From contig JAAYAJ010000007.1 in NCBI GenBank assembly GCA_012719455.1, forward strand, positions 20,502-84,501: a stretch of DNA of 64,000 nucleotides. The letters are read 5' to 3'. Position numbers and translations under genes: made by a program. Below the pieces are notes generated by a model. That model ran no database searches. It was not told where the DNA came from and was given only the letters and a program-made list of their open reading frames with translations. Of this stretch, positions 1 to 64,000 are shown one piece after another (position 1 is the first letter of the stretch; every line of letters starts with the position of its first letter). Source of the stretch: Acidobacteriota bacterium (GTDB lineage: Bacteria; Acidobacteriota; UBA6911).

Positions 1-504
1 GGCCTCGCCGGTCAGCGTGTTGCGCCTCAGGTTGACGTCGTAGAGGCGGATCGCCTGCGGAGCGTTTTGCAGGAACCTCCGGATCGTGCCGCGGGAGACC
101 GGGGAGCGCTGCGCCAGGCTGCCGAAGGATACGGCAACACAGCGCCCGGCCAGCTCCGCGAGCTCCGGCCGGTCCGGGATGTAATCCCAGGCCGCATCGG
201 GCTCGATCTGGTATCCGGGTTCGCCGTTGCGCAGGAAGACGGAAACGCGACCCGTCGGGTGACCGGGATCGCGCCCGACGTAACGGTCCGACATTCCACG
301 CCGCCGCAGGAAATCGACGATCCCCTCTCCCCTGCGATCGAAATTGACGCAGCTGACCGGCACCCCGGAGCCGATCCCGAGACGGTGGGCTAATTGATGC
401 GCGTGGACCGCAACGTTCAGTGGGGCGCCCCCCAGGGCCTCCGTTCCATCTTCGAAGACGTCGTAGAGAGCTTCCCCGATGCCGACGAAAATCAGCGGCT
501 TCAT
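1..504 (-). CDS. PfkB-family carbohydrate kinase (fructokinase-like), 3' part cut by window edge
   Basis: My translation of the minus strand from ATG at 504: MKPLIFVGIGEALYDVFEDGTEALGGAPLNVAVHAHQLAHRLG...; PfkB-type GGAPxNVA motif. The ORF track missed it because it is truncated. Confidence 0.85.
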   Translation of the reverse strand, partial: MKPLIFVGIGEALYDVFEDGTEALGGAPLNVAVHAHQLAHRLGIGSGVPVSCVNFDRRGEGIVDFLRRRGMSDRYVGRDPGHPTGRVSVFLRNGEPGYQIEPDAAWDYIPDRPELAELAGRCVAVSFGSLAQRSPVSRGTIRRFLQNAPQAIRLYDVNLRRNTLTGEA

Positions 505-524
505 GAGTACACCAGACGCGGCGC

Positions 525-1862
525 TCAGCGCATGCGTTTGACTTCGGCCAGCAGGTCCAGCAACCCGTTGACTATGGCGCTTTCCGCGTATCCGGGCCGG
601 CACCGCGACGACAACACCTCGAAAGTCTGGGTGCCGAAGGCCGCATCATTCGGAACATACCCGGAATTGCCGCTGCCGTTGGCCATCGACACGAAGATCG
701 CGCGGCCGACGGGCGACTCCTGCTTGAATCTCCGGGCGATCAGGCTGAAGATTTCCGCATTGGTCCCCGCGATCGCGATGTCGTCGATCATGAGGAGACT
801 CAGCCTGAGCTGGACGTCCGGTCCGTCTTTGTAGACCGCCTCGACCCCCGCGCGCCCCTGTCCGATCCGGTCCCTCCCGGGGAAGCTGATCATCTTCTGC
901 GCGGCGTATATCCCGCCGTCGGCCGACATCCGCGTCGTTTCGCGCATTACGCGCTTGACCTCCTCTCCCAGGAACTGGCCCATCGACAGGATCATCTGCT
1001 TTTGCTGCTCGAGCAGCTTCCTGACCGTGGGATCCTGCTTGTCGAGCCCTTGCCCCCCCGGCGGCATGGAGTTGCTGATATCCTGGCCGCGCCGGGCGTA
1101 ATCCCTGATCCGGATATCCCGCAGATCGAAGGTCTGCTGAAAGTAGATCGGGTTCTGGTCCCCCTGGGCCCCGGTGGAGAACAGCGCCACCAGCTTGTCA
1201 TCGAAGGAGTCCTCGATATACCGGGAGGCGGCGCCGGGAAAATCGCCGCTGACCATGTCGGTGTTGCCGGTGACGACCGCGTGGCAGGCGTAGTTGTAGT
1301 AGACCGCGATCGGCTCGCCGGCGGTGGTTTCGAACTTGATCACCGCCACGGTCTTGTCCGACGGACCCTCGTAGTTGGGGCCTTCCCACCACTTGTTGGT
1401 CTTGCGGTCGATGATGTTGCGGTTGACGTTGATGTAGGAAACACCCGTTCCGTAGCCGATGCGCGCGGGCTGGAGGTTTTCGCTGGCCGCCTTGACGGTC
1501 TCGAATATCTGGTCGGCCGATCCCGCAAAGGCGCTGTGCGTGTGCGTCGGGTTCATGACCAGGTTCCGGGCCGGGATGCCGAGCTCCCGCTCGATCCTCT
1601 GTGACACCGTCTTCCATGTCTGCTCTCCCACCATGCCTGTATCCACGGAAACCAGGGCGGCGCTGGTAACGCCGTTATTGATCACGATCGCCCGGGCGTA
1701 GATCCGGTCGAGAATCCCCTCGCTGTTTTTGGGCAACGTGGTGGGCGTGATGTCGATCTTTGCCGCCCCCGCCCGGAAGGAGTGCACCGGGGCCTCCGCC
1801 CGGGCGGCATACGGCAGGATGAGGGCCAGAAAAGTCATGAGGAGGATCCGTGCGGTAGTCAT
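525..1862 (-). CDS. Neutral/alkaline ceramidase-like secreted protein
   Basis: 445 aa with signal peptide; RAGAAKIDITPT start of mature region and NPTHTHSA metal-binding-like motif typical of neutral ceramidase-like proteins. Confidence 0.75.
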   Translation of the reverse strand: MTTARILLMTFLALILPYAARAEAPVHSFRAGAAKIDITPTTLPKNSEGILDRIYARAIVINNGVTSAALVSVDTGMVGEQTWKTVSQRIERELGIPARNLVMNPTHTHSAFAGSADQIFETVKAASENLQPARIGYGTGVSYINVNRNIIDRKTNKWWEGPNYEGPSDKTVAVIKFETTAGEPIAVYYNYACHAVVTGNTDMVSGDFPGAASRYIEDSFDDKLVALFSTGAQGDQNPIYFQQTFDLRDIRIRDYARRGQDISNSMPPGGQGLDKQDPTVRKLLEQQKQMILSMGQFLGEEVKRVMRETTRMSADGGIYAAQKMISFPGRDRIGQGRAGVEAVYKDGPDVQLRLSLLMIDDIAIAGTNAEIFSLIARRFKQESPVGRAIFVSMANGSGNSGYVPNDAAFGTQTFEVLSSRCRPGYAESAIVNGLLDLLAEVKRMR

Positions 1863-1907
1863 ATTGTTCTCCCGGCAATGACGCCCGTTCCCTGTTCCGA
1901 GCAGGGC

Positions 1908-3137
1908 CTAGGCGTCGTATTCGCTTGCATCCAGGGTGGCCAGGCGCCGGCGCGCCGGGTCATAGATCCAGTTGAACAGCAACCCGGCAAAGAGGAGGGC
2001 GGCGAAAACCGTCGCCAGGACAAAGCCGTACCGGGCATGGCCGAAAAGGTCGCTCACGCCTCCCATGGCCAGCGGCCCCACGGCGGCCGCCGTGCAGGTG
2101 AAGAAGAGGATGACGCCGGCCACGGCGCCATGCTCCGTCTTCGGAAAGCAGCTGATGCCTTTGGAATTGAGCGTCGGGTAGATCATGGACATGAAAAGGC
2201 CCGACAGGGGAAGCAGCCAGAGGGCATAGGACAGGCCGCCCGCGATGGAGCCGGCGAAACAGACCAGGATCGCCAGGCTGAAGAGGGCCATGACCGACGT
2301 CCAGCGGAAGCGCGCGAGGATCCACGCTCCCAGGAAACGGCCGAGGGCCCGCAGGGCGAAGAACAGGGAGGTGGCGTAAGCGGCCAGAAAAGTAAAGGAC
2401 CCCGAATAGCCTTCAAGGAACGTGGGCATCCAGACGTAGACGGCACACTCCGCCGCGACGTACAGGAAGATGAGAAGCGAAAAGCCCAGGGCATAGGGGT
2501 TTTTCATCATGCGCAGGGTGCGCCTGAAGTCGATCGGTTCCTCCGCGCTTCTCACGGTCTTCGGGTATTGCACCAGGGAGGCGGTCACGATCAACAGAAC
2601 GCAAATGGTCCCCGCGATCACGTAGAGCCATTTCCAGGAAAACCCGGTCGCGAGGAGCCGCGCCACGATGGCGGGGCCGATGATGGCGCCGACGCCGAAG
2701 AAGCCCTCGACCATGTTCATGGTGGCGGTATGTTCCGCCGTGGAACGCGAGATGTCTCCGACCAGGGCCAATGCTCCCGTCTTGAAGATCCCGATGGCCG
2801 CGCCGGAAATGACGAGCAACAGCAGGAAGAAGAGAAAGGAGTTCCCCACCGCGAACAGGTACGAGTTGAGCGCAAACAGGACGAGGCCGAGGATGATGGT
2901 CTTTTTGCGGCCCAGCTTGTCGGCAAGGTAGCCGAGAAAGATGGCGGCCAGCGCGATCGCAATCATGGGGGCATAGTGAAACGCCCCGGCGGCGGACATG
3001 CTCAGGCGGAATTCCTTGAGGATCACCGGGATGATGGTGCCGACGGAATCGGTGGTCATGGCGAACATCATGAACATCATGAACGTAAGCCACTTGATGG
3101 CCGTCAGGTGGCGATGGGGCGCAGCCTCTTGGTTCAT
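1908..3137 (-). CDS. MFS transporter
   Basis: 409 aa, about 12 hydrophobic segments, GYLADKLGRKKT MFS loop motif. Confidence 0.85.
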   Translation of the reverse strand: MNQEAAPHRHLTAIKWLTFMMFMMFAMTTDSVGTIIPVILKEFRLSMSAAGAFHYAPMIAIALAAIFLGYLADKLGRKKTIILGLVLFALNSYLFAVGNSFLFFLLLLVISGAAIGIFKTGALALVGDISRSTAEHTATMNMVEGFFGVGAIIGPAIVARLLATGFSWKWLYVIAGTICVLLIVTASLVQYPKTVRSAEEPIDFRRTLRMMKNPYALGFSLLIFLYVAAECAVYVWMPTFLEGYSGSFTFLAAYATSLFFALRALGRFLGAWILARFRWTSVMALFSLAILVCFAGSIAGGLSYALWLLPLSGLFMSMIYPTLNSKGISCFPKTEHGAVAGVILFFTCTAAAVGPLAMGGVSDLFGHARYGFVLATVFAALLFAGLLFNWIYDPARRRLATLDASEYDA

Positions 3138-3180
3138 CGGCGTTTCTCCTGCCCAAGCCCGGATGCTTCGGGCCGGGGCA

Positions 3181-4638
3181 TTACATGAAAATTCCCTCCG
3201 CCGCCGGGCCCGTGCCGTTGATGACGGCGCTCGGACCGGACAGGTCCACGCGGAGAGCGATCCGGTGCTCCCGCAGTTCCCACTGCAACTCGATCAGGTG
3301 GTCCTCCGGGGTCATGACCCGGAACTGGCCGGCGAACGCGGGATGCGTGTTCCGGAGCCGTATCAGCTCCATCTGCTTTTGTACCATGGGGCGCCGGAGC
3401 GCGGCGTCGATTTCTGCGGCCGTGTAATAGTGGCGGTTGATGTCGCGCCCGACACCCGACCGGGCGAGGAGTTCCATGTCGTTGGATCCTCCCAGCAGGC
3501 CGACGTAATACACCTGGGGGATCCCGGGAGCGAAAAACTGGAGGGCACGGGCGATCAGGTAATCGGTTTCCCGCCCTCCCAGGGCATCCAGGAAGGTGCA
3601 GTTCACCTGGTACAGGTCCAGGTTGCTGGCCGCCGCGCCGGTCGCCCGTCGGCTCTGGCCCCGGCTGCGCCGGTGGATGGTTTCCACCAGCAGGTCGATC
3701 TCCTCCGGCGTCAGCAATCCTGGATTCCCGTCGGTGTCGGCGCCCACGTCGATCACCCCGATGCCGTCGTGGGTGTCCAGGACCGAAACCGCGTTGCGCG
3801 GACTGATGGACAGCCAGCGCGCCAGCGGACGCGCATCCCGGCGATAGAGCGCATGGAGCACCAGCGGCGGCAGGGCGAAGTCGTAGACCCGGTCGACCTG
3901 GCGGGCGATTTCGATCTGCTTCCGGTAATGACTGTGGACCTCCACCAGGACCTCGATCCCGAGGGAGCGGGCCTTCGAGGTCAACCCGGCGATGTATTCA
4001 AAGGTTTCGGGGATCATGAAACAGTTCGTGCCCGGCTTTTTGATCGCGTAGCCGACGGCGTCGAGCCGGATCATTTTGATGCCGGAGGCCTGGAACCTGC
4101 GGAGGATCGACTCCAGATAGGCTTCGGCCAGGGGGTGGCGGACATCGATGTCCACCTGCTCCGGGTTGAAGGTGGTCCACAACAGCTTCCTCTCCCCAGA
4201 CTGCAGCGTAACGGGGGTGAAGGGAAGGGAGGGGCGCGGCCGGTAGATGCCGAGGAGATCCGATTCTCGGGCGCCCTGCGGAAAGACCCGGTCGAAGGTG
4301 AGAAACATGTCCGCGTATTCCGAGCCCGTTCCCCGGCGCGAAAAGTCGAGGAATTGCGGGGATGACGAGGAAATATGGTTCACGATGAGGTCCGCAACGA
4401 GATCCACCGTGGAGCCCAGGGACTTCACGTCCGGCCAGGTTCCCAGGCGTGCGTCCACCTCGGTGTGGTCGATCGGGTCAAACCCCGCGTCCGCGCCGTC
4501 GATAGGGGTATAAAAGGGGAGAAGGTGGACTCCCCCGAACAGTCCCGCCAGTTCATTTTGCAGCAGGCGATGGAGTTCGCGAAACCCCCCGCCCGACAGG
4601 CGGTCTACGTAGGTGATGAGCTGGACCTGGTTCTTCAT
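3181..4638 (-). CDS. Sucrose phosphorylase / GH13 family glycosidase
   Basis: From internal Met: MKNQVQLITYVDRLSGGGFRELHRLL...; HLLPFYTPIDGADAGFDPIDH, IRLDAVGYAIKKPGTNCFMIPETFE, DTHDGIG motifs. Confidence 0.88.
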   Translation of the reverse strand: MKNQVQLITYVDRLSGGGFRELHRLLQNELAGLFGGVHLLPFYTPIDGADAGFDPIDHTEVDARLGTWPDVKSLGSTVDLVADLIVNHISSSSPQFLDFSRRGTGSEYADMFLTFDRVFPQGARESDLLGIYRPRPSLPFTPVTLQSGERKLLWTTFNPEQVDIDVRHPLAEAYLESILRRFQASGIKMIRLDAVGYAIKKPGTNCFMIPETFEYIAGLTSKARSLGIEVLVEVHSHYRKQIEIARQVDRVYDFALPPLVLHALYRRDARPLARWLSISPRNAVSVLDTHDGIGVIDVGADTDGNPGLLTPEEIDLLVETIHRRSRGQSRRATGAAASNLDLYQVNCTFLDALGGRETDYLIARALQFFAPGIPQVYYVGLLGGSNDMELLARSGVGRDINRHYYTAAEIDAALRRPMVQKQMELIRLRNTHPAFAGQFRVMTPEDHLIELQWELREHRIALRVDLSGPSAVINGTGPAAEGIFM

Positions 4639-4757
4639 GAGGACTCGCTGAAATGATCCATGATTTGCTCCCCGGGGCGCGCCCGGATTGCGAAAGGACA
4701 AAGGCCTTCCCATGCGGGAAAACCATTCCTATAGGCTTCATCAATAGCAGCATGTTT

Positions 4758-4804
4758 TTACCGATGTCAATACTTATTAAAACGGTAATACAAACGGATT
4801 GACA
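4758..4804. promoter_or_regulatory. Putative divergent promoter/operator region
   Basis: Inverted repeat TTACCG (4758-4763) / CGGTAA (4783-4788) around a minus-strand TTGACA (4765-4770); a plus-strand TTGACA lies at 4799-4804. AT-rich stretch in an otherwise GC-rich region. Confidence 0.35.
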
Positions 4805-5142
4805 GAAAACGGACTTTTGCAATAGCATGCCCGGCAAAGGGGCCGTTGTCGAGACGTCCGGATCTTCCTTGCGTCCAGGGGGAGCAACAGGGGGAGCAAA
4901 TTGACAAACCTCTCTCGGCGGCGTCGGCTTACGACTGACCGGATGGATCCGCGATGTCACCGGCAGTTGTCGCTCCGCCTGGAAAGCTGCGATTCTCAGC
5001 CTGGCGATCGGACTGGTTTCGCTCCTCCGGGTTTCCGCCCCTGTCCATTCTTGCAGCGGGAAGTCCCCGTCAAAATCGGCGGCGGCGTGAGGGGATTGCC
5101 CCCGACATTCGGGAGCCGAAGGAACCGCCGGGGAGATCGACC

Positions 5143-6735
5143 ATGAAAATCAACACCATCACAATAGGGCGCGCTTTCGCGGCCGCCCTGATCCTGTTCT
5201 TGTCGAAGCCGGCCCTGGGGGGCGAGGCGGATGCGCGCGAGAAGTGTGCGTCGCTTTCGACCCTGTCCACTCCAACCTTCAGGGTGGATACGGCGGAATG
5301 GGTGGCGGCCGGTCGCCTGCCGGCGGGTCCCTTCGGAGAAACGGCGGAGGCCCCCTCCCATTGCCTGTTTCGCGTCGTGCTCGATCCGCGCGAATCGGGG
5401 ATGGAGGAGATGAGCTATGGCACCGGCATCGAGCTGCGAATGCCGCTTGACTGGAACGGGCGCATGCTGTTTCAGGGGGGAGGGGGCCTTGACGGCGTAC
5501 TGATCCCCGCATTCGGTTCGGTCTCGGGATTCCCGTCCGCGCTTGCAAGGGGTTTCGCGGTGGTCTCGACCGACGGCGGGCATAGGGGCCGCAACAACGT
5601 GGACGCCCGCTTCGCCGTCGACCAGCAGGCCAAGCTCGATTTCGCCTACCAGGCGGTGGCGCGGACCACGCGCGAGGCCAAAGCCCTCATCGGGCGATAC
5701 TACGGCCGCAAGCCGGAATATTCCTACTTCATGGGTTGTTCCACGGGCGGGCGCGAGGCGATGATGGCGGCACAGCGACTCCCGCTGGAATTCGACGGGG
5801 TGGTCGCCGGAAACCCCTCCTTCAACCTGACGCAGGTCGCCGTCAACCAGATCTGGAGTCTGCAGGCGGTTGCGCGGATTGCGCCCCGGGACGAGACAGG
5901 CAAGCCGCTGTTGTTCGAGGCCTTCACCGATGCCCAGCTGCAAGCCGTGGCCGCGGGCGTGCTCGGGCAATGCGACGCTCTTGACGGCCTCGCGGACGGC
6001 ATTATCCACGACTACCAGGCCTGCCGTTTCGATCCGGCCTCCCTGCGTTGCGGGACGGCACCCTGTCTTTCCACGCCGCAGATCGAGGCCCTGAAGGATA
6101 TCCACGGCGGGACGCGCAATTCGCGGGGCGAGTCTCTCTACGGGTCGACCCCGTACGACACGGGCATCGGCCTGCCGGCATGGAGGGCTATGCACCTGGG
6201 CACCAGGGACAACCCGCCCGCGAATGCATCCCTGGGCCGCGATACGCTCCGCCTTTTCTCCATGACGCCGGCCGACCCGGAGCTCGATCCGCTCCGTTTC
6301 GATTTCGACCGGGATATCGCCGCTACCGCCGAAACCGCGGCCATCAACGACGCCGTGGCCACCCTGCATACTTCCTTCGCGGGACACGGCGGAAAGATGA
6401 TCGTCTATCACGGGCTTTCCGACCAGGCGATGTGGGCCGGCGCCCTGACGCGCTGGTATGAGCGCCTGACGCCCCGCGACGGCCAGGGCCCGCAATCGTG
6501 GGCCCGCCTTTTTCTGGTTCCGGGCATGACACATTGCGGCGGCGGCCAGTCGACGGACCGGTTCGACATGCTCTCGGCGATCCAGGAATGGGTCGAGCAG
6601 GGACGGGCTCCGGACCGCGTGGTCGCCTCGGGAAAAGCCTTTCCCGGCGTGACCCGTCCGCTCTGTCCCTATCCGAAGGTGGCCCGGTTTGACGGCGGCG
6701 ACGAGGATGACGAGAAGAGCTTCTCCTGCCGCTGA
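5143..6735 (+). CDS. Tannase/feruloyl esterase family hydrolase, secreted
   Basis: Signal peptide (MKINTITIGRAFAAALILFLSKPALGG); GCSTGGREAMMAAQRLP nucleophile motif and MTHCGGG, matching the CS-D-HC arrangement. Confidence 0.88.
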   Translation: MKINTITIGRAFAAALILFLSKPALGGEADAREKCASLSTLSTPTFRVDTAEWVAAGRLPAGPFGETAEAPSHCLFRVVLDPRESGMEEMSYGTGIELRMPLDWNGRMLFQGGGGLDGVLIPAFGSVSGFPSALARGFAVVSTDGGHRGRNNVDARFAVDQQAKLDFAYQAVARTTREAKALIGRYYGRKPEYSYFMGCSTGGREAMMAAQRLPLEFDGVVAGNPSFNLTQVAVNQIWSLQAVARIAPRDETGKPLLFEAFTDAQLQAVAAGVLGQCDALDGLADGIIHDYQACRFDPASLRCGTAPCLSTPQIEALKDIHGGTRNSRGESLYGSTPYDTGIGLPAWRAMHLGTRDNPPANASLGRDTLRLFSMTPADPELDPLRFDFDRDIAATAETAAINDAVATLHTSFAGHGGKMIVYHGLSDQAMWAGALTRWYERLTPRDGQGPQSWARLFLVPGMTHCGGGQSTDRFDMLSAIQEWVEQGRAPDRVVASGKAFPGVTRPLCPYPKVARFDGGDEDDEKSFSCR

Positions 6736-6785
6736 AGGGCGTGCAGTTCATGACACAATCCGGGGAAAAACCGGGAGGAGGCCGA

Positions 6786-8483
6786 ATGATGGACAGGAAG
6801 TCGCAAAACGGCGGTGGACTCAATCGTCGGCAGGCCCTGCTGCTCACCGCTTCGGCGGGCGTGGCCGCGTGGGTGGGAACAGCCTGCGCCCCGGGCGGAG
6901 GCGCCAAAAGGGGCGCGTCCGGGTCTGCGGCGGCGAGCTGCAGTACTCCGCGGACGGCGGTCGCCCGCACGCAATACGGGAAGGTGCGCGGGTATGTCGA
7001 GGATGGAGTCCTGACCTTCAAGGGAGTTCCGTACGGCGCCGACACCGGGGGGGAGAACCGATGGCTTCCGGCCCGACCGCCCGCGCCGTGGGAGGGTGAA
7101 TACCCGGCCCTGACCTACGGCCCCAATTGTCCGCAGAACCTTCATGACTGGTCGAGCGAGCAGACGTTCCTTCAGCAGTGGACCGACGGCTGGCAGGGCG
7201 AGGACATGCTCAAGGTGAACGTGTGGACACCGGGCCTCGAGGGCAAACGCCCGGTGATGTTCTACATCCACGGCGGCGGCTACGCCTTCGGTTCGGCTTA
7301 CGAACTGGCCGCGCAGGACGGGGCGCAGATGGCTCGGCATCATGATGTCGTGTGCGTGACGGTCAATCACCGTCTCAACGTGCTCGGGTTCCTCGATGTC
7401 TCCTCGATTGGAGGTGCGGCGTATGCCGATTCGGCCAACGTCGGGATGACCGACCTGGTGGCCGCGCTCCGCTGGGTTCGGGACAACATCGCCCATTTCG
7501 GCGGCGATCCGGACTGCGTCATGATTTACGGCCAGTCGGGAGGGGGTTCCAAGGTGACGACGCTGCTGGGAATGCCCTCGGCGGCTGGACTGATCCATCG
7601 TGCTTCGGCGCAGTCGGGCGGCGGAGGGGATGCCCCCGGGGCCGAGCAGTCAGGGGAATACGCCCGGCGCGTCATCGCCGAACTCGGCGTCCGGGATATC
7701 GCCGAGCTGCAGAAGGTGGAATGGTCCCGGTTGAACCGGGTGGGGAGCGCCGTGGCGGCGGCGATGAACCCCCCCATGGGGGTGCATGGACCGATCGCGC
7801 CCCCGGGAACGGAGCAGCCGCGCGTAGGCTGGGGGCCGACGCTCGACGGCCGCGTCATCACGATGAAGTCGTTCTTCGAGGACGCCCCCGCGATATCCAG
7901 GGACATACCGATGTTGTTCGGCTCGGTGAGCGAAGAAGGGAACAGCATGCGTTCCAGGCCGACGGAGGACGAGTGGCGGGCCACCCTGACCCGAAGCTAC
8001 GGCGAAGCCAAGGCCACGGCGCTGATTGCGGCGATGAAGAAGGCGCACCCGGAGAAGAGCATCCGCACGCTGTCCTACATGTGCAACGGCAGCGGACTGA
8101 ACACCTTCAACATCTGCAACAACGCCATCCGCATGGCCGGCATGAAATATCGACAGAAGGGGGCGCCCGCGTTCCTTTGGTATTTCACCTGGCAGTCGCC
8201 GATGCTGGAAGACGCGGGCGCCTGGCACACGGCGGAACTCGCCTTCTGTTTCGATAACACGAAGCGGTGTGAACAGGGGACGGGGAACGGGCCGGAAGCG
8301 CAGGCGCTGGCAAGGAAAATGGCCACCGCCTGGGCCAATTTCGCGCGCACCGGCAACCCCAGCCAGCCGGGGCTCGCCTGGGAGGCCTTCGATCCGGTCC
8401 GCTGCCAGACGATGGTGTTTGACGATCACTGCCGGATGGTCGATGATCCGGAAGGGGAAGTGCGCAGGATCCTGCTGTCCTAA
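6786..8483 (+). CDS. Type-B carboxylesterase, Tat-type signal
   Basis: N-terminal LNRRQALLLTASAGVAAWVGTACAPG; GQSGGGSKVTTLLGMPSA nucleophile elbow; FYIHGGGYAFGS oxyanion region. Confidence 0.9.
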   Translation: MMDRKSQNGGGLNRRQALLLTASAGVAAWVGTACAPGGGAKRGASGSAAASCSTPRTAVARTQYGKVRGYVEDGVLTFKGVPYGADTGGENRWLPARPPAPWEGEYPALTYGPNCPQNLHDWSSEQTFLQQWTDGWQGEDMLKVNVWTPGLEGKRPVMFYIHGGGYAFGSAYELAAQDGAQMARHHDVVCVTVNHRLNVLGFLDVSSIGGAAYADSANVGMTDLVAALRWVRDNIAHFGGDPDCVMIYGQSGGGSKVTTLLGMPSAAGLIHRASAQSGGGGDAPGAEQSGEYARRVIAELGVRDIAELQKVEWSRLNRVGSAVAAAMNPPMGVHGPIAPPGTEQPRVGWGPTLDGRVITMKSFFEDAPAISRDIPMLFGSVSEEGNSMRSRPTEDEWRATLTRSYGEAKATALIAAMKKAHPEKSIRTLSYMCNGSGLNTFNICNNAIRMAGMKYRQKGAPAFLWYFTWQSPMLEDAGAWHTAELAFCFDNTKRCEQGTGNGPEAQALARKMATAWANFARTGNPSQPGLAWEAFDPVRCQTMVFDDHCRMVDDPEGEVRRILLS

Positions 8484-8620
8484 AAACGGCAGGGGGCTTC
8501 GGCGGGGAGCGGGCGAAAACTGTCAATTGCGGGGAAAGGGGGCGGGCACGCTTTCCCGGGCCTCGGCTTCGAGCGACAATAGATTGTTTGTGGCAACGGC
8601 ATTAAAAAAGGAGAGATTCG

Positions 8621-9268
8621 ATGAGTTCCAAAAACGGCAAAAAGGATCAAACCCGCAGGGCATTTTTCAGTGACGTCACCGCTTCCGGTGCTTTGGCGGC
8701 GCTGGCCATGGCTCAAATGGTCTCATCGCCTGCGCAGGCGCAGGAGGCAAAGAAGCCCCAGAACAATCTGCGGATGCCGACCAACATTCCCCCATGGCCC
8801 AAGGGAACCACGGGCAACAAATACAGCCACCTGTTCTGCACCAGGCTGAAGGAGAAACCGCTGACGGACACCATCCTCACTCCGACGATCAGTTTTCGCG
8901 GCGCAAGCGACCTTCCCGGCGCCGGCATCAACATGGGATTCCGCTATTACGTCAAGCCGTACAAGATGGAACTGCAATCCCATCACCATGATGTCGACGA
9001 ATACCTCTTTTTCCTGGGCGGCCAGCTGCCTGATCTGACGGCCAATTTCGACGCGGAAATCGAGATCTTCCTGGGCCCGGAGTACGAAAGGCATATCATC
9101 ACCAAGCCCTGTATTCTCTTTATCCCCAAGGGGTTCGAGCACAATCCGATGGATATCAAGAGAGTGGGGAAGCCGCTGTTGTTCATGCCGCTGCACCTGG
9201 CCCCCTACTTCAACGGAGTCTACCAGACGGGATACATGCAGTTCATCGGCAATGAAAAGATCGATTGA
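8621..9268 (+). CDS. Cupin-domain protein, Tat-type signal
   Basis: TRRAFFSDVTASGALAALAM leader; QSHHHDVDEYLFFLGG and CILFIPKGFEHNP cupin-like motifs. Confidence 0.72.
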   Translation: MSSKNGKKDQTRRAFFSDVTASGALAALAMAQMVSSPAQAQEAKKPQNNLRMPTNIPPWPKGTTGNKYSHLFCTRLKEKPLTDTILTPTISFRGASDLPGAGINMGFRYYVKPYKMELQSHHHDVDEYLFFLGGQLPDLTANFDAEIEIFLGPEYERHIITKPCILFIPKGFEHNPMDIKRVGKPLLFMPLHLAPYFNGVYQTGYMQFIGNEKID

Positions 9269-9293
9269 AAAGCGGGTGCGCAAGGAGACAAAA

Positions 9294-10625
9294 ATGACCA
9301 GAACCAGATCCGTACCCTTGACCCTCGTCGCCCTCGTCGCGGCGCTGTTGCTTTCCGCCGCCTGCGCCCGGCCCCCGGGGGATGAGAAACACTGGGTGAG
9401 CGCATGGAGCACCGCCGTGCATGAGCCGCTGGCGTTCATGCCGCGCCAAGCCGTTCCCGTCCTGGAAAACCGGACGGTGCGCATGATCGTGCGCCCGACC
9501 ATTGCCGGTGAGCGCGTACGCATCCGGTTCTCCAACGCCTGCGGAAATCAACCCCTGGCCATCGGCGCCGCCCGGATCGCGCTGGTGTCCGAAGGCGACA
9601 GGATCGTTGCGGAGTCGGACCGGCCCCTGACCTTTTCCGGCAGGGGCTCGGTCCGTATCCCGCCGGGCGCTCCCATGCTGAGCGACCCGGTGGACCTGCA
9701 ATTTCAGGCCTTTGCGGAGATCGCGGTCAGCATCTTTCTCCCCGCCGCTGTTGACGATGTGACCTTTCACCTGGTGGGGCAGCAACCGACCTATATCTCG
9801 GAGCCGGGAGATTTCACGGCGGCGGCGGATATTCCGAACGCGACGACGAGGACATCCTGGTTCTTTCTTTCCGGACTGGAGGTCCATGCGCCGGGCCCGG
9901 TCGGGACGATCGTGGCCCTGGGAGATTCGATCACGGATGGTGTCGGCGCGGAACAGGAGCCTTACCAAAACTGGCCAGATCTCCTGGCCAACCGGCTGGC
10001 GGCGCAGCAATCCCTGCCCCCGTTGGCGGTGGTCAACACGGGGATCGGCGGCAATCGCGTTCTTCATGACGGCGCCGGCGTCAGCGCCCTCGCCCGCTTC
10101 GACAGGGATGTCCTGGCGCAACCCGGGGTATCCGGCGTCATACTGCTCGAGGGGATCAACGACATCGGCTGGCCGCGCATGAAGCTTCCCGCGGCTGCTC
10201 CGGGCGCTCCGGCGGCGCGCTCTGCGCCTGGCGAATCGCCATTCGCACGCCAGTTGGTCACGGCGCAGGATATCATCGCCGGGTACCGGCAGCTTATCGA
10301 TCGCGCCCACCAGCACGGAATCAGGGTATTCCTGGCGACCCTGCTCCCCTATGAAGGCGCCGACTACTACACCGAGGACGGCGAAGCGATCCGCACGGAG
10401 GTCAACGAATGGATCCGGACCGGCGCAGCGGCCGACGGGTACTTCGATTTCGACCGGGCGGTGCGCGACCCCGACAATCCAAGGCGTTTCCGTGACGGGT
10501 ATCACTCCGGCGACAACCTGCACCCGAGCGCGCGCGGCTACCAGGCGATGGCCGATGCCGTCGATCTCGCCCTGCTGCGGGGAATCGAGCCCGCGGTCGG
10601 GACGGGTGGAGAAACCGGAAAGTAG
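9294..10625 (+). CDS. SGNH/GDSL-family hydrolase, lipoprotein-like signal
   Basis: IVALGDSITDGVG, GIGGNRVL, GINDIGWP and DNLHPSARGY blocks. Confidence 0.88.
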   Translation: MTRTRSVPLTLVALVAALLLSAACARPPGDEKHWVSAWSTAVHEPLAFMPRQAVPVLENRTVRMIVRPTIAGERVRIRFSNACGNQPLAIGAARIALVSEGDRIVAESDRPLTFSGRGSVRIPPGAPMLSDPVDLQFQAFAEIAVSIFLPAAVDDVTFHLVGQQPTYISEPGDFTAAADIPNATTRTSWFFLSGLEVHAPGPVGTIVALGDSITDGVGAEQEPYQNWPDLLANRLAAQQSLPPLAVVNTGIGGNRVLHDGAGVSALARFDRDVLAQPGVSGVILLEGINDIGWPRMKLPAAAPGAPAARSAPGESPFARQLVTAQDIIAGYRQLIDRAHQHGIRVFLATLLPYEGADYYTEDGEAIRTEVNEWIRTGAAADGYFDFDRAVRDPDNPRRFRDGYHSGDNLHPSARGYQAMADAVDLALLRGIEPAVGTGGETGK

Positions 10626-10633
10626 CCCCGCTC

Positions 10634-12208
10634 CTATGCCGGGAGCGACATGTCCGACGGCCCGATGATGCCGACTCCCATCCGCAGCATCTCTTCGCGG
10701 ATGGCCTTTTCGTAGGTGCCGGCGACCATCACGTGATGGCAACCCGCCAGCCGCTGCTGAAGCTGTTCGATATACTTGAACTTCACCGCGAGTTGATTGG
10801 AGCAGTATTTGCGCACCTGCGTGGAAGCCGGCGCATCGGCAACGGGAGGGTTCTCGATATCGCTGGCCCTGAACTGGGTTTTTCCCGGCCACAGGACGAA
10901 ACTTGCGAGGTCCTTGCTGAACAGTCCCAGGGTTACGTCGATTCCGACCGGGAATTGCACTTCCACGGTCGCCCCTTTTCCCATCCCGTGATAATCGCGG
11001 AGGTTGTGCGGCAGGGGCGGCGCGTCGCGCCCCTGCAAGCGTATCGGCGCGACGCAATGACGGAGAATGAGGGTCGACTTCCCGAAATCCACCTCGGACA
11101 CGTTACACTGGTAGGCCGGCTTGCGGCTGATTTCCTGTAAAACCATGGAGGTCAGCAGCGCGCACACGTCGGCCTCGCAAGGCGCCGTAATCCCTTCGTC
11201 CCGCAACCTGGTAAAGGCCACGCACGGAAGGGGGATCGGGGGTTTGCCGCTGAAGGAAAAGCTCAGGCAGTCGATCGAGATGGCCGACAGCCGTTCCTCT
11301 TGCACGAGGGAGCGCAGGAGGAGCGTCATTCGGGCCGCATCGAGAAGCGTCCGGTCGGAAGGTTCGATGACCCGGGTCGCTTCCTTTTTCCAGAGTTCCA
11401 TCTCCTTCCTGGCCGCGGCTTCGTCGACTTTTTCCAGCAACGGCATCAGGTCTTCGACCGGCCGGTAGCGAATCCGGAGTCCCGTTTTCCTGTAAACGTA
11501 ATCCGCGTTCAGGTGACCCATGGGCACGCTGGTCGAGTCGAAGGGCCTGCCGAAAATGAGAGCCTGCCGGCCGGCCAGGATCCGGGGGACCGCGAGAATC
11601 CTCAGCAGTTCGACGGCGTGCGCTTCCGAGTTCGCCAGGATGGCGTTGGCCCCCCTGGTCCGTATCGCGGCCACGATATCCGCATCCACCATGATCAGGT
11701 CGGGATTTACGGGAAGGAGGACGATGGGGATATCCAGGGCCCCCATGTGTACGGAGATATTGCCGATATTTCCGACGGCCGTTCTCACGGTCGGCCGGAT
11801 CAGGAGAAGATCGGGACTCTGTTCCTTCACGAGTCCGGCTATCTCCTGCGGCTTGCGCTGAAGACTCTCCTGGATCGGAATCACCTGGAATTCATATTCG
11901 CGGATAGCCCGGATCGCTTCGATAAGCTTTTCATGGTCGGCCAGCGAATCGCTTACGAAAAGCACCTTCCTGGTCTTCCCGGTATTTACCGGCCGCTCCG
12001 GAACCGGGGGGGGCGGGGCTGCCGCGCCCACCCCTGAAAGAGGCAAGAGTGTGCCGGCTAGGGTCGTTGCCATGATGAAATCACGGCGGCCTACGCGGCC
12101 CGTTTTCCGTTCATCGTTCTGCATCGGAACCTCCCGTTGCCGAAACCCGGTTCGGCAAAAATCATATAATGGCCTTCTTCCGCCCGGGCGAATGTCTTGC
12201 GGATCCAC
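10634..12208 (-). CDS. Exported L-fucose/L-arabinose isomerase-like protein, Tat-type signal
   Basis: VGRRDFIMATTLAGTLLPLSG leader (likely start at the internal MQNDERK); long isomerase-like body (LLLIRPTVRTAVGNIG..., SIDCLSFSF..., CEADVCALLTSMVLQEISRKPAY). Confidence 0.6.
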   Translation of the reverse strand: MDPQDIRPGGRRPLYDFCRTGFRQREVPMQNDERKTGRVGRRDFIMATTLAGTLLPLSGVGAAAPPPPVPERPVNTGKTRKVLFVSDSLADHEKLIEAIRAIREYEFQVIPIQESLQRKPQEIAGLVKEQSPDLLLIRPTVRTAVGNIGNISVHMGALDIPIVLLPVNPDLIMVDADIVAAIRTRGANAILANSEAHAVELLRILAVPRILAGRQALIFGRPFDSTSVPMGHLNADYVYRKTGLRIRYRPVEDLMPLLEKVDEAAARKEMELWKKEATRVIEPSDRTLLDAARMTLLLRSLVQEERLSAISIDCLSFSFSGKPPIPLPCVAFTRLRDEGITAPCEADVCALLTSMVLQEISRKPAYQCNVSEVDFGKSTLILRHCVAPIRLQGRDAPPLPHNLRDYHGMGKGATVEVQFPVGIDVTLGLFSKDLASFVLWPGKTQFRASDIENPPVADAPASTQVRKYCSNQLAVKFKYIEQLQQRLAGCHHVMVAGTYEKAIREEMLRMGVGIIGPSDMSLPA

Positions 12209-12506
12209 GGTGTCCGGGGCATTCGAGGCGGCATGACGATCCGGTTTCCTTCCCCAATTAGCGATTGCGCAAGGGTACGTTTCATACTATAAAGATTCGA
12301 CCGGACGAATGGAACAACTGTTTAACCCCTGGCTTTTTCGCGTCTCGTCCCGATACCGGAACGGCTCGTCCCGTCGAGTTCAGGGAAAGGGACGATGCAG
12401 GATGGCAATGACGGCGCATCATGGAAACGTGAGGAAACGTGAGCGGAGCATGGGCGCAGCGCGGGCGGAGCGCGGGCCCTCCCGGACAATGATAGGAGAA
12501 ACCCTG

Positions 12507-14294
12507 ATGTTGGAAAGAGGAAAGGTGGCGTGGTGGAGGTTGGTGGTCGCAATCGGGCTGCTGTTGCTTGCGGGCGCGGGCCCTGCGGCGGCGCAGACGG
12601 GTGTTCCCCCGGGCGGCGCCGAAAACAGGGAGATCGCGCAATCCGATTGCACGGCGGAGAAAATCGGCTCTTCCATCCCCGTATCCGCGATCGGCGAACC
12701 GGTATCCGGAGTAACCCTGGAGGCGCCGGTCTGGACGCCGGCCGCGGGCCCGGCGCCCGCCTATTGCACGGTAAACGGGAGCATGGCGCCGGTCTCCAGG
12801 GAACCGTCTTCCCGGCCCATCAATTTCCGGGTTGTGCTCCCGGCATCCTGGAGTCGCCGCGCCGTGCAATTGGGGGGCGGGGGCATGAACGGCATGATCC
12901 CCAATCTGCTGGGGGGCGCCAATATGGGGCCGGGGCCTTCACTGATCCAGCTTGGATTCGCCACTTACGGCAGCGATTCTGGGCACCAGACCGCCTTCAG
13001 GGGATTCAGCAAGTCCGGCCCGCCCGCGGGGCCGCCTCCCGCTGGCACGGGCGACGATTGGGCCCTCAACGATGAAGCCATCATGAACCTGGGGTACATG
13101 CAAATGAAGAAGACGCACGATGCCGCCCTGGTCATCATGGAAAGGCTTTATGGGGAAAAGCCGCGCTTCAATTACTACATGGGAAGTTCCCAGGGGGGCA
13201 GGGAAGCGCTCACCGTGGCGCAGCGGTATCCCGAGGATTATGACGGCATCGCCGCGAACGTTCCCATCGTGGGTCTTTCGACCCTGATGCTTGCGCCGGA
13301 ATTGATTCGCATCCAGGAAAAGCCCCTCGCCAACTGGGTGCCGCCGAGTAAAACAAACGCCATCCGCGGTGAGTTCATGCGCCAATGCGACGGCCTGGAT
13401 GGATTGACGGATGGAATCATCAACAATTACATCGCCTGCCGCGCGATCTTCGACCGCACGCAGGCACCCCGCACAAGCGATCCCTGGAAGGCCAAACGCT
13501 GCCCGAACAACACGGATCCCGATCCCGAGGACACCAGCGCGGACGCGTGCCTGACCGACGGACAGATTTCCACGCTCGAGGTCATCTACAGCCGCTACGC
13601 GTTTGCGACCCCCCTGGCCAACGGGGTGAAGACATTCGGCATGTGGGTGCCCAACACGGATCCCGCGGGCGGCGGATTGATAGAGCGCAACCGTTTCCGC
13701 GGGCAGGAAGGCGCGGCCGAAGATGCGCCCAACCATTTCCAGATGGGCGTTCTGGGCGTGACCGGGTTTTTGATGAAGGACCTGAAGGCCAACCCGCTCG
13801 ATTATGTCGAAGGGGGCAAGTGGGACGGCCGGCGGCGGGAACTCTCGCAGATTCTCGATTCCACCAATCCCGATTTGAGCGCGTTCCAAAAGCGCGGCGG
13901 GAAGATGATCGTCGCCATCGGAACCAACGACAACGTCGCCTCTCCCGGAGCGCAGCTGGATTACTTCGAATCGTTGATCGAGAAAATGGGACGGAAGAAG
14001 GTGGAGGAGTTTGCCCGCCTTTACGTGCTCCCGCAGACAGGCCATGGCTTGACCGGGACGAACTACACGATCGACGGGCAGGGGAAAGCGATCCCGGCAA
14101 AGCCCATTCCCAGCAGGTTTGACCGCTTCAATATGCTGGTGGAATGGGTCGAGAAGAATGTGCCGCCCCCGGTGCCCGCAATCGTGACGGCCGACGACAG
14201 GAGCCTGCCGATGTGCTCGTATCCCGCCTACCCCAAGTATATCGGGGGCCCGGTCGAGCGGGCGGAATCCTATCGATGCACCGACGGGAAATAG
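12507..14294 (+). CDS. Tannase/feruloyl esterase family hydrolase, secreted
   Basis: From MLERGKVAWWRLVVAIGLLLLAGAGPAAAQ; YYMGSSQGGREALTVAQRYPEDYDGIAANVP; CDGLDGLTDGII; lacks the two CS-D-HC cysteines. Confidence 0.85.
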   Translation: MLERGKVAWWRLVVAIGLLLLAGAGPAAAQTGVPPGGAENREIAQSDCTAEKIGSSIPVSAIGEPVSGVTLEAPVWTPAAGPAPAYCTVNGSMAPVSREPSSRPINFRVVLPASWSRRAVQLGGGGMNGMIPNLLGGANMGPGPSLIQLGFATYGSDSGHQTAFRGFSKSGPPAGPPPAGTGDDWALNDEAIMNLGYMQMKKTHDAALVIMERLYGEKPRFNYYMGSSQGGREALTVAQRYPEDYDGIAANVPIVGLSTLMLAPELIRIQEKPLANWVPPSKTNAIRGEFMRQCDGLDGLTDGIINNYIACRAIFDRTQAPRTSDPWKAKRCPNNTDPDPEDTSADACLTDGQISTLEVIYSRYAFATPLANGVKTFGMWVPNTDPAGGGLIERNRFRGQEGAAEDAPNHFQMGVLGVTGFLMKDLKANPLDYVEGGKWDGRRRELSQILDSTNPDLSAFQKRGGKMIVAIGTNDNVASPGAQLDYFESLIEKMGRKKVEEFARLYVLPQTGHGLTGTNYTIDGQGKAIPAKPIPSRFDRFNMLVEWVEKNVPPPVPAIVTADDRSLPMCSYPAYPKYIGGPVERAESYRCTDGK

Positions 14295-14307
14295 AAGGGG
14301 AGGCACC

Positions 14308-15378
14308 ATGAAAGGCAAACGTTGGGTCGTAATTGCGGCGGTGGTGCTGGCATGCGCGGGCACGCTGCAACGGGTCCACCCGCAGCCCCCGGAAAAGGGG
14401 GGCCGGGGAGCCGCTTACGGGGGCGCCGGGAAGGTTCTGCTGCCGCACGAATCGTGGCCCTGCGCGATGCCCGGGGGCATTCCCGTTCCGGAACGCGGGG
14501 TTCCGGTCTTCGAGGCGGTCATGAAGCTCGACCAGGTCCACGATCTGGGCAAGACGCCCTACGGCTACCGCACGGCATACGTGGCCGGGGAAGGCACGGT
14601 CACGGGGGACAAAATCAAGGGCTCCGTCATGCCGGGGGGGCTCGATTTCCAGTTGCATTTCGCAAACGGCGCCATGGAGATCGAGCAGATCTTCGTGTTG
14701 CGGACGGACGACGGGAAATACATCTGCATGCGGAGCCCCGGCACGGCCGCGGATAGGGATGACGTCAGGATGGTGCCCGATTTCGAAGCCCCGACGGCGG
14801 GCGCCTATGCCTGGCTCAACGAGGGGAAATATGCGGGCAGGCGCATCCTCGATCCTGCCGCCGGGACCTTGAAGATCAGCGTTTTCGACGTGAGCTCCCT
14901 GGTTGCGGCCGCAAACGCCAACGACGGGATTCGGGTGACCAAGCCGGCGGATGTCAGGAAGCAGGCGTGGGATTACCGAAAGGCCGCGCCGGGGGAACAG
15001 CAGGGGGACGTGCTGATCACCGAAAACGTGTTGCTGGGCGGCAGCCAGTCGGTAGGTGCGACCAAAATGGGCAACCGGAACATCATTCCCATAACCGGAG
15101 GAACCTTCACCGGGAAGCTCACGGGGAAGATCCTGCCGGGCGGCGCCGATTACCAGAACCTGGCGAAACCGCCGACGATCGATGCGCGCTATCTCTGGCA
15201 GACGGACGATGGTGAGGTGATCATCGTGCGTAACGGAGGCTCTTTCGGATCGCTGGTGCCGACCTTCGAGGTCCGGTCGGACAGCAAGTATGCCTGGTTG
15301 AATGACGGAATGTACCTGAGCTCCAATCCCGGCATGGGTGTGGGCGGTGTGTCGCTCACCTTTTACGAGAGCAGGTAG
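14308..15378 (+). CDS. Secreted protein with two tandem DUF3237-like domains
   Basis: Two related halves: ...GEGTVTGDKIKGSVMPGGLDFQL...RTDDGKYI... and ...GGTFTGKLTGKILPGGADYQN...QTDDGEVIIVRNGG.... Confidence 0.7.
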   Translation: MKGKRWVVIAAVVLACAGTLQRVHPQPPEKGGRGAAYGGAGKVLLPHESWPCAMPGGIPVPERGVPVFEAVMKLDQVHDLGKTPYGYRTAYVAGEGTVTGDKIKGSVMPGGLDFQLHFANGAMEIEQIFVLRTDDGKYICMRSPGTAADRDDVRMVPDFEAPTAGAYAWLNEGKYAGRRILDPAAGTLKISVFDVSSLVAAANANDGIRVTKPADVRKQAWDYRKAAPGEQQGDVLITENVLLGGSQSVGATKMGNRNIIPITGGTFTGKLTGKILPGGADYQNLAKPPTIDARYLWQTDDGEVIIVRNGGSFGSLVPTFEVRSDSKYAWLNDGMYLSSNPGMGVGGVSLTFYESR

Positions 15379-15432
15379 CGGCAGGACGGATCCCGGTATA
15401 GGGTCGCGGGGGCGGGCGTTGGAAGCGACGAC

Positions 15433-16782
15433 TTGGTAAAGTACGCGGACCGGCTCGGAAGCGCGCCGCTCACATCGTTGCTGGTACGGTTGAGCCTCCC
15501 CGGGATGGCATCGATGGTGGCCACGAGCGTGTACAACATCGTGGACACCTTCTGGGTTGCCCGGCTGGGACATGAGGCCATCGCCGCGCTCACCATCGTC
15601 TTCCCGTACCAGATACTGACCATCGCCGTCGGCATCGGCACCGGGGTCGGGATGAGCGCGCTGGTATCGCGGCGCTTCGGGGAACGCAACGGCGAAGCCG
15701 CCAACCGGATCGCCGGGCAGGTTTTCTTCCTGGGCCTCTTCTGGGGCCTGCTGTTCGCGCTCGTCGCCCGGTTCGGCGCCGGCCGCATCATCGCCTCCTT
15801 CGGCGCCACCCCCGACATCACCGATTTCGCCGCCGACTACCTGGTGATCACCGCCTGCGGCGCGCCCCTGTTCATTTTTTCCATGCTCGCAAGCCAGTTG
15901 ATCCGCGGCTCCGGTGATGCCCTCAAGCCGATGGTCATCATCGGCGTCGCCAGCGCGCTCAATATCGTGTTCGACCCCCTGTTGATCTTCGGCATCGGCC
16001 CGTTCCCGGAACTGGGAATCCGGGGAGCGGCCCTGGCGACCGTCATGGCGCAGTTGTGCGGCGCCGTCCTGGCGCTCTTCTATCTCATGGGGGGGCGCAC
16101 CGCCTACCGGATCCGTCCGGCATTCGTCCTGCCGGACTGGGGACAGATCCGCGAGATCTACCGCATCGGCACCCCGGCTTCGGTCCAGGAAATGACGGAG
16201 AGTTTCGCTTTTGTCATCTTCAACCGGATGTTGTCGGGCTACGGCTCGGTGGCGATAGCGGCCGCGGGGTTGACCCTGCGGGTGGCGGATTTGATGTTCA
16301 TGCCCATCATCGGAGTGTCGCACGCGCTGCTGCCGGTGGTGGGCTACAACCTGGGGGCCGGGAACCACGCCCGGCTCTGGCGGGCGGTCAAACTCTGCTC
16401 GCTCGGCCTGGTGCTGCTGCTGGGGGGATGCACCCTGTTGGTCGAGATCTTCGCACCGCAGATCGTCGCCCTGTTCAGCCGCGACCCCGAGGTTGTTTCG
16501 GGCACGGTTCCGGCCATGCGCATCATGCTCTCCACCCTGGTCTTCATCGGACCCGGGGTGATGGCGGTGGCGACCTTCCAGGGGCTCGGCAGGGGAGGGA
16601 CGGCATTCTTCCTGTCGCTGGCGCGCCAGTTCCTGCTCTTCGTTCCCCTGGTCCTGCTGCTGCGGCGCCTGTTCGGACTGACGGGGGTATGGCTGGCCTT
16701 GCCGGCGGCGGATGTTCTAAGCCTGGTGCTCTCCCTGTCGTTCCTCCTCAGGGAACGCGGCCGGCTTGCGGGGGGGCGCTGA
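15433..16782 (+). CDS. MATE family efflux transporter
   Basis: TTG start; 449 aa, about 12 TM segments; SLPGMASMVATSVYNIVDTFWVARLGHEAIAAL is a typical MATE N-terminus. Confidence 0.9.
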   Translation: MVKYADRLGSAPLTSLLVRLSLPGMASMVATSVYNIVDTFWVARLGHEAIAALTIVFPYQILTIAVGIGTGVGMSALVSRRFGERNGEAANRIAGQVFFLGLFWGLLFALVARFGAGRIIASFGATPDITDFAADYLVITACGAPLFIFSMLASQLIRGSGDALKPMVIIGVASALNIVFDPLLIFGIGPFPELGIRGAALATVMAQLCGAVLALFYLMGGRTAYRIRPAFVLPDWGQIREIYRIGTPASVQEMTESFAFVIFNRMLSGYGSVAIAAAGLTLRVADLMFMPIIGVSHALLPVVGYNLGAGNHARLWRAVKLCSLGLVLLLGGCTLLVEIFAPQIVALFSRDPEVVSGTVPAMRIMLSTLVFIGPGVMAVATFQGLGRGGTAFFLSLARQFLLFVPLVLLLRRLFGLTGVWLALPAADVLSLVLSLSFLLRERGRLAGGR

Positions 16783-17088
16783 CCAGTTTGCCCGGTCCCC
16801 GCCGTCATCCATTTCCTCCGCTGAGCCGCTCCCTTCCCTCGGGCATAATTCGTTGCACCGCAGGGCGCTTCCATCTAGAATGGTGTCGAAACGCGGGGTT
16901 CCGATCCGGATAGTAAGGAAAGGCGGTCTTCACCCTCGACGTGAGCCTGCCGGGATGCCCTGCGCCAAGATCCTGATTTCGCCCCACGCCACGCCGGGTG
17001 GTCGATTACACCGTGACCCCCGACCGGGGTTCTCAAGGCGCTGGGAAAGATCTGAAACAAAGACGGCAACAGAAAAGGAGAGAAAAAG

Positions 17089-18096
17089 ATGATGCGGAGG
17101 CTACAGCTGGTCCTGACAATGGTTCTGATTTCAGGATTATCCTGGGCGGCGGCGCAGCCGGCCGCGGCGCCGGCCTCGAAGCCGGCGTGCGACCGCGCTT
17201 GTCTTGAAAGATTCATCGACCGATACTTGGACGCCATGGAAGCGGACAAGCCGTCGCTCGATCTGTTCGCCCGCGACTGCCGCTTTACGGAAAACGGTGT
17301 GCAGCTCCCGCTCGGCGGCGAAGGGCTCTGGGTGAACATGTCGGGGAAGGGGAACTACCGTTTCTACGTTCCGGACATCGAGACGCAGCAGGTGGCCTTC
17401 ATCGGCACCGTGCGCGAGGGCAAGGACTTGGTCGCCGTGGCCGTCCGGCTGAAGATCGTTGCGGAACGTATCACCGAGGCCGAACAGCTGGTGATCCGCC
17501 CGGAGGCGGCCGGCGCGGGCGTGTCGGGGGTTCCCTCTTTTCCCGACACCGGGGAGAGCGTCGAAAAGCTGGGTTCGCCGCACCCGGTCTACCTGGAGGT
17601 GATTCCCGAAGCGGAGCGTCCCTCGCGCGAGGAGATGATCAAGACCGCCAACTACTACTTCACGGGGATGCAGAAGAACGACGGCAAGGGGTACTATCCC
17701 TTCACCGACGATTGCCACCGGATCGAAAACGGGCTGCCCGCTACCAACGCACCGCTCAAGCCGGGGGAGACCCGGCCCGACCCGAAAACGGCCAAGAGCT
17801 ATTCGGCCGCCTGGGGCTGCCGCGAACAGTTCGAGTCGGGGCTGCTCAACTTTGTTTCCCGCATCCGAGACCGCCGATTCGTGGCGGTGGACCGGGAGCG
17901 CGGGATCGTCTTCGCCTTCGGCTTTTTCGACCACCACCACATCAACTGGACCTGGCAGTTGGCCGAGCTGTTCAAGATCGAGAAGGGACAGATCAGGCGC
18001 ATCGAGGCCGTGTTCCACCGCTCCCCCTACGGGATGAACTCGGGGTGGAGCACCTATGAACAGGGGATCTCGGACGCACTGCAGATCGTGTATTGA
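17089..18096 (+). CDS. Secreted SnoaL-like/uncharacterised protein
   Basis: Signal peptide; two alpha+beta-like halves, with FARDCRFTENGVQLPLGGEGLW typical of SnoaL-like ketosteroid-isomerase-fold families. Confidence 0.55.
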   Translation: MMRRLQLVLTMVLISGLSWAAAQPAAAPASKPACDRACLERFIDRYLDAMEADKPSLDLFARDCRFTENGVQLPLGGEGLWVNMSGKGNYRFYVPDIETQQVAFIGTVREGKDLVAVAVRLKIVAERITEAEQLVIRPEAAGAGVSGVPSFPDTGESVEKLGSPHPVYLEVIPEAERPSREEMIKTANYYFTGMQKNDGKGYYPFTDDCHRIENGLPATNAPLKPGETRPDPKTAKSYSAAWGCREQFESGLLNFVSRIRDRRFVAVDRERGIVFAFGFFDHHHINWTWQLAELFKIEKGQIRRIEAVFHRSPYGMNSGWSTYEQGISDALQIVY

Positions 18097-18154
18097 CACC
18101 TCGACGGCGCTCCGGCTCCGCCGGGCTGTCTCCATTCACTCGGGGGAGGGAAGC

Positions 18155-18988
18155 ATGGAAGAGAGAGGGAATTCGATTCTGCCGGACCGGAGGGAATTCC
18201 TGCACCACTGCATGATGCTGGCCGGGGCGGGGGTCGCCGGGTGCATGGTTCTAACGGGCACGGGGCCGGAAGCGCGCGGGGGGGAGTATAGCGTCGCCCC
18301 TTCCGACCCGCGGCTGGAAACGGAGCGGGTGCGCTACCCCGCGGGGGAGGGGGAAATGGAGGCCTATCTGGCCCGGCCCAAGGGGGATGGGAAGTTCCCC
18401 GCCGTCATCGTCATCCACGAGATCTTCGGCCTGAACGCCCATATCGAGGATGTGGCGCGGCGGATGGCGCTCGAGGGGTTTTTCGTGATCGCGCCCGACG
18501 CGCTCACGGCCTCGGGGGGGACTGCGGCCAACTCCCAGGACATCATGTCGAAGATGATGAAGCTGGACCAGGCGGAGACCGTGCGGAATTTCACCGCCGC
18601 GGTGCGCTATCTTAAAACCCACCCGAAGACCACGGGGAGCGTGGGCTGCACCGGTTTCTGCTGGGGTGGGGCCATGACCAACCAGGTGGCGGTCAACGCC
18701 CCCGATCTTGCGGCCGCCGTCCCCTACTACGGCACCGTTCCCGCCGCCGAAGACGTGCCGAAGATCAAGGCAGCCATGCTCTGCCATTTCGCCGACAACG
18801 ACGAGCGGATCAACGCCGGGATCCCCGGGTTCGAAGCGGCGGTCAAAAAGGCCGGGATCGACTGCCGGATCCACCTCTACGAGGGGACGGAGCACGGCTT
18901 CAACAACGATACCGGCGCCCGCTACCACAAGGAGGCCGCGGCCCTGGCCTGGAAGCGGACGGTCGACTTTTTCAGGGAGAAGCTCTGA
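18155..18988 (+). CDS. Dienelactone hydrolase family protein, Tat-type signal
   Basis: From MEERGNS; DRREFLHHCMMLAGAGVAGC leader; VIHEIFGLN, GCTGFCWGGAM and EHGFNND motifs. Confidence 0.88.
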   Translation: MEERGNSILPDRREFLHHCMMLAGAGVAGCMVLTGTGPEARGGEYSVAPSDPRLETERVRYPAGEGEMEAYLARPKGDGKFPAVIVIHEIFGLNAHIEDVARRMALEGFFVIAPDALTASGGTAANSQDIMSKMMKLDQAETVRNFTAAVRYLKTHPKTTGSVGCTGFCWGGAMTNQVAVNAPDLAAAVPYYGTVPAAEDVPKIKAAMLCHFADNDERINAGIPGFEAAVKKAGIDCRIHLYEGTEHGFNNDTGARYHKEAAALAWKRTVDFFREKL

Positions 18989-20077
18989 TCAGGCAAGCAG
19001 GGTGAGAGCGTCCACGAACGGTCGGCAGTGGGTGAAAAAGCGCCGGTGGCCGGCGCAGAGGGCGTCCGGTCCCGGGCCCCCGCCGGGCGGGCCGATGCGG
19101 TTCTTGGGGCAGCCGCCGCCGCACATGTCAAGCACCGGGCAGCGGCGGCACTCCGTGGGCAGCGTCTCCGTCTTGGCCCGGCCGAAGCGCCGCTGCCGCT
19201 TGCCGCTGATCAGCTCTCCGAGCGGGGTCTCGAGGATGTTCCCCAGCCGGCAATCGGGGCGGACGAAGTGGTCGCAGCTGTAGACGTCGCCGCCCGCATC
19301 GATGACGGGCACGTTACATTCCGGGCGCAGGACGCAAAGGGTGTGTCCGAGCCCGAAGGCCACGCGCGCCGCCTCCTCGAAGAGTTGCACCCGGACGCGG
19401 CCGATGTCTCGCTCGAGCCAGCGGTCGAAGACAACGGAGAGGAACTCCCCCCACTCTTCAGCCTGGACGCTGCGGTCGCTCACCCCGCCTGCCGGCACCG
19501 GCTCCACCAGGGGCAAAAAGGTAAGAGCGCCGAACCCCGCGTCCACAAAAAAATCGTAGACCTCCACGGGAAAACGGGCGTTGCCCGAATGGATGACGGC
19601 CAGGGCCTCGACCGGGACCCCGTGGCGTTTCAGGCGCTCGTGCGCGGCCAAGACCAGGGCGTGGGTGCCGCCGCCGCCGGGAGCGACGCGGAAAAGATCG
19701 TGAAAGCGCGCGGGCCCGTCCAGGCTGAGGCCGACGCGGAACCCTTCGTGGGCCAGGAAGCTGCACCACGCTTCATCCAGGAGCAGGCCGTTGGTCTGGA
19801 TGCCGTTTTGGACCTGCAGGCCCGGGGGACAGTGCTTCCTTTGGAGCGCCACGATCCGGCGGAAGCCGTCCAGGCCGTACAGGGTGGGTTCGCCGCCGTG
19901 CCAGGCAAAGGGGATCACCGGGCCCGGGGCGCAGTCGATCTGCTGCCGGATGGCCGCTTCGAGCACCTCCTCGCGCATCCGGGCGCCGGCGGCGTGGGGG
20001 AGGGCGTAGCAATAGGCGCAATCGAGGTTGCACCAGGTCCCCACCGGCCTGGTAAACACCTGGTATTCCAATGGCAT
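18989..20077 (-). CDS. anSME-like radical SAM/SPASM enzyme
   Basis: CNLDCAYCY radical SAM motif, FAWHGGEPTL, QTNGLLLD, and a SPASM-type Cys-rich C-terminus (CNVPVIDAGGDVYSCDHF, CRRCPVLDMCGGGCPKNR). Confidence 0.85.
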   Translation of the reverse strand: MPLEYQVFTRPVGTWCNLDCAYCYALPHAAGARMREEVLEAAIRQQIDCAPGPVIPFAWHGGEPTLYGLDGFRRIVALQRKHCPPGLQVQNGIQTNGLLLDEAWCSFLAHEGFRVGLSLDGPARFHDLFRVAPGGGGTHALVLAAHERLKRHGVPVEALAVIHSGNARFPVEVYDFFVDAGFGALTFLPLVEPVPAGGVSDRSVQAEEWGEFLSVVFDRWLERDIGRVRVQLFEEAARVAFGLGHTLCVLRPECNVPVIDAGGDVYSCDHFVRPDCRLGNILETPLGELISGKRQRRFGRAKTETLPTECRRCPVLDMCGGGCPKNRIGPPGGGPGPDALCAGHRRFFTHCRPFVDALTLLA

Positions 20078-20091
20078 GGCCGTTCCCGGTT

Positions 20092-21048
20092 TCAGTGGAG
20101 GGTGGCGTCCAGACCCAGGCTTTTCAGCAGGGCGACGAGCTCGTGCATGCGGGCCTCGGAAGGGGGAACGGCCTCGAGCACCTTCCCCCGGTTTTCGATC
20201 CGCTGGTACTTGACGACTCCGAGGTTGTGGTAGGGGAGGAGCTGCACCATCTCGACCGCCGCACCGAGCGAGAGGCAGAAAACGCCGATCTCCCGGATGG
20301 CGGCGTCGGAGTCGTTGAATTCGGGAATGACCGGCACCCGGATCTGTATCTTCCCCCCGCCCGCGGCTATCAGCCGGGCGTTGTCCAGGATCCGCTCGTT
20401 CGACACCCCGGTCGCCGCCCGGTGGAGCGCCCCGTCCATCTGCTTGATGTCGTAGAGAAAGAGGTCGGTATGGGCAAGCGCGCCCTGCACGACATCCGCG
20501 GGCACGTGCCCGGTGGTGTCCAGGGCGGTGTGTATCCCCGCCTCCTTCAGTTTTTCAAGGAAGGGGAGGACGAATTTGGGCTGGCACAGGGGCTCCCCGC
20601 CCGAGACCGTGACGCCGCCGCCCGAATTCTCGTAGAACGGCCGGTCCCTGAGGACGCGCGCAAGGAGATCATCGAGAGTGTAGTCTGTTCCGCAGATCTC
20701 GAGCGCCTTCGGGTAGCAGCCGCGGGCGCATGCGCCGCAGACGTCGCAGGAGGAACGGTCGATCCGGACCAGGCGGATCTCCTCCCCGGTGCCGGGCCGT
20801 TGGACCCGTTCACCTGGGGAGAGGGCCCCGCGGGGGCAGAGCGGGAGGCAACGGCCGCAGGTATCGATCCCGATGCAGCGCGCGGCCAGCCAGCTGAGCT
20901 GCGGGGCGAACGATTGCGATTCGGGGCTGTGGCACCAGGGGCAGGTGAGGGGACACCCTTTGAAAAAAACGGTGGTGCGGATTCCCGGGCCGTCCTGGAT
21001 CGAAAAGCCCTGGATGTCGTAGACCTTCCCTGTAAGCTCCTTTGCCAT
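20092..21048 (-). CDS. Glycyl-radical enzyme activating protein
   Basis: GFSIQDGPGIRTTVFFKGCPLTCPWCHSPESQ; two extra ferredoxin-type Cys clusters (CIGIDTCGRCLPLCP, CDVCGACARGC); GGVTVSGGEPL. Confidence 0.93.
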   Translation of the reverse strand: MAKELTGKVYDIQGFSIQDGPGIRTTVFFKGCPLTCPWCHSPESQSFAPQLSWLAARCIGIDTCGRCLPLCPRGALSPGERVQRPGTGEEIRLVRIDRSSCDVCGACARGCYPKALEICGTDYTLDDLLARVLRDRPFYENSGGGVTVSGGEPLCQPKFVLPFLEKLKEAGIHTALDTTGHVPADVVQGALAHTDLFLYDIKQMDGALHRAATGVSNERILDNARLIAAGGGKIQIRVPVIPEFNDSDAAIREIGVFCLSLGAAVEMVQLLPYHNLGVVKYQRIENRGKVLEAVPPSEARMHELVALLKSLGLDATLH

Positions 21049-21051
21049 TGG

Positions 21052-23469
21052 CTAGAGATTGAGCTCGGTGCGCCGGATGATGTCCTCCTGGCTGGCCCGG
21101 TAGAGTTCGACGAAATAGGCGCTGAAGCCCGCGATCCGCACCACCAGGTCGCGGTAGTCTTCCGGCACCTCCTGCGCGCGGCGCAGGGTGTCGGCGCTGA
21201 CGATGTTGAACTGCATCTCCATCCCCCCCAGGTCGAAATAGGTCCGGATCAGGGCGATGAGCTTCTCCTTGCCGCTTTCACTCGCCAGCGCGGTGGGGTG
21301 GAAGCGCATGTTGAGCAACGTTCCGTTCGAGAACTTCTTCTGGTCGATGACCGACACCGACCGGAGCGTGGCCGTCGGTCCCGAGCGGTCCATCTGCTGC
21401 ACGGGCGAGATGCCGTCCGAAAGCGGGGTCCCCGCCTTGCGCCCGTCGGGGGAGGCGGCCGTCGACATGCCGAACAGGACGTGAGCGGTGACGGGGAAGA
21501 GGCCGGCGGCCCAGCGGCCGCGCGGGCCGGTGGCGGCGTTGACCGCGTCGCCGTACACGTCCGTGGCCCAGCGGGCGAAGCAGTCGACGTCGGGGTTGTC
21601 GTTGCCGTAATGGGGCGCCTCGTTGAGGATTCTCTGGCGCAGCTCCTCGTGCCCCTCCCAGTCGGCCATGATGGCGTCGTAGAGCTCCCGGGCGGAGACG
21701 CTCCGCTCTTCGTAGACGAGGTGCTTGACCACGGCCAGGCTGTCGGCGATGTTGCCGATGGCTATGGCGGCGTTGCCGGTGGAGTTGTACCGGGCGCCCC
21801 CCTTCATCACGTCCCGGCCCGATTCCATGCAACCGTCGACGGTGGCTGACAGGAGCGGGAGCTGCATATGTTCCGAGGCGACCATCTCCCAGGTGTTGAC
21901 CAGGCTGATGTGCCAGCCGACGAAGTACTCGATCTGTTGTCGGACCGCGTCGAGAACCTCGTCGAACGTCTCCATCTCGTACAGGTAGCCGGTCGGGAGT
22001 CCCACCCGCCCCCCGCGGCTGCCGTCGGGCGCCGGCATCGGGTTATGCCCGTCGTTGATGGCGAGGAGGAAGGCGTTCAGGAGGTTGAAGAACGATTCGG
22101 TCCCGTTGCCGCCGGGACACGCCCACTCGTCGCCGCATCCCTGCGGCTCCACGCACCCGATCAGGCAGTAGTTGCGCGCGCTCTCGAGCGGGAGCCCGCG
22201 CGCCATGAGGGCGGGGATGATGACGTCGTCGTTTTGGAACGTCGGCACCCCTCCGGCGATGCGCGTCGTCTCGATGGCGGCGTCCCAGAGTTCGGGCGGC
22301 GTCCCCTTGTGGATCCGGAGCGACTGCGGCGGGTCGTGAAGCAGCAAGCGCCCGGAGGACTGCAGCATCATGAAGGTCACCGGGTTGGTCGCGTCCCGGC
22401 CGTCCCGGGTGACCCCTCCGAGCGTCATCAGCTGCCCGCTGGTGTAGCCCGGGCCTGAGAGCGTCGCGAAATAGGGCCAAATTTTGTTCATTTCCGCGAC
22501 CTTAAGATAAAAAAGATCAAGTAATTCTTGAGCTCTTTCGGGCGTGATCCGGCCAGCGGCGAGGTCGGCCTCGTAAAACGGCGCGAGGTACTGGTCCACC
22601 CGCCCGAAACTGATGCCGTGTTGTTGCGCGTCGAGACAGAGGCCGATCTGGTAGAGGAACATGCACTGGATGGCGTCGTGAAACGACCGGCACGGATTGG
22701 CCATGATCCAACCGAGTGAATCGGCCATTTCCAGGAGCTCGGCTTTGCGCGCCGGGTCCGTTTCAAGCGCCGCCTGGCGCGCGCATTCCTCCGCGTAGCG
22801 GCGCGAGAGGATGATCATTCCCTCCGACACGATGGTGACGGCGCGGTAAAAGTTGTAGCGCTCGGCCCCGTTGCCGTACATCCGCCCTTCGAGTTCGCTC
22901 ATCTTCTCTTCCGCTTCGGCCCGGATGGCTCCGAAGCCGCGGTGGAGGGCGGTTTCGAAGTTAGCGACGAAATGGCCGGTCGGCGAGGTGCAGGTGCCCG
23001 TGGTCCCGAAATAAGTCACGCCGCTTCCGGCTGCGCCGAAGTAGCCCAGGGGGATGTATTCGTCCACCTTGGCGCTCAGGCTCTCCTTGCGCCAGTAATC
23101 GCCGGTCTCGAGCAGGTAGCGGGTGTCCTCGTCGGAGATGTCGTAGGGGTCGGTGTCCCGCTTGGGGATGGTGCCGGCGGCCAGTTCGTCGAGAAACCAG
23201 CCGAAGGAGATCTCCGGGTAGAGGGCGCAGGCGCGGTAGCGCGTGGCCTGCCACCCGACAATCACCTCGTTGGGGTTGACGAGCACCGGGAGGCGCTCGC
23301 AAATATTGAGGAAGTTCTTGGCCCGTTTCAGGATCCCCTGCAGCTGCGGGTTTTCACGGTAATAATCGGTGACGATCCGGTAGCGGGCGGTGCAGATGCT
23401 GGGCTTCGCCGTGCGGTATTTTTCACGGATGGCGGCGACGCGGTCGGTGACAGGGCTCAACACGTACAT
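21052..23469 (-). CDS. Glycyl radical enzyme (CxE dehydratase/lyase/decarboxylase type, substrate unassigned)
   Basis: 805 aa; NYCLIGCVEPQ active-site motif; C-terminal LVVRIAGFSAYFVELYRASQEDIIRRTE glycyl radical loop (Gly codon 21127-21129 in plus coordinates). Confidence 0.93.
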   Translation of the reverse strand: MYVLSPVTDRVAAIREKYRTAKPSICTARYRIVTDYYRENPQLQGILKRAKNFLNICERLPVLVNPNEVIVGWQATRYRACALYPEISFGWFLDELAAGTIPKRDTDPYDISDEDTRYLLETGDYWRKESLSAKVDEYIPLGYFGAAGSGVTYFGTTGTCTSPTGHFVANFETALHRGFGAIRAEAEEKMSELEGRMYGNGAERYNFYRAVTIVSEGMIILSRRYAEECARQAALETDPARKAELLEMADSLGWIMANPCRSFHDAIQCMFLYQIGLCLDAQQHGISFGRVDQYLAPFYEADLAAGRITPERAQELLDLFYLKVAEMNKIWPYFATLSGPGYTSGQLMTLGGVTRDGRDATNPVTFMMLQSSGRLLLHDPPQSLRIHKGTPPELWDAAIETTRIAGGVPTFQNDDVIIPALMARGLPLESARNYCLIGCVEPQGCGDEWACPGGNGTESFFNLLNAFLLAINDGHNPMPAPDGSRGGRVGLPTGYLYEMETFDEVLDAVRQQIEYFVGWHISLVNTWEMVASEHMQLPLLSATVDGCMESGRDVMKGGARYNSTGNAAIAIGNIADSLAVVKHLVYEERSVSARELYDAIMADWEGHEELRQRILNEAPHYGNDNPDVDCFARWATDVYGDAVNAATGPRGRWAAGLFPVTAHVLFGMSTAASPDGRKAGTPLSDGISPVQQMDRSGPTATLRSVSVIDQKKFSNGTLLNMRFHPTALASESGKEKLIALIRTYFDLGGMEMQFNIVSADTLRRAQEVPEDYRDLVVRIAGFSAYFVELYRASQEDIIRRTELNL

Positions 23470-23694
23470 AATATTCCTCCCGGGGCTTGAGGGCCTAAAA
23501 TGTCATTCTACCGGGAAACACCCCCGTCCGACAATGAATTAACCCGGGGCAGGGTGGAAGCGACGCTATGCGCCCGGCCTGAACTGCTGGTGCAATCAGG
23601 CTGAGGGGTCGAAGATACGACCAGGTGCTCTCGCGGGATCGTCCGCAGGGAAAACGCCCCGCGTCATGGAAAATCCGCGGCAATCGCGGCGTTT

Positions 23695-26169
23695 TTAAAT
23701 CTTCCCAAGGGCTTTCAATGCCCGCATCGGAGTCAGCGGATAATCCAGCGCCCATTTGCCGGTGGCGTTGAAGAACGCTCCGGCCGTGATTCCGGACATG
23801 GATGCCGCGGACGCTTCGCCGATGCCGCAGGCGCCGTACGATGAATATCCGAGGTGGCTCTCATTGAGGAAGCATTTCACTTCCGGGTAATCATTCATCG
23901 TGCCGATGTGGTAGCCGATGTTGTCGAAGTTCAGGCCGACGCCGGTTTTCGGGCAGTAGACCTTTTCTTCCGTAGCGCTTCTTCCCAAGCCCATGATCGC
24001 GCCACCGTACTGCTGGGCTTCCGCGCCGCGGCGGTTGAAGAGATGACCGACATCGTTGACGCAGACCACGTTCGTGACCGTTATTTCTCCGGTCTCGGTG
24101 TCGACTTCAACTTCGATGAAATGAGCCTGCCGGCTCATGACGTACATATTGGGATGCGGTTTGCCGTTCAGCGTCAACCCACTGATATTCGGGGCCGTGG
24201 GATGGATGATCGCGGGATCCTGGCCCCAGAATGCCCCGGCAACCTCCTTTACACTTTTCCTGTTGGAGGGATCGGCTTTTTCGAAAACAAATCCATCGCG
24301 GACATCCAGTTCTTCTATTGTCTTGCCGGGGAACATGGGCTGTGGTGTCCCCATTGTCCGCATCATCATGCCCATCGGGCGAGGCTTCACGGCATAGCTG
24401 AGGATTTTGTCTTTAAGCTGCCGTGCGGCGAGAATCAGTTGCGGAGTGCTCTGGCAGATTCCCATGGCGCCGCCCGGGACCCAGAAATGGTACGCGCCGG
24501 CATCGGAGCGCTGCACGTGGACCACGGTATCCTCATAGCGCAGCCCGGCTTCCGCGGCGACCGCTTTGCGGAAGGAGGATTCCGTGTCCATGCCGAAATC
24601 GGCCCGCTCCCCGATGATGTGAACCTGGCCTTCGCGCAAAATCAGGCAGCCGAACTGCCGGCCGGGCATCCATCCCCATTCATTGATGTGAACGAAACCC
24701 AATCCATGCATTCTGCCATTCGGCAGTTTGAGCGCTCCCGGGGCATGCCATTTGTTATCCCAGTCGATCGCCTTTTTGCCCAGTTCGAGCACTTCTTTCA
24801 AGCTGTGCCGTTGCGGGAAGCCATTCTCCTTCTGGTAGGCCGTGACCCAGTCCCAGTCGTGTCCCCTGCATCCGTCGTTCTTCAGGGCGACTTCCGTCGG
24901 ATCCAGGCCAAGTTCGGCTGCGACTTTATCGAACATCACGTTGTGCGGCACGCAGCTATGTGCGCCGTGCCTGAAGCAGATGTGATGTCCCGTATTGATC
25001 AAGGCCCACTCCTGCGTGTTCCGTATGTTGGCGATGGAGGTGGACTCGTACGTTTTGTCTACGTGCAATTCTCCGAATGGACCAATCACGTGCCAGTCGC
25101 AGGCCGTGATCGTGCCGTCTTTTTTTGCGCCGATTTTACATCTATAAACCGCCGTGTCGTCGCCGTTCGCGTAAAAATTGCTTTCGTCGAACAGCACTTT
25201 TACCGGCCGGTCCTTGACTCTCCGGGCCAGGATCGCCGCCATGCGTATGAAGGCCGCCGAGTATGCCAGCCAGGCGAAGCCACCGTACCAGGCGCCCTGA
25301 AAGGGTCTGGTCACCGTGATCTTGTTGTATTCGCAGATCGGCGGGATCGGCTGCGTTCTGTCCGTGGGCGGCACTTTCGCCTCGAGAGTCGAAGGGGACA
25401 TGCCGAGCGCGAGGTTGTTCAAAGAGATCGAAGGAGCGATGGCGCTGGCCAGGATCGGCTGCATATGACACGTGTGGTGCGGCCAGATATCGAGACAGTC
25501 GCCCCTCCACTGCACGACGCAAGCCATGGCTTCAACACCGGCGACGGTGTTGGTGGCCCGTGTCATCGTGTACTCCATGATTTTATCCGCTTCGGCGAAG
25601 CCTTTCTGAACGTTCCCGATTTCGGTCGTCCGCGTCACGACGGTGTTAGGCGGTGTTGCCTTCTCATTCAGGCGCAGGACTTCGGGCATAATCGCGGGGG
25701 CGGTCGGTTTCAGCGATTCTTCCATGTCCAGAATAAAAGGCAGTTCTTCCCATTTGATCTCAATCAGCCGGAGCGCCCGGTCACACAGCTCCTCGCTGTC
25801 GGCGACCACGGCAACGCCCATGGGGTGCTGATAAAAATCGCTGGTCTTGGGGAGCGTGAGGATATTGTACTGGCTCGCGCAGTAGCCCCCTGTGGCATTT
25901 TCGAGAGCGATGTCGGGGTCGTCAAATCGCAGGATGTCACGGACTCCCGTAAGCTTTTCCGCCTTGCTCGTGTCCATGCCTACGATTCTGGCGTGGGAAT
26001 AGGGGGAAGTCAGGACCTTGGCGTACAGCATGCCGGGAAGGTGCAGGTCCCTTGTGTACATTGCCTGGCCGGACACCTTGTCATGGCCGTCATGTTTCGG
26101 CGAGCTGTATTCGACCGGTGTAAAACCCTCGGGGATTCTCCATGTCCAGGGCCTGTAATCTTCCGCCAT
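23695..26169 (-). CDS. Xanthine dehydrogenase-family molybdopterin-binding subunit (divergent)
   Basis: 824 aa; KVSGQAMYTRDLHLPGMLYAKVLTSPYSHARI; GACGIGEASAASM retains the catalytic Glu motif; FGGK-type motif replaced by FQGAWYGGFAW. Confidence 0.85.
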   Translation of the reverse strand: MAEDYRPWTWRIPEGFTPVEYSSPKHDGHDKVSGQAMYTRDLHLPGMLYAKVLTSPYSHARIVGMDTSKAEKLTGVRDILRFDDPDIALENATGGYCASQYNILTLPKTSDFYQHPMGVAVVADSEELCDRALRLIEIKWEELPFILDMEESLKPTAPAIMPEVLRLNEKATPPNTVVTRTTEIGNVQKGFAEADKIMEYTMTRATNTVAGVEAMACVVQWRGDCLDIWPHHTCHMQPILASAIAPSISLNNLALGMSPSTLEAKVPPTDRTQPIPPICEYNKITVTRPFQGAWYGGFAWLAYSAAFIRMAAILARRVKDRPVKVLFDESNFYANGDDTAVYRCKIGAKKDGTITACDWHVIGPFGELHVDKTYESTSIANIRNTQEWALINTGHHICFRHGAHSCVPHNVMFDKVAAELGLDPTEVALKNDGCRGHDWDWVTAYQKENGFPQRHSLKEVLELGKKAIDWDNKWHAPGALKLPNGRMHGLGFVHINEWGWMPGRQFGCLILREGQVHIIGERADFGMDTESSFRKAVAAEAGLRYEDTVVHVQRSDAGAYHFWVPGGAMGICQSTPQLILAARQLKDKILSYAVKPRPMGMMMRTMGTPQPMFPGKTIEELDVRDGFVFEKADPSNRKSVKEVAGAFWGQDPAIIHPTAPNISGLTLNGKPHPNMYVMSRQAHFIEVEVDTETGEITVTNVVCVNDVGHLFNRRGAEAQQYGGAIMGLGRSATEEKVYCPKTGVGLNFDNIGYHIGTMNDYPEVKCFLNESHLGYSSYGACGIGEASAASMSGITAGAFFNATGKWALDYPLTPMRALKALGKI

Positions 26170-26433
26170 TTCGTTCCTCCTTGTGGAACCGCCAATCTTC
26201 TACTACTCCGGTAGTTCGGTTCCGGTAGATTCTATCTCAGGATTCCGATTTGTCATCCCAATTTTTCAGGTGCAGTCGCGGTTATTTCATGGTGTACCCG
26301 GACATTCCCATTCAAGTTATGGGTTTCCCGGTTGAAGCAGGCAATGGAAATGTCGAAGGATGGTCGGAATGGATAGCCTTTACTTCTATGATATCCATGA
26401 GGCTGTCATCCGGCGTGAGGCGGCCCCTTCGAT

Positions 26434-28659
26434 TTATATAATCTCTTTCTGGTATTGCGAGTTGACAAACAGGATGGTGCCGGCTTCATCATAACCACCG
26501 AGGACGACCTCCCCGTTCTGCCTCAGCGCTTCGGGCCTGAAACCGGTCATTACCATGGCGGCGGTGGCCGACTTTTCATTGATGAGATTCTTGACGGAGC
26601 TCTCATGGATGATCTCGATGATTTCCACATTCTTTTCGGTTATCGGAAGTCGGCCCGCAGTGATCAGCGCCTCCAGTTCCCGCCGTGTCTCTTCAAACTG
26701 GCCGGGCTTGCAAGTGCTGAAGACCTTGATGAATGATTTCTTCCAGTCAGGGTGTCCCAAGACGATAAAGCTCAGCAGTATCAGCAGGCTGGCGTTTTCA
26801 GGCTCGTTGAAATCGATCCATACGTGAATGCCCCTGCTGCAGACTATCTCCCTCGAGGCTGAGGCAAGGAGGCACATGTCGAAGTTGCCTGCCTTGATGA
26901 GACGTATGTTGTCAATGATCTCGGGCAGGTTCTCGGGATTCTCCTTGTCGTATTCAAAGACAACCATGTTGTTTTCCATGCCGGAGATTCCCGGCACCTG
27001 TATGGCCTGGACGATTGCCGAGGTGTACGAGGGGGATATGATGGTGTCGACATAGACGTGGTTATGCGAGGTCTCGTACAATTCGATCAGTTTAGCCAGC
27101 TCCTCCGTTGCCTGCTGGCTCGTGGTCCGGGAATAGTATCCGTCGATCCGGTGCAGGTAGGTGCCGAAGCCATAGCTGTATGAGAGCCAGTTCAGAAGCC
27201 GGAAAGCCCTTTCCCGCTTGAAGGAGTCCTTCGAGATGCAGATCACCCCGGGCCGCCATTCCTTTTCCTTTTGCCTGCTCCCGCTCTTTTGCAGGTAAAC
27301 CTGCAGCTTCCGGCTGATCTGGAAGAGGGTGTTGGCAAAGAGCGATTCCAGGCCTGCCCGGTCGCCATGGTAATGGTTTATGCATGAATAGATTATTACG
27401 ATGAGCAGGGAAGCGGCCAGGGCATACGGTGTATTGATCTTGAACATCACGATGACCGCAATCACAAAGCCCATCAGTGACAGGTACCATTTTGACCTGA
27501 ACGACGGCCGGTATGAGGGGGACGAGCCGAAGTGGTTGAGAAATGATATCAGGCAGAGTGAACCGTAGGATACGAGGAAGAACATCGATATTATTTCAGC
27601 CACCGCGTTGACGTTGCCCAACGCCACAAACACGGACGCGAGCAGCAATGTCACCAGGGTGGCGTTCGCCGGTTCCCCGTCATGGCTTCTTGATTCTGCG
27701 AGCCACGTGTTGAGTCTGGTCGAGGGAAACGAGGTGTCTTTTGCCAGAGCCTGCAGGGTTCTGGGAGCAACCATGAGCGAGCCGAGGGCCGAGGTGAGGG
27801 TTGAGGCCGCCAGGCCCAAGGGAATAATAACGGCTCCCCCAATGGCTATCTTCCCCATGATCAGTTGGTCACTAAGCAGCTCTTCCGGCGAGGCCGAGAC
27901 GGCCAGTTTCCAGATCAAAAGGATGTAAACCACCATGCCTGTCAGTGTCGCCAGGATTGTGCCGAGAGGGATGGACCTGGCGGGATTCTTCAGGTCACCT
28001 GACAAACCCACACCGGCGGTAACTCCGGTGAAAGCGGGGAAGCAGATGGCAAACACCATGAAGAAATCGCCCATGTTGCGCATATCCCACAGCGGCAGTT
28101 GACTGGTTGCCAGGCTCCCTTCGGTGGGTTTGCCGAGAAAGAACAACAGGAGGCTGACAAACAGGATGGCATTCACGGCATAGAGCATCTTCACACCGGT
28201 AGCGGATCCCTTCCTCAGTATCATCATCCCGAGAACCACGATTGCCGGCAGGCTTATCACCTGTCGGGGCAGGATAATTGAGAATTGCCGTGTAACGAAG
28301 TTGAACAGGAATTCGAATGACTCGGCGAAGGCTATGATGTAAAAGGCCACGCTGATTGCCTGTGACAGGTAAAGTGCAATGCCTATTGTGGCGCCGATGT
28401 TCAGACCGAATGACCTGGATATGATGAAGTATTCTCCCCCTCCTTCAACCCTCTTGTTGGTGGCCAGTTCCGAGATTGCCAGGGCGGTGGGGATGGTTAC
28501 GGCGTGCCCCATGATAATCAGCAGCAGGGTTCCGCAGAATCCCAGCGTCCCCACCGCAAAGCCGAAGCGGAGGAACACTATGGCTCCGATTATGGTTGAA
28601 ATGGCCGTAAAGTAGACGGGAGCCGTTCCGAATCCGGACTTTTTTTCGGTTGCTTTCAT
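26434..28659 (-). CDS. Cation-chloride-cotransporter/SLC12-like APC permease with cytosolic C-terminal domain
   Basis: STIIGAIVFLRFGFAVG, ALYLSQAISVAFYIIAFAE, GDLKNPARSIPLGTI, AASTLTSALGSLMVAPRTLQALAKD. Confidence 0.8.
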   Translation of the reverse strand: MKATEKKSGFGTAPVYFTAISTIIGAIVFLRFGFAVGTLGFCGTLLLIIMGHAVTIPTALAISELATNKRVEGGGEYFIISRSFGLNIGATIGIALYLSQAISVAFYIIAFAESFEFLFNFVTRQFSIILPRQVISLPAIVVLGMMILRKGSATGVKMLYAVNAILFVSLLLFFLGKPTEGSLATSQLPLWDMRNMGDFFMVFAICFPAFTGVTAGVGLSGDLKNPARSIPLGTILATLTGMVVYILLIWKLAVSASPEELLSDQLIMGKIAIGGAVIIPLGLAASTLTSALGSLMVAPRTLQALAKDTSFPSTRLNTWLAESRSHDGEPANATLVTLLLASVFVALGNVNAVAEIISMFFLVSYGSLCLISFLNHFGSSPSYRPSFRSKWYLSLMGFVIAVIVMFKINTPYALAASLLIVIIYSCINHYHGDRAGLESLFANTLFQISRKLQVYLQKSGSRQKEKEWRPGVICISKDSFKRERAFRLLNWLSYSYGFGTYLHRIDGYYSRTTSQQATEELAKLIELYETSHNHVYVDTIISPSYTSAIVQAIQVPGISGMENNMVVFEYDKENPENLPEIIDNIRLIKAGNFDMCLLASASREIVCSRGIHVWIDFNEPENASLLILLSFIVLGHPDWKKSFIKVFSTCKPGQFEETRRELEALITAGRLPITEKNVEIIEIIHESSVKNLINEKSATAAMVMTGFRPEALRQNGEVVLGGYDEAGTILFVNSQYQKEII

Positions 28660-28880
28660 CAGGGGTGCAACCTTCTTTCCGTAAATTCAAACAGGATCTG
28701 ACCGGGGTCGCCAAATCCGTTTTCCCGGTCTTTGAACGACGAATTCAAAAGAAAGGAAACCGGAGCGGCCTACCGATCCGAATGTAACGCAGCAGCCGGC
28801 GCGGTGCAACCGCTTAATGAATCCGGAATGTGTTGGGGGAAGCCGTGCGAATCATGCTCGAGGAGGCCACGGGATTGGTT

Positions 28881-30737
28881 TTAAAACGGATAAATAATCG
28901 GCAACGCCAAAATCATCACTACCAGGAAAAACAACTGCAAAGGCAGGCCTACTTTCACGTAATCCATAAAGTTGTATTTCCCCGCTGACATTACCATAGC
29001 GTTTGGCGGAGTGGCAAACGGACTGGCAAAACACATGCTGGCAGCAACCGCCACCCCGATAAGGAAAGGATACGGACTCACATTCATCGACAAAGCGGCC
29101 TGCAACGCAATGGGCGCAAATAAAATAGCGGTGGCGGTATTGCTGATGAACATGGTAAGCGTAGAGGCGGCCATCATGATTCCGGCAAGAACGGCGCCGG
29201 GTCCGTACGAACCCACTAGGTCAACAATACCGTTGGTGACAAACGCCGAAGTGCCGGTTTTCTCCATGGCGGTTGCCAACGGCATCATTCCGGCGAAAAG
29301 AACAACGCTCTCCCAATTAATGGTGCGATAGGCGTCCCGAACAGTTCTGAAACAACCGCCCAAAACCATTAAAACAGCCGCTGACAGAACGGCGATTACC
29401 GGGGGGAGCCAGTTGAACACCATCGCCAGCACCATCAATGTCAAAACAACGGCGGCATAAGGCGCTTTGTGATCGAGGGTGATTTTGGAGGCTTCGGTTT
29501 GAGGCTGCCCGATAACAACAACTTCATTTTCAAGACGACTGAGACGGTCGATATCTTCCCACGTTCCCTGCACCAACAACATATCGCCCGCCTGCATTTT
29601 CACATCTTTTACATCTTGGATGATGTAGTGGTCTTTACGTTGAATACTTAAAATGTTTACATTGTAATTACTGCGAAATTGTGAGTCTTTTACAATACGG
29701 TTGTGAAAGCGGCTGTTTTGCAGAATAACCACTTCCGCCATTCCAATCTCATCGAATTTGAATTTCCCCTTGAACTTGGGACGTTCAATGTCTTCGTCGA
29801 CCTCGTTGTCGACAAAGGCAAGCTTGTTTTCTTCAACGAAACGAAGCACGTTTTCATATTCGCCGACGACATACAAGACATCGCTCTCGGCCAGCATAGT
29901 GCCCGCTTCCGGAAGCACGGTACGAAACGAGCGGCTCAAGGGAGAAAGGGAACGAACATGAATCTCGCTGATGATCAAAGAATAGCGTTTAGTAATATCA
30001 ATGTTGGAAAGGTTTTCGCCAATAATGGGCGACTCTTTTTGAACTATAATTCTATATAAATTGTCAATGAGGCGGTAGTCGGACGCCAATTGTTCGGGCG
30101 ATTTAACGGTTGTTTTTCCATCGACCTGGTCCCGCTTGTCTTTCTTGTCAAGTATCTTTGTCAGGGGCCAAAGCAACAAGACTCCGAAAACCAACAAAAT
30201 CAACCCGACGGGCAAGGTGGTAAAAAATTGCAGGCCTTCGAATCCCGCTCCAAGCAACGTATCGTGCATAATGAGCGTTGGCGGAGTGCCGATCAGCGTC
30301 ATCATGCCTCCGATACTACTGGCGTAAGCCATCGGCATCAGCAGTCTGCTCGCGCTGGTATTGGATTTTACAGCCATGCTCGCCACAATCGGCATAAGCA
30401 ACGCCACCGTTCCGGTGTTGCTCAAAAACGTACCGATAAAAGCGGTTACAAGCATAACCAGCAGGAACAGTTTATAACTGCTGTTTCCCGCAAGCTTTAA
30501 CAGTCGATTGCTTACAGTGCCGGCAAGTCCGGTTTGCGATATCGCTCCACCCACGACAAAGAGAGCGGCGATCATAATTACGACGGCGTTGGAAAAACCT
30601 GCCAATGCCTCGGAGGGTGTCAGCACACCTGTCAGCACCAACGCCAACAGCGAACAAAGCGCCACAATATCCGAGCGGATTTTACCCCAAACAAGCAGTG
30701 CGGCGGTTGCGAGCAGAACAATTAATGTTGCAGTCAT
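28881..30737 (-). CDS. SLC13/DASS-family permease with two central RCK_C-like domains
   Basis: SNTGTVALLMPIV, GGMMTLIGTPPTLIMHD, TMFISNTATAILFAPIA; central soluble region with IGENLSNIDITKRYSL...LAESDVLYVVGEYENV. Confidence 0.85.
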   Translation of the reverse strand: MTATLIVLLATAALLVWGKIRSDIVALCSLLALVLTGVLTPSEALAGFSNAVVIMIAALFVVGGAISQTGLAGTVSNRLLKLAGNSSYKLFLLVMLVTAFIGTFLSNTGTVALLMPIVASMAVKSNTSASRLLMPMAYASSIGGMMTLIGTPPTLIMHDTLLGAGFEGLQFFTTLPVGLILLVFGVLLLWPLTKILDKKDKRDQVDGKTTVKSPEQLASDYRLIDNLYRIIVQKESPIIGENLSNIDITKRYSLIISEIHVRSLSPLSRSFRTVLPEAGTMLAESDVLYVVGEYENVLRFVEENKLAFVDNEVDEDIERPKFKGKFKFDEIGMAEVVILQNSRFHNRIVKDSQFRSNYNVNILSIQRKDHYIIQDVKDVKMQAGDMLLVQGTWEDIDRLSRLENEVVVIGQPQTEASKITLDHKAPYAAVVLTLMVLAMVFNWLPPVIAVLSAAVLMVLGGCFRTVRDAYRTINWESVVLFAGMMPLATAMEKTGTSAFVTNGIVDLVGSYGPGAVLAGIMMAASTLTMFISNTATAILFAPIALQAALSMNVSPYPFLIGVAVAASMCFASPFATPPNAMVMSAGKYNFMDYVKVGLPLQLFFLVVMILALPIIYPF

Positions 30738-30758
30738 AAAAAGAGGAAGATGAACAAA

Positions 30759-32312
30759 TTACGCGACAATAGCTTTTTGTGCGTTTTTGACCTTGTTCAA
30801 AACAAATAAATCTTTTCGCCTGTCTTTCAGGTTTCTTACACTGCCGAATTGATGTAGTTCTCTTAACAGGTCAATATCCACGTCGGCTATAAGTATCATT
30901 TCCGTGTTGGGCGTAGCTTCCGCTTTTATGCCACTGGTAGGGAAAGCAAAATCACAGGGAGTGAAAACCACCGACTGGGCAAATTGTATGTCCATATTGT
31001 GGACATTTGGCAAATTGCCGACGCTGCCGGCAATGGCGACGTAGCATTCGTTTTCCACCGCTCTTGCTTGTGCACAATTCCTGACTCTTGAATACCCGTT
31101 CTGGGTATCCGTCAGGAAGGGGACGAATAAGATATCCATCCCTTCATCGGCAAGCAATCTGCTCAGCTCGGGAAATTCAGAGTCATAACAAATAAGAACT
31201 CCCACCTTGCCGCAATCGGTGTCAAAAACCTTTAATTCATTGCCGCCCTGCAAACCCCAAACCTTTGCCTCGTCGGGGGTAACATGCAGCTTTTCATATC
31301 TTTCTACGGTACCGTCCCTTTTACACAGATAACCCACATTATAGAGTTTGCCCTCTCTTACTTCGGGCATACTGCCCGTAATAATATTGATATTGTAAGA
31401 TATGGAAAAATTCGAGAACTCCTGAACGATATCGGCGGTATATTTTGCCAACTCCCTTATGGCTTCCGCTTCACTTAAATGATTGTCCTTTGCCATTAAT
31501 GGCGCATTGAAAAACTCCGGGAAAAGTGCGAAATCCGAACGATAGCCCGACACGGCGTCAATGAAATACTCGGCTTGCTGTAACAGGGAATCAAGGTCCT
31601 TGTAAGGTCTCATCTGCCATTGTATTAAACCCAACCTTACAATTCTTTTCTTGGTCTCCGCCTTTTTGACTGGCTTTTCATAATAAATATTGCGCCATTC
31701 CAGGAGAACGGCAAACTCGTTGGAAGCCTCGTCGCCTTCCAGGTATCCTTTCAGTATCCGCGTGGGATGAAAATCGTTGGATACCTGAAAATTGAGAACG
31801 GGATCCTCTATTTCTTTCCGCCTTACCTTCGCTATGTATTCCCTGGGGCTTAACTTGTCGGAATATGATTTGTAATTGGGAATCCTGCCGCCGAAAGCGA
31901 TTCCTCTTAAATTCAGTTTCTCGCAAAGATCTTTCCTGTAATCGTATAACCTTCTTCCCAGCCTGAGCCCCCTGTATTCAGGCGCGACAAAAACATCTAT
32001 GCCGTATAAGACATCCCCATTTGGATTGTGGGTTGCAAAAGTATGATTGGCCGTAACTTCCCTGTAGGTATGGTTGCCGTCAAACTTGTCGTAATCAACG
32101 ATAATGGCAAAGGCGCAAGCCGCTATATGGCCGTTGATTTTTATAACGACCTGGCCTTCTGGAAATTTATCATGCAATGTGCGTAGTTGATGTTCCCTCC
32201 AATACATTTGCGGCATGGAAGGGTAGGCGGATTGCATTACTTCCTTTATTTCCAAATAATCTTCCAGTTGGAGAAACTGTAATTCTATTTTATCCGTTTC
32301 AATGAATTTCAT
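30759..32312 (-). CDS. GNAT N-acetyltransferase fused to carbon-nitrogen hydrolase
   Basis: From MKFIETDKIELQFLQ; GNAT part (VAPEYRGLRLGRRLYDYRKDLCEKLNLRGI); nitrilase part (FALFPEFF, YEKLHVTPDEA, GVLICYDSEFPE: E-K-C triad). Confidence 0.87.
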   Translation of the reverse strand: MKFIETDKIELQFLQLEDYLEIKEVMQSAYPSMPQMYWREHQLRTLHDKFPEGQVVIKINGHIAACAFAIIVDYDKFDGNHTYREVTANHTFATHNPNGDVLYGIDVFVAPEYRGLRLGRRLYDYRKDLCEKLNLRGIAFGGRIPNYKSYSDKLSPREYIAKVRRKEIEDPVLNFQVSNDFHPTRILKGYLEGDEASNEFAVLLEWRNIYYEKPVKKAETKKRIVRLGLIQWQMRPYKDLDSLLQQAEYFIDAVSGYRSDFALFPEFFNAPLMAKDNHLSEAEAIRELAKYTADIVQEFSNFSISYNINIITGSMPEVREGKLYNVGYLCKRDGTVERYEKLHVTPDEAKVWGLQGGNELKVFDTDCGKVGVLICYDSEFPELSRLLADEGMDILFVPFLTDTQNGYSRVRNCAQARAVENECYVAIAGSVGNLPNVHNMDIQFAQSVVFTPCDFAFPTSGIKAEATPNTEMILIADVDIDLLRELHQFGSVRNLKDRRKDLFVLNKVKNAQKAIVA

Positions 32313-32561
32313 GGTTAATTTCAAATTAATAGGTTGTGAGAAAATTCTTTCTTTGTTTTCGCAATAAAAAGTTTTCGGGCGGAACATAAATATAACAAAC
32401 TTAACGAGATCTTCCAAAGATATTTTTGATTGATGTTTATCACGATGCACACGGGATGATAAAGCAGCCTGACAGGCTGCTCGAGGAGGCGGGCCCTCTT
32501 TCCGGGGCGGCAACCACCTGCTCCTTGCAATCGGCATCGGCCAGGCGGTACCCTTCCTTTC

Positions 32562-33797
32562 TTGCGGAGGCGGGAAGGAATGGACGGGCGGAGCGGGCAG
32601 GGGGGCAGGGATGCAGGCAGGACGCCGCTGCTCGGCAGGAATTTCGTGCTCGCCTCGCTCGCCTATTTCTTCGTCTTCATGGCCGGCGCCGTATTCTACC
32701 TCTTTCCGCTCCACCTCGAGCACTTCGGGGCGTCCAAGGCGCGCGTGGGCCTCATCATGGGGATCCACAGCGTCACCGCCATCATGGTGCGCCCCCTGTT
32801 CGGCCGGCTGCTGGACGAAAAGGGGGGGCGGGCGGTGGCGCTCGGGGGCGTGCTGCTGATGATGCTGTCGATCCCCGGCTTCTACCTGATTGCAAGCGCG
32901 GGATGGCCGGTGCTCCTGCTGCGGGCGCTGAACGGGATTGGCTGGGGGGTGGCGACCACCGCCATCATGGGCATCAGCTCCGAATGCTCCCCCCCGGAGC
33001 GGATGGCGCATTCACTCGGCATCCTCGGCTCGGCCGGGATCGTGGCGGGGGCGGCCGGGCCGGCCCTGGCGGAGGACCTGGTGCGGCGTTTCGACTTCGA
33101 TGCCGTGTTCACCGCGAGCCTTGTCATGCTCGCCGCCACCGCGCTGTGCGTGCACGCTGTGCGTGCCCCTCGGCCCGAGAGCGCGCCGACAAGGGCGCAG
33201 CGGTTCCGGCTGCCGATCGGTCCCTCGCTGGCGGTGCTCCTTGTCATCGCCGCCATGCCGGTGGCCCACGGGGCGGTCCGGGGCTCGGTCGTCAACTTCA
33301 TTGCGCTGTACGCGTCAAGCGCGGGACTGGGCCGGATCGGCCCCTTCTTCATCGCCTTCTCGCTGGCGGCCATCATCACCCGGCTGGGGATCGGGGACAT
33401 TTCGGACCGCTACGGGCGCAAGCGGGTGATCCTCCCCTCGGCGCTCCTGATCGGTCTCAACATGTTCTGGATCGCCTCGGTCCACTCCTACGGCGCTTTC
33501 ATCGTCAGCGGCTTCGTCGCGGGTTTCGGGCAGGGGTTGATCTTCCCCGCGCTCAGCACTTACGTGATCGACTTCATGGGGAGGGAAAACAAGGGCTTCG
33601 CCCTCGGCCTGTACCTTTCGCTGTTCGATGTCGGCATGGGGCTCGGCTCTCCGCTCTTCGGATGGGTGTCGGACTTCGCCGGTTACCGGCCGATGTACAT
33701 GGCGGCGGGGAGTCTGATCCTGGTCCTGACGGTCGTTTTTCACCTGAAGGCCCCCAGGATACAGCTTCCCGCGCAACAACCGGGGAAGGGAACATGA
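32562..33797 (+). CDS. MFS transporter
   Basis: 411 aa, about 12 TM segments; GRLLDEKGGRAVALGG loop, DISDRYGRKRVI. Confidence 0.85.
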   Translation: MRRREGMDGRSGQGGRDAGRTPLLGRNFVLASLAYFFVFMAGAVFYLFPLHLEHFGASKARVGLIMGIHSVTAIMVRPLFGRLLDEKGGRAVALGGVLLMMLSIPGFYLIASAGWPVLLLRALNGIGWGVATTAIMGISSECSPPERMAHSLGILGSAGIVAGAAGPALAEDLVRRFDFDAVFTASLVMLAATALCVHAVRAPRPESAPTRAQRFRLPIGPSLAVLLVIAAMPVAHGAVRGSVVNFIALYASSAGLGRIGPFFIAFSLAAIITRLGIGDISDRYGRKRVILPSALLIGLNMFWIASVHSYGAFIVSGFVAGFGQGLIFPALSTYVIDFMGRENKGFALGLYLSLFDVGMGLGSPLFGWVSDFAGYRPMYMAAGSLILVLTVVFHLKAPRIQLPAQQPGKGT

Positions 33798-33903
33798 TTC
33801 TCCGTTTCCATCAAAAAGCGGTTTAGGTACACTGGCGGTGCCGTCTCCGCACCCCTGACCAAACGGGGGTTGGGCACGGCACCAACCAACGGATGGAGGT
33901 TTC

Positions 33904-34941
33904 ATGGCTGATGAGCCGAAGAAGGGGGGCGTGATCTACAAGGGCATCGTCCTGCTCGCCTCCCTGGTGATCGTCATCGCCGGCCTGAAAGCCGCGCGCA
34001 TGATCGTAGTGCCGGTGATGCTCAGTCTCTTCGTCGCCATCACGCTCTCTCCCCTGGTGTCCTGGCTGACCCGCCGCCGGATCCCCAGGCCCTTGGCCAT
34101 CCTGCTGGTGCTGGGCGTCATCCTGGTCCTGGGCGCCGGCACGGGGATCGTGGCCGCCGGGGCCTTCGAAACCATGACCCGGAGGCTCCCGTTTTACGCA
34201 GAGCGCCTGACGATCGAGATGGCGGCCCTGATTCACTGGGCACAGGGGCTGGGGATCGATATGCCCGAAAAGGGGATCCTCGGCCTGATCAATCCGGGGG
34301 CGGCGCTTTCGATCGCTGCTGACCTCCTCAGGGAATTCGGGGCCGCCCTGGCCAGCACGTTCCTGATCCTGCTCTTCGCAATGCTGATGCTGCTGGAGGC
34401 TTCCGAACTCCCCGGCAGGATCCACCGGGCCTACGCGATGGAAGAGAACCGTTTCGCGTGGTTCGAAGCTTTTACGGCCAACCTCTACCGCTACCTGGTC
34501 ATCAAGACCATCTTCAGCCTCGCCACGGGGATCGGCGCCGGCGCCTGGCTCTGGTTTCTCGGTGTCGATTTTCCGGTTCTTTGGGGGCTGCTGACTTTTC
34601 TGCTCAATTACGCCCCCACTATCGGAACGATCATGGCGGCGATCCCGGTCGTGCTGTTGGCTTTGATCCAGCTCGGGTGGGGGAGCGCGCTGCTGGTCGT
34701 GCTCGGCTACCTGGCCCTCAAGCTCCTGCTGGGGACCATACTGGAACCCCGCTTCCTGGGACAGGAGCTGGGCATGCCCATGCTTCTGGTCTTTTTGTCG
34801 ATGCTCTTCTGGGGCTGGGTCCTGGGCTATATGGGTATTTTCCTGGCGATCCCGCTTACCATGACCGTCATCATCGCGCTCAAGAGCCATCCGGACACGG
34901 AGCGCATCGCCGTATTCCTGGGTCCGCGGGAGCGGGCGTGA
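33904..34941 (+). CDS. AI-2E family transporter (PerM-like)
   Basis: 345 aa; IVVPVMLSLFVAITLSPLVSWLTRRRIPRPLAIL; GVDFPVLWGLLTFLLNYAPTIGTIMAAIP. Confidence 0.9.
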   Translation: MADEPKKGGVIYKGIVLLASLVIVIAGLKAARMIVVPVMLSLFVAITLSPLVSWLTRRRIPRPLAILLVLGVILVLGAGTGIVAAGAFETMTRRLPFYAERLTIEMAALIHWAQGLGIDMPEKGILGLINPGAALSIAADLLREFGAALASTFLILLFAMLMLLEASELPGRIHRAYAMEENRFAWFEAFTANLYRYLVIKTIFSLATGIGAGAWLWFLGVDFPVLWGLLTFLLNYAPTIGTIMAAIPVVLLALIQLGWGSALLVVLGYLALKLLLGTILEPRFLGQELGMPMLLVFLSMLFWGWVLGYMGIFLAIPLTMTVIIALKSHPDTERIAVFLGPRERA

Positions 34942-34950
34942 CGCTCCGAG

Positions 34951-35781
34951 CTAATCCGCGGCGCCCAGGCCCCAGCCGCCGTCCACGACGATTTCCTGCC
35001 CGGTGATGTAGTCCGAGGCGCGCGAGACCAGAAACAGCGCCAGCCCGTACAGGTCGCTCGGGAATCCCACCCGGTGCATGGGAATCATGCGCGCGACCGC
35101 CTCCTGTTCCACGGGATCCTGGGAATGCCCCCCGCCGATGTTGGTCACGATGTAGCCCGGCGCGACGGCGTTGACGGTGATGTTGAAGGCCGCCAGTTCC
35201 AGGGCGACCGTGCGCATGAACTGTGCGGCTCCCGCCTTGGCCGCCATGTAGGCCGCCCCGATGGCGGGTTCAACGCGGGTGCTCGCCAGCGAGGTGGTAA
35301 TGACGATGCGGCCCGACTTCCGGGGCTTCATGTGGCGGGCCGCGGCGCGCACGGTGGCGAAGATGCCGTTGAGGTTGATTTCGACCACCCGGTTCCAGCG
35401 TTCGTCTGTGTAGTTTTCGAGCGCCCCTTCGACGAGGCGGGGTCGTTCGGACCCGGCCCAGGCGCCGACGAAGCCCGGACCGGGGTCGATCCCGGCGTTG
35501 GCGAACACGGCGTCGAGCCGGCCGTAGCGCTCCGTCGCCTCGGCCACCGCGGCGTCCAGGGCGCCGTGATTGGTGACATCCACTAGGCGGCCCTGAACAT
35601 CGAATCCCTCGCGGCCGAGGCGGGCGGTTTCGGCCTCCAGCCGGTCGCCGTCCACGTCAAGGAGCGTCACGCGCGCGCCGGCGGCGGCCAGGGCCTCGGC
35701 ATAGCCGAGCCCGATGCCGCTGGCTCCCCCGGTGATGACGGCGCCGTAACCTTTGACGTCGAACAGATCGGAAATCTTCAT
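34951..35781 (-). CDS. SDR family oxidoreductase
   Basis: MKISDLFDVKGYGAVITGGASGIG; VFANAGID; YMAAKAGAAQFMRT; 277 codons. Confidence 0.9.
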   Translation of the reverse strand: MKISDLFDVKGYGAVITGGASGIGLGYAEALAAAGARVTLLDVDGDRLEAETARLGREGFDVQGRLVDVTNHGALDAAVAEATERYGRLDAVFANAGIDPGPGFVGAWAGSERPRLVEGALENYTDERWNRVVEINLNGIFATVRAAARHMKPRKSGRIVITTSLASTRVEPAIGAAYMAAKAGAAQFMRTVALELAAFNITVNAVAPGYIVTNIGGGHSQDPVEQEAVARMIPMHRVGFPSDLYGLALFLVSRASDYITGQEIVVDGGWGLGAAD

Positions 35782-35806
35782 GTTCGCTCCTCGCGCCGGT
35801 GAGCCA

Positions 35807-35834
35807 ATAAAAAAGGGAGGCCCGCCGGCCTCCC
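35807..35834 (-). terminator. Rho-independent terminator downstream of tRNA-Asp
   Basis: Perfect stem GGGAGGCC-CGCC-GGCCTCCC (35815-35834) followed on the minus strand by TTTTTTATT. Confidence 0.8.
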
Positions 35835-35863
35835 TGCCACGTTTTCTTTCCCTGCCCTCGAAA

Positions 35864-35940
<77 letters not shown>

Positions 35941-36247
35941 ACCTGATCAAAGGCGCCGAATAATAACGCATTCCCGGGGACCAATGCAAGCGGGTTTCGC
36001 GAAAAACGCGCGGAAGCATCGTTGGTGAGCGCCCGCGCATGCATGGAGCCGAGGAAATCTCCGCGCCGGGGTGGGGTCGGAACCTGGAGGGAATATGATT
36101 TAAATGCTTGATGGATAAGTCGTTTGTTGTTAAAATGCCTTTGGATTGAACTTTACCGGCTTCAACACCAGGCGGACCGTATGTGGTTGCGGCGCCTGAT
36201 CGAGTATCGACTATTGAATGGAATTGCACAGTGGAGAGGCTAAAAAT

Positions 36248-38380
36248 ATGAACAAAAGGTGCATGCGCGTAGCAGCGGCAAGCATAGTATTGTTACTATT
36301 CTCACTTTCCGGTTTCGCGCAGGATACAGCAACGAGCAGGATGAAGGCCGCCAGCCTTGACGGCACCACGGGTCTTTTCAAGACCTGGGACGCCGAAAAC
36401 CTGCGGAAGGGCGAAGCCAATTTCACCTTCGGCTACGATCAGCTCAACCGTGACCCGGGACAACTCACGGTCGGTCGGGCGGTGGTCGGGGCGGCTGTGG
36501 GTGTAATGGACCGGTTTGAATTTTTCGGGTCCTGGGAAGCCTACCGGCGTATCGAGGCCGACAATATCCGATACAACCGCCCGGTCGGCTTGCAACTGTT
36601 CCCCTCCCAGAACCCGGCCAACCAAGCCTACGCCAGCCAGGTGGCCCCCTTCATTAATGTGGACGAGGCGAGCGGGCGCGGCGACGTGCACCTGGGCTTC
36701 AAACTGGGCCTGTTATCGGAGCGCCGGGGGAACCCGGTAAGCATCGCGTTTACGGGCTTCGGGACGATCCCCGGCCACCGCGAAGCCGGTGGGTTGCTCG
36801 ATGGCCTGTCCTCGGGCGCCTACCAGGGCGGGTTCGCCATGCTGCTGTCCAAGACAGCGTCGGGCCTGGTTCGCTTCCACGCCAACGTCGGCACCAACAT
36901 GTACGATGACGCCAAGGTGTCCAATGCCGACTACCAGCACGAGTTCCTCTACCGTTTCGGCGCGGAATTCCCGTTGACCCGGCCGTACCGCGTGATCGCG
37001 GAACTGGACGGGCGGAACTACTACGGGAGGGAAACGACCCCCGGCTGGAACCCGAACCAGAATCCGGTCGACCTCATCGTTGGAATGCGTTTCTATCCCA
37101 GGGACTGGATCGCGCTCGGCGCTGGATACCAGGCTTCCATCAACCACGTGACCCGCAACGCTGCGCTGGGCGTGGAGCCCGCGAGTTCGCACGGCTTCGT
37201 CGTTCAGGGCGCCGTGGGCCTGCGTAAGAACGATCCCCCCACAGTCAACTGTGCGGTGGCGAAAAACACCATCCTCCAGGATGAGACCACCACGATCCGG
37301 GCCAACGCGAGCGATCCCGACGGCGACCAGCTGACCTACTCCTGGACGACCACGGGCGGCAAGGTGACCGGAAGCGGGGAGACGGCGACGTTTGACGCCA
37401 CCGGGCTGGCCCCGGGCAAGTACACGGTGACGGCCACCGTGCGCGACAAGAAGCACGAGGCTTCCTGCTCGAGCGAGATCACCGTGCTCAAGAAAAACGT
37501 CGGACCCCAGGTTACCATGGAGCCCACGTCCTTCAGCATCCTCCCGGGCGAGAGCGCCAACCTGCGCTGCATGGCGACCGACGCGAACAATGACGCGTTG
37601 ACCTACAGCTGGACCGTCAACGGGCAGAAACTGGCCGCGGAAGGGCCGCAGATCACCTTCGGTTCCGAAGGGAGACAGCCGGGATCCTACGACGTCGTCT
37701 GCACCGTCAGCGACGGACAGGAGACTGCTTCCGCCTCCGCCAAGGGGACCATCCGGGAAAAGCCGAATCAACCCCCGGTGATCGAATGCCAGACCACGAC
37801 GGTCGATGTGGCCTCCGGGCAGTCGGTTCAGCTCTCCTCCAAGGCGAGCGATCCCGATGGCGACCGGCTGACCTACAGCTGGTCCGGTCCCGGGAACGCC
37901 GTCAGCGGTAAGGACAACACCGCCACATTCAACGCCGCCGGCGTCAGGGCGGGAAGCTACATCGTTTCCGTCGGAGTCGACGACGGGCGCGGTGGGAAGG
38001 CCTCCTGCAGCATGACGGTCAACGTCTCGGAACGGATCAGCGTGACCCGGGACAACTGCGGATTCTTCAGCCCGCGCGGCACCCGCGTGGACAACTGCGC
38101 CAAGGCCATCCTCGACGACCTGGCCGTGCGCATGAAGAACGATCCGAAGCTGCGCGCGAACATCATCGGGTATACCGATGGTTCCAGCTACGAGAAGCGG
38201 AAGAAGGGACTCGGCGAGGCGCGGGCGCGCGCAATGGCCGACTACCTTGGTACGCAGGGGGTCGAAGCCTCCCGGTTGACCCTCACCGACGGTGAGGACA
38301 ACAACCCGGTGGGCGACAACGCCACGGAGGCCGGCCGCAAGCTGAACCGCCGTGTGGAGATCGAACTCTCCGTACGTTAA
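36248..38380 (+). CDS. Outer-membrane OmpA-family protein with three PKD/Ig-like repeats
   Basis: Signal peptide; barrel-like N-terminal region; three (A)(S/T)D(P/A)(D/N)xDxLTYSW repeats; C-terminal OmpA peptidoglycan-binding region (IIGYTDGSSYEKRKKGLGEARARAMADYL...NRRVEIELSVR). Confidence 0.85.
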   Translation: MNKRCMRVAAASIVLLLFSLSGFAQDTATSRMKAASLDGTTGLFKTWDAENLRKGEANFTFGYDQLNRDPGQLTVGRAVVGAAVGVMDRFEFFGSWEAYRRIEADNIRYNRPVGLQLFPSQNPANQAYASQVAPFINVDEASGRGDVHLGFKLGLLSERRGNPVSIAFTGFGTIPGHREAGGLLDGLSSGAYQGGFAMLLSKTASGLVRFHANVGTNMYDDAKVSNADYQHEFLYRFGAEFPLTRPYRVIAELDGRNYYGRETTPGWNPNQNPVDLIVGMRFYPRDWIALGAGYQASINHVTRNAALGVEPASSHGFVVQGAVGLRKNDPPTVNCAVAKNTILQDETTTIRANASDPDGDQLTYSWTTTGGKVTGSGETATFDATGLAPGKYTVTATVRDKKHEASCSSEITVLKKNVGPQVTMEPTSFSILPGESANLRCMATDANNDALTYSWTVNGQKLAAEGPQITFGSEGRQPGSYDVVCTVSDGQETASASAKGTIREKPNQPPVIECQTTTVDVASGQSVQLSSKASDPDGDRLTYSWSGPGNAVSGKDNTATFNAAGVRAGSYIVSVGVDDGRGGKASCSMTVNVSERISVTRDNCGFFSPRGTRVDNCAKAILDDLAVRMKNDPKLRANIIGYTDGSSYEKRKKGLGEARARAMADYLGTQGVEASRLTLTDGEDNNPVGDNATEAGRKLNRRVEIELSVR

Positions 38381-38399
38381 TCCCATAAGTCCACTGCAA

Positions 38400-38433
38400 A
38401 ACCGGGGGGCGGCACCAACGCCGCCCCCCGGTT
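38400..38433. terminator. Strong inverted repeat, probable terminator
   Basis: AACCGGGGGGCGGC-ACCAAC-GCCGCCCCCCGGTT, perfect 14-bp stem just after the OmpA stop; weak T-run on the plus strand, short A/T tract on the other side. Confidence 0.6.
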
Positions 38434-38464
38434 CCAATCCCACACTTCTGTTATACTCCTGTTC

Positions 38465-40396
38465 ATGAGCGGTAAAATTTCCAGGGTTGTTTTCTGTGTC
38501 CTCATCCTGCTGGGCACGGGCGGCGCCGGCGCAGTCGACCGGGCGGAAACGCCCCGGTTCGAGCGGATCGGCCCCTTCGGAGGCGACGTGCGCTCGCTGC
38601 TTGTCGACCCGGGGGAGAGTCGTATCGCCTATCTCGGCACGAGCAACGGCAAGATCTTCAAGTCTTCCGACCATGGCGGTACGTGGAAAGCGCTCTATCC
38701 GGGGATCGGCAACAGCTCCTACGTCATTGATACCCTGATCGCCCATCCGACGGAGCGAGGAAGGGTATATGCGGGAGCCTGGGATCTCCATTCCGACGGC
38801 GGGGGGCTGTTCATGAGCCGGGATCACGGCCAAAGCTGGCACGCCGTGGGGCTCCCCTCCGGCGCCGCCGCCGTGAGGGGGATGGACATCTGCCGCACTC
38901 GTCCCGAACACATGATCCTGGCCACCCTGGACGGCGTGTTCGTCAGCCGGGACGGCGGGACGGGCTGGAGACGGGTCGGGGGAAATAGCCTCAGGAAGGC
39001 GGAATCAGTCGCCATCGACCCTTATAATCCCGATCTCCTCTACGTGGGGACCTGGCGGCTGAGTTACCTCTCCACCGATGCGGGCGCAAGCTGGAAAAGG
39101 GTCGAGGCGGGAATGCCGCTCGATTCCGACGTCTTCTCCATCGCCATCAGCGGGCATGACCCTAAGATCGTCTATTCCAGCGCCTGCAGCGGGGTCTACC
39201 GCTCCGATAACCGGGCGGGGTCATGGACACGGCTGAAGGTGCTCCCTGATCGGTTCACGATCAGGGCCCTGGTCGTTTACCCCGACCCGGTCAACCCGTC
39301 CAGGGTCTACACCGGCACCACCGAAGGGTTGTACGTAAGCAACAACGAAGGGCGCACATGGCGCCCCCTTACGGACAAGGGGGTTACCGTCAACGCCATC
39401 CAGGTCGATCCCGTCCGTCCCGAACGAATCCTGATCGGTACGGAATACCAGGGAGTGCTCCGGAGCGAGGACGGCGGCCGGAACTGGGTGGAGTCCAACG
39501 CGGGATTCATCCACAAGCAGATCTCCTGGATCCTGCCCGACCCCAGCCACGAAGGGCGCTTTGCCATGGGGGTTCATTCGGGAAGTGGCGGGTGGTACGC
39601 GTACGAGGAGAGCGGTTCCCGGTGGAGCCATTCTCAGATCGAACCCGGGATGAGAATTCTCTCCTTCCTGATCCTGCCCCGGAACCGGGGAACACTCGTC
39701 GGCACCCCCCAGGGGATTTACCATCAGGCGCCCGGAGCGCGGGGCTGGGTCAAGCTCCAGGGATCTATCGGCAAACGCACCATCTACAGCCTGGCCGCGG
39801 ATCCCGCCAGTGCCATTCTCTATGCCGGAACCGATCAGGGCATCTACCGCGCCCCCCTGGACACTCTCAATTTCCGTATGCCGCCAGCCTACCGGTTCAG
39901 CCCGAAGGCCTGGAGCCTCGTCGCCCCGGAGACGCAGCCGGGAACGGTCTACGCCGGAACCAGCCTCGGCCTGCTCCGTTCCGAGGACCGGGGGACCACC
40001 TGGAAGGTGATTTCCATGCACGGGTTGCCCGAACGGGTCACCATCGAGAACCTCGCCCTGTCGCCCGACGGCGGGAAGCACATGTTTGCCGGGACCGCGG
40101 CGGGCCTTTTCGAATCGAGCGACGGCGGGTTTTACTGGCGGCGGGCAGGCGACGGCAGCCTGGGCATGAGCATTTCCTCCGTCGCCTTCCTCGACGCCGA
40201 CGGGAAACAGGTCCTGGCCGCGGACAAGACCGCCGGGGGCGTGTATTACTCGCGGGATGCTGGGGAGAACTGGGAGCGCATCTTTTCGCCGGAATTTGAA
40301 TCCCCCATCTATTGCCTGACCCCCGATCCACGCCACCCTGGGCGCGTTTACCTGGGAACGCGCTGGGAAGGAGTCTACCGCCTTTCACTCCCCTAG
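38465..40396 (+). CDS. Secreted BNR/sortilin-like beta-propeller protein
   Basis: Many repeats of type VYAGT..GLYVSNNEGRTWRPL / SEDGGRNWVE / SSDGGFYWRR. Confidence 0.82.
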   Translation: MSGKISRVVFCVLILLGTGGAGAVDRAETPRFERIGPFGGDVRSLLVDPGESRIAYLGTSNGKIFKSSDHGGTWKALYPGIGNSSYVIDTLIAHPTERGRVYAGAWDLHSDGGGLFMSRDHGQSWHAVGLPSGAAAVRGMDICRTRPEHMILATLDGVFVSRDGGTGWRRVGGNSLRKAESVAIDPYNPDLLYVGTWRLSYLSTDAGASWKRVEAGMPLDSDVFSIAISGHDPKIVYSSACSGVYRSDNRAGSWTRLKVLPDRFTIRALVVYPDPVNPSRVYTGTTEGLYVSNNEGRTWRPLTDKGVTVNAIQVDPVRPERILIGTEYQGVLRSEDGGRNWVESNAGFIHKQISWILPDPSHEGRFAMGVHSGSGGWYAYEESGSRWSHSQIEPGMRILSFLILPRNRGTLVGTPQGIYHQAPGARGWVKLQGSIGKRTIYSLAADPASAILYAGTDQGIYRAPLDTLNFRMPPAYRFSPKAWSLVAPETQPGTVYAGTSLGLLRSEDRGTTWKVISMHGLPERVTIENLALSPDGGKHMFAGTAAGLFESSDGGFYWRRAGDGSLGMSISSVAFLDADGKQVLAADKTAGGVYYSRDAGENWERIFSPEFESPIYCLTPDPRHPGRVYLGTRWEGVYRLSLP

Positions 40397-40410
40397 GAGG
40401 CCGGCCGGTC

Positions 40411-43137
40411 ATGAAAGGAATCCGATACGGGATTGCGATCGCAGCCATCGGATTTCTGCTGGTCCCGCTTGGACTGCCGCAGTCGAGGCGCAGCAGCCGG
40501 CGTGCGGCACCGGAGCCCCGTGCCCCTTTCCTGCTCGAGTCCATTTCGTACGAGGAGGCGGCGCCGGGGACGCGGGTGGTGCTGAAAAACGGGATGACGG
40601 TCCTGGTCCACGAAACCCGGACCGCGCAGCTGATTTCGGCGCAGGCCTACGTGGCGCGCGTCGGCGCCCTGGCCGATGACGACGCCTTGGCGGAACTGGT
40701 CGGGGCGCTGGTGTGTCGCGGGGGGACGCCGGGGAGAGCGGGGACCTTCCGGCAGCGGGTCCAGGCCCTGGGCGGCGTTTTCTCCCGGCGCACCGACCCG
40801 GAACATAACCTCCTGGAAATCACCGCCCCCGCGGAACGCTGGAGCCAGGTACTGCGACTACAAGCTGAAGCGCTGCAACGCCCCTCCTTCGATCCGGAGG
40901 TGGTGCAAAGCGAATCCCTTCTCCTTGCCGCAGAGGCGCGGGCACGGCTGGCTCCCCCGGAGGCAGCCGCGCGAGCGGCCCTTTTCGAGGAAGGATCGGG
41001 CCGACAGGCACCGTGGCGCGACGGGAAACCGGGTGACCCGGACAAAGCGCGGGCGGCCTTTACCGCGGCCTACACCCCTGCGGCCATGACCCTGGTGGTT
41101 GCCGGGGACATCCGTTCGAGCGATATCCTCAATGAAATTGTCCGTCTTTACGACATGGCCCCGGGACGGGCGATCAGAACGCCCGGTCGTCCGGCGGGGA
41201 AGCGGCCGGGTTTCCGCTATCGCTCTCTTAGGTGGGAGGGCCCACCGGCGAAGATCGTGTTCGGTTTCCGGACGCCGCCGGAGGGGGGGGGAGATTTCGC
41301 CGCCACGGAGGTTCTGGCGGCCCTGCTGGGGGGAGGGCGCAGTTCGTTGCTCGCGGTTGGTTGGGGGGAGCGCGAAGGGCTGCTGCTGAACACCCGCGCC
41401 ATGGTTGCACCCAATCAGGGCATGCTGCTTCTGGAGGCGGAAACGGACGAGGCGGACGTCGATCGCGCTGAACTGGCGGTCATGACCGAAATCGAGCGGA
41501 TCAAGGAAAGGGATCCCGAACGGGCGGAGATGGAGCGCGCGCTCGGCTGGCTGGAAGGGGCCTACTGGCGGGCGTTCGAGACGGTCGGCGGCCGGGCCGC
41601 ACTGCTTGCCCGCTGCGAGTTTTCCGGGAATTGGAAAAGGATGCGGTCCTATCCATCCGAGTGGCGCCGGGTCAAGGCGGGCGAGGTACGGCAGGCAGCC
41701 GCCCGTCACCTGCGCCTGGACAATGCCATCCTGGTGGAGTGTCTTCCGGAATCCTCCGAGCGGCGGCCGGTCACGGCCGCCGTGGTGAGAAAGACGCTGG
41801 AGGGGTTGCTGCCGGAGGCGGTGGCGGAAGCCGGTCGGAGGGGGGAGAAGGAAGTGGTCTATGCCGTAACCCTCCCGGAGGGCGGGGGGAGGTTCGAGCC
41901 GAGCGAAGTCCAATACCCACTGCGCACGGCTTCGATCCTGCGCGGCCCCGACCTGTATATCCAGGAGGACCATTCTACCCCCGTTATCGACCTGGGGCTG
42001 TTCTTCCCGGGGGGGAGAGGGACGGAAACGTCCACGAACGCCGGGATCACGGCCCTGATGCTGGAGACGATGATCCCCCCCGCCGTGCTGCGCCAGGTGG
42101 AAATCCTGGGGGGGGCGGTCGAGAGCGTGGCGGGGGATGATTTTTTCGGCTTTTTTCTCTCCGTCCCTTCCGCCAATTTCGCGGCCGCCTTCGAGCCGCT
42201 TTCGCGGGCGATCCGCAACCCTGGGTTTGTTCCGGAGACGGTCGAATGGGGAAAGCGTGTGCGGTCGGCCGAAATCGCACGGCGGAAGGACTCCCGGGAG
42301 GCCCGGACACGGGGGATTGAGGGAGTTCTTTTTCCCGATTCCCTCCACGCTCCGACCATGGACGAGGAGGCCTCGGCCCTCCCCGCGTTGACGGCCGAGG
42401 CGCTCGAACTTTGGCACCGGGAGACGGTGCGCGGACATAAGCCGATCGTAGCCGCCGTCGGGGACATGACCGGGACCGCCCTGGCCGCCCACTTCGTGAA
42501 GGATTTCAGCGGCTCCCGCATGCGGGAGGTCGGGCGCCGGGGGGAATTCGCCAAGCCCCGTGAAAAAGGGATCGCGCTCGAGGCGCGCTCGGCTCGGCCC
42601 GGGACGATGCTCCTGGTCGGGTACCCGGCGCCCCCCGAAGAAGACGAGGACCTCTACGCGCTCCGTGTGCTCGAGGGATACCTGGGGGGGATGGGGAGGC
42701 TCGGGCAGGAGCTGCGGGACCGCCTTGGGATAGCCTGGCATGCCGATTTCATCTTCCGGCCGCGCCTGCCGGGCGGGAGTGCGGTCGCCTTCGCCCTCAT
42801 GGGAGACGGGGATGGGGAGGCGGCGCGTGCGGCGATGCAGGCGGAACTGGACGCCGCCGGGCGGCGCCCGCCGGGTGCGCACGATTTGCGGGCCGCCGAG
42901 GCGGCGGCCGTGGGGATGCACCGCATCCGCCGGCAGGAGCGACGCGACAGGATAATGGAGATGGTGCGACACTTCATGGCCGGGAAGGGGATGGACGAGT
43001 ACCGGGAGTTTGAACGGAACCTCCAAGGAGTGACCGAGGAGGATTTCGCAGCGGCGGCGGCGCGGATCCTCCGTCCGGAAAAGGGGGTCGTGCTGAAGAT
43101 CCGGGGGGCCTCGGGCCCGCAGGGGGCGCGAAGATGA
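40411..43137 (+). CDS. M16 peptidase-like protein lacking HxxEH
   Basis: Two M16-like halves (VLKNGMTVLVHETRTAQLISAQAYVARVGALADDDALAELVGALVCRGG...; LGLFFPGGRGTETSTNAGITALMLETM); no HxxEH found in the reading. Confidence 0.75.
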   Translation: MKGIRYGIAIAAIGFLLVPLGLPQSRRSSRRAAPEPRAPFLLESISYEEAAPGTRVVLKNGMTVLVHETRTAQLISAQAYVARVGALADDDALAELVGALVCRGGTPGRAGTFRQRVQALGGVFSRRTDPEHNLLEITAPAERWSQVLRLQAEALQRPSFDPEVVQSESLLLAAEARARLAPPEAAARAALFEEGSGRQAPWRDGKPGDPDKARAAFTAAYTPAAMTLVVAGDIRSSDILNEIVRLYDMAPGRAIRTPGRPAGKRPGFRYRSLRWEGPPAKIVFGFRTPPEGGGDFAATEVLAALLGGGRSSLLAVGWGEREGLLLNTRAMVAPNQGMLLLEAETDEADVDRAELAVMTEIERIKERDPERAEMERALGWLEGAYWRAFETVGGRAALLARCEFSGNWKRMRSYPSEWRRVKAGEVRQAAARHLRLDNAILVECLPESSERRPVTAAVVRKTLEGLLPEAVAEAGRRGEKEVVYAVTLPEGGGRFEPSEVQYPLRTASILRGPDLYIQEDHSTPVIDLGLFFPGGRGTETSTNAGITALMLETMIPPAVLRQVEILGGAVESVAGDDFFGFFLSVPSANFAAAFEPLSRAIRNPGFVPETVEWGKRVRSAEIARRKDSREARTRGIEGVLFPDSLHAPTMDEEASALPALTAEALELWHRETVRGHKPIVAAVGDMTGTALAAHFVKDFSGSRMREVGRRGEFAKPREKGIALEARSARPGTMLLVGYPAPPEEDEDLYALRVLEGYLGGMGRLGQELRDRLGIAWHADFIFRPRLPGGSAVAFALMGDGDGEAARAAMQAELDAAGRRPPGAHDLRAAEAAAVGMHRIRRQERRDRIMEMVRHFMAGKGMDEYREFERNLQGVTEEDFAAAAARILRPEKGVVLKIRGASGPQGARR

Positions 43138-43291
43138 CAAAGGCGCCGGGGTCCCGGACGGGGCGCCGCAGCCGCGCGGCGAAGGCAGGGCTGGTCCTGG
43201 GGGAGGAATGGCTTGACGCCGCTGCGGTGTGCGCACTACTCTGGGTTTCGACATCTGCGGCTTCAGCCGCCATAAAACAAAGGGGTGCCTC

Positions 43292-44374
43292 ATGTCCATC
43301 GCCGACCGGAAGGAGGCCGCATCCGGCCCCGATCCGCAATCCATGATCACGCTGGTGGAAGCATTTCCGGATCACATCGCCGCATCCGCCCGGACTACGG
43401 CGGGTATCGACCTGCCATCGGCCGCGCGGCCCGAGGCGGTGATCGTCAGCGGGCTCGGTGGATCGGCCATCGCCGGCGACCTTGCGCTGGCCATCGCCGG
43501 CGCACAACTGGAGACTCCTATCCTGGTCAGCCGCGATTACACCCTCCCCGCATGGGTCGGCCCCCGCACCGCGGTAGTAGCCTGCAGTTATTCGGGAAAT
43601 ACCGAGGAAACGCTCAGCGCCTACGCCCAGGCCCGCCGGGCCGGGGCCCGCATCCTGTGTATCAGCTCGGGAGGGGAACTCTCCCGGCGCGCCCGGGCCG
43701 ACGGCTTCCCCCTGCTTCCGCTCCCCGGGGGATTCCCCCCGCGGGCCGCGCTGGGGCATGCGCTGATGACCCTGCTGGGGGCGCTCGAGGCGCTGCGGGT
43801 GATTCCGGCCCAGGGGGGGACGGTGGGGGAAACAGTGGAGATCCTGGAGAGAGTTAGGGACGAGTGCGGGGCCGGGGCGCCAGCGGAGACGAATCCAGCC
43901 CGGGCCCTGGCCCGCTCGCTCCACGGAAAGATCACGGCCGTCTACGGCTCGAGCGGCGTCATGGGCGCCTGCGCCTATCGCTGGCGTTCCCAGATCGAGG
44001 AGAATGCCAAGAATCTGGCGTTCCACCACCTGCTCCCGGAGATGAACCACAATGAACTGGTTGGGTGGCGTTTCCCCGAGACCGGGCTCAGGGGAATCGG
44101 AGTGGTCTTGCTGCGGGACCGCGGGGACCACCCGCAGGTGCAGCGGCGTTTCGAACTGACGCGCGGGGTCATCGCGCCCGCGGCGGGGAGTGTCGACGAG
44201 GTGTGGAGCCGCGGGGAGTCTCTCCTCTGCCGAGTCCTCTCGACCCTCTACCTGGGGGATTTCGTGAGCCTCTACCTGGCCTACCTGAACCGCGTCGATC
44301 CCACCCCCGTCAGCGTGATCGAGGACTTCAAGCGGGCGCTCGCGGGCGCCCGGGGCGCCTCGGCGGAGGAGTAG
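43292..44374 (+). CDS. Bifunctional phosphoglucose/phosphomannose isomerase-like
   Basis: From MSIADRKEAAS; SGLGGSAIAGDLA SIS domain; CSYSGNTEETLSAY; WRSQIEENAKNLAFHHLLPEMNHNELVGW. Confidence 0.88.
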   Translation: MSIADRKEAASGPDPQSMITLVEAFPDHIAASARTTAGIDLPSAARPEAVIVSGLGGSAIAGDLALAIAGAQLETPILVSRDYTLPAWVGPRTAVVACSYSGNTEETLSAYAQARRAGARILCISSGGELSRRARADGFPLLPLPGGFPPRAALGHALMTLLGALEALRVIPAQGGTVGETVEILERVRDECGAGAPAETNPARALARSLHGKITAVYGSSGVMGACAYRWRSQIEENAKNLAFHHLLPEMNHNELVGWRFPETGLRGIGVVLLRDRGDHPQVQRRFELTRGVIAPAAGSVDEVWSRGESLLCRVLSTLYLGDFVSLYLAYLNRVDPTPVSVIEDFKRALAGARGASAEE

Positions 44375-44382
44375 CGGAGCTT

Positions 44383-45285
44383 ATGGAAAAGCTGTCGGGA
44401 AGAGGGTGGATGACATTGGTGGTCTCCCTCTGCATGGCCGGGTTCGCCCTCGCAGCGGCGGCACCCACGCCGAGCCGGACCTTCGCCTACGTGGATGCCG
44501 ACACCCTCATCACGGCCGAGGTGGCGGGAGAACGTTCCTTCGTGGTCAATGTCATCAACCTGTCGGAATTCGTCATCGTCGTTCAGCCGAGCGAGTTCAT
44601 CTACCGCGCGGGATCGGGCGCCTTTTACATCGGCCAGGTCTACGAATCGGATCCGGTCGACCCCGGCGGGGAAGGCGAATGCTTCACCGCGTCTTTTCTG
44701 CTCCAGGGGCACAGCTATGTCGGGCTGACCGTCATCGGGGCTTTCCGCGAGCTGGACTCCATCAGCGAACTGAGCGTGCGAGTCGGCTCGCGACGGTACT
44801 TCCTCCAACCCCTGGCGCAGAGCGCTTTCGATCAACTGGCGCTGCAGATCGGCGAGCTCGACCTCGAGAGCGTCGATCCGGGGGGGATGCTCGGAAAAGC
44901 CGGGATCCGTTTCATGGGGCGCCTGGAGCGTACGGACGGCACCCCGGCGTGGGACCGCGACTGGGAGGGGCTCTTGACGGAGGACGGGACCAACCCGCCC
45001 AAGATCATCGCGCGGCCGGAGATCCCTCCCACGACCCAGGCGCGCAAGGCGAAGACCTGGGGGAAGGTGAAACTCTCCGGCGTCATCACCAAAAACGGGG
45101 GGATCCAGGGGCTGAAGGTGGTGAGAGGCCTGGGACGGGGCCTGGACGAGCGGGCTCTGGAGGGGGTGAAGAACAGCTGGGTCTTCCTCCCGGCGACGAA
45201 GAACGGGGAAGTGGTCGAGACGATGATCGGCATCGAGGTGGAGTTCAGGGATCCTGAAAGGGAGAGAAAGGCGCCGGCGGAATGA
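44383..45285 (+). CDS. Secreted protein with C-terminal TonB_C-like domain
   Basis: Signal peptide MEKLSGRGWMTLVVSLCMAGFALAAAAP; C-terminus VKLSGVITKNGGIQGLKVVRGLGRGLDERALEGVKNSWVFLPATKNGEVVETMIGIEVEF. Confidence 0.7.
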   Translation: MEKLSGRGWMTLVVSLCMAGFALAAAAPTPSRTFAYVDADTLITAEVAGERSFVVNVINLSEFVIVVQPSEFIYRAGSGAFYIGQVYESDPVDPGGEGECFTASFLLQGHSYVGLTVIGAFRELDSISELSVRVGSRRYFLQPLAQSAFDQLALQIGELDLESVDPGGMLGKAGIRFMGRLERTDGTPAWDRDWEGLLTEDGTNPPKIIARPEIPPTTQARKAKTWGKVKLSGVITKNGGIQGLKVVRGLGRGLDERALEGVKNSWVFLPATKNGEVVETMIGIEVEFRDPERERKAPAE

Positions 45286-45707
45286 GTTCCTGCATTTTTC
45301 ACGACACCGGCGCGGCACGGCGCGACCTCCGGATCTTCGAAATCGTTGAGAGCGCCCTGGCCCGGCGGGAGCGCGTGCTGATCTACGCGGACGGCGAGGA
45401 GCGGGCGCAGGATATCGACCGCATGCTCTGGGTACTCAAGCAGGAATCATTCCTGCCCCACCGGGTAGTGAGGGAAGGGGATAGGGACACCGATACACCG
45501 GTGGCGATCGTGACGGGCGAGCGCAATCCGGGGCAGGCGGACATTCTCGTGGCCGACGGCCACTGTGCCCTGGATTTCGCGGTTCGGTTCCGGGTCATTC
45601 ATGAATTCGTGACCCGCAGCTCACCGCAGATGCACCAAGCCTGCCGGGAACGCTACCGTGCGTACCGTTCCCGGCAGGTCGCGCTGCAGCATGTCAGGGA
45701 GGATTGA
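45282..45707 (+). CDS. holC: DNA polymerase III chi subunit-like protein
   Basis: CIFHDTGAARRDLRIFEIVESALARRERVLIYADGEERAQDIDRMLWVLKQESFLPHRV resembles HolC; short and divergent. Confidence 0.6.
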   Translation: MSSCIFHDTGAARRDLRIFEIVESALARRERVLIYADGEERAQDIDRMLWVLKQESFLPHRVVREGDRDTDTPVAIVTGERNPGQADILVADGHCALDFAVRFRVIHEFVTRSSPQMHQACRERYRAYRSRQVALQHVRED

Positions 45708-45711
45708 ACCA

Positions 45712-46692
45712 TCAGCGCCGGATGCGGAAACGGGAATTGCGCTTAGGCGAGGCGCTTGCCTGCGGCGCATATCCCAGTCCGATGGCGTCCAGGTAGCGCC
45801 CCGCCCGGCCCGTGAACCCAACCACCCGGTTTCCGCCCGGCACCTCGATCCGGAATGACTGGCGTCCGCCGCTTCCCCCGTAGGAGGGGAACGAACGGCG
45901 GTTGGTATGGATGACGATGGAATCGACGTAGTCACCCACCCTGCCGGAAATACCCGTGACGAATTCGTCCTCGGCCAGTTCGAGCACATTCAGTTTCCCG
46001 CCGCCGCCGCCGTAGACCGGTCCTTCGTAGAGCGAGCCCCCGGGCAGGGCGTAGACGGCCTGGATGGAGTCGACGTATCGTTGCGCCCGGATGCGGATCT
46101 GCGCGATGCGCGCACCCTGGGGGATCTGCCGGTCGGCAAACTCCGATCCCCCCGTCCCCCCGGCCGTCTTCGTGAACGCCAGGGGGGCCGTCATCCGCGG
46201 GACGTGGGCCAGTCCCACCGCGTCCAGGTAGCGCCCCGCCCGGCCGGTGAAACCTATCGCCTGGTTGTCGGCGGGGACCTCGACCCGGTAATCCCGCTTC
46301 CCGCCCGATCCTCCCAGCAGGGGCGAGGTCCGCTTGCTGGTTTGGATCTGGATGGAGTCGATGTAGTCCCCGTAGCGCCCGGAGAGGGCCAGGATGGCCT
46401 CATCGGAATCAAGGCGGAACACGCTCAGGGTACCCCCTGAGCCACCGTGGCGCGGACCAGCCACCACCCGCCCGTCCGGCAGCGCGTACTGCATCTGGAC
46501 GGCGTCGATGTACCTCCCGCTGTACACGTGCACCTCCAGGACCCGGGCTCCCTGCGGGACGTCGAGGTCGGAAAACGGTGTGCCGCCGCTGCCGCCGGCC
46601 GTCGCCGTAACCCCCACGGTCTGGGCCCGGGCCGGGAGGATGAGCAGCGCCGCCGCAAGCACCATCACGATCAAACCGAGCATTTTACGCAT
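45712..46692 (-). CDS. Secreted protein with two tandem jacalin-like lectin domains
   Basis: Two related units with GGSGG(T/K) turns, GRYGDYIDSIQIQT / GRVGDYVDSIVIHT, and GFTGRAGRYLDAVGLAHVPR / GFTGRAGRYLDAIGLGYAPQ. Confidence 0.78.
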   Translation of the reverse strand: MRKMLGLIVMVLAAALLILPARAQTVGVTATAGGSGGTPFSDLDVPQGARVLEVHVYSGRYIDAVQMQYALPDGRVVAGPRHGGSGGTLSVFRLDSDEAILALSGRYGDYIDSIQIQTSKRTSPLLGGSGGKRDYRVEVPADNQAIGFTGRAGRYLDAVGLAHVPRMTAPLAFTKTAGGTGGSEFADRQIPQGARIAQIRIRAQRYVDSIQAVYALPGGSLYEGPVYGGGGGKLNVLELAEDEFVTGISGRVGDYVDSIVIHTNRRSFPSYGGSGGRQSFRIEVPGGNRVVGFTGRAGRYLDAIGLGYAPQASASPKRNSRFRIRR

Positions 46693-46809
46693 GATCCCTC
46701 CTCTTTTCCGGCAGCCGGTGAACCGGACCCGCCGCAGGCTCCGACCAAATCATAAGTCATCCAATCGGTGCGATGAAGCTCAAAAAGGACCCGGATCGGA
46801 CCCGGAGCC

Positions 46810-49800
46810 CTACCCGATCCTGGCGTGGTACTCCTGCAGCGAAAGGACCGCCCCCTCCTTGCGCGCGTGGGCCGCGATTCCCCGGGCCGCAGCCCGCGCC
46901 GCCGCCATGGTGGTGACGTAGGGGACCTTGTAGCGGATGGCGGTTTTGCGGATATAGGAATCGTCGTCGCTGCTCTGCTTACCCACGGGGGTGTTGACCA
47001 CCAGTTGGATCTCTCCGTTCTTGATGGCGTCGACGATGTTGGGCCGCCCGGAGCGGAGCTTGAGGATCCTTTCGCACTTGACCCCGTGCCCGGAAAGGAA
47101 CTGCTGGGTCCCCTCCGTAGCCAGGAGCCGGAATCCCAGGCGACTGAACTCCTGGGCCACGGTCAGGGCCTCGTTCTTGTCCGGGTCGGAGACAGACAGG
47201 AGTACCGCCCCTGTGCTGGGCAGCAACTGCTGTGCCGCTTCCTGCGCCTTGTGAAAGGCGAGCTCAAAGGAATCGGCCATCCCGAGTACCTCCCCCGTGG
47301 AGCGCATCTCGGGCCCCAGCACCGGGTCCACCTCGGGGAACATGTTGAAGGGGAAGACCGCCTCCTTGACGCCGAAGTGGGGAATGTGGCGGCGCTCGAG
47401 CGCCAGGTCGGCCATGCTCCGGCCCATCATGATCTGCGTGGCCGCCCGCACCATCTGGATGTTACACACCTTCGACACCAGCGGCACCGTGCGCGAGGCC
47501 CGGGGGTTGGCTTCCAAGATGTAGACGGTGCCGTCGGCGATCGCATACTGGATGTTGATCAGGCCGAGGACCTTGAGTTCGATGGCGAGGCGCCGGGTGT
47601 ATTCCTCGATAGTCTTCTGGTGCTGTTCGGAAATGCTCACCGGGGGAATCACGCAGGCGGAGTCCCCCGAATGAATGCCGGCCAGCTCGATATGTTCCAT
47701 GATGGCGGGGATGAAGGCGTCGACACCGTCCGAGATGGCGTCGGCCTCCACCTCCAGGGCGTTTTCGAGGAACTTGTCGATCAGGATCGGCATGTCGGGC
47801 CAGACCTCCACCGCCTTGGAAACGTAGAGGGTTAGGTCCTCCTCGTCGTGGACCACCTCCATGCCTCTCCCACCCAGGACATAGGAGGGACGGACCATGA
47901 GCGGATACCTGATCTCCGCGGCTATGGAGAGCGCCTCGCGCAGGTTGCGCGCCATTCCGGACGCCGGGTGGGGAATCCCCAGCCTCTTCACGATCTTGCG
48001 GAAGCGGTCACGGTCTTCGGCCAGGTCGATGGTATCCGGCGTGGTGCCCAGGATCCGCACCCCGGCCTGCTCGAGCGCCCGGCAGATATTGAGCGGTGTC
48101 TGGCCGCCGAACTGGATGATGACCCCCTCAGGCTTTTCCTTGTGATAGATGCTGAGCACGTCCTCGACCGTCAGTGGCTCGAAATAGAGCTTGTCGGAGG
48201 TGTCGTAATCGGTGGAGACCGTTTCGGGGTTGCAGTTGACCATGATGGTCTCGAAACCCATCTCCTTCAGGGCCAGCGCGGCGTGCACGCAGCAGTAGTC
48301 GAACTCGATCCCCTGGCCGATGCGGTTGGGCCCCCCGCCGAGCACCATCACCTTCCTGCGGTCGCTGGTGGGAACCCGGTCGGGCCCGTTGTAGGTGGAG
48401 TAGTAGTAGGCCGCGTTGTCCACCCCGGAGACGGGGACCGCATCCCAGGACTGGCCTAGCCCCAGCGCGAGCCGGCGCTCGCGGATCGCCTCCTCGGTAA
48501 CACCGGTGAGGCGTGCCAGATAGCCGTCGGCGAAGCCGTCCTTCTTGGCCTGTAAGAGGAGGGCGTCGGGGAATTCCTTTCCGCGGCAGGCCCGGATCCG
48601 CTCCTCCAGCTCCACCAGTTCCTTCATCTGCTCGATGAACCACGGCTTGATACGGGTGCGCTCATGGAGCCGGGCTACCTCGGCCCCCTTGCGCAGCGCC
48701 TCGTACATGATGAACTGCCTCTCGCTGGACGCATGCCAGAGCATGGCCATGAGTTCCTCCAGCGATTTTTCGTGGAAATCGCGGGCAAAGCCCAGGCCCA
48801 GCCGGCCCGTTTCGAGGGAACGGATCGCCTTCTGCAGCGCCTCCTTGTAGTTCTTCCCGATGCTCATGACCTCGCCCACGGCCCGCATCTGGGTGCCCAG
48901 CCGGTTCTGGGCCCCGCGGAATTTCTCGAACGCCCACCGGGCGAACTTGACGACCACGTAGTCACCCCCGGGGGTGTACTTGTCCAGGGTGCCCGCGCGC
49001 CAGTAGGGGATTTCGTCCAGGGTCAGCCCCCCGGCCAGCAGCGCCGAAACGTAAGCGATGGGAAACCCCGTCGCCTTGGAAGCCAGGGCCGAGGAACGAG
49101 AGGTGCGCGGGTTGATTTCAATCACGACGACACGGCCGCTCCGGGGGTCGTGGGCGAACTGCACGTTCGTCCCCCCGATGACGCCGATGGCGTCAACGAT
49201 GGCGTAGGCATATTCCTGGAGTTTCCGCTGCAGTTCGGGCGCGATGGTCAGCATCGGCGCCGAGCAGAACGAGTCCCCGGTATGGACCCCCATGGCATCG
49301 ATATTTTCGATGAAGCAGACGGTGATCTTCTGCCCCTTGCTGTCGCGGACCACCTCGAGCTCCAGTTCCTCCCAGCCCTCCACCGACTCCTCGATGAGCA
49401 CCTGCCCCACGAGGCTGGCAGCCAGCCCCCGGTTTACCACCAGGCGGAACTCCTCCAGGTTATAGACCAGGCCGCCGCCGGTCCCCCCCATGGTGTAGGC
49501 GGGACGGATCACGCAGGGGAGGCCGATGCGCTCGAGGATGCGCTCCGCCTCCTCGAGGCTCAGGGCGATTTCGCTGCGCGGCATCTCGATGCCGAGGCTC
49601 GCCATCGTACGCTTGAAAGCGTCCCGGTCCTCCCCCCGCTCGATGGCTTCGGCCGGGACGCCGATGATCCGGACACCGTATTTTTCCAGCACCCCCTCCA
49701 ATGCCAGCTGCGAGGAGAGGTTGAGACCCGTCTGCCCCCCGAGGTTGGGGAGCAGGGCGTCGGGGCGTTCCCGCTTGATGATCCGGGTCAGCGATTTTAC

Positions 49801-50010
49801 ATTCAGCGGTTCGATGTAGGTTTTGTCGGCCATGCCCGGGTCGGTCATGATCGTGGCCGGGTTGGAATTGACAAGCACGATCTCGTAGCCCAGTTTGCGC
49901 AGCGCTTTGCAGGCCTGTGTCCCGGAATAGTCGAATTCGCACGCCTGACCGATGACGATGGGCCCGGATCCGATGATGAGGATTTTGCTGATATCCGTGC
50001 GTTTTGGCAT
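46810..50010 (-). CDS. carB: Carbamoyl-phosphate synthase large subunit
   Basis: 1066 aa; MPKRTDISKILIIGSGPIVIGQACEFDYSGTQACKAL; two ATP-grasp halves; HSGDSACVIPP. Confidence 0.97.
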   Translation of the reverse strand: MPKRTDISKILIIGSGPIVIGQACEFDYSGTQACKALRKLGYEIVLVNSNPATIMTDPGMADKTYIEPLNVKSLTRIIKRERPDALLPNLGGQTGLNLSSQLALEGVLEKYGVRIIGVPAEAIERGEDRDAFKRTMASLGIEMPRSEIALSLEEAERILERIGLPCVIRPAYTMGGTGGGLVYNLEEFRLVVNRGLAASLVGQVLIEESVEGWEELELEVVRDSKGQKITVCFIENIDAMGVHTGDSFCSAPMLTIAPELQRKLQEYAYAIVDAIGVIGGTNVQFAHDPRSGRVVVIEINPRTSRSSALASKATGFPIAYVSALLAGGLTLDEIPYWRAGTLDKYTPGGDYVVVKFARWAFEKFRGAQNRLGTQMRAVGEVMSIGKNYKEALQKAIRSLETGRLGLGFARDFHEKSLEELMAMLWHASSERQFIMYEALRKGAEVARLHERTRIKPWFIEQMKELVELEERIRACRGKEFPDALLLQAKKDGFADGYLARLTGVTEEAIRERRLALGLGQSWDAVPVSGVDNAAYYYSTYNGPDRVPTSDRRKVMVLGGGPNRIGQGIEFDYCCVHAALALKEMGFETIMVNCNPETVSTDYDTSDKLYFEPLTVEDVLSIYHKEKPEGVIIQFGGQTPLNICRALEQAGVRILGTTPDTIDLAEDRDRFRKIVKRLGIPHPASGMARNLREALSIAAEIRYPLMVRPSYVLGGRGMEVVHDEEDLTLYVSKAVEVWPDMPILIDKFLENALEVEADAISDGVDAFIPAIMEHIELAGIHSGDSACVIPPVSISEQHQKTIEEYTRRLAIELKVLGLINIQYAIADGTVYILEANPRASRTVPLVSKVCNIQMVRAATQIMMGRSMADLALERRHIPHFGVKEAVFPFNMFPEVDPVLGPEMRSTGEVLGMADSFELAFHKAQEAAQQLLPSTGAVLLSVSDPDKNEALTVAQEFSRLGFRLLATEGTQQFLSGHGVKCERILKLRSGRPNIVDAIKNGEIQLVVNTPVGKQSSDDDSYIRKTAIRYKVPYVTTMAAARAAARGIAAHARKEGAVLSLQEYHARIG

Positions 50011-50070
50011 GAAAGCTCCTTGCTTGATCGTTCGCCGCCTGCCCGGCGCCGGCTTTGCATTCTCCGGTTT

Positions 50071-50892
50071 TCAGGGGGGATCGGTGGCCGCAATGCGGGC
50101 GAAATAGCTCCCGATCGTTTCGACCAGGGACTGCACCGTGCTCTTGGCGGGAATGATTTCCGCGCTTTTTCCGTGCGCTTCCGCCTCTTTCCCCGTTACG
50201 GGGCCGATCACGGCGACGCGCGCTTCACACAACAACTTCCGCCCCTCGTCCTGCCCGAGAGTTTCTATCATATTCCGGATGGTGGACGCACTAGTGAAAA
50301 CGAGCAGGTCGGGCCTTTTTTCCCGCACCCGGTCGAGGATGGCCGCCGGGACGGCGCCGCGCTCCGTCCGGTAGCACGGCACCACGTCGACCCGTGCGCC
50401 GGCGCGCGCAAGCGCCTCGGGGAGAAATTCGCGCGCGTGCTCCGCGCGGGGGAGCAGGATCCGTTTTCCCCGCAGCCCCGGCGCCCCCCCGCAGCGCCGG
50501 ACCAGGGCCTCGAACACCCCCTCCGCCACGAACTCTTCCGGCACCAGGTCAGGCGGGAAGCCGGCGGCGGCCGCCGCGGCCGCCGTCCCGGGGCCGATGG
50601 CGCACACGCGCGGCAGGCGGTCGGGGGGCCGGATACCCGGAAGTTCCCGCGCGCGGCGGACGAAGAAGGCGACGCCGTTGGCGCTGGTGAAGACAATCCA
50701 GTCGTAATCGCCGAGGGCCCGGATGGCCGCGTCGAGCGCTGCGGGGTCCGACACCGGGTGCGCCTCGATCACGGGAAAGGGGAGCACCTCGGCCCCGAGG
50801 GCCTCCAGGCCCGATTGCAATGGTTCCAGGGTCCGGGCGCCGGCGGCGACCAGGAGGGTCCTCCCCTTGAGCGGGTCTCCGGTAACGATCAC
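50071..50892 (-). CDS. hemD: Uroporphyrinogen-III synthase
   Basis: GTG start at 50892; WIVFTSANGVAFF...ILLPRAEHAREFLPEAL...LLVFTSASTIRNMI; adjacent to hemC. Confidence 0.88.
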   Translation of the reverse strand: MIVTGDPLKGRTLLVAAGARTLEPLQSGLEALGAEVLPFPVIEAHPVSDPAALDAAIRALGDYDWIVFTSANGVAFFVRRARELPGIRPPDRLPRVCAIGPGTAAAAAAAGFPPDLVPEEFVAEGVFEALVRRCGGAPGLRGKRILLPRAEHAREFLPEALARAGARVDVVPCYRTERGAVPAAILDRVREKRPDLLVFTSASTIRNMIETLGQDEGRKLLCEARVAVIGPVTGKEAEAHGKSAEIIPAKSTVQSLVETIGSYFARIAATDPP

Positions 50893-50914
50893 TGCGGATT
50901 CTCCGTTTGAGTAC

Positions 50915-51829
50915 TCATGCGCGGAATTCCTCGAGAATTTCCCCCGCGCCGCGCGCCAGAAGCTTCCGGGCAAGGAGAGCGATCCCCTCCACGTCCGTGG
51001 CGCCGGTCGTCGACACCCGGTCGCGTACCATTCGGCGGCCGTCGGGCGACGCCACCAGCCCGTCGATCTCCAGTCCACCGGGGACCGGGCGGGCATAGGC
51101 TGCGATCGGGACGTTGCATCCGCCCCCCATCCGCTCGAGGAATGCGCGTTCCGCGGCCACGGCCCGGGCGGTGTCCGGGTGGTGGACGGCGGCCGCATAG
51201 CGGGCGACCCGGATGTCCCCCTCCCGGGTTTCCAGCGCCAGGGCCCCTTGGCCCGGCGCCGGCATCATCTGCCCGAAGTCGAACAGCAGGCTGATGCGTG
51301 CGGCCATCCCGAGGCGGCGCAGGCCGGCGGCGGCCAGCATCACCGCGTCGCACCCTCCCGCCTCCATCTTCCCGATCCGGGTTTCGATGTTGCCGCGCAT
51401 GTCCACGATCTCCAGGTCAGGTCGGAGCGCCAGCAACTGGGCCTGCCGACGAAAGCTCCCGGTACCGATGCGCGCCCCGCGCGGCAGGAGGTCGAGTTGG
51501 ACCGGTCCCCGGGCGATGAGGGCGTCGCGGGGGTCTTCGCGTTCCGGGACGGCTGCAATGGCACACCCGTCCGCGATCAGGGTCGGCACGTCCTTCAAGC
51601 TGTGAACCGCGAGATCGATCTCTCCGCGGAGCAGGGCGTGTTCGAGTTCCTTGACGAACACCCCGGCGGAGGGGACGGAGCGCAGCGACGTAGTCTTGTC
51701 CCGGTCGGCCGAAGTCCCGATGATGTCCACCCGGATTTCGGTTCCAGGAAAGCGCGCGAGGATGCGGTCCCGGACCCACGCGGTCTGGGCCAGAGCGAGG
51801 CGGCTGCCGCGCGTGCCGATGACGATCAT
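50915..51829 (-). CDS. hemC: Hydroxymethylbilane synthase (porphobilinogen deaminase)
   Basis: IGTRGSRLALAQTAWV; GEIDLAVHSLKDVPT; cofactor Cys motif GGGCNVPIAAYA. Confidence 0.96.
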   Translation of the reverse strand: MIVIGTRGSRLALAQTAWVRDRILARFPGTEIRVDIIGTSADRDKTTSLRSVPSAGVFVKELEHALLRGEIDLAVHSLKDVPTLIADGCAIAAVPEREDPRDALIARGPVQLDLLPRGARIGTGSFRRQAQLLALRPDLEIVDMRGNIETRIGKMEAGGCDAVMLAAAGLRRLGMAARISLLFDFGQMMPAPGQGALALETREGDIRVARYAAAVHHPDTARAVAAERAFLERMGGGCNVPIAAYARPVPGGLEIDGLVASPDGRRMVRDRVSTTGATDVEGIALLARKLLARGAGEILEEFRA

Positions 51830-53103
51830 GATTTGCCCTTTCTCGGCTGCAGCAGCTGCTGCAGCAGCTCTGCCAGAGTCGTTTCGTTCCGGGAGCCGGC
51901 TCCGTGGCGCAGCTCCTCGAGCAGGGGGTGGGTGATCTTGGCCGCCACGCGCGCCATCATCGATTCCAGTTCGCGCAACTGCCGGGCGTCCCGGGTCCCC
52001 GCTTTTTTCATAAAGCGCTCGAGTTCAGAACGGCAGATCTCTTCGATCCGTCCCTTGACCGCGCGCACCACCGGGACCGCCTCGAGGGAGCGGACCCTGC
52101 CGGCGAAAGCGCGCACCTCCTGATCCACGATCTTTTCCGCTTCGGCCGCCGCCCGGAGCCGCTCGCCGAAATTGGCCTCCACGACGCTCGACAGGTCGTC
52201 GATGTCGTAGCAGAAAACGTTTTCGATTCCACCCACGCCGGGATCGACGTTGCGGGGGACCGAGATGTCGATGAAAACCAGCGGGCAATGCCCGCGCCGC
52301 CGCATCGCTTCCCCGACCATCGCGGCGTCGATGAGGATATCGGGCGCACCGGTGGAAGTGATGACGATATCGGCGGTCGTGATAAGGTCGCCTAGGAGGG
52401 AAAAGTCGCCGGCGATGCCGTCGAAGCGCTCGGCGAGCCTGCGCGCCGCCTCCACGCTGCGGTTGACGACCGAGATGCCGCCGACACCCGATTCCCGCAG
52501 GTGGCGCACGGCGGTTTCCCCCATCTTTCCGGCGCCCACCACGAGGATGCGGCGCCCGGAGAGATCGCCGAAAACCTTCCGGGCCAGTTCAACCGCTGCG
52601 CTGCTCGACGAAACCGGGTACTCCCCGATACTGGTCTCGCTCCTGACCCGCTTGGCGGTCCTGAAAGCCGACTGCAGCAGGGCGTTGAGGAAGGGCCCCA
52701 CCGAGCGGGCGTTCACGGCGGTCCCGTAGCATGATTTCACCTGGCCCAGGATTTGAGGTTCCCCCAGGATCATGGAGTCGAGGGAACTGGCGACCCGGAA
52801 GACATGGCGGACGGCGGAATCGTCCTCGTGGAGGTAGAGGAGGGGGTGCAGTTCGGCGGGCGGAATCCCGCTCGAAGCGCTCAGCCAGGCCTTGAGGGCC
52901 TCGGCCCCGGAGTGCGCCGCCGCAACGTGGGCGAAGATCTCGACGCGGTTGCAGGTGGAGAGGATCATCGCCTCCGCGACTCCGGGGATGCGCCCGAGCT
53001 CGCGCGCCCCCTGCACCAGCCCCGCGGAATCGAAGGCGGCCCGTTGCCTGGCATCGAGCGGCGCGGTTCGATGATTGAGTCCCACGACGACGAGATTGCT
53101 CAT
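51826..53103 (-). CDS. hemA: Glutamyl-tRNA reductase
   Basis: MSNLVVVGLNHRTAPLDAR; ILSTCNRVEIFA; GAGKMGETAVRHL; 4-bp overlap with hemC. Confidence 0.96.
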   Translation of the reverse strand: MSNLVVVGLNHRTAPLDARQRAAFDSAGLVQGARELGRIPGVAEAMILSTCNRVEIFAHVAAAHSGAEALKAWLSASSGIPPAELHPLLYLHEDDSAVRHVFRVASSLDSMILGEPQILGQVKSCYGTAVNARSVGPFLNALLQSAFRTAKRVRSETSIGEYPVSSSSAAVELARKVFGDLSGRRILVVGAGKMGETAVRHLRESGVGGISVVNRSVEAARRLAERFDGIAGDFSLLGDLITTADIVITSTGAPDILIDAAMVGEAMRRRGHCPLVFIDISVPRNVDPGVGGIENVFCYDIDDLSSVVEANFGERLRAAAEAEKIVDQEVRAFAGRVRSLEAVPVVRAVKGRIEEICRSELERFMKKAGTRDARQLRELESMMARVAAKITHPLLEELRHGAGSRNETTLAELLQQLLQPRKGKS

Positions 53104-53160
53104 GCCCGAATGCACCCGTTAGCACGGCGCCCGACCCGGCCGGGGGCCGGTCCGGGCCGA

Positions 53161-53958
53161 TCACAGAAAGGCATGCAGCCCCCAATTGACACCGAAGGTG
53201 ACCAGGACCGACGCGAAACCAAGGATGCTGATATAAGCCGCCCGCTTCGCGCGCCAACTGCCCGAAAGCCGATAGTGTATCAGAAACAGGTAAATGCACC
53301 AGCTGATCAGCGTGGCAGTCTCCTTGGGGTCCCAGTTCCAGAAACGCCCCCAGACCTGCTCAGCCCAGATCGCACCCGAAACGATGGTAAGGCTCATGGC
53401 GGCGAAACCGAGGTAAAGGAAGCGGCCCGATATCCGGTCGCACAGCTGCAAGGGGGGAAGGCGGAAATAGAGAAAACGGAAATGCTTTCCCTTAAGTTTT
53501 TTTTCCTGTATGAGATAGAAGGCCGCGAACAGGAACGTCAAAAAAAACGCCGCATAGGCCAGGAACGCAACGCCCGCGTGGAAATAGACCCAGCCGCTTT
53601 GCAGCGGCAGCGGGATGATATGGTGCTCCTCCCACACCACCTGGGACACGATGGTCAGGCCGGATATCAGGGGTAGAGTGAAGGCCCCGAGGGCGTTGAT
53701 CCGGTAGCGGCTTGCGAGCATGAAGGTTAAAGTGATGCACCAGGCGAAGAAAGAGAGTGACTCCGGCAGGTTGGTGATGGGGAAATGGCGGCGCGTGAAT
53801 CCGATCCAGAGCAGGAACAGGGTGTGGAACAGGAATGCGGAGGCCACCATGCCGAGCGCCAGGCGCATGAAAATGGGACGCTTTTGGTAGAACCCGAAGA
53901 GGGAATGGAGCAGGCCTATCAGGTACAGCGCCGCCGCAAGAGTCAGAGTCCAGATCAT
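53161..53958 (-). CDS. Cytochrome c biogenesis protein CcsA/CcsB-like
   Basis: About 8 TM; GAIWAEQVWGRFWNWDPKETATLISWCIYL WWD-type motif. Confidence 0.88.
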   Translation of the reverse strand: MIWTLTLAAALYLIGLLHSLFGFYQKRPIFMRLALGMVASAFLFHTLFLLWIGFTRRHFPITNLPESLSFFAWCITLTFMLASRYRINALGAFTLPLISGLTIVSQVVWEEHHIIPLPLQSGWVYFHAGVAFLAYAAFFLTFLFAAFYLIQEKKLKGKHFRFLYFRLPPLQLCDRISGRFLYLGFAAMSLTIVSGAIWAEQVWGRFWNWDPKETATLISWCIYLFLIHYRLSGSWRAKRAAYISILGFASVLVTFGVNWGLHAFL

Positions 53959-54126
53959 GATAGTTGCCTAAGAAGTGCAAATTCTATCATTTACAATGCG
54001 TCCCCTCAAGGCCCTTCCGGTCCTGTGTGCGCGCGGCCCGGAGGGATGTTAATTGATGGCCGCCGGGCGTCGGTGTGTTATATTGACGGGTTATTGTCTC
54101 TTGAGTTCGGGGGAGCGGGATCGAAG

Positions 54127-54822
54127 GTGGATTTTCTGACCAGGCTGGACATCGGCGTCATCGCCATACAGATAGCCGTTTTGCTCTTCTCGTTAAGCCT
54201 GCACGAGGCGGCGCACGCCTGGACGGCTTCCCGGTGGGGGGACCATACCGCCCGCAGCCTCGGAAGGGTGACGCTCAACCCCCGGGCCCACATCGACCCG
54301 GTCGGCACGCTCCTCTTTCCGCTCCTGATGTTCGCAGCCCGGCTCCCCATCATCGGCTGGGCGCGGCCGGTCCCATTCGACCCCACGCGGCTGAGGGATC
54401 CCGGGCGGGCCCAGGTGTACATCTCGCTGGCGGGTCCCGCCTCGAACCTGGCTGCCGCCGGAGCGGCTTTTGCGCTGCTGGCGCTGCTGAACCTGACTCT
54501 TGCCGGCTCCCGGGAGCCGATCTTTTTCCTGGCCGCCACGATGCGGCTCCCGGGCGAGGCGTCGGTCCTCGGCCTGGTGGCGGGCGTCCTGTTCCACCTG
54601 GTGGTCATCAACCTGGCCCTGGCGGTTTTCAACCTGATCCCCATCCCCCCCCTGGACGGCCACTGGATTCTCTACGCGCTGCTGCCGGCGGGAGCGGGCG
54701 CGGCGCTCCGGCGCTTCGGTTCCTACGGGTTCCTCCTCCTGTATTTGATGATGTTCCTGGGCATGTTTCGGTTTATCTTTATTCCCATCGACTGGATGCG
54801 GCGTTTGCTGCTGGCGATGTAG
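54127..54822 (+). CDS. Site-2 protease (M50) family membrane protein
   Basis: GTG start; SLSLHEAAHAW HExxH and NLIPIPPLDGHWIL motifs. Confidence 0.9.
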   Translation: MDFLTRLDIGVIAIQIAVLLFSLSLHEAAHAWTASRWGDHTARSLGRVTLNPRAHIDPVGTLLFPLLMFAARLPIIGWARPVPFDPTRLRDPGRAQVYISLAGPASNLAAAGAAFALLALLNLTLAGSREPIFFLAATMRLPGEASVLGLVAGVLFHLVVINLALAVFNLIPIPPLDGHWILYALLPAGAGAALRRFGSYGFLLLYLMMFLGMFRFIFIPIDWMRRLLLAM

Positions 54823-54879
54823 GAGACTTTTCTCGTCAGGCGGTTTGTCTTCGGCCCGGAGGGGCCGCATCGGGACCTT

Positions 54880-55647
54880 ATGCAAAGCGGCGAAGATCTG
54901 AATCAGGATTTCCGGCCCGAGACGGAAGCGGGCGGCCTCACCATCCGCCTGGATGTCTTCCAGGGACCGCTCGATCTGCTCCTCCACCTGATCAAGCGGG
55001 AAGAGGTGGACATATGGAACATCCCGATCGCGCGCATCACCGAGCAGTACCTGGAATACCTCGAGATCATGAAGGAGCTCAACATCAACGTCGCCGCGGA
55101 ATGGCTGGTGATGGCGTCGACGTTGATCTTCATCAAGTCGCGGATGCTGCTCCCGCGGGAACCGGCCCCGGAGAACGCGGAGGAGACCGAGGACGACCCA
55201 AGGACTGAACTGGTCTACCAGCTGCTCGAACACCAGAAGTTCAAAAACGCCGCGGAGATGCTTTTTACCCGGGAGGAGGTGGAAAACGCCGTCTGGAACC
55301 GCCCTCCCGACGAGGTGCTCGAGGACGGGGGCGACGTCATCGCGGTTACGCTGTTTGACCTGCTGCGCGCGTTCCAGGAGGTGGTCCGCCGGTTCGAATC
55401 GCAGCGGGTGATGGAGGTGGCCCAGGAGGAAGTGACGATCGAGCAGAAGATCGAGGATATCCGGAAGTGCTTCCTGGTCCATGACCAACTCCAGTTCTCC
55501 TCCTTTTTCACCGCGGCGAGCTCCAAGCGCTACATCATCGTGACCTTCCTCGCCCTGCTCGAACTGGTGCGCCTGCGCGAAATCTGGCTGTTCCAGCAAC
55601 AGGTGTTCGAGGAGATTCAAGTTTCCAGAATAAAGGAAAGTGCCTGA
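54880..55647 (+). CDS. scpA: Segregation and condensation protein A
   Basis: LDVFQGPLDLLLHLIKREEVDIWNIPIARITEQYLEYLE is highly characteristic. Confidence 0.95.
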   Translation: MQSGEDLNQDFRPETEAGGLTIRLDVFQGPLDLLLHLIKREEVDIWNIPIARITEQYLEYLEIMKELNINVAAEWLVMASTLIFIKSRMLLPREPAPENAEETEDDPRTELVYQLLEHQKFKNAAEMLFTREEVENAVWNRPPDEVLEDGGDVIAVTLFDLLRAFQEVVRRFESQRVMEVAQEEVTIEQKIEDIRKCFLVHDQLQFSSFFTAASSKRYIIVTFLALLELVRLREIWLFQQQVFEEIQVSRIKESA

Positions 55648-55651
55648 TCCC

Positions 55652-56191
55652 ATGGAAAGCAACGAAATGCAGGCGGTCATGGAAGCCATTATTTACGTGG
55701 CCGAGGAACCGGTGAAGGCGGAACAGTTCCAGGAGGTTTTCCCCGAAGAGAGCCCAGAGGCGATCCGCCGGGCGCTTGCGGAGCTGCTCGAGAGCTTCAA
55801 CGCTCGGCCGGGGGGGATGTGGATCCGGGAAGTAGCCGGCGGCTACCGCATGACGACGCGGCCGGAGCATCACGAGCAGATCCGAGCCTACCTCAAGACC
55901 CGCCCGGGAGCGAAACTTTCGATGGCCGCCCTGGAAACCCTGGCCGTCATCGCCTACAAGCAGCCGGTCACCCTGGCGGAGATCCTTGCCATCCGCGGGA
56001 AGAAATCGAGCAGCTCCCTGCAGACGCTGCTCGAGCGGAAACTGGTGTGCATCCTGGGGCGCAAGGAGGTGGTGGGGCGTCCGATTCTCTACGGGACTTC
56101 AAGGGAGTTTCTCATTCATTTCGGCCTGAACAGCCTCGCCGACCTCCCCACGCTCGAGGAGTTCGCCCAGATGGCGGGAGACCAGCTGTAA
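55652..56191 (+). CDS. scpB: Segregation and condensation protein B
   Basis: MESNEMQAVMEAIIYVAEEPV; ETLAVIAYKQPVTLAEILAIRGK. Confidence 0.94.
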   Translation: MESNEMQAVMEAIIYVAEEPVKAEQFQEVFPEESPEAIRRALAELLESFNARPGGMWIREVAGGYRMTTRPEHHEQIRAYLKTRPGAKLSMAALETLAVIAYKQPVTLAEILAIRGKKSSSSLQTLLERKLVCILGRKEVVGRPILYGTSREFLIHFGLNSLADLPTLEEFAQMAGDQL

Positions 56192-56194
56192 ACC

Positions 56195-56962
56195 ATGGAA
56201 CGATTGCAGAAGCTGATCGCACAGGCCGGGCTCGCATCGCGGCGCCAGGCGGAGGAGTGGATCCGCCAGGGGCGGGTGAGTGTCAACGGGCGCATCGTCA
56301 CCGAACTCGGGGAGAAGGCGGACCCGGAGCGCGATTATGTCAAGGTGGACGGCCGCCTGATCCGATCCTCGAAACGGAAGGTCTATATCCTCCTCAACAA
56401 GCCGCGGCAGGTGATCTGCTCCGCAGCCGACCCCGAGGGACGCGTCAAGGTGACCGACCTGGTTGGAGCCGTGGGGAGGGTCTTTCCGGTCGGGCGCCTG
56501 GACTACAATACCGAAGGTCTGATCCTGCTGACCAACGACGGGGAGTTCTCCCGCATCGTCGCCTCGGCCGGGGGCCCGCTTGCCAAGGTCTACCACGCCA
56601 AGGTACGCGGCACCCCCTCCCCGGAGGCGATCGAGCGGCTGCGGCGCGGCATCCGGATTCCGGGCGGGGTCCGGCTGTCCCCCTGCCGGATCGTGCCGCT
56701 CAAGCCGGGGCCCAACAGTTGGTACGAGGTCACCCTGACCGAGGGAAGGAACCGGCAGATCCGTAACATGTTCGATTCCGTGGGGCATCCGGTGATGAAG
56801 CTCCGGCGGGTACGGATAGGATTTTTGACTGACCGCGGCCTCGAACCGGGGCAGCACCGGCGCCTGAGCCCCGAGGAAGTCGAGCGGGTCTTTGCGGCCG
56901 CCCGCGGCCGGCGGGGAAAGGGCGGCTCCTGGAATCGGAGCGCCGCTTCGGATAAGCTGTGA
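56195..56962 (+). CDS. rluB: 23S rRNA pseudouridine synthase (RluB family)
   Basis: S4 domain MERLQKLIAQAGLASRRQAEEWI; GRLDYNTEGLILLTNDG; EGRNRQIRNMFDSVGHPVMKLRR. Confidence 0.93.
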   Translation: MERLQKLIAQAGLASRRQAEEWIRQGRVSVNGRIVTELGEKADPERDYVKVDGRLIRSSKRKVYILLNKPRQVICSAADPEGRVKVTDLVGAVGRVFPVGRLDYNTEGLILLTNDGEFSRIVASAGGPLAKVYHAKVRGTPSPEAIERLRRGIRIPGGVRLSPCRIVPLKPGPNSWYEVTLTEGRNRQIRNMFDSVGHPVMKLRRVRIGFLTDRGLEPGQHRRLSPEEVERVFAAARGRRGKGGSWNRSAASDKL

Positions 56963-56977
56963 GAAGCGGGAGGGAGC

Positions 56978-57631
56978 GTGTTTACAGGAATCGTTGAAGA
57001 AGTGGGCGGCATCCTGGAGTTGAGGATCGGGTCGGAAGGGGCCGAGATGGCGGTGGGGTGTCCCCGCCTCGCCCCCTCCCTCCGGATCGGCGATTCGGTT
57101 GCCGTCAACGGCGTCTGCCTTACGGCCACCCGGGTCGGGGCGGACCGGTTTACCTGCGACATCTCCGCGGAAACGCTGCGGAGGAGCACGTTCAGCCGTG
57201 CGCGCACGGGAACACGGGTCAACCTCGAGCGGGCGCTCGAGGCTGGGGGGCGCCTGGGGGGCCATTTCGTGCAGGGACACGTCGACGACATCGGCCGGTT
57301 TCTGGCCCGCACCCCTTCCGGGCCGGGATTCGAGATGTCCTTCCACTACCCGGTCGAACTGGAGCGTTACCTGGTGACCAAGGGATCGATCGCCGTCGAC
57401 GGGATCAGCCTGACAATTTCCGGGCTGCGGACAGGGGAGTTCGCAGTCTCCGTCATTCCCCATACCCTCAGTGAGACCACCCTCGGCGGCCTGGCCCCGG
57501 GGGACCCGGTCAACCTCGAGGTCGATATCCTGGGCAAGTATTTCGAGCGCTACTTCCAGTTGGGGCTGCTCGAGAACCCGAAGGCTGAATCCGGAATCAC
57601 GCTGGACTATCTGAAGGACCAGGGGTTCTGA
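56978..57631 (+). CDS. ribE: Riboflavin synthase
   Basis: MFTGIVEEVGGI; two lumazine-binding repeats; GGHFVQGHVD. Confidence 0.95.
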   Translation: MFTGIVEEVGGILELRIGSEGAEMAVGCPRLAPSLRIGDSVAVNGVCLTATRVGADRFTCDISAETLRRSTFSRARTGTRVNLERALEAGGRLGGHFVQGHVDDIGRFLARTPSGPGFEMSFHYPVELERYLVTKGSIAVDGISLTISGLRTGEFAVSVIPHTLSETTLGGLAPGDPVNLEVDILGKYFERYFQLGLLENPKAESGITLDYLKDQGF

Positions 57632-57632
57632 C

Positions 57633-58310
57633 ATGACGCTGCTTCCGGTCCGCATCGGCATTGCCTGCGCGGTTCTTGCCGTCCTGGCCGCGGCGGCCGA
57701 AGGGGAAACGCCCGTGCGCCCCGGCCGGGATTCGGTCCCGGCGGCGGCGGCCCCCATGCGCCTTGGCCAGGATTCGGTCCTGGTATGGAAAACGCGGACG
57801 CCCGTGCAGGAGACCACCTTCGTGGCCCGCATCGCGCGCTTCGCGCCCGACCGCTTCCTGGAATGGGAGGACGGCAATTCCCAGGGGACCGTCTTTCTGC
57901 CTGAAAAGGAGATCCTCGGAGCCAAAGGGTATGAAAGCTCCTCCCTTTTCCGGGCCGGGATGGACCGGAGGGCGAGCCAGGCGACCACGCTGTGGCTGAG
58001 CCGGAAGATCTTCCGCGAGCTGAAAGAGCGGCGGGCGGCCCGGTGCGTGCTCGACGGGGTTTCCACCCGCTTCCGCCTCGTCGGCGAGGGGGAGATGGAG
58101 GTGGAAGTGAACGGCGCCCCGGTCCGAATGCGGGTGGCGAAAGTCGAGGACGGGCGGGGGGGGGAACGGTGGTTTCTCGACGACGAGGACAACCCGCTGC
58201 TGGTACGCTACACGATCCGCAGCTTCGAGCAGAAACTGACGGGAGTCACCACCGACCGGCCGAACACCCTGCGGTGGATCAAGGGGAAGAAACTGAGTGA
58301 AGGGCCCTAA
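57633..58310 (+). CDS. Secreted hypothetical protein
   Basis: Signal peptide; no family recognised; starts 2 nt after the ribE stop. Confidence 0.6.
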   Translation: MTLLPVRIGIACAVLAVLAAAAEGETPVRPGRDSVPAAAAPMRLGQDSVLVWKTRTPVQETTFVARIARFAPDRFLEWEDGNSQGTVFLPEKEILGAKGYESSSLFRAGMDRRASQATTLWLSRKIFRELKERRAARCVLDGVSTRFRLVGEGEMEVEVNGAPVRMRVAKVEDGRGGERWFLDDEDNPLLVRYTIRSFEQKLTGVTTDRPNTLRWIKGKKLSEGP

Positions 58311-59044
58311 CCATCCGCCGGGAGCGCCGAGGCAATCGCCCGGCGCGTTTCCGCGATCAGGGCGTCCCGGTCTTCCAGCCCCAGATGGGCGGTTTCGATC
58401 GGATCGTGGATGACGACGCGGACCTCGCCCGGGCGCACCCCGTACCGGCCCGGGGGAAGGATGGACGAGCTCCCGAGGATCGTGACCGGAACGATGGGGG
58501 CGCCGGCCTTGATCGCCATGACGAACACCCCTTTTTTGAACGGACCGAGCCGGCCGTCGCGGCTCCGGGTCCCCTCCGGGAAGGCCAGGAAGGGCTTGCC
58601 GGCCGCCAGACGACGCACCCCCTCGTCGATCCCGGCGTGCGCCTGTTTCGGGTTACGCCGTTCGATGGGGACGAAGCCCGCACGCTCGAGGACCAGGGAC
58701 AGCACGGGCAGGCGCATCATCTCCCGCTTGATCAGGGCCGCCCAGTTGAGCGGGAGCGCGTGAAGCAACACCGGGCCGTCGATGTTCCCCTGGTGGTTGG
58801 AGAGAAAGACGCAGGTACGCGCCGAGGGGATATTCTCTCTCCCCGTCACCCGGACCCGGATGCCGCAGATCCAGCCCCCGGTGCGGATGCAGGCGCGCGC
58901 AAGCGAGTAGAGCAGGGAATCGCTGCGGGTAACGAGACTCCAGGCGATGGCGGGGGGCGCCAGTACCAGGATGAAGAGGCCGGTAAAGAGATAGAGCAGG
59001 GTCGCACGGATCATTTGCAGTGTCCCAAGGCCGGGGTTTTCCAT
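58307..59044 (-). CDS. plsC: 1-acyl-sn-glycerol-3-phosphate acyltransferase
   Basis: SNHQGNIDGPVLLHALP (HxxxxD), FVPIERRN, FPEGTRSRDG motifs. Confidence 0.93.
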   Translation of the reverse strand: MENPGLGTLQMIRATLLYLFTGLFILVLAPPAIAWSLVTRSDSLLYSLARACIRTGGWICGIRVRVTGRENIPSARTCVFLSNHQGNIDGPVLLHALPLNWAALIKREMMRLPVLSLVLERAGFVPIERRNPKQAHAGIDEGVRRLAAGKPFLAFPEGTRSRDGRLGPFKKGVFVMAIKAGAPIVPVTILGSSSILPPGRYGVRPGEVRVVIHDPIETAHLGLEDRDALIAETRRAIASALPADG

Positions 59045-59150
59045 TCAAGCGGGGCCGGGAGCGCGAAAAACCGAAGGTTCCCCCGCACTTTTATATGACT
59101 CCGGCCAGGGCAACGGATACAATAACATTTTTTCATTGCAGAGGTGAATA

Positions 59151-60275
59151 TTGGGATTCAGCAGTGTCGAAGAGGCGATAGAGGATATCCGCGAAGGGCG
59201 CATGGTCATCATAGTCGACGATGAGGACCGTGAAAACGAGGGCGATCTGACCATCGCGGCCTCCATGGTGACCCCTGAAGCGATCAATTTCATGGCCCGC
59301 TACGGCCGCGGCCTGATCTGCCTGGCCATGACGGGGGAGCGCCTGGACCAGTTGCAGATCCCGATGATGGTGGGGGAAAACACCAGCCGCTTCGGGACCG
59401 CCTTCACCGTCTCCATCGAGGCCCGGTGCGGCGTCACCACGGGGATATCGGCGGCGGACCGCGCCCGGACCATCCTCACGGCCGTCGACCCCGCGAGCGG
59501 GCCGGGTGACCTGGCGCGCCCCGGGCATGTCTTCCCCCTCCGGGCCCGGTCTGGGGGAGTGCTTATGCGCGCGGGGCAGACGGAAGCGTCGGTGGACCTG
59601 GCCCGGCTGGCCGGCCTCTACCCTGCCGCGGTGATATGCGAAGTCATGAGCGAAGACGGCACCATGGCCCGCGTCCCCGAACTGAGTGAATTCTCCGGGC
59701 GCCACCAGGTCCGGATGGTCACCGTCGCCGACATCATCGCCTACCGGCTCCGGACCGAGACCTTCGTCAAGGCCGTCACCGAGGCGGCGTTCCCGACCGA
59801 ATTTGGCGAGTTCAGGATCGTCGTCTTCGAGAACCTCCTCGACGGGGATCACCACATCGCAATCGTCAAGGGGGAGATCCGCCCGGATATTCCCGTGATG
59901 GTGCGCGTGCATTCGCAGTCGACCGTGGCCGACGTCTTCGGCTCGCTGCGCAGCGGGACGCAGAGCGTACTGCGGGACGCGCTGCGCGTCATCAACGAAT
60001 CGGGGAGCGGGATCCTGGTCTACTTGCGCCAGGAAGAAAAGGGGGACGCCCTGGTCGAGGAGATCCGTTCCTACGCCCAGGAAAACGGGGAGGGGAAGCG
60101 GTCGCCGGACAAGCCGCGGGCCAACTCGAGCGACGACCTGCGTATCTACGGGATTGGGGCCCAGATTTTACGCACGCTGGGCGCCGGACGGATCCGCCTG
60201 CTCACCAACCACCCCAAGAAAATCGTCGGCCTGCAGGGATACGGGTTGACGGTGTTGGAACAGGTCCACCTCTAG
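59151..60275 (+). CDS. RibBA-like protein: intact DHBP synthase domain plus degenerate GTP cyclohydrolase II domain
   Basis: [50 protein letters not shown] (RibB); C-terminal part [20 protein letters not shown] lacks zinc-ligand Cys. TTG-type start. Confidence 0.88.
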
Positions 60276-61960
60276 GTGCCCAGCTTGGCCGCCTGCTCGG
60301 CGATGATGGGGTCCTCGATCTTGTGAAAGAGAATCTCCCGGGGACCGAGCGGCTGGCCGTCGGCAAGGGTCCGGCCGCCGATCCCGCCCCACGGTTCTCC
60401 CACGAGCGACGCGGGGCGTCCCAGCATGAGGCGTAGTTTTTCGGCCGATTGGGGCATGAACGGCTCCATCAGGGCCGACAGCGCCAGCTGGAGCTGCAGC
60501 GTCGTATTCAGGATGGTGGCGCACCGCTCCCGGTCCTTCTTGAGTTCAGCCCAGGGCGCCGCGTCGTTGAAATACTTGTTCCCCGCGCGCGCCAAGTCCA
60601 TGAGCTCGGTGACGGCGCGCCGCACCTGGAATTGGTCCAGGGCCGCGCCGATCGCGGCGGGGGCGCGCCCCACGGCGTCAAGGAGCTCCCGGTCGGCGGG
60701 CTGGAGAGTCCCGGCGGGGGGAACCCGGGCTTCGAAGTGCTTTTCGATAAAGGACAGGCAGCGGTTGACCAGGTTTCCCAGCACGTCGGCCAGGTCGCCG
60801 TTGTTGCGCGCCTGGAAATCCTTCCAGGTGAAGTCGGCGTCCTTGTTCTCCGGCGCGTTGACTTCGAAGTAGTAGCGCAGCGGATCCGGGGGGAACACTT
60901 CCAGGTAATCGTCCACCCAGATGGCCCAGTTGCGGCTGGTCGAGATCTTCCGCCCTTCGATGTTCAGGAATTCGTTGGCCGGGATCTGGGCGGGGAGGAC
61001 GTAATCCCCGTGGGCCATCAGCGCGGCGGGCCAGACGATGGCGTGGAACACGATGTTGTCCTTCCCGATGAAATGCACCAGGCGCGTCGCGGGATCCATC
61101 CAGTAATCGCGCCAGCGCTCCGGCTGTCCCTGCTTTTCGGCCCACTCCACCGAGGAGGAAATGTACCCGATGGGGGCGTCGAACCAGACGTAGAGCACCT
61201 TGCCCTCGGCCCCGGGCAGCGGGACCGGGACGCCCCAGTCAATGTCGCGGGTGATGGGCCGGTCGGTCAGCCCCTCCTTGAACCACCCGGAACAGAACTC
61301 CCGCACGTTGCTTTTCCATTCGGGCTTGGACGCCTGCCACCGTTCGAGGCTTTCCTGGAAGCGGGAGAGGGCGAAATACCAGTGCCGGGTGGAGCGTAAC
61401 TCCGGGGAAGCGCCGCACACCTTGCACTTCGGGGCGATCAACAGCTCCGGCTCGAGCCAGCGCCCGCAAGCTTCGCACTGGTCCCCGCGGGCCCCGGCCT
61501 CGTGGCAGAGCGGGCATTCCCCCTCGATGTACCGGTCGGGGAGAAAGCGGCGGCAGGGGGCGCAGTAGAACTGGCGCACCATCTCCTCCCGGATAAACCC
61601 CTTGCGGTGCAGGTTGAGGAAAAACTCCTGCGAGATCCGGTGATGCAGGGGAAGGGAAGTCCGGGAGTAATTGTCGAAGTGGATCGCCATGCGCCGGAAG
61701 CTGTCCGCCATGACGGCGTGGTAGCGGTCGACGATCTCCTGCGGGGTCACCCCTTCCCGGTCGGCCCGGATGGTGATGGGAACCCCGTGCTCGTCCGAGC
61801 CGCAGATGAACAGCACGTCCGCCCCCTTCTGCCGCTGGTAGCGCACGTAGACATCGGCCGGGATGTAGGCTCCGGCAAGATGCCCCAGGTGCAGGGGGCC
61901 GTTGGCGTAGGGTAGGGCCGCGGTTACAAGTATCTTTTCTCCGGTAGCGTCCACGCTCAT
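60272..61960 (-). CDS. metG: Methionyl-tRNA synthetase
   Basis: [32 protein letters not shown]; Cys-pair zinc domain [29 protein letters not shown] (KMSKS variant). Confidence 0.95.
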
Positions 61961-62541
61961 TCCTTTCCGACAGGGGTTTTCCGGGCCCCGCGCGGGGCCG
62001 CCTCGATCCCGAGGTAGTCCTCGAGGGCATCGCGGGTGGAGGGGAAGGCCAGCCTTTCCCAGGGGATGTCATCCGGCCCGAAGCGTCGGACCTCCAGGCT
62101 TTCGGGGGTCGGGGAGGGCTCCCCCCCGACGACGGTGGCCCGGTACACGACCATGACGACGGCGCTTTCCGGGTAGGAGTAGATGCCGAGCAACCCGTCC
62201 AGCCTGATATCCAGCCGGGTTTCCTCCCGGGCCTCACGCACCGCGGCGGCCGGCACCGTTTCCCCGAGGTCCACGTAGCCGCCGGGAAAGGTCCAGAGCC
62301 CATGCGCCGGTTCGATGTTGCGGCGCAGCAGCCAGATGTCCGAGCCCTGCCGCGGCACCGCCGCCGCTACCACCTTGGGGTTCATGTAAAAAATGAAGCC
62401 GCACGCCGGGCACACCTTGCGCAGCCGCTGCTCCACGTCCACCCGCCGGTCTTCCAGGCCGTGGGCGCAACGGGGGCAGTAGCGGGCCCACCCCGACCCG
62501 TGCGGGTGCTGCAGCCGCTGGTGATCTGTACCGTCCGCCAT
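61957..62541 (-). CDS. NUDIX hydrolase with N-terminal zinc ribbon
   Basis: YCPRCAHGLEDRRVDVEQRLRKVCPACGFIFYMNPK; GGYVDLGETVPAAAVREAREETRLDI Nudix box. Confidence 0.92.
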   Translation of the reverse strand: MADGTDHQRLQHPHGSGWARYCPRCAHGLEDRRVDVEQRLRKVCPACGFIFYMNPKVVAAAVPRQGSDIWLLRRNIEPAHGLWTFPGGYVDLGETVPAAAVREAREETRLDIRLDGLLGIYSYPESAVVMVVYRATVVGGEPSPTPESLEVRRFGPDDIPWERLAFPSTRDALEDYLGIEAAPRGARKTPVGKE

Positions 62542-62597
62542 ACGCTAGCTTCCGAAGCAGTATCATAGCAGCCGGAGCCGGCCCGGGCCAGAGATCC

Positions 62598-63605
62598 TTA
62601 CAGTCCCCTGGCCGTATACCCTTTGCGCGTGTGGACCTTGAGTTTCAGGGGCTTCCCCTTGGAATCCTTCATGTCGGTCTCGACCTTCACCTCGATTTTG
62701 CGGAATTTGCCGTCGCGGGCCGGGTTGCTGGAAACGTAGCCGATGCTGTACTGGCTCCGGAGCAGCCGCGAGATGTTGTTGAAAATGGCGGGGAGTTCGG
62801 TGCTGAAGCGCGGGAAGTACGCCTGCCCCCCCGTCAGCTCGGCGAACGACTTCAGGCGGTTGTCACCCATGAGGAATTCCAGGTTCTGGGACTGGCTGAT
62901 CCACCCGCGGGCATCGGCGTAGGCCCGGTACCATTGGCCGAGCCCGATGGCATAGATGGAGGCGTTGGCCTGGCGGCATTTTTTCAGTGCGTCGTCGTAA
63001 GTGCGGCGGCTGAAGGTATCGAGCCCGGTGCTGATCAGAACGACGGCCACCTTCCCCTCGGTCTCCTCCGTGCGGTCCAGGACATCGATGACGGCGTCGG
63101 AAAGGTTGCTCTCGTCCCAGGCGGTGTAGGTGAACTGCCGGATGGCGTCATGGACCTTTTGCGGGTCCTGGGTGAAATCGCTGACGATGGTGGTGTGCAT
63201 GTCATACCCCACGACGGCGACCCAGTCCTTGGGACGCAGGCTGCGGGTAAAGTAATACATGGCGTCCCAGACCTCGTCGAGGAAGTAGTTGACCTTCTTG
63301 CTGTACTCCACCAGGAGCACGACCGTGACGTTGGCATCCACCGGGGAGAAATTGAGGATCTCCTGCTTGACCTTGTCCTCGTAAATGGTAAAGTTTTCCG
63401 GTTTCAGGCCCGTGAGGACGTTCCCCTTGGTGTCGGTGACCAGCACCTGCAGCGTCACCAGGTCCACGGCCACCGAGATGGCGGTTTTGCCGCGGGGCGC
63501 GTCGTCTTCTTCCGGCGCGGCCGGAGCGCCTGGGGAGTGACACAGCATGTACAGGATCAGCGCCAGCGCCAGCGACCCCTTGATTGCTCCCATTCGGTAT
63601 GTCAT
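62598..63605 (-). CDS. VWFA-domain secreted protein
   Basis: Signal peptide; VTVVLLVEYSKKVNYFLDEVWDAM...AVVGYDMHTTIVSDFTQD...VVLISTGLDTFSRRTYDDAL. Confidence 0.85.
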   Translation of the reverse strand: MTYRMGAIKGSLALALILYMLCHSPGAPAAPEEDDAPRGKTAISVAVDLVTLQVLVTDTKGNVLTGLKPENFTIYEDKVKQEILNFSPVDANVTVVLLVEYSKKVNYFLDEVWDAMYYFTRSLRPKDWVAVVGYDMHTTIVSDFTQDPQKVHDAIRQFTYTAWDESNLSDAVIDVLDRTEETEGKVAVVLISTGLDTFSRRTYDDALKKCRQANASIYAIGLGQWYRAYADARGWISQSQNLEFLMGDNRLKSFAELTGGQAYFPRFSTELPAIFNNISRLLRSQYSIGYVSSNPARDGKFRKIEVKVETDMKDSKGKPLKLKVHTRKGYTARGL

Positions 63606-63805
63606 CGCTCACTCCACGAGTAGGAAAGGTGTGGGAAACATTCTTGACGCTTCCCCCGGTAAAATGGTAGCACAAGGATGATTGCGGGCAAACGCGTCGA
63701 AGACAATTGAATTGACCTTGATATATGGCGGTGCTAATAATCTCCGGGTTGAGCCGTCAGCGGGTCTTCCCGGTCTCCCGGAATGCTTGAATTTGGAGGT
63801 ACACT

Positions 63806-64000
63806 GTGAGCTACTGCCCGGAATGCGAAACCGTGATCGAAGAGGACATTGAAGAAGTGGGTGAAATCCTCACCTGCCCCGAATGCGGGGTGGAACTCGA
63901 GGTGATTTCCCTCGATCCCCTGGAATTCGATCTCGCCCCGATCGACGACGAGGACGACGACTGGGACGACGACGAAGGGTATGACGACGAGGACGACGAC
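63806..64000 (+). CDS. LysW-like zinc-ribbon amino-group carrier protein, acidic C-terminal extension, runs off window
   Basis: My translation from GTG 63806: VSYCPECETVIEEDIEEVGEILTCPECGVELEVISLDPLEFDLAPIDDEDDDWDDDEGYDDEDDD; CPxC...CPEC and ELEVISLDPL are LysW-like. RBS GGAGGT at 63795-63800. Confidence 0.75.
   Translation, partial: MSYCPECETVIEEDIEEVGEILTCPECGVELEVISLDPLEFDLAPIDDEDDDWDDDEGYDDEDDD

Follow-up and report, generated by a model that had tools for sequence, protein, structure and literature searches.

What reaction does the glycyl radical enzyme (GRE) encoded in this DNA catalyze? The enzyme, designated P0001, lies in a stretch of 64,000 nucleotides from an Acidobacteriota bacterium, which was analyzed as a whole and is called the window here. 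A sequence-only reading had described P0001 as a GRE of the dehydratase/lyase/decarboxylase branch with an unassigned substrate, and this held in every test that was run, by HMM score, by identity and in the tree. The open reading frame occupies exactly the coordinates claimed for it (Table 1). Its strand was overlooked in that reading, as were the activase gene, which begins 3 bp downstream, and two further GREs of the genome, paralogues of P0001. Read on the plus strand, the same interval contains stops and is not an open frame. The open reading frame is far beyond chance, because it matches PF02901 (PFL-like) with an E-value of 7.8e-175 and PF01228 (Gly_radical) with an E-value of 1.6e-32. 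Both the PFL-like domain and a C-terminal loop of the RxxGYxxxF-like kind, which mark the GRE superfamily, are present. The AlphaFold model has a pLDDT of 90.7 and a pTM of 0.91. P0001, an oxygen-sensitive radical enzyme from an anaerobe, is real and intact, and it represents a GRE subfamily for which no characterized member was found here. Judged from sequence and predicted structure, it is a GRE by its fold, its glycyl radical loop, its CXE loop, its activase partner and its clade.

Table 1. Features at and around the P0001 gene, in positions of the window (GD, glycerol dehydratase)
Feature	Position	Strand	Evidence
Protein without Pfam match	17089..18096	plus	
Radical SAM/SPASM protein	18989..20077	minus	353.3 vs cut-off 349.45 for anaerobic sulfatase maturase (NCBIfam)
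GRE activating enzyme, radical SAM, 318 aa	20092..21048	minus	TIGR02494, 321.7 bits, cut-off 174
Glycyl radical enzyme P0001, 805 aa	21052..23469	minus	PF02901 + PF01228
RIAGFSAYF glycyl radical loop, G781	21112..21138	minus	aligns with GD G763
Cys loop C439-V-E441...E448-W449...GGxG...N462	22084..22155	minus	NYCLIGCVEPQGCGDEWACPGGNGTESFF holds C439 and E441
PGYTSGQ segment with G345; G339 just ahead	22432..22452	minus	alignment
DAQQHGISFGRVD segment, H284 at GD His281, G285 at GD Ser282	22594..22632	minus	alignment
TSPTGHFVANFE segment, H166 at GD His164	22954..22989	minus	alignment
Shine-Dalgarno-like GGAGGA, ahead of the P0001 ATG at 23469	23475..23480	minus	read directly
Xanthine dehydrogenase/aldehyde oxidase-family Mo-binding subunit	23695..26169	minus	PF01315, PF02738, PF20256

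The bit scores of P0001 were set against the cut-off of each NCBIfam equivalog model for GREs, and all are about half of the cut-off or less. They are 528 against 1050 for CutC (TIGR04394), 494 against 1100 for HypD (NF043068), 499 and 561 against 1000 each for HpsG (NF048011) and HpfG (NF048009), 371 against 1100 and 311 against 1150 for the arylacetate decarboxylases IAD (NF033718) and HPAD (NF033715), and 116 against 994 for pyruvate formate-lyase (TIGR01255). Over the aligned parts, P0001 is 37% identical to GD, 1,2-propanediol dehydratase (PD) and 9rco, 34% to HypD, 31% to CutC, and 30% to IslA. These references of solved GREs were lifted from phmmer alignments, in which HypD and CutC are partial. 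An identity of ~60% served to separate GREs of different activity (PMC6453916). The statement that P0001 matches no characterized class is consistent with these values, as the equivalog scores are far below the cut-offs and the identity to solved GREs does not exceed 37%. A high-identity cluster of known substrate was looked for, and the best solved GRE remained at 37%.

Foldseek with the P0001 model placed 1,2-propanediol dehydratase (9rco) and glycerol dehydratase on top (TM 0.94, 35-36% identity). In a quick ML tree, which has no bootstrap and in which the long branches of CutC, IslA and the third GRE of the genome (L003) are untrustworthy for finer placement, P0001 falls into a 35-row clade with an SH-aLRT of 100. 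This clade is apart from CutC, IslA and HypD, and also from GD, PD and 9rco, which form one group (SH-aLRT 100). The structural modelling and comparisons that had been recommended were run for PD/GD, CutC, HypD and IslA, and P0001 lies outside all four branches in the tree; for HPAD, non-membership is indicated by the HMM score alone.

The active site is a mixture of residues kept and residues altered relative to GD. The Cys-x-Glu quoted in NYCLIGCVEPQGCGDEWACPGGNGTESFF is C439-V440-E441, and C439 and E441 are conserved in 34 of 34 clade members in the alignment. The loop reads GCVE and has no adjacent Cys pair, which rules out the PFL-type CC, as had been claimed. The TSPTGHFVANFE segment is likewise present and carries the equivalent of GD His164. 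In GD numbering, P0001 keeps C433 (C439), E435 (E441), H164 (H166), H281 (H284) and G763 (G781), and alters S282 to G285, F333 to G339, Y339 to G345, and D447 to T457. Of the PD/GD signature, His164 and His281 are found, and Asp447 and Ser282 are not. The residue at the T457 position varies inside the clade and is not acidic. The H166 position is His in all 34 clade members and in GD, PD and 9rco, Asp in CutC, and Gln in IslA. The glycyl radical Gly is present in every clade member reaching the C-terminus. The Cys loop is four residues longer than that of GD and contains a new pair, E/D448 and W/Y/F449, in 34 of 34 members; this longer loop with (E/D)(W/Y/F) is diagnostic of the P0001 clade. 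The replacement of GD Phe333 and Tyr339 by G339 and G345 suggests, from the alignment, an enlarged pocket.

Two main types are observed in the clade, together with a few intermediates. The P0001-type has CVE, H284 and G345, and the CQE-type has C-Q-E, no H284, and Tyr at 345. H284 is conserved in all P0001-type members (20/20), where the CQE sister type has P/G instead. G345 is shared by the 20 P0001-type and the five intermediate-type members, all solved references being aromatic there. No characterized member of the clade was found in the open-licence papers searched; one may have been described elsewhere. The orthologues of P0001, with 56-92% identity, are from Acidobacteriota, 'Deltaproteobacteria'-labelled MAGs, a spirochaete, acetogens and Oscillospiraceae. 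The named relatives of the window are Acidobacteria MAGs, and the named carriers among acetogens/Bacillota are Acetobacterium paludosum, Acetobacterium tundrae and Sporomusa acidovorans. Close matches (E<=1e-250) are found in 53 of 301 genomes of the family Oscillospiraceae. Carriers can have many GREs: G153 shows 16 matches, and G159 shows 12. GRE expansions are seen in these Oscillospiraceae genomes, in G394 and in others, with 16 matches in 2.4 Mb and up to 32 first-look candidates in 2.0 Mb. The orthologue in one relative (G009:C258, L038) is broken by an in-frame TAA, which is either an assembly error or a sign of a pseudogene. A separate GRE at L035:660-3218 has GCLGYH at the place of GCxE; an activase comes after it, and then a protein similar to methylaspartate mutase E (PF06368).

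The window genome (G000; 2.79 Mb, 97% complete) contains three GREs, and only two GRE activases were found in it. One is the activase beside P0001, whose TIGR02494 score above the cut-off identifies it as the cognate radical-SAM activase expected in the GRE superfamily. An activase neighbours the GRE in 21 of the 27 listed orthologue rows. The other adjoins the third GRE (C4:60521-62905; L003/L051), whose unusual Cys loop, GCVYPCLPSR, has Cys-Val-Tyr in place of Cys-x-Glu. The remaining GRE is a CQE-type paralogue, which is alone on contig C103 (L071:6996-9812). Because no activase adjoins it, it is suggested that this paralogue shares the activase of the window.

The gene for the Mo-binding subunit is located 225 bp upstream of P0001 on the same strand. 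It is a possible partner of P0001, the linkage not being conserved: it is missing next to the L033 orthologue, which is 92% identical to P0001. There is no iron-sulfur subunit beside it, and its identity to the Mo-AORs encoded near sister GREs is only 27%, over a stretch of 165 aa. The sulfatase-maturase-like gene, 14 bp past the activase, was not seen beside the L033 orthologue either. A functional tie of these two genes to the GRE was considered and kept out of the main evidence because their linkage is not conserved in near relatives. The protein without a Pfam match is 38% identical to L036:184-1266, and the two are near a GRE in two Acidobacteriota genomes.

The gene neighbourhoods of orthologues were compared on gene calls from a home-made program based on codon usage, which may overlook small genes. 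Conservation in Acidobacteriota is confined to the GRE and its activase, with no conserved pathway neighbour. L116 shows, on one strand, GRE, activase, MFS, CoA-ALDH, PTB, BUK and FeADH, adjoined by a CQE-type GRE and a GPH symporter. ALDH-PTB-BUK adjoins the GRE in L108, and L074 consists of a tungsten AOR, a 69-aa protein ending in GG, the activase and the GRE. The ALDH of L052 has its closest match in 5jfl, an aldehyde dehydrogenase of the CoA-acylating type presumably in a PduP role, and the kinase there is closest to butyrate kinase 2. CQE-type GREs adjoin P0001-type GREs in Acetobacterium and in several Oscillospiraceae loci; the order is CQE GRE, Fe-ADH, P0001-type GRE and activase in L045/L046, and GRE, activase, CQE GRE and TRAP-type permease in L085/L090. 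DeoC, FGGY kinase, Fe-ADH and HAD phosphatase are convergent with the GRE in L072. Xylulokinase-like and fructokinase-like genes, as well as a distant fucose-isomerase-like gene, are beside the GRE in L058. Butyrate-type genes (ETF, acyl-CoA dehydrogenase, CoA-transferase) are convergent with the GRE in L043 and may be coincidental. Some of the context genes in these three loci are convergent or divergent and do not form one operon with the GRE. The sister-type clusters L075/L076 contain a GPH symporter, 3HCDH, CoA-transferase, FabG-like SDR and CQE GRE, and L075 additionally thiolase, an AraC regulator and an AOR that is 84% identical to that of L074. The Mo protein of L073 scores 1332 bits as molybdopterin aldehyde oxidoreductase (NCBIfam cut-off 1100) and has homologues in L063, L061 and L069 (54-78% identity). 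A purine/N-heterocycle pathway, considered in view of Mo-hydroxylases near sister GREs, was set aside because the Mo protein is above this cut-off. An aldehyde-enzyme neighbour (Fe-ADH, CoA-ALDH, AOR or Mo-AOR) is found in about 9 of 57 P0001-type loci, a raw count without a background rate. Such contexts probably narrow the product of P0001 to an aldehyde.

A microcompartment pathway was rejected. The absence of microcompartment genes, claimed for the window, extends to the whole genome: PF00936 has no match in G000 or in the seven congeners searched. In total, 14 of the 16 carrier genomes searched, G000 included, are without microcompartment genes; Acetobacterium and Sporomusa have them on contigs other than those of the orthologues. 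G000 contains eight AOR genes, and the PduP-type ALDH of L052, used as a query, has no match in it. For these two reasons, AOR is likely to be the next enzyme after P0001 in the Acidobacteriota host. In the congeners, the number of genes of the aldehyde ferredoxin oxidoreductase family ranges from 8 to 25 per genome.

It is likely that P0001 is an aldehyde-producing eliminase. That the genes of P0001 and of its activase make up a two-gene unit for a glycyl radical polyol-type dehydratase with an aldehyde product and a substrate probably larger than glycerol is a proposal with about even chances. The larger substrate is suggested because the aromatic wall of PD/GD is lost from the pocket; taken separately, a polyol larger than glycerol as the substrate falls somewhat short of an even chance, an example being a C4-C6 sugar alcohol. 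The absence of GD Asp447 speaks against the polyol dehydratase reading. The activase would generate a radical on G781, which would be handed to C439, and the thiyl radical would abstract hydrogen from a vicinal diol or polyol, at a carbon that bears a hydroxyl. The CXE Glu of other eliminases deprotonates the hydroxyl destined to be the aldehyde (PMC7077986), and from this role we infer that E441 would deprotonate the hydroxyl on the same carbon. The neighbouring hydroxyl would depart, aided by H166 and probably by the acidic E448, which presumably stands in for GD Asp447. The product radical would regain hydrogen from C439, resulting in a 2-deoxy aldehyde. The aldehyde would be oxidized, in Acidobacteriota probably by tungsten AORs and in Bacillota by AOR, Mo-AOR or CoA-acylating ALDH, or alternatively reduced by Fe-ADH. 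Since the GRE-activase pair in Acidobacteriota has no conserved pathway neighbour, we infer the function there from the Bacillota orthologues (~55-65% identity).

Deoxyribose is acted on by a Mo-dependent dehydrogenase and SDR in Pseudomonas, and beta-hydroxyacyl-CoA dehydrogenase, thiolase and CoA-transferase are at work in Klebsiella (PMC6365646). Because the L075/L076 genes resemble deoxyribonate breakdown (PMC6365646), they suggest, by analogy, that the sister type serves a route in which a polyol becomes a 2-deoxyaldose and then a 3-hydroxy acid, and it is hypothesized that this route could be carried over to P0001. A wider scheme is rather doubtful. There, the clade would provide a radical route from sugar alcohols (e.g. 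pentitols) to 2-deoxyaldoses, which W/Mo-AOR would convert to 3-hydroxy (2-deoxyaldonic) acids for beta-oxidation-like thiolysis, or which DeoC would cleave; the P0001- and CQE-types would be paired on different substrates or steps and share one activase.

It is unlikely that P0001 is simply a 1,2-propanediol or glycerol dehydratase that works without a microcompartment and has a separate evolutionary origin. These enzymes have the closest fold, the L116 operon follows the ALDH-phosphotransacylase-kinase-ADH logic of diol dismutation, and the distant fucose-isomerase-like gene and sugar kinases of L058 would fit. However, GD/PD D447, S282, F333 and Y339 are all replaced, the GPH or TRAP transporters near some orthologues fit larger polar substrates, and the context kinase is butyrate-kinase-like. 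A lyase that releases a non-hydroxyl group, such as an ether or amine, and yields an aldehyde as CutC does is quite unlikely. An aldehyde product would still be expected from it, CutC is among the better HMM and PDB matches of P0001, and the GD Asp447 position is non-acidic in the clade as in CutC; the CutC Asp216 position, however, is occupied by His, the residue of diol dehydratases, Thr457 varies among orthologues, and the neighbouring sugar-type kinases, GPH symporter, DeoC and 3HCDH/thiolase point to polyols. Cleavage of ethers (PEG, phenoxyethanol, lignin aryl ether) was considered since acetogens carry orthologues, and the sugar-type context fits it less well; no link between P0001-like GREs and ether cleavage was found in open-licence papers.

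HypD shows that a CXE enzyme can work in reversed orientation (PMC7077986), and HypD-like proteins are numerous among the GRE relatives from other Acidobacteriota families. It is nevertheless improbable that the leaving hydroxyl faces the CXE Glu in P0001, with a product other than an aldehyde, given the separate clade, the His at the HypD Asp278 position, the low equivalog score and the aldehyde enzymes adjoining orthologues. A decarboxylase or a C-C bond forming GRE of the HPAD, IAD or XSS type shares the superfamily, and HPAD shares the CXE Glu; it is highly improbable in view of the IAD and HPAD scores, the lower TM, the 25-27% identity to XSS, and the absence of small subunits nearby.

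The P0001 clade is common in the Oscillospiraceae genomes mentioned above, carriers are often rich in GRE genes, and many abundant gut GREs are without known function (PMC11574389). With the active-site signature and the pathway operons (L116, L074, L075/L076), the question of the substrate can be addressed in Acetobacterium cultures. If the polyol reading is true, the clade would give anaerobes a widespread way of bringing sugar alcohols into metabolism without B12 or a microcompartment.

Among the known systems, IslA/IseG and HpsG/HpfG share the eliminase fold and CXE loop with P0001. The sulfonate-binding residues of IslA are replaced in P0001 (R189 by S162, Q193 by H166, and R678 by G656), and the HpsG and HpfG scores are about half of the cut-off; a sulfonate lyase or DHPS dehydratase was rejected, in agreement with the earlier remark that no sulfonate genes are visible. 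CutC resembles P0001 in the CXE loop, a GxSxGRVDQY-like strand and the lack of Asp at the GD Asp447 position, and differs in Asp216 (H166), score and identity, by which CutC identity was rejected. HypD has the eliminase fold and CXE loop in common with P0001; Asp278 aligned with H284 and the score led to its rejection. The anhydrohexitol-phosphate dehydratases YbiW/PflD are GRE dehydratases taking sugar-alcohol-like substrates, similar to the role proposed for P0001, but show ~29-32% identity and no comparable gene context. PD/GD (9rco, 5i2g; 1r8w) share with P0001 the fold, the CXE loop, the two His equivalents and an activase partner, and with its Bacillota orthologues a similar ALDH/kinase/ADH context. 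They differ in the 37% identity, the four residues lost in P0001, the longer Cys loop with its invariant (E/D)(W/Y/F), and the microcompartment lacking in the window genome. The P0001 clade is a variant within the known GRE eliminases, not a separate kind of enzyme.
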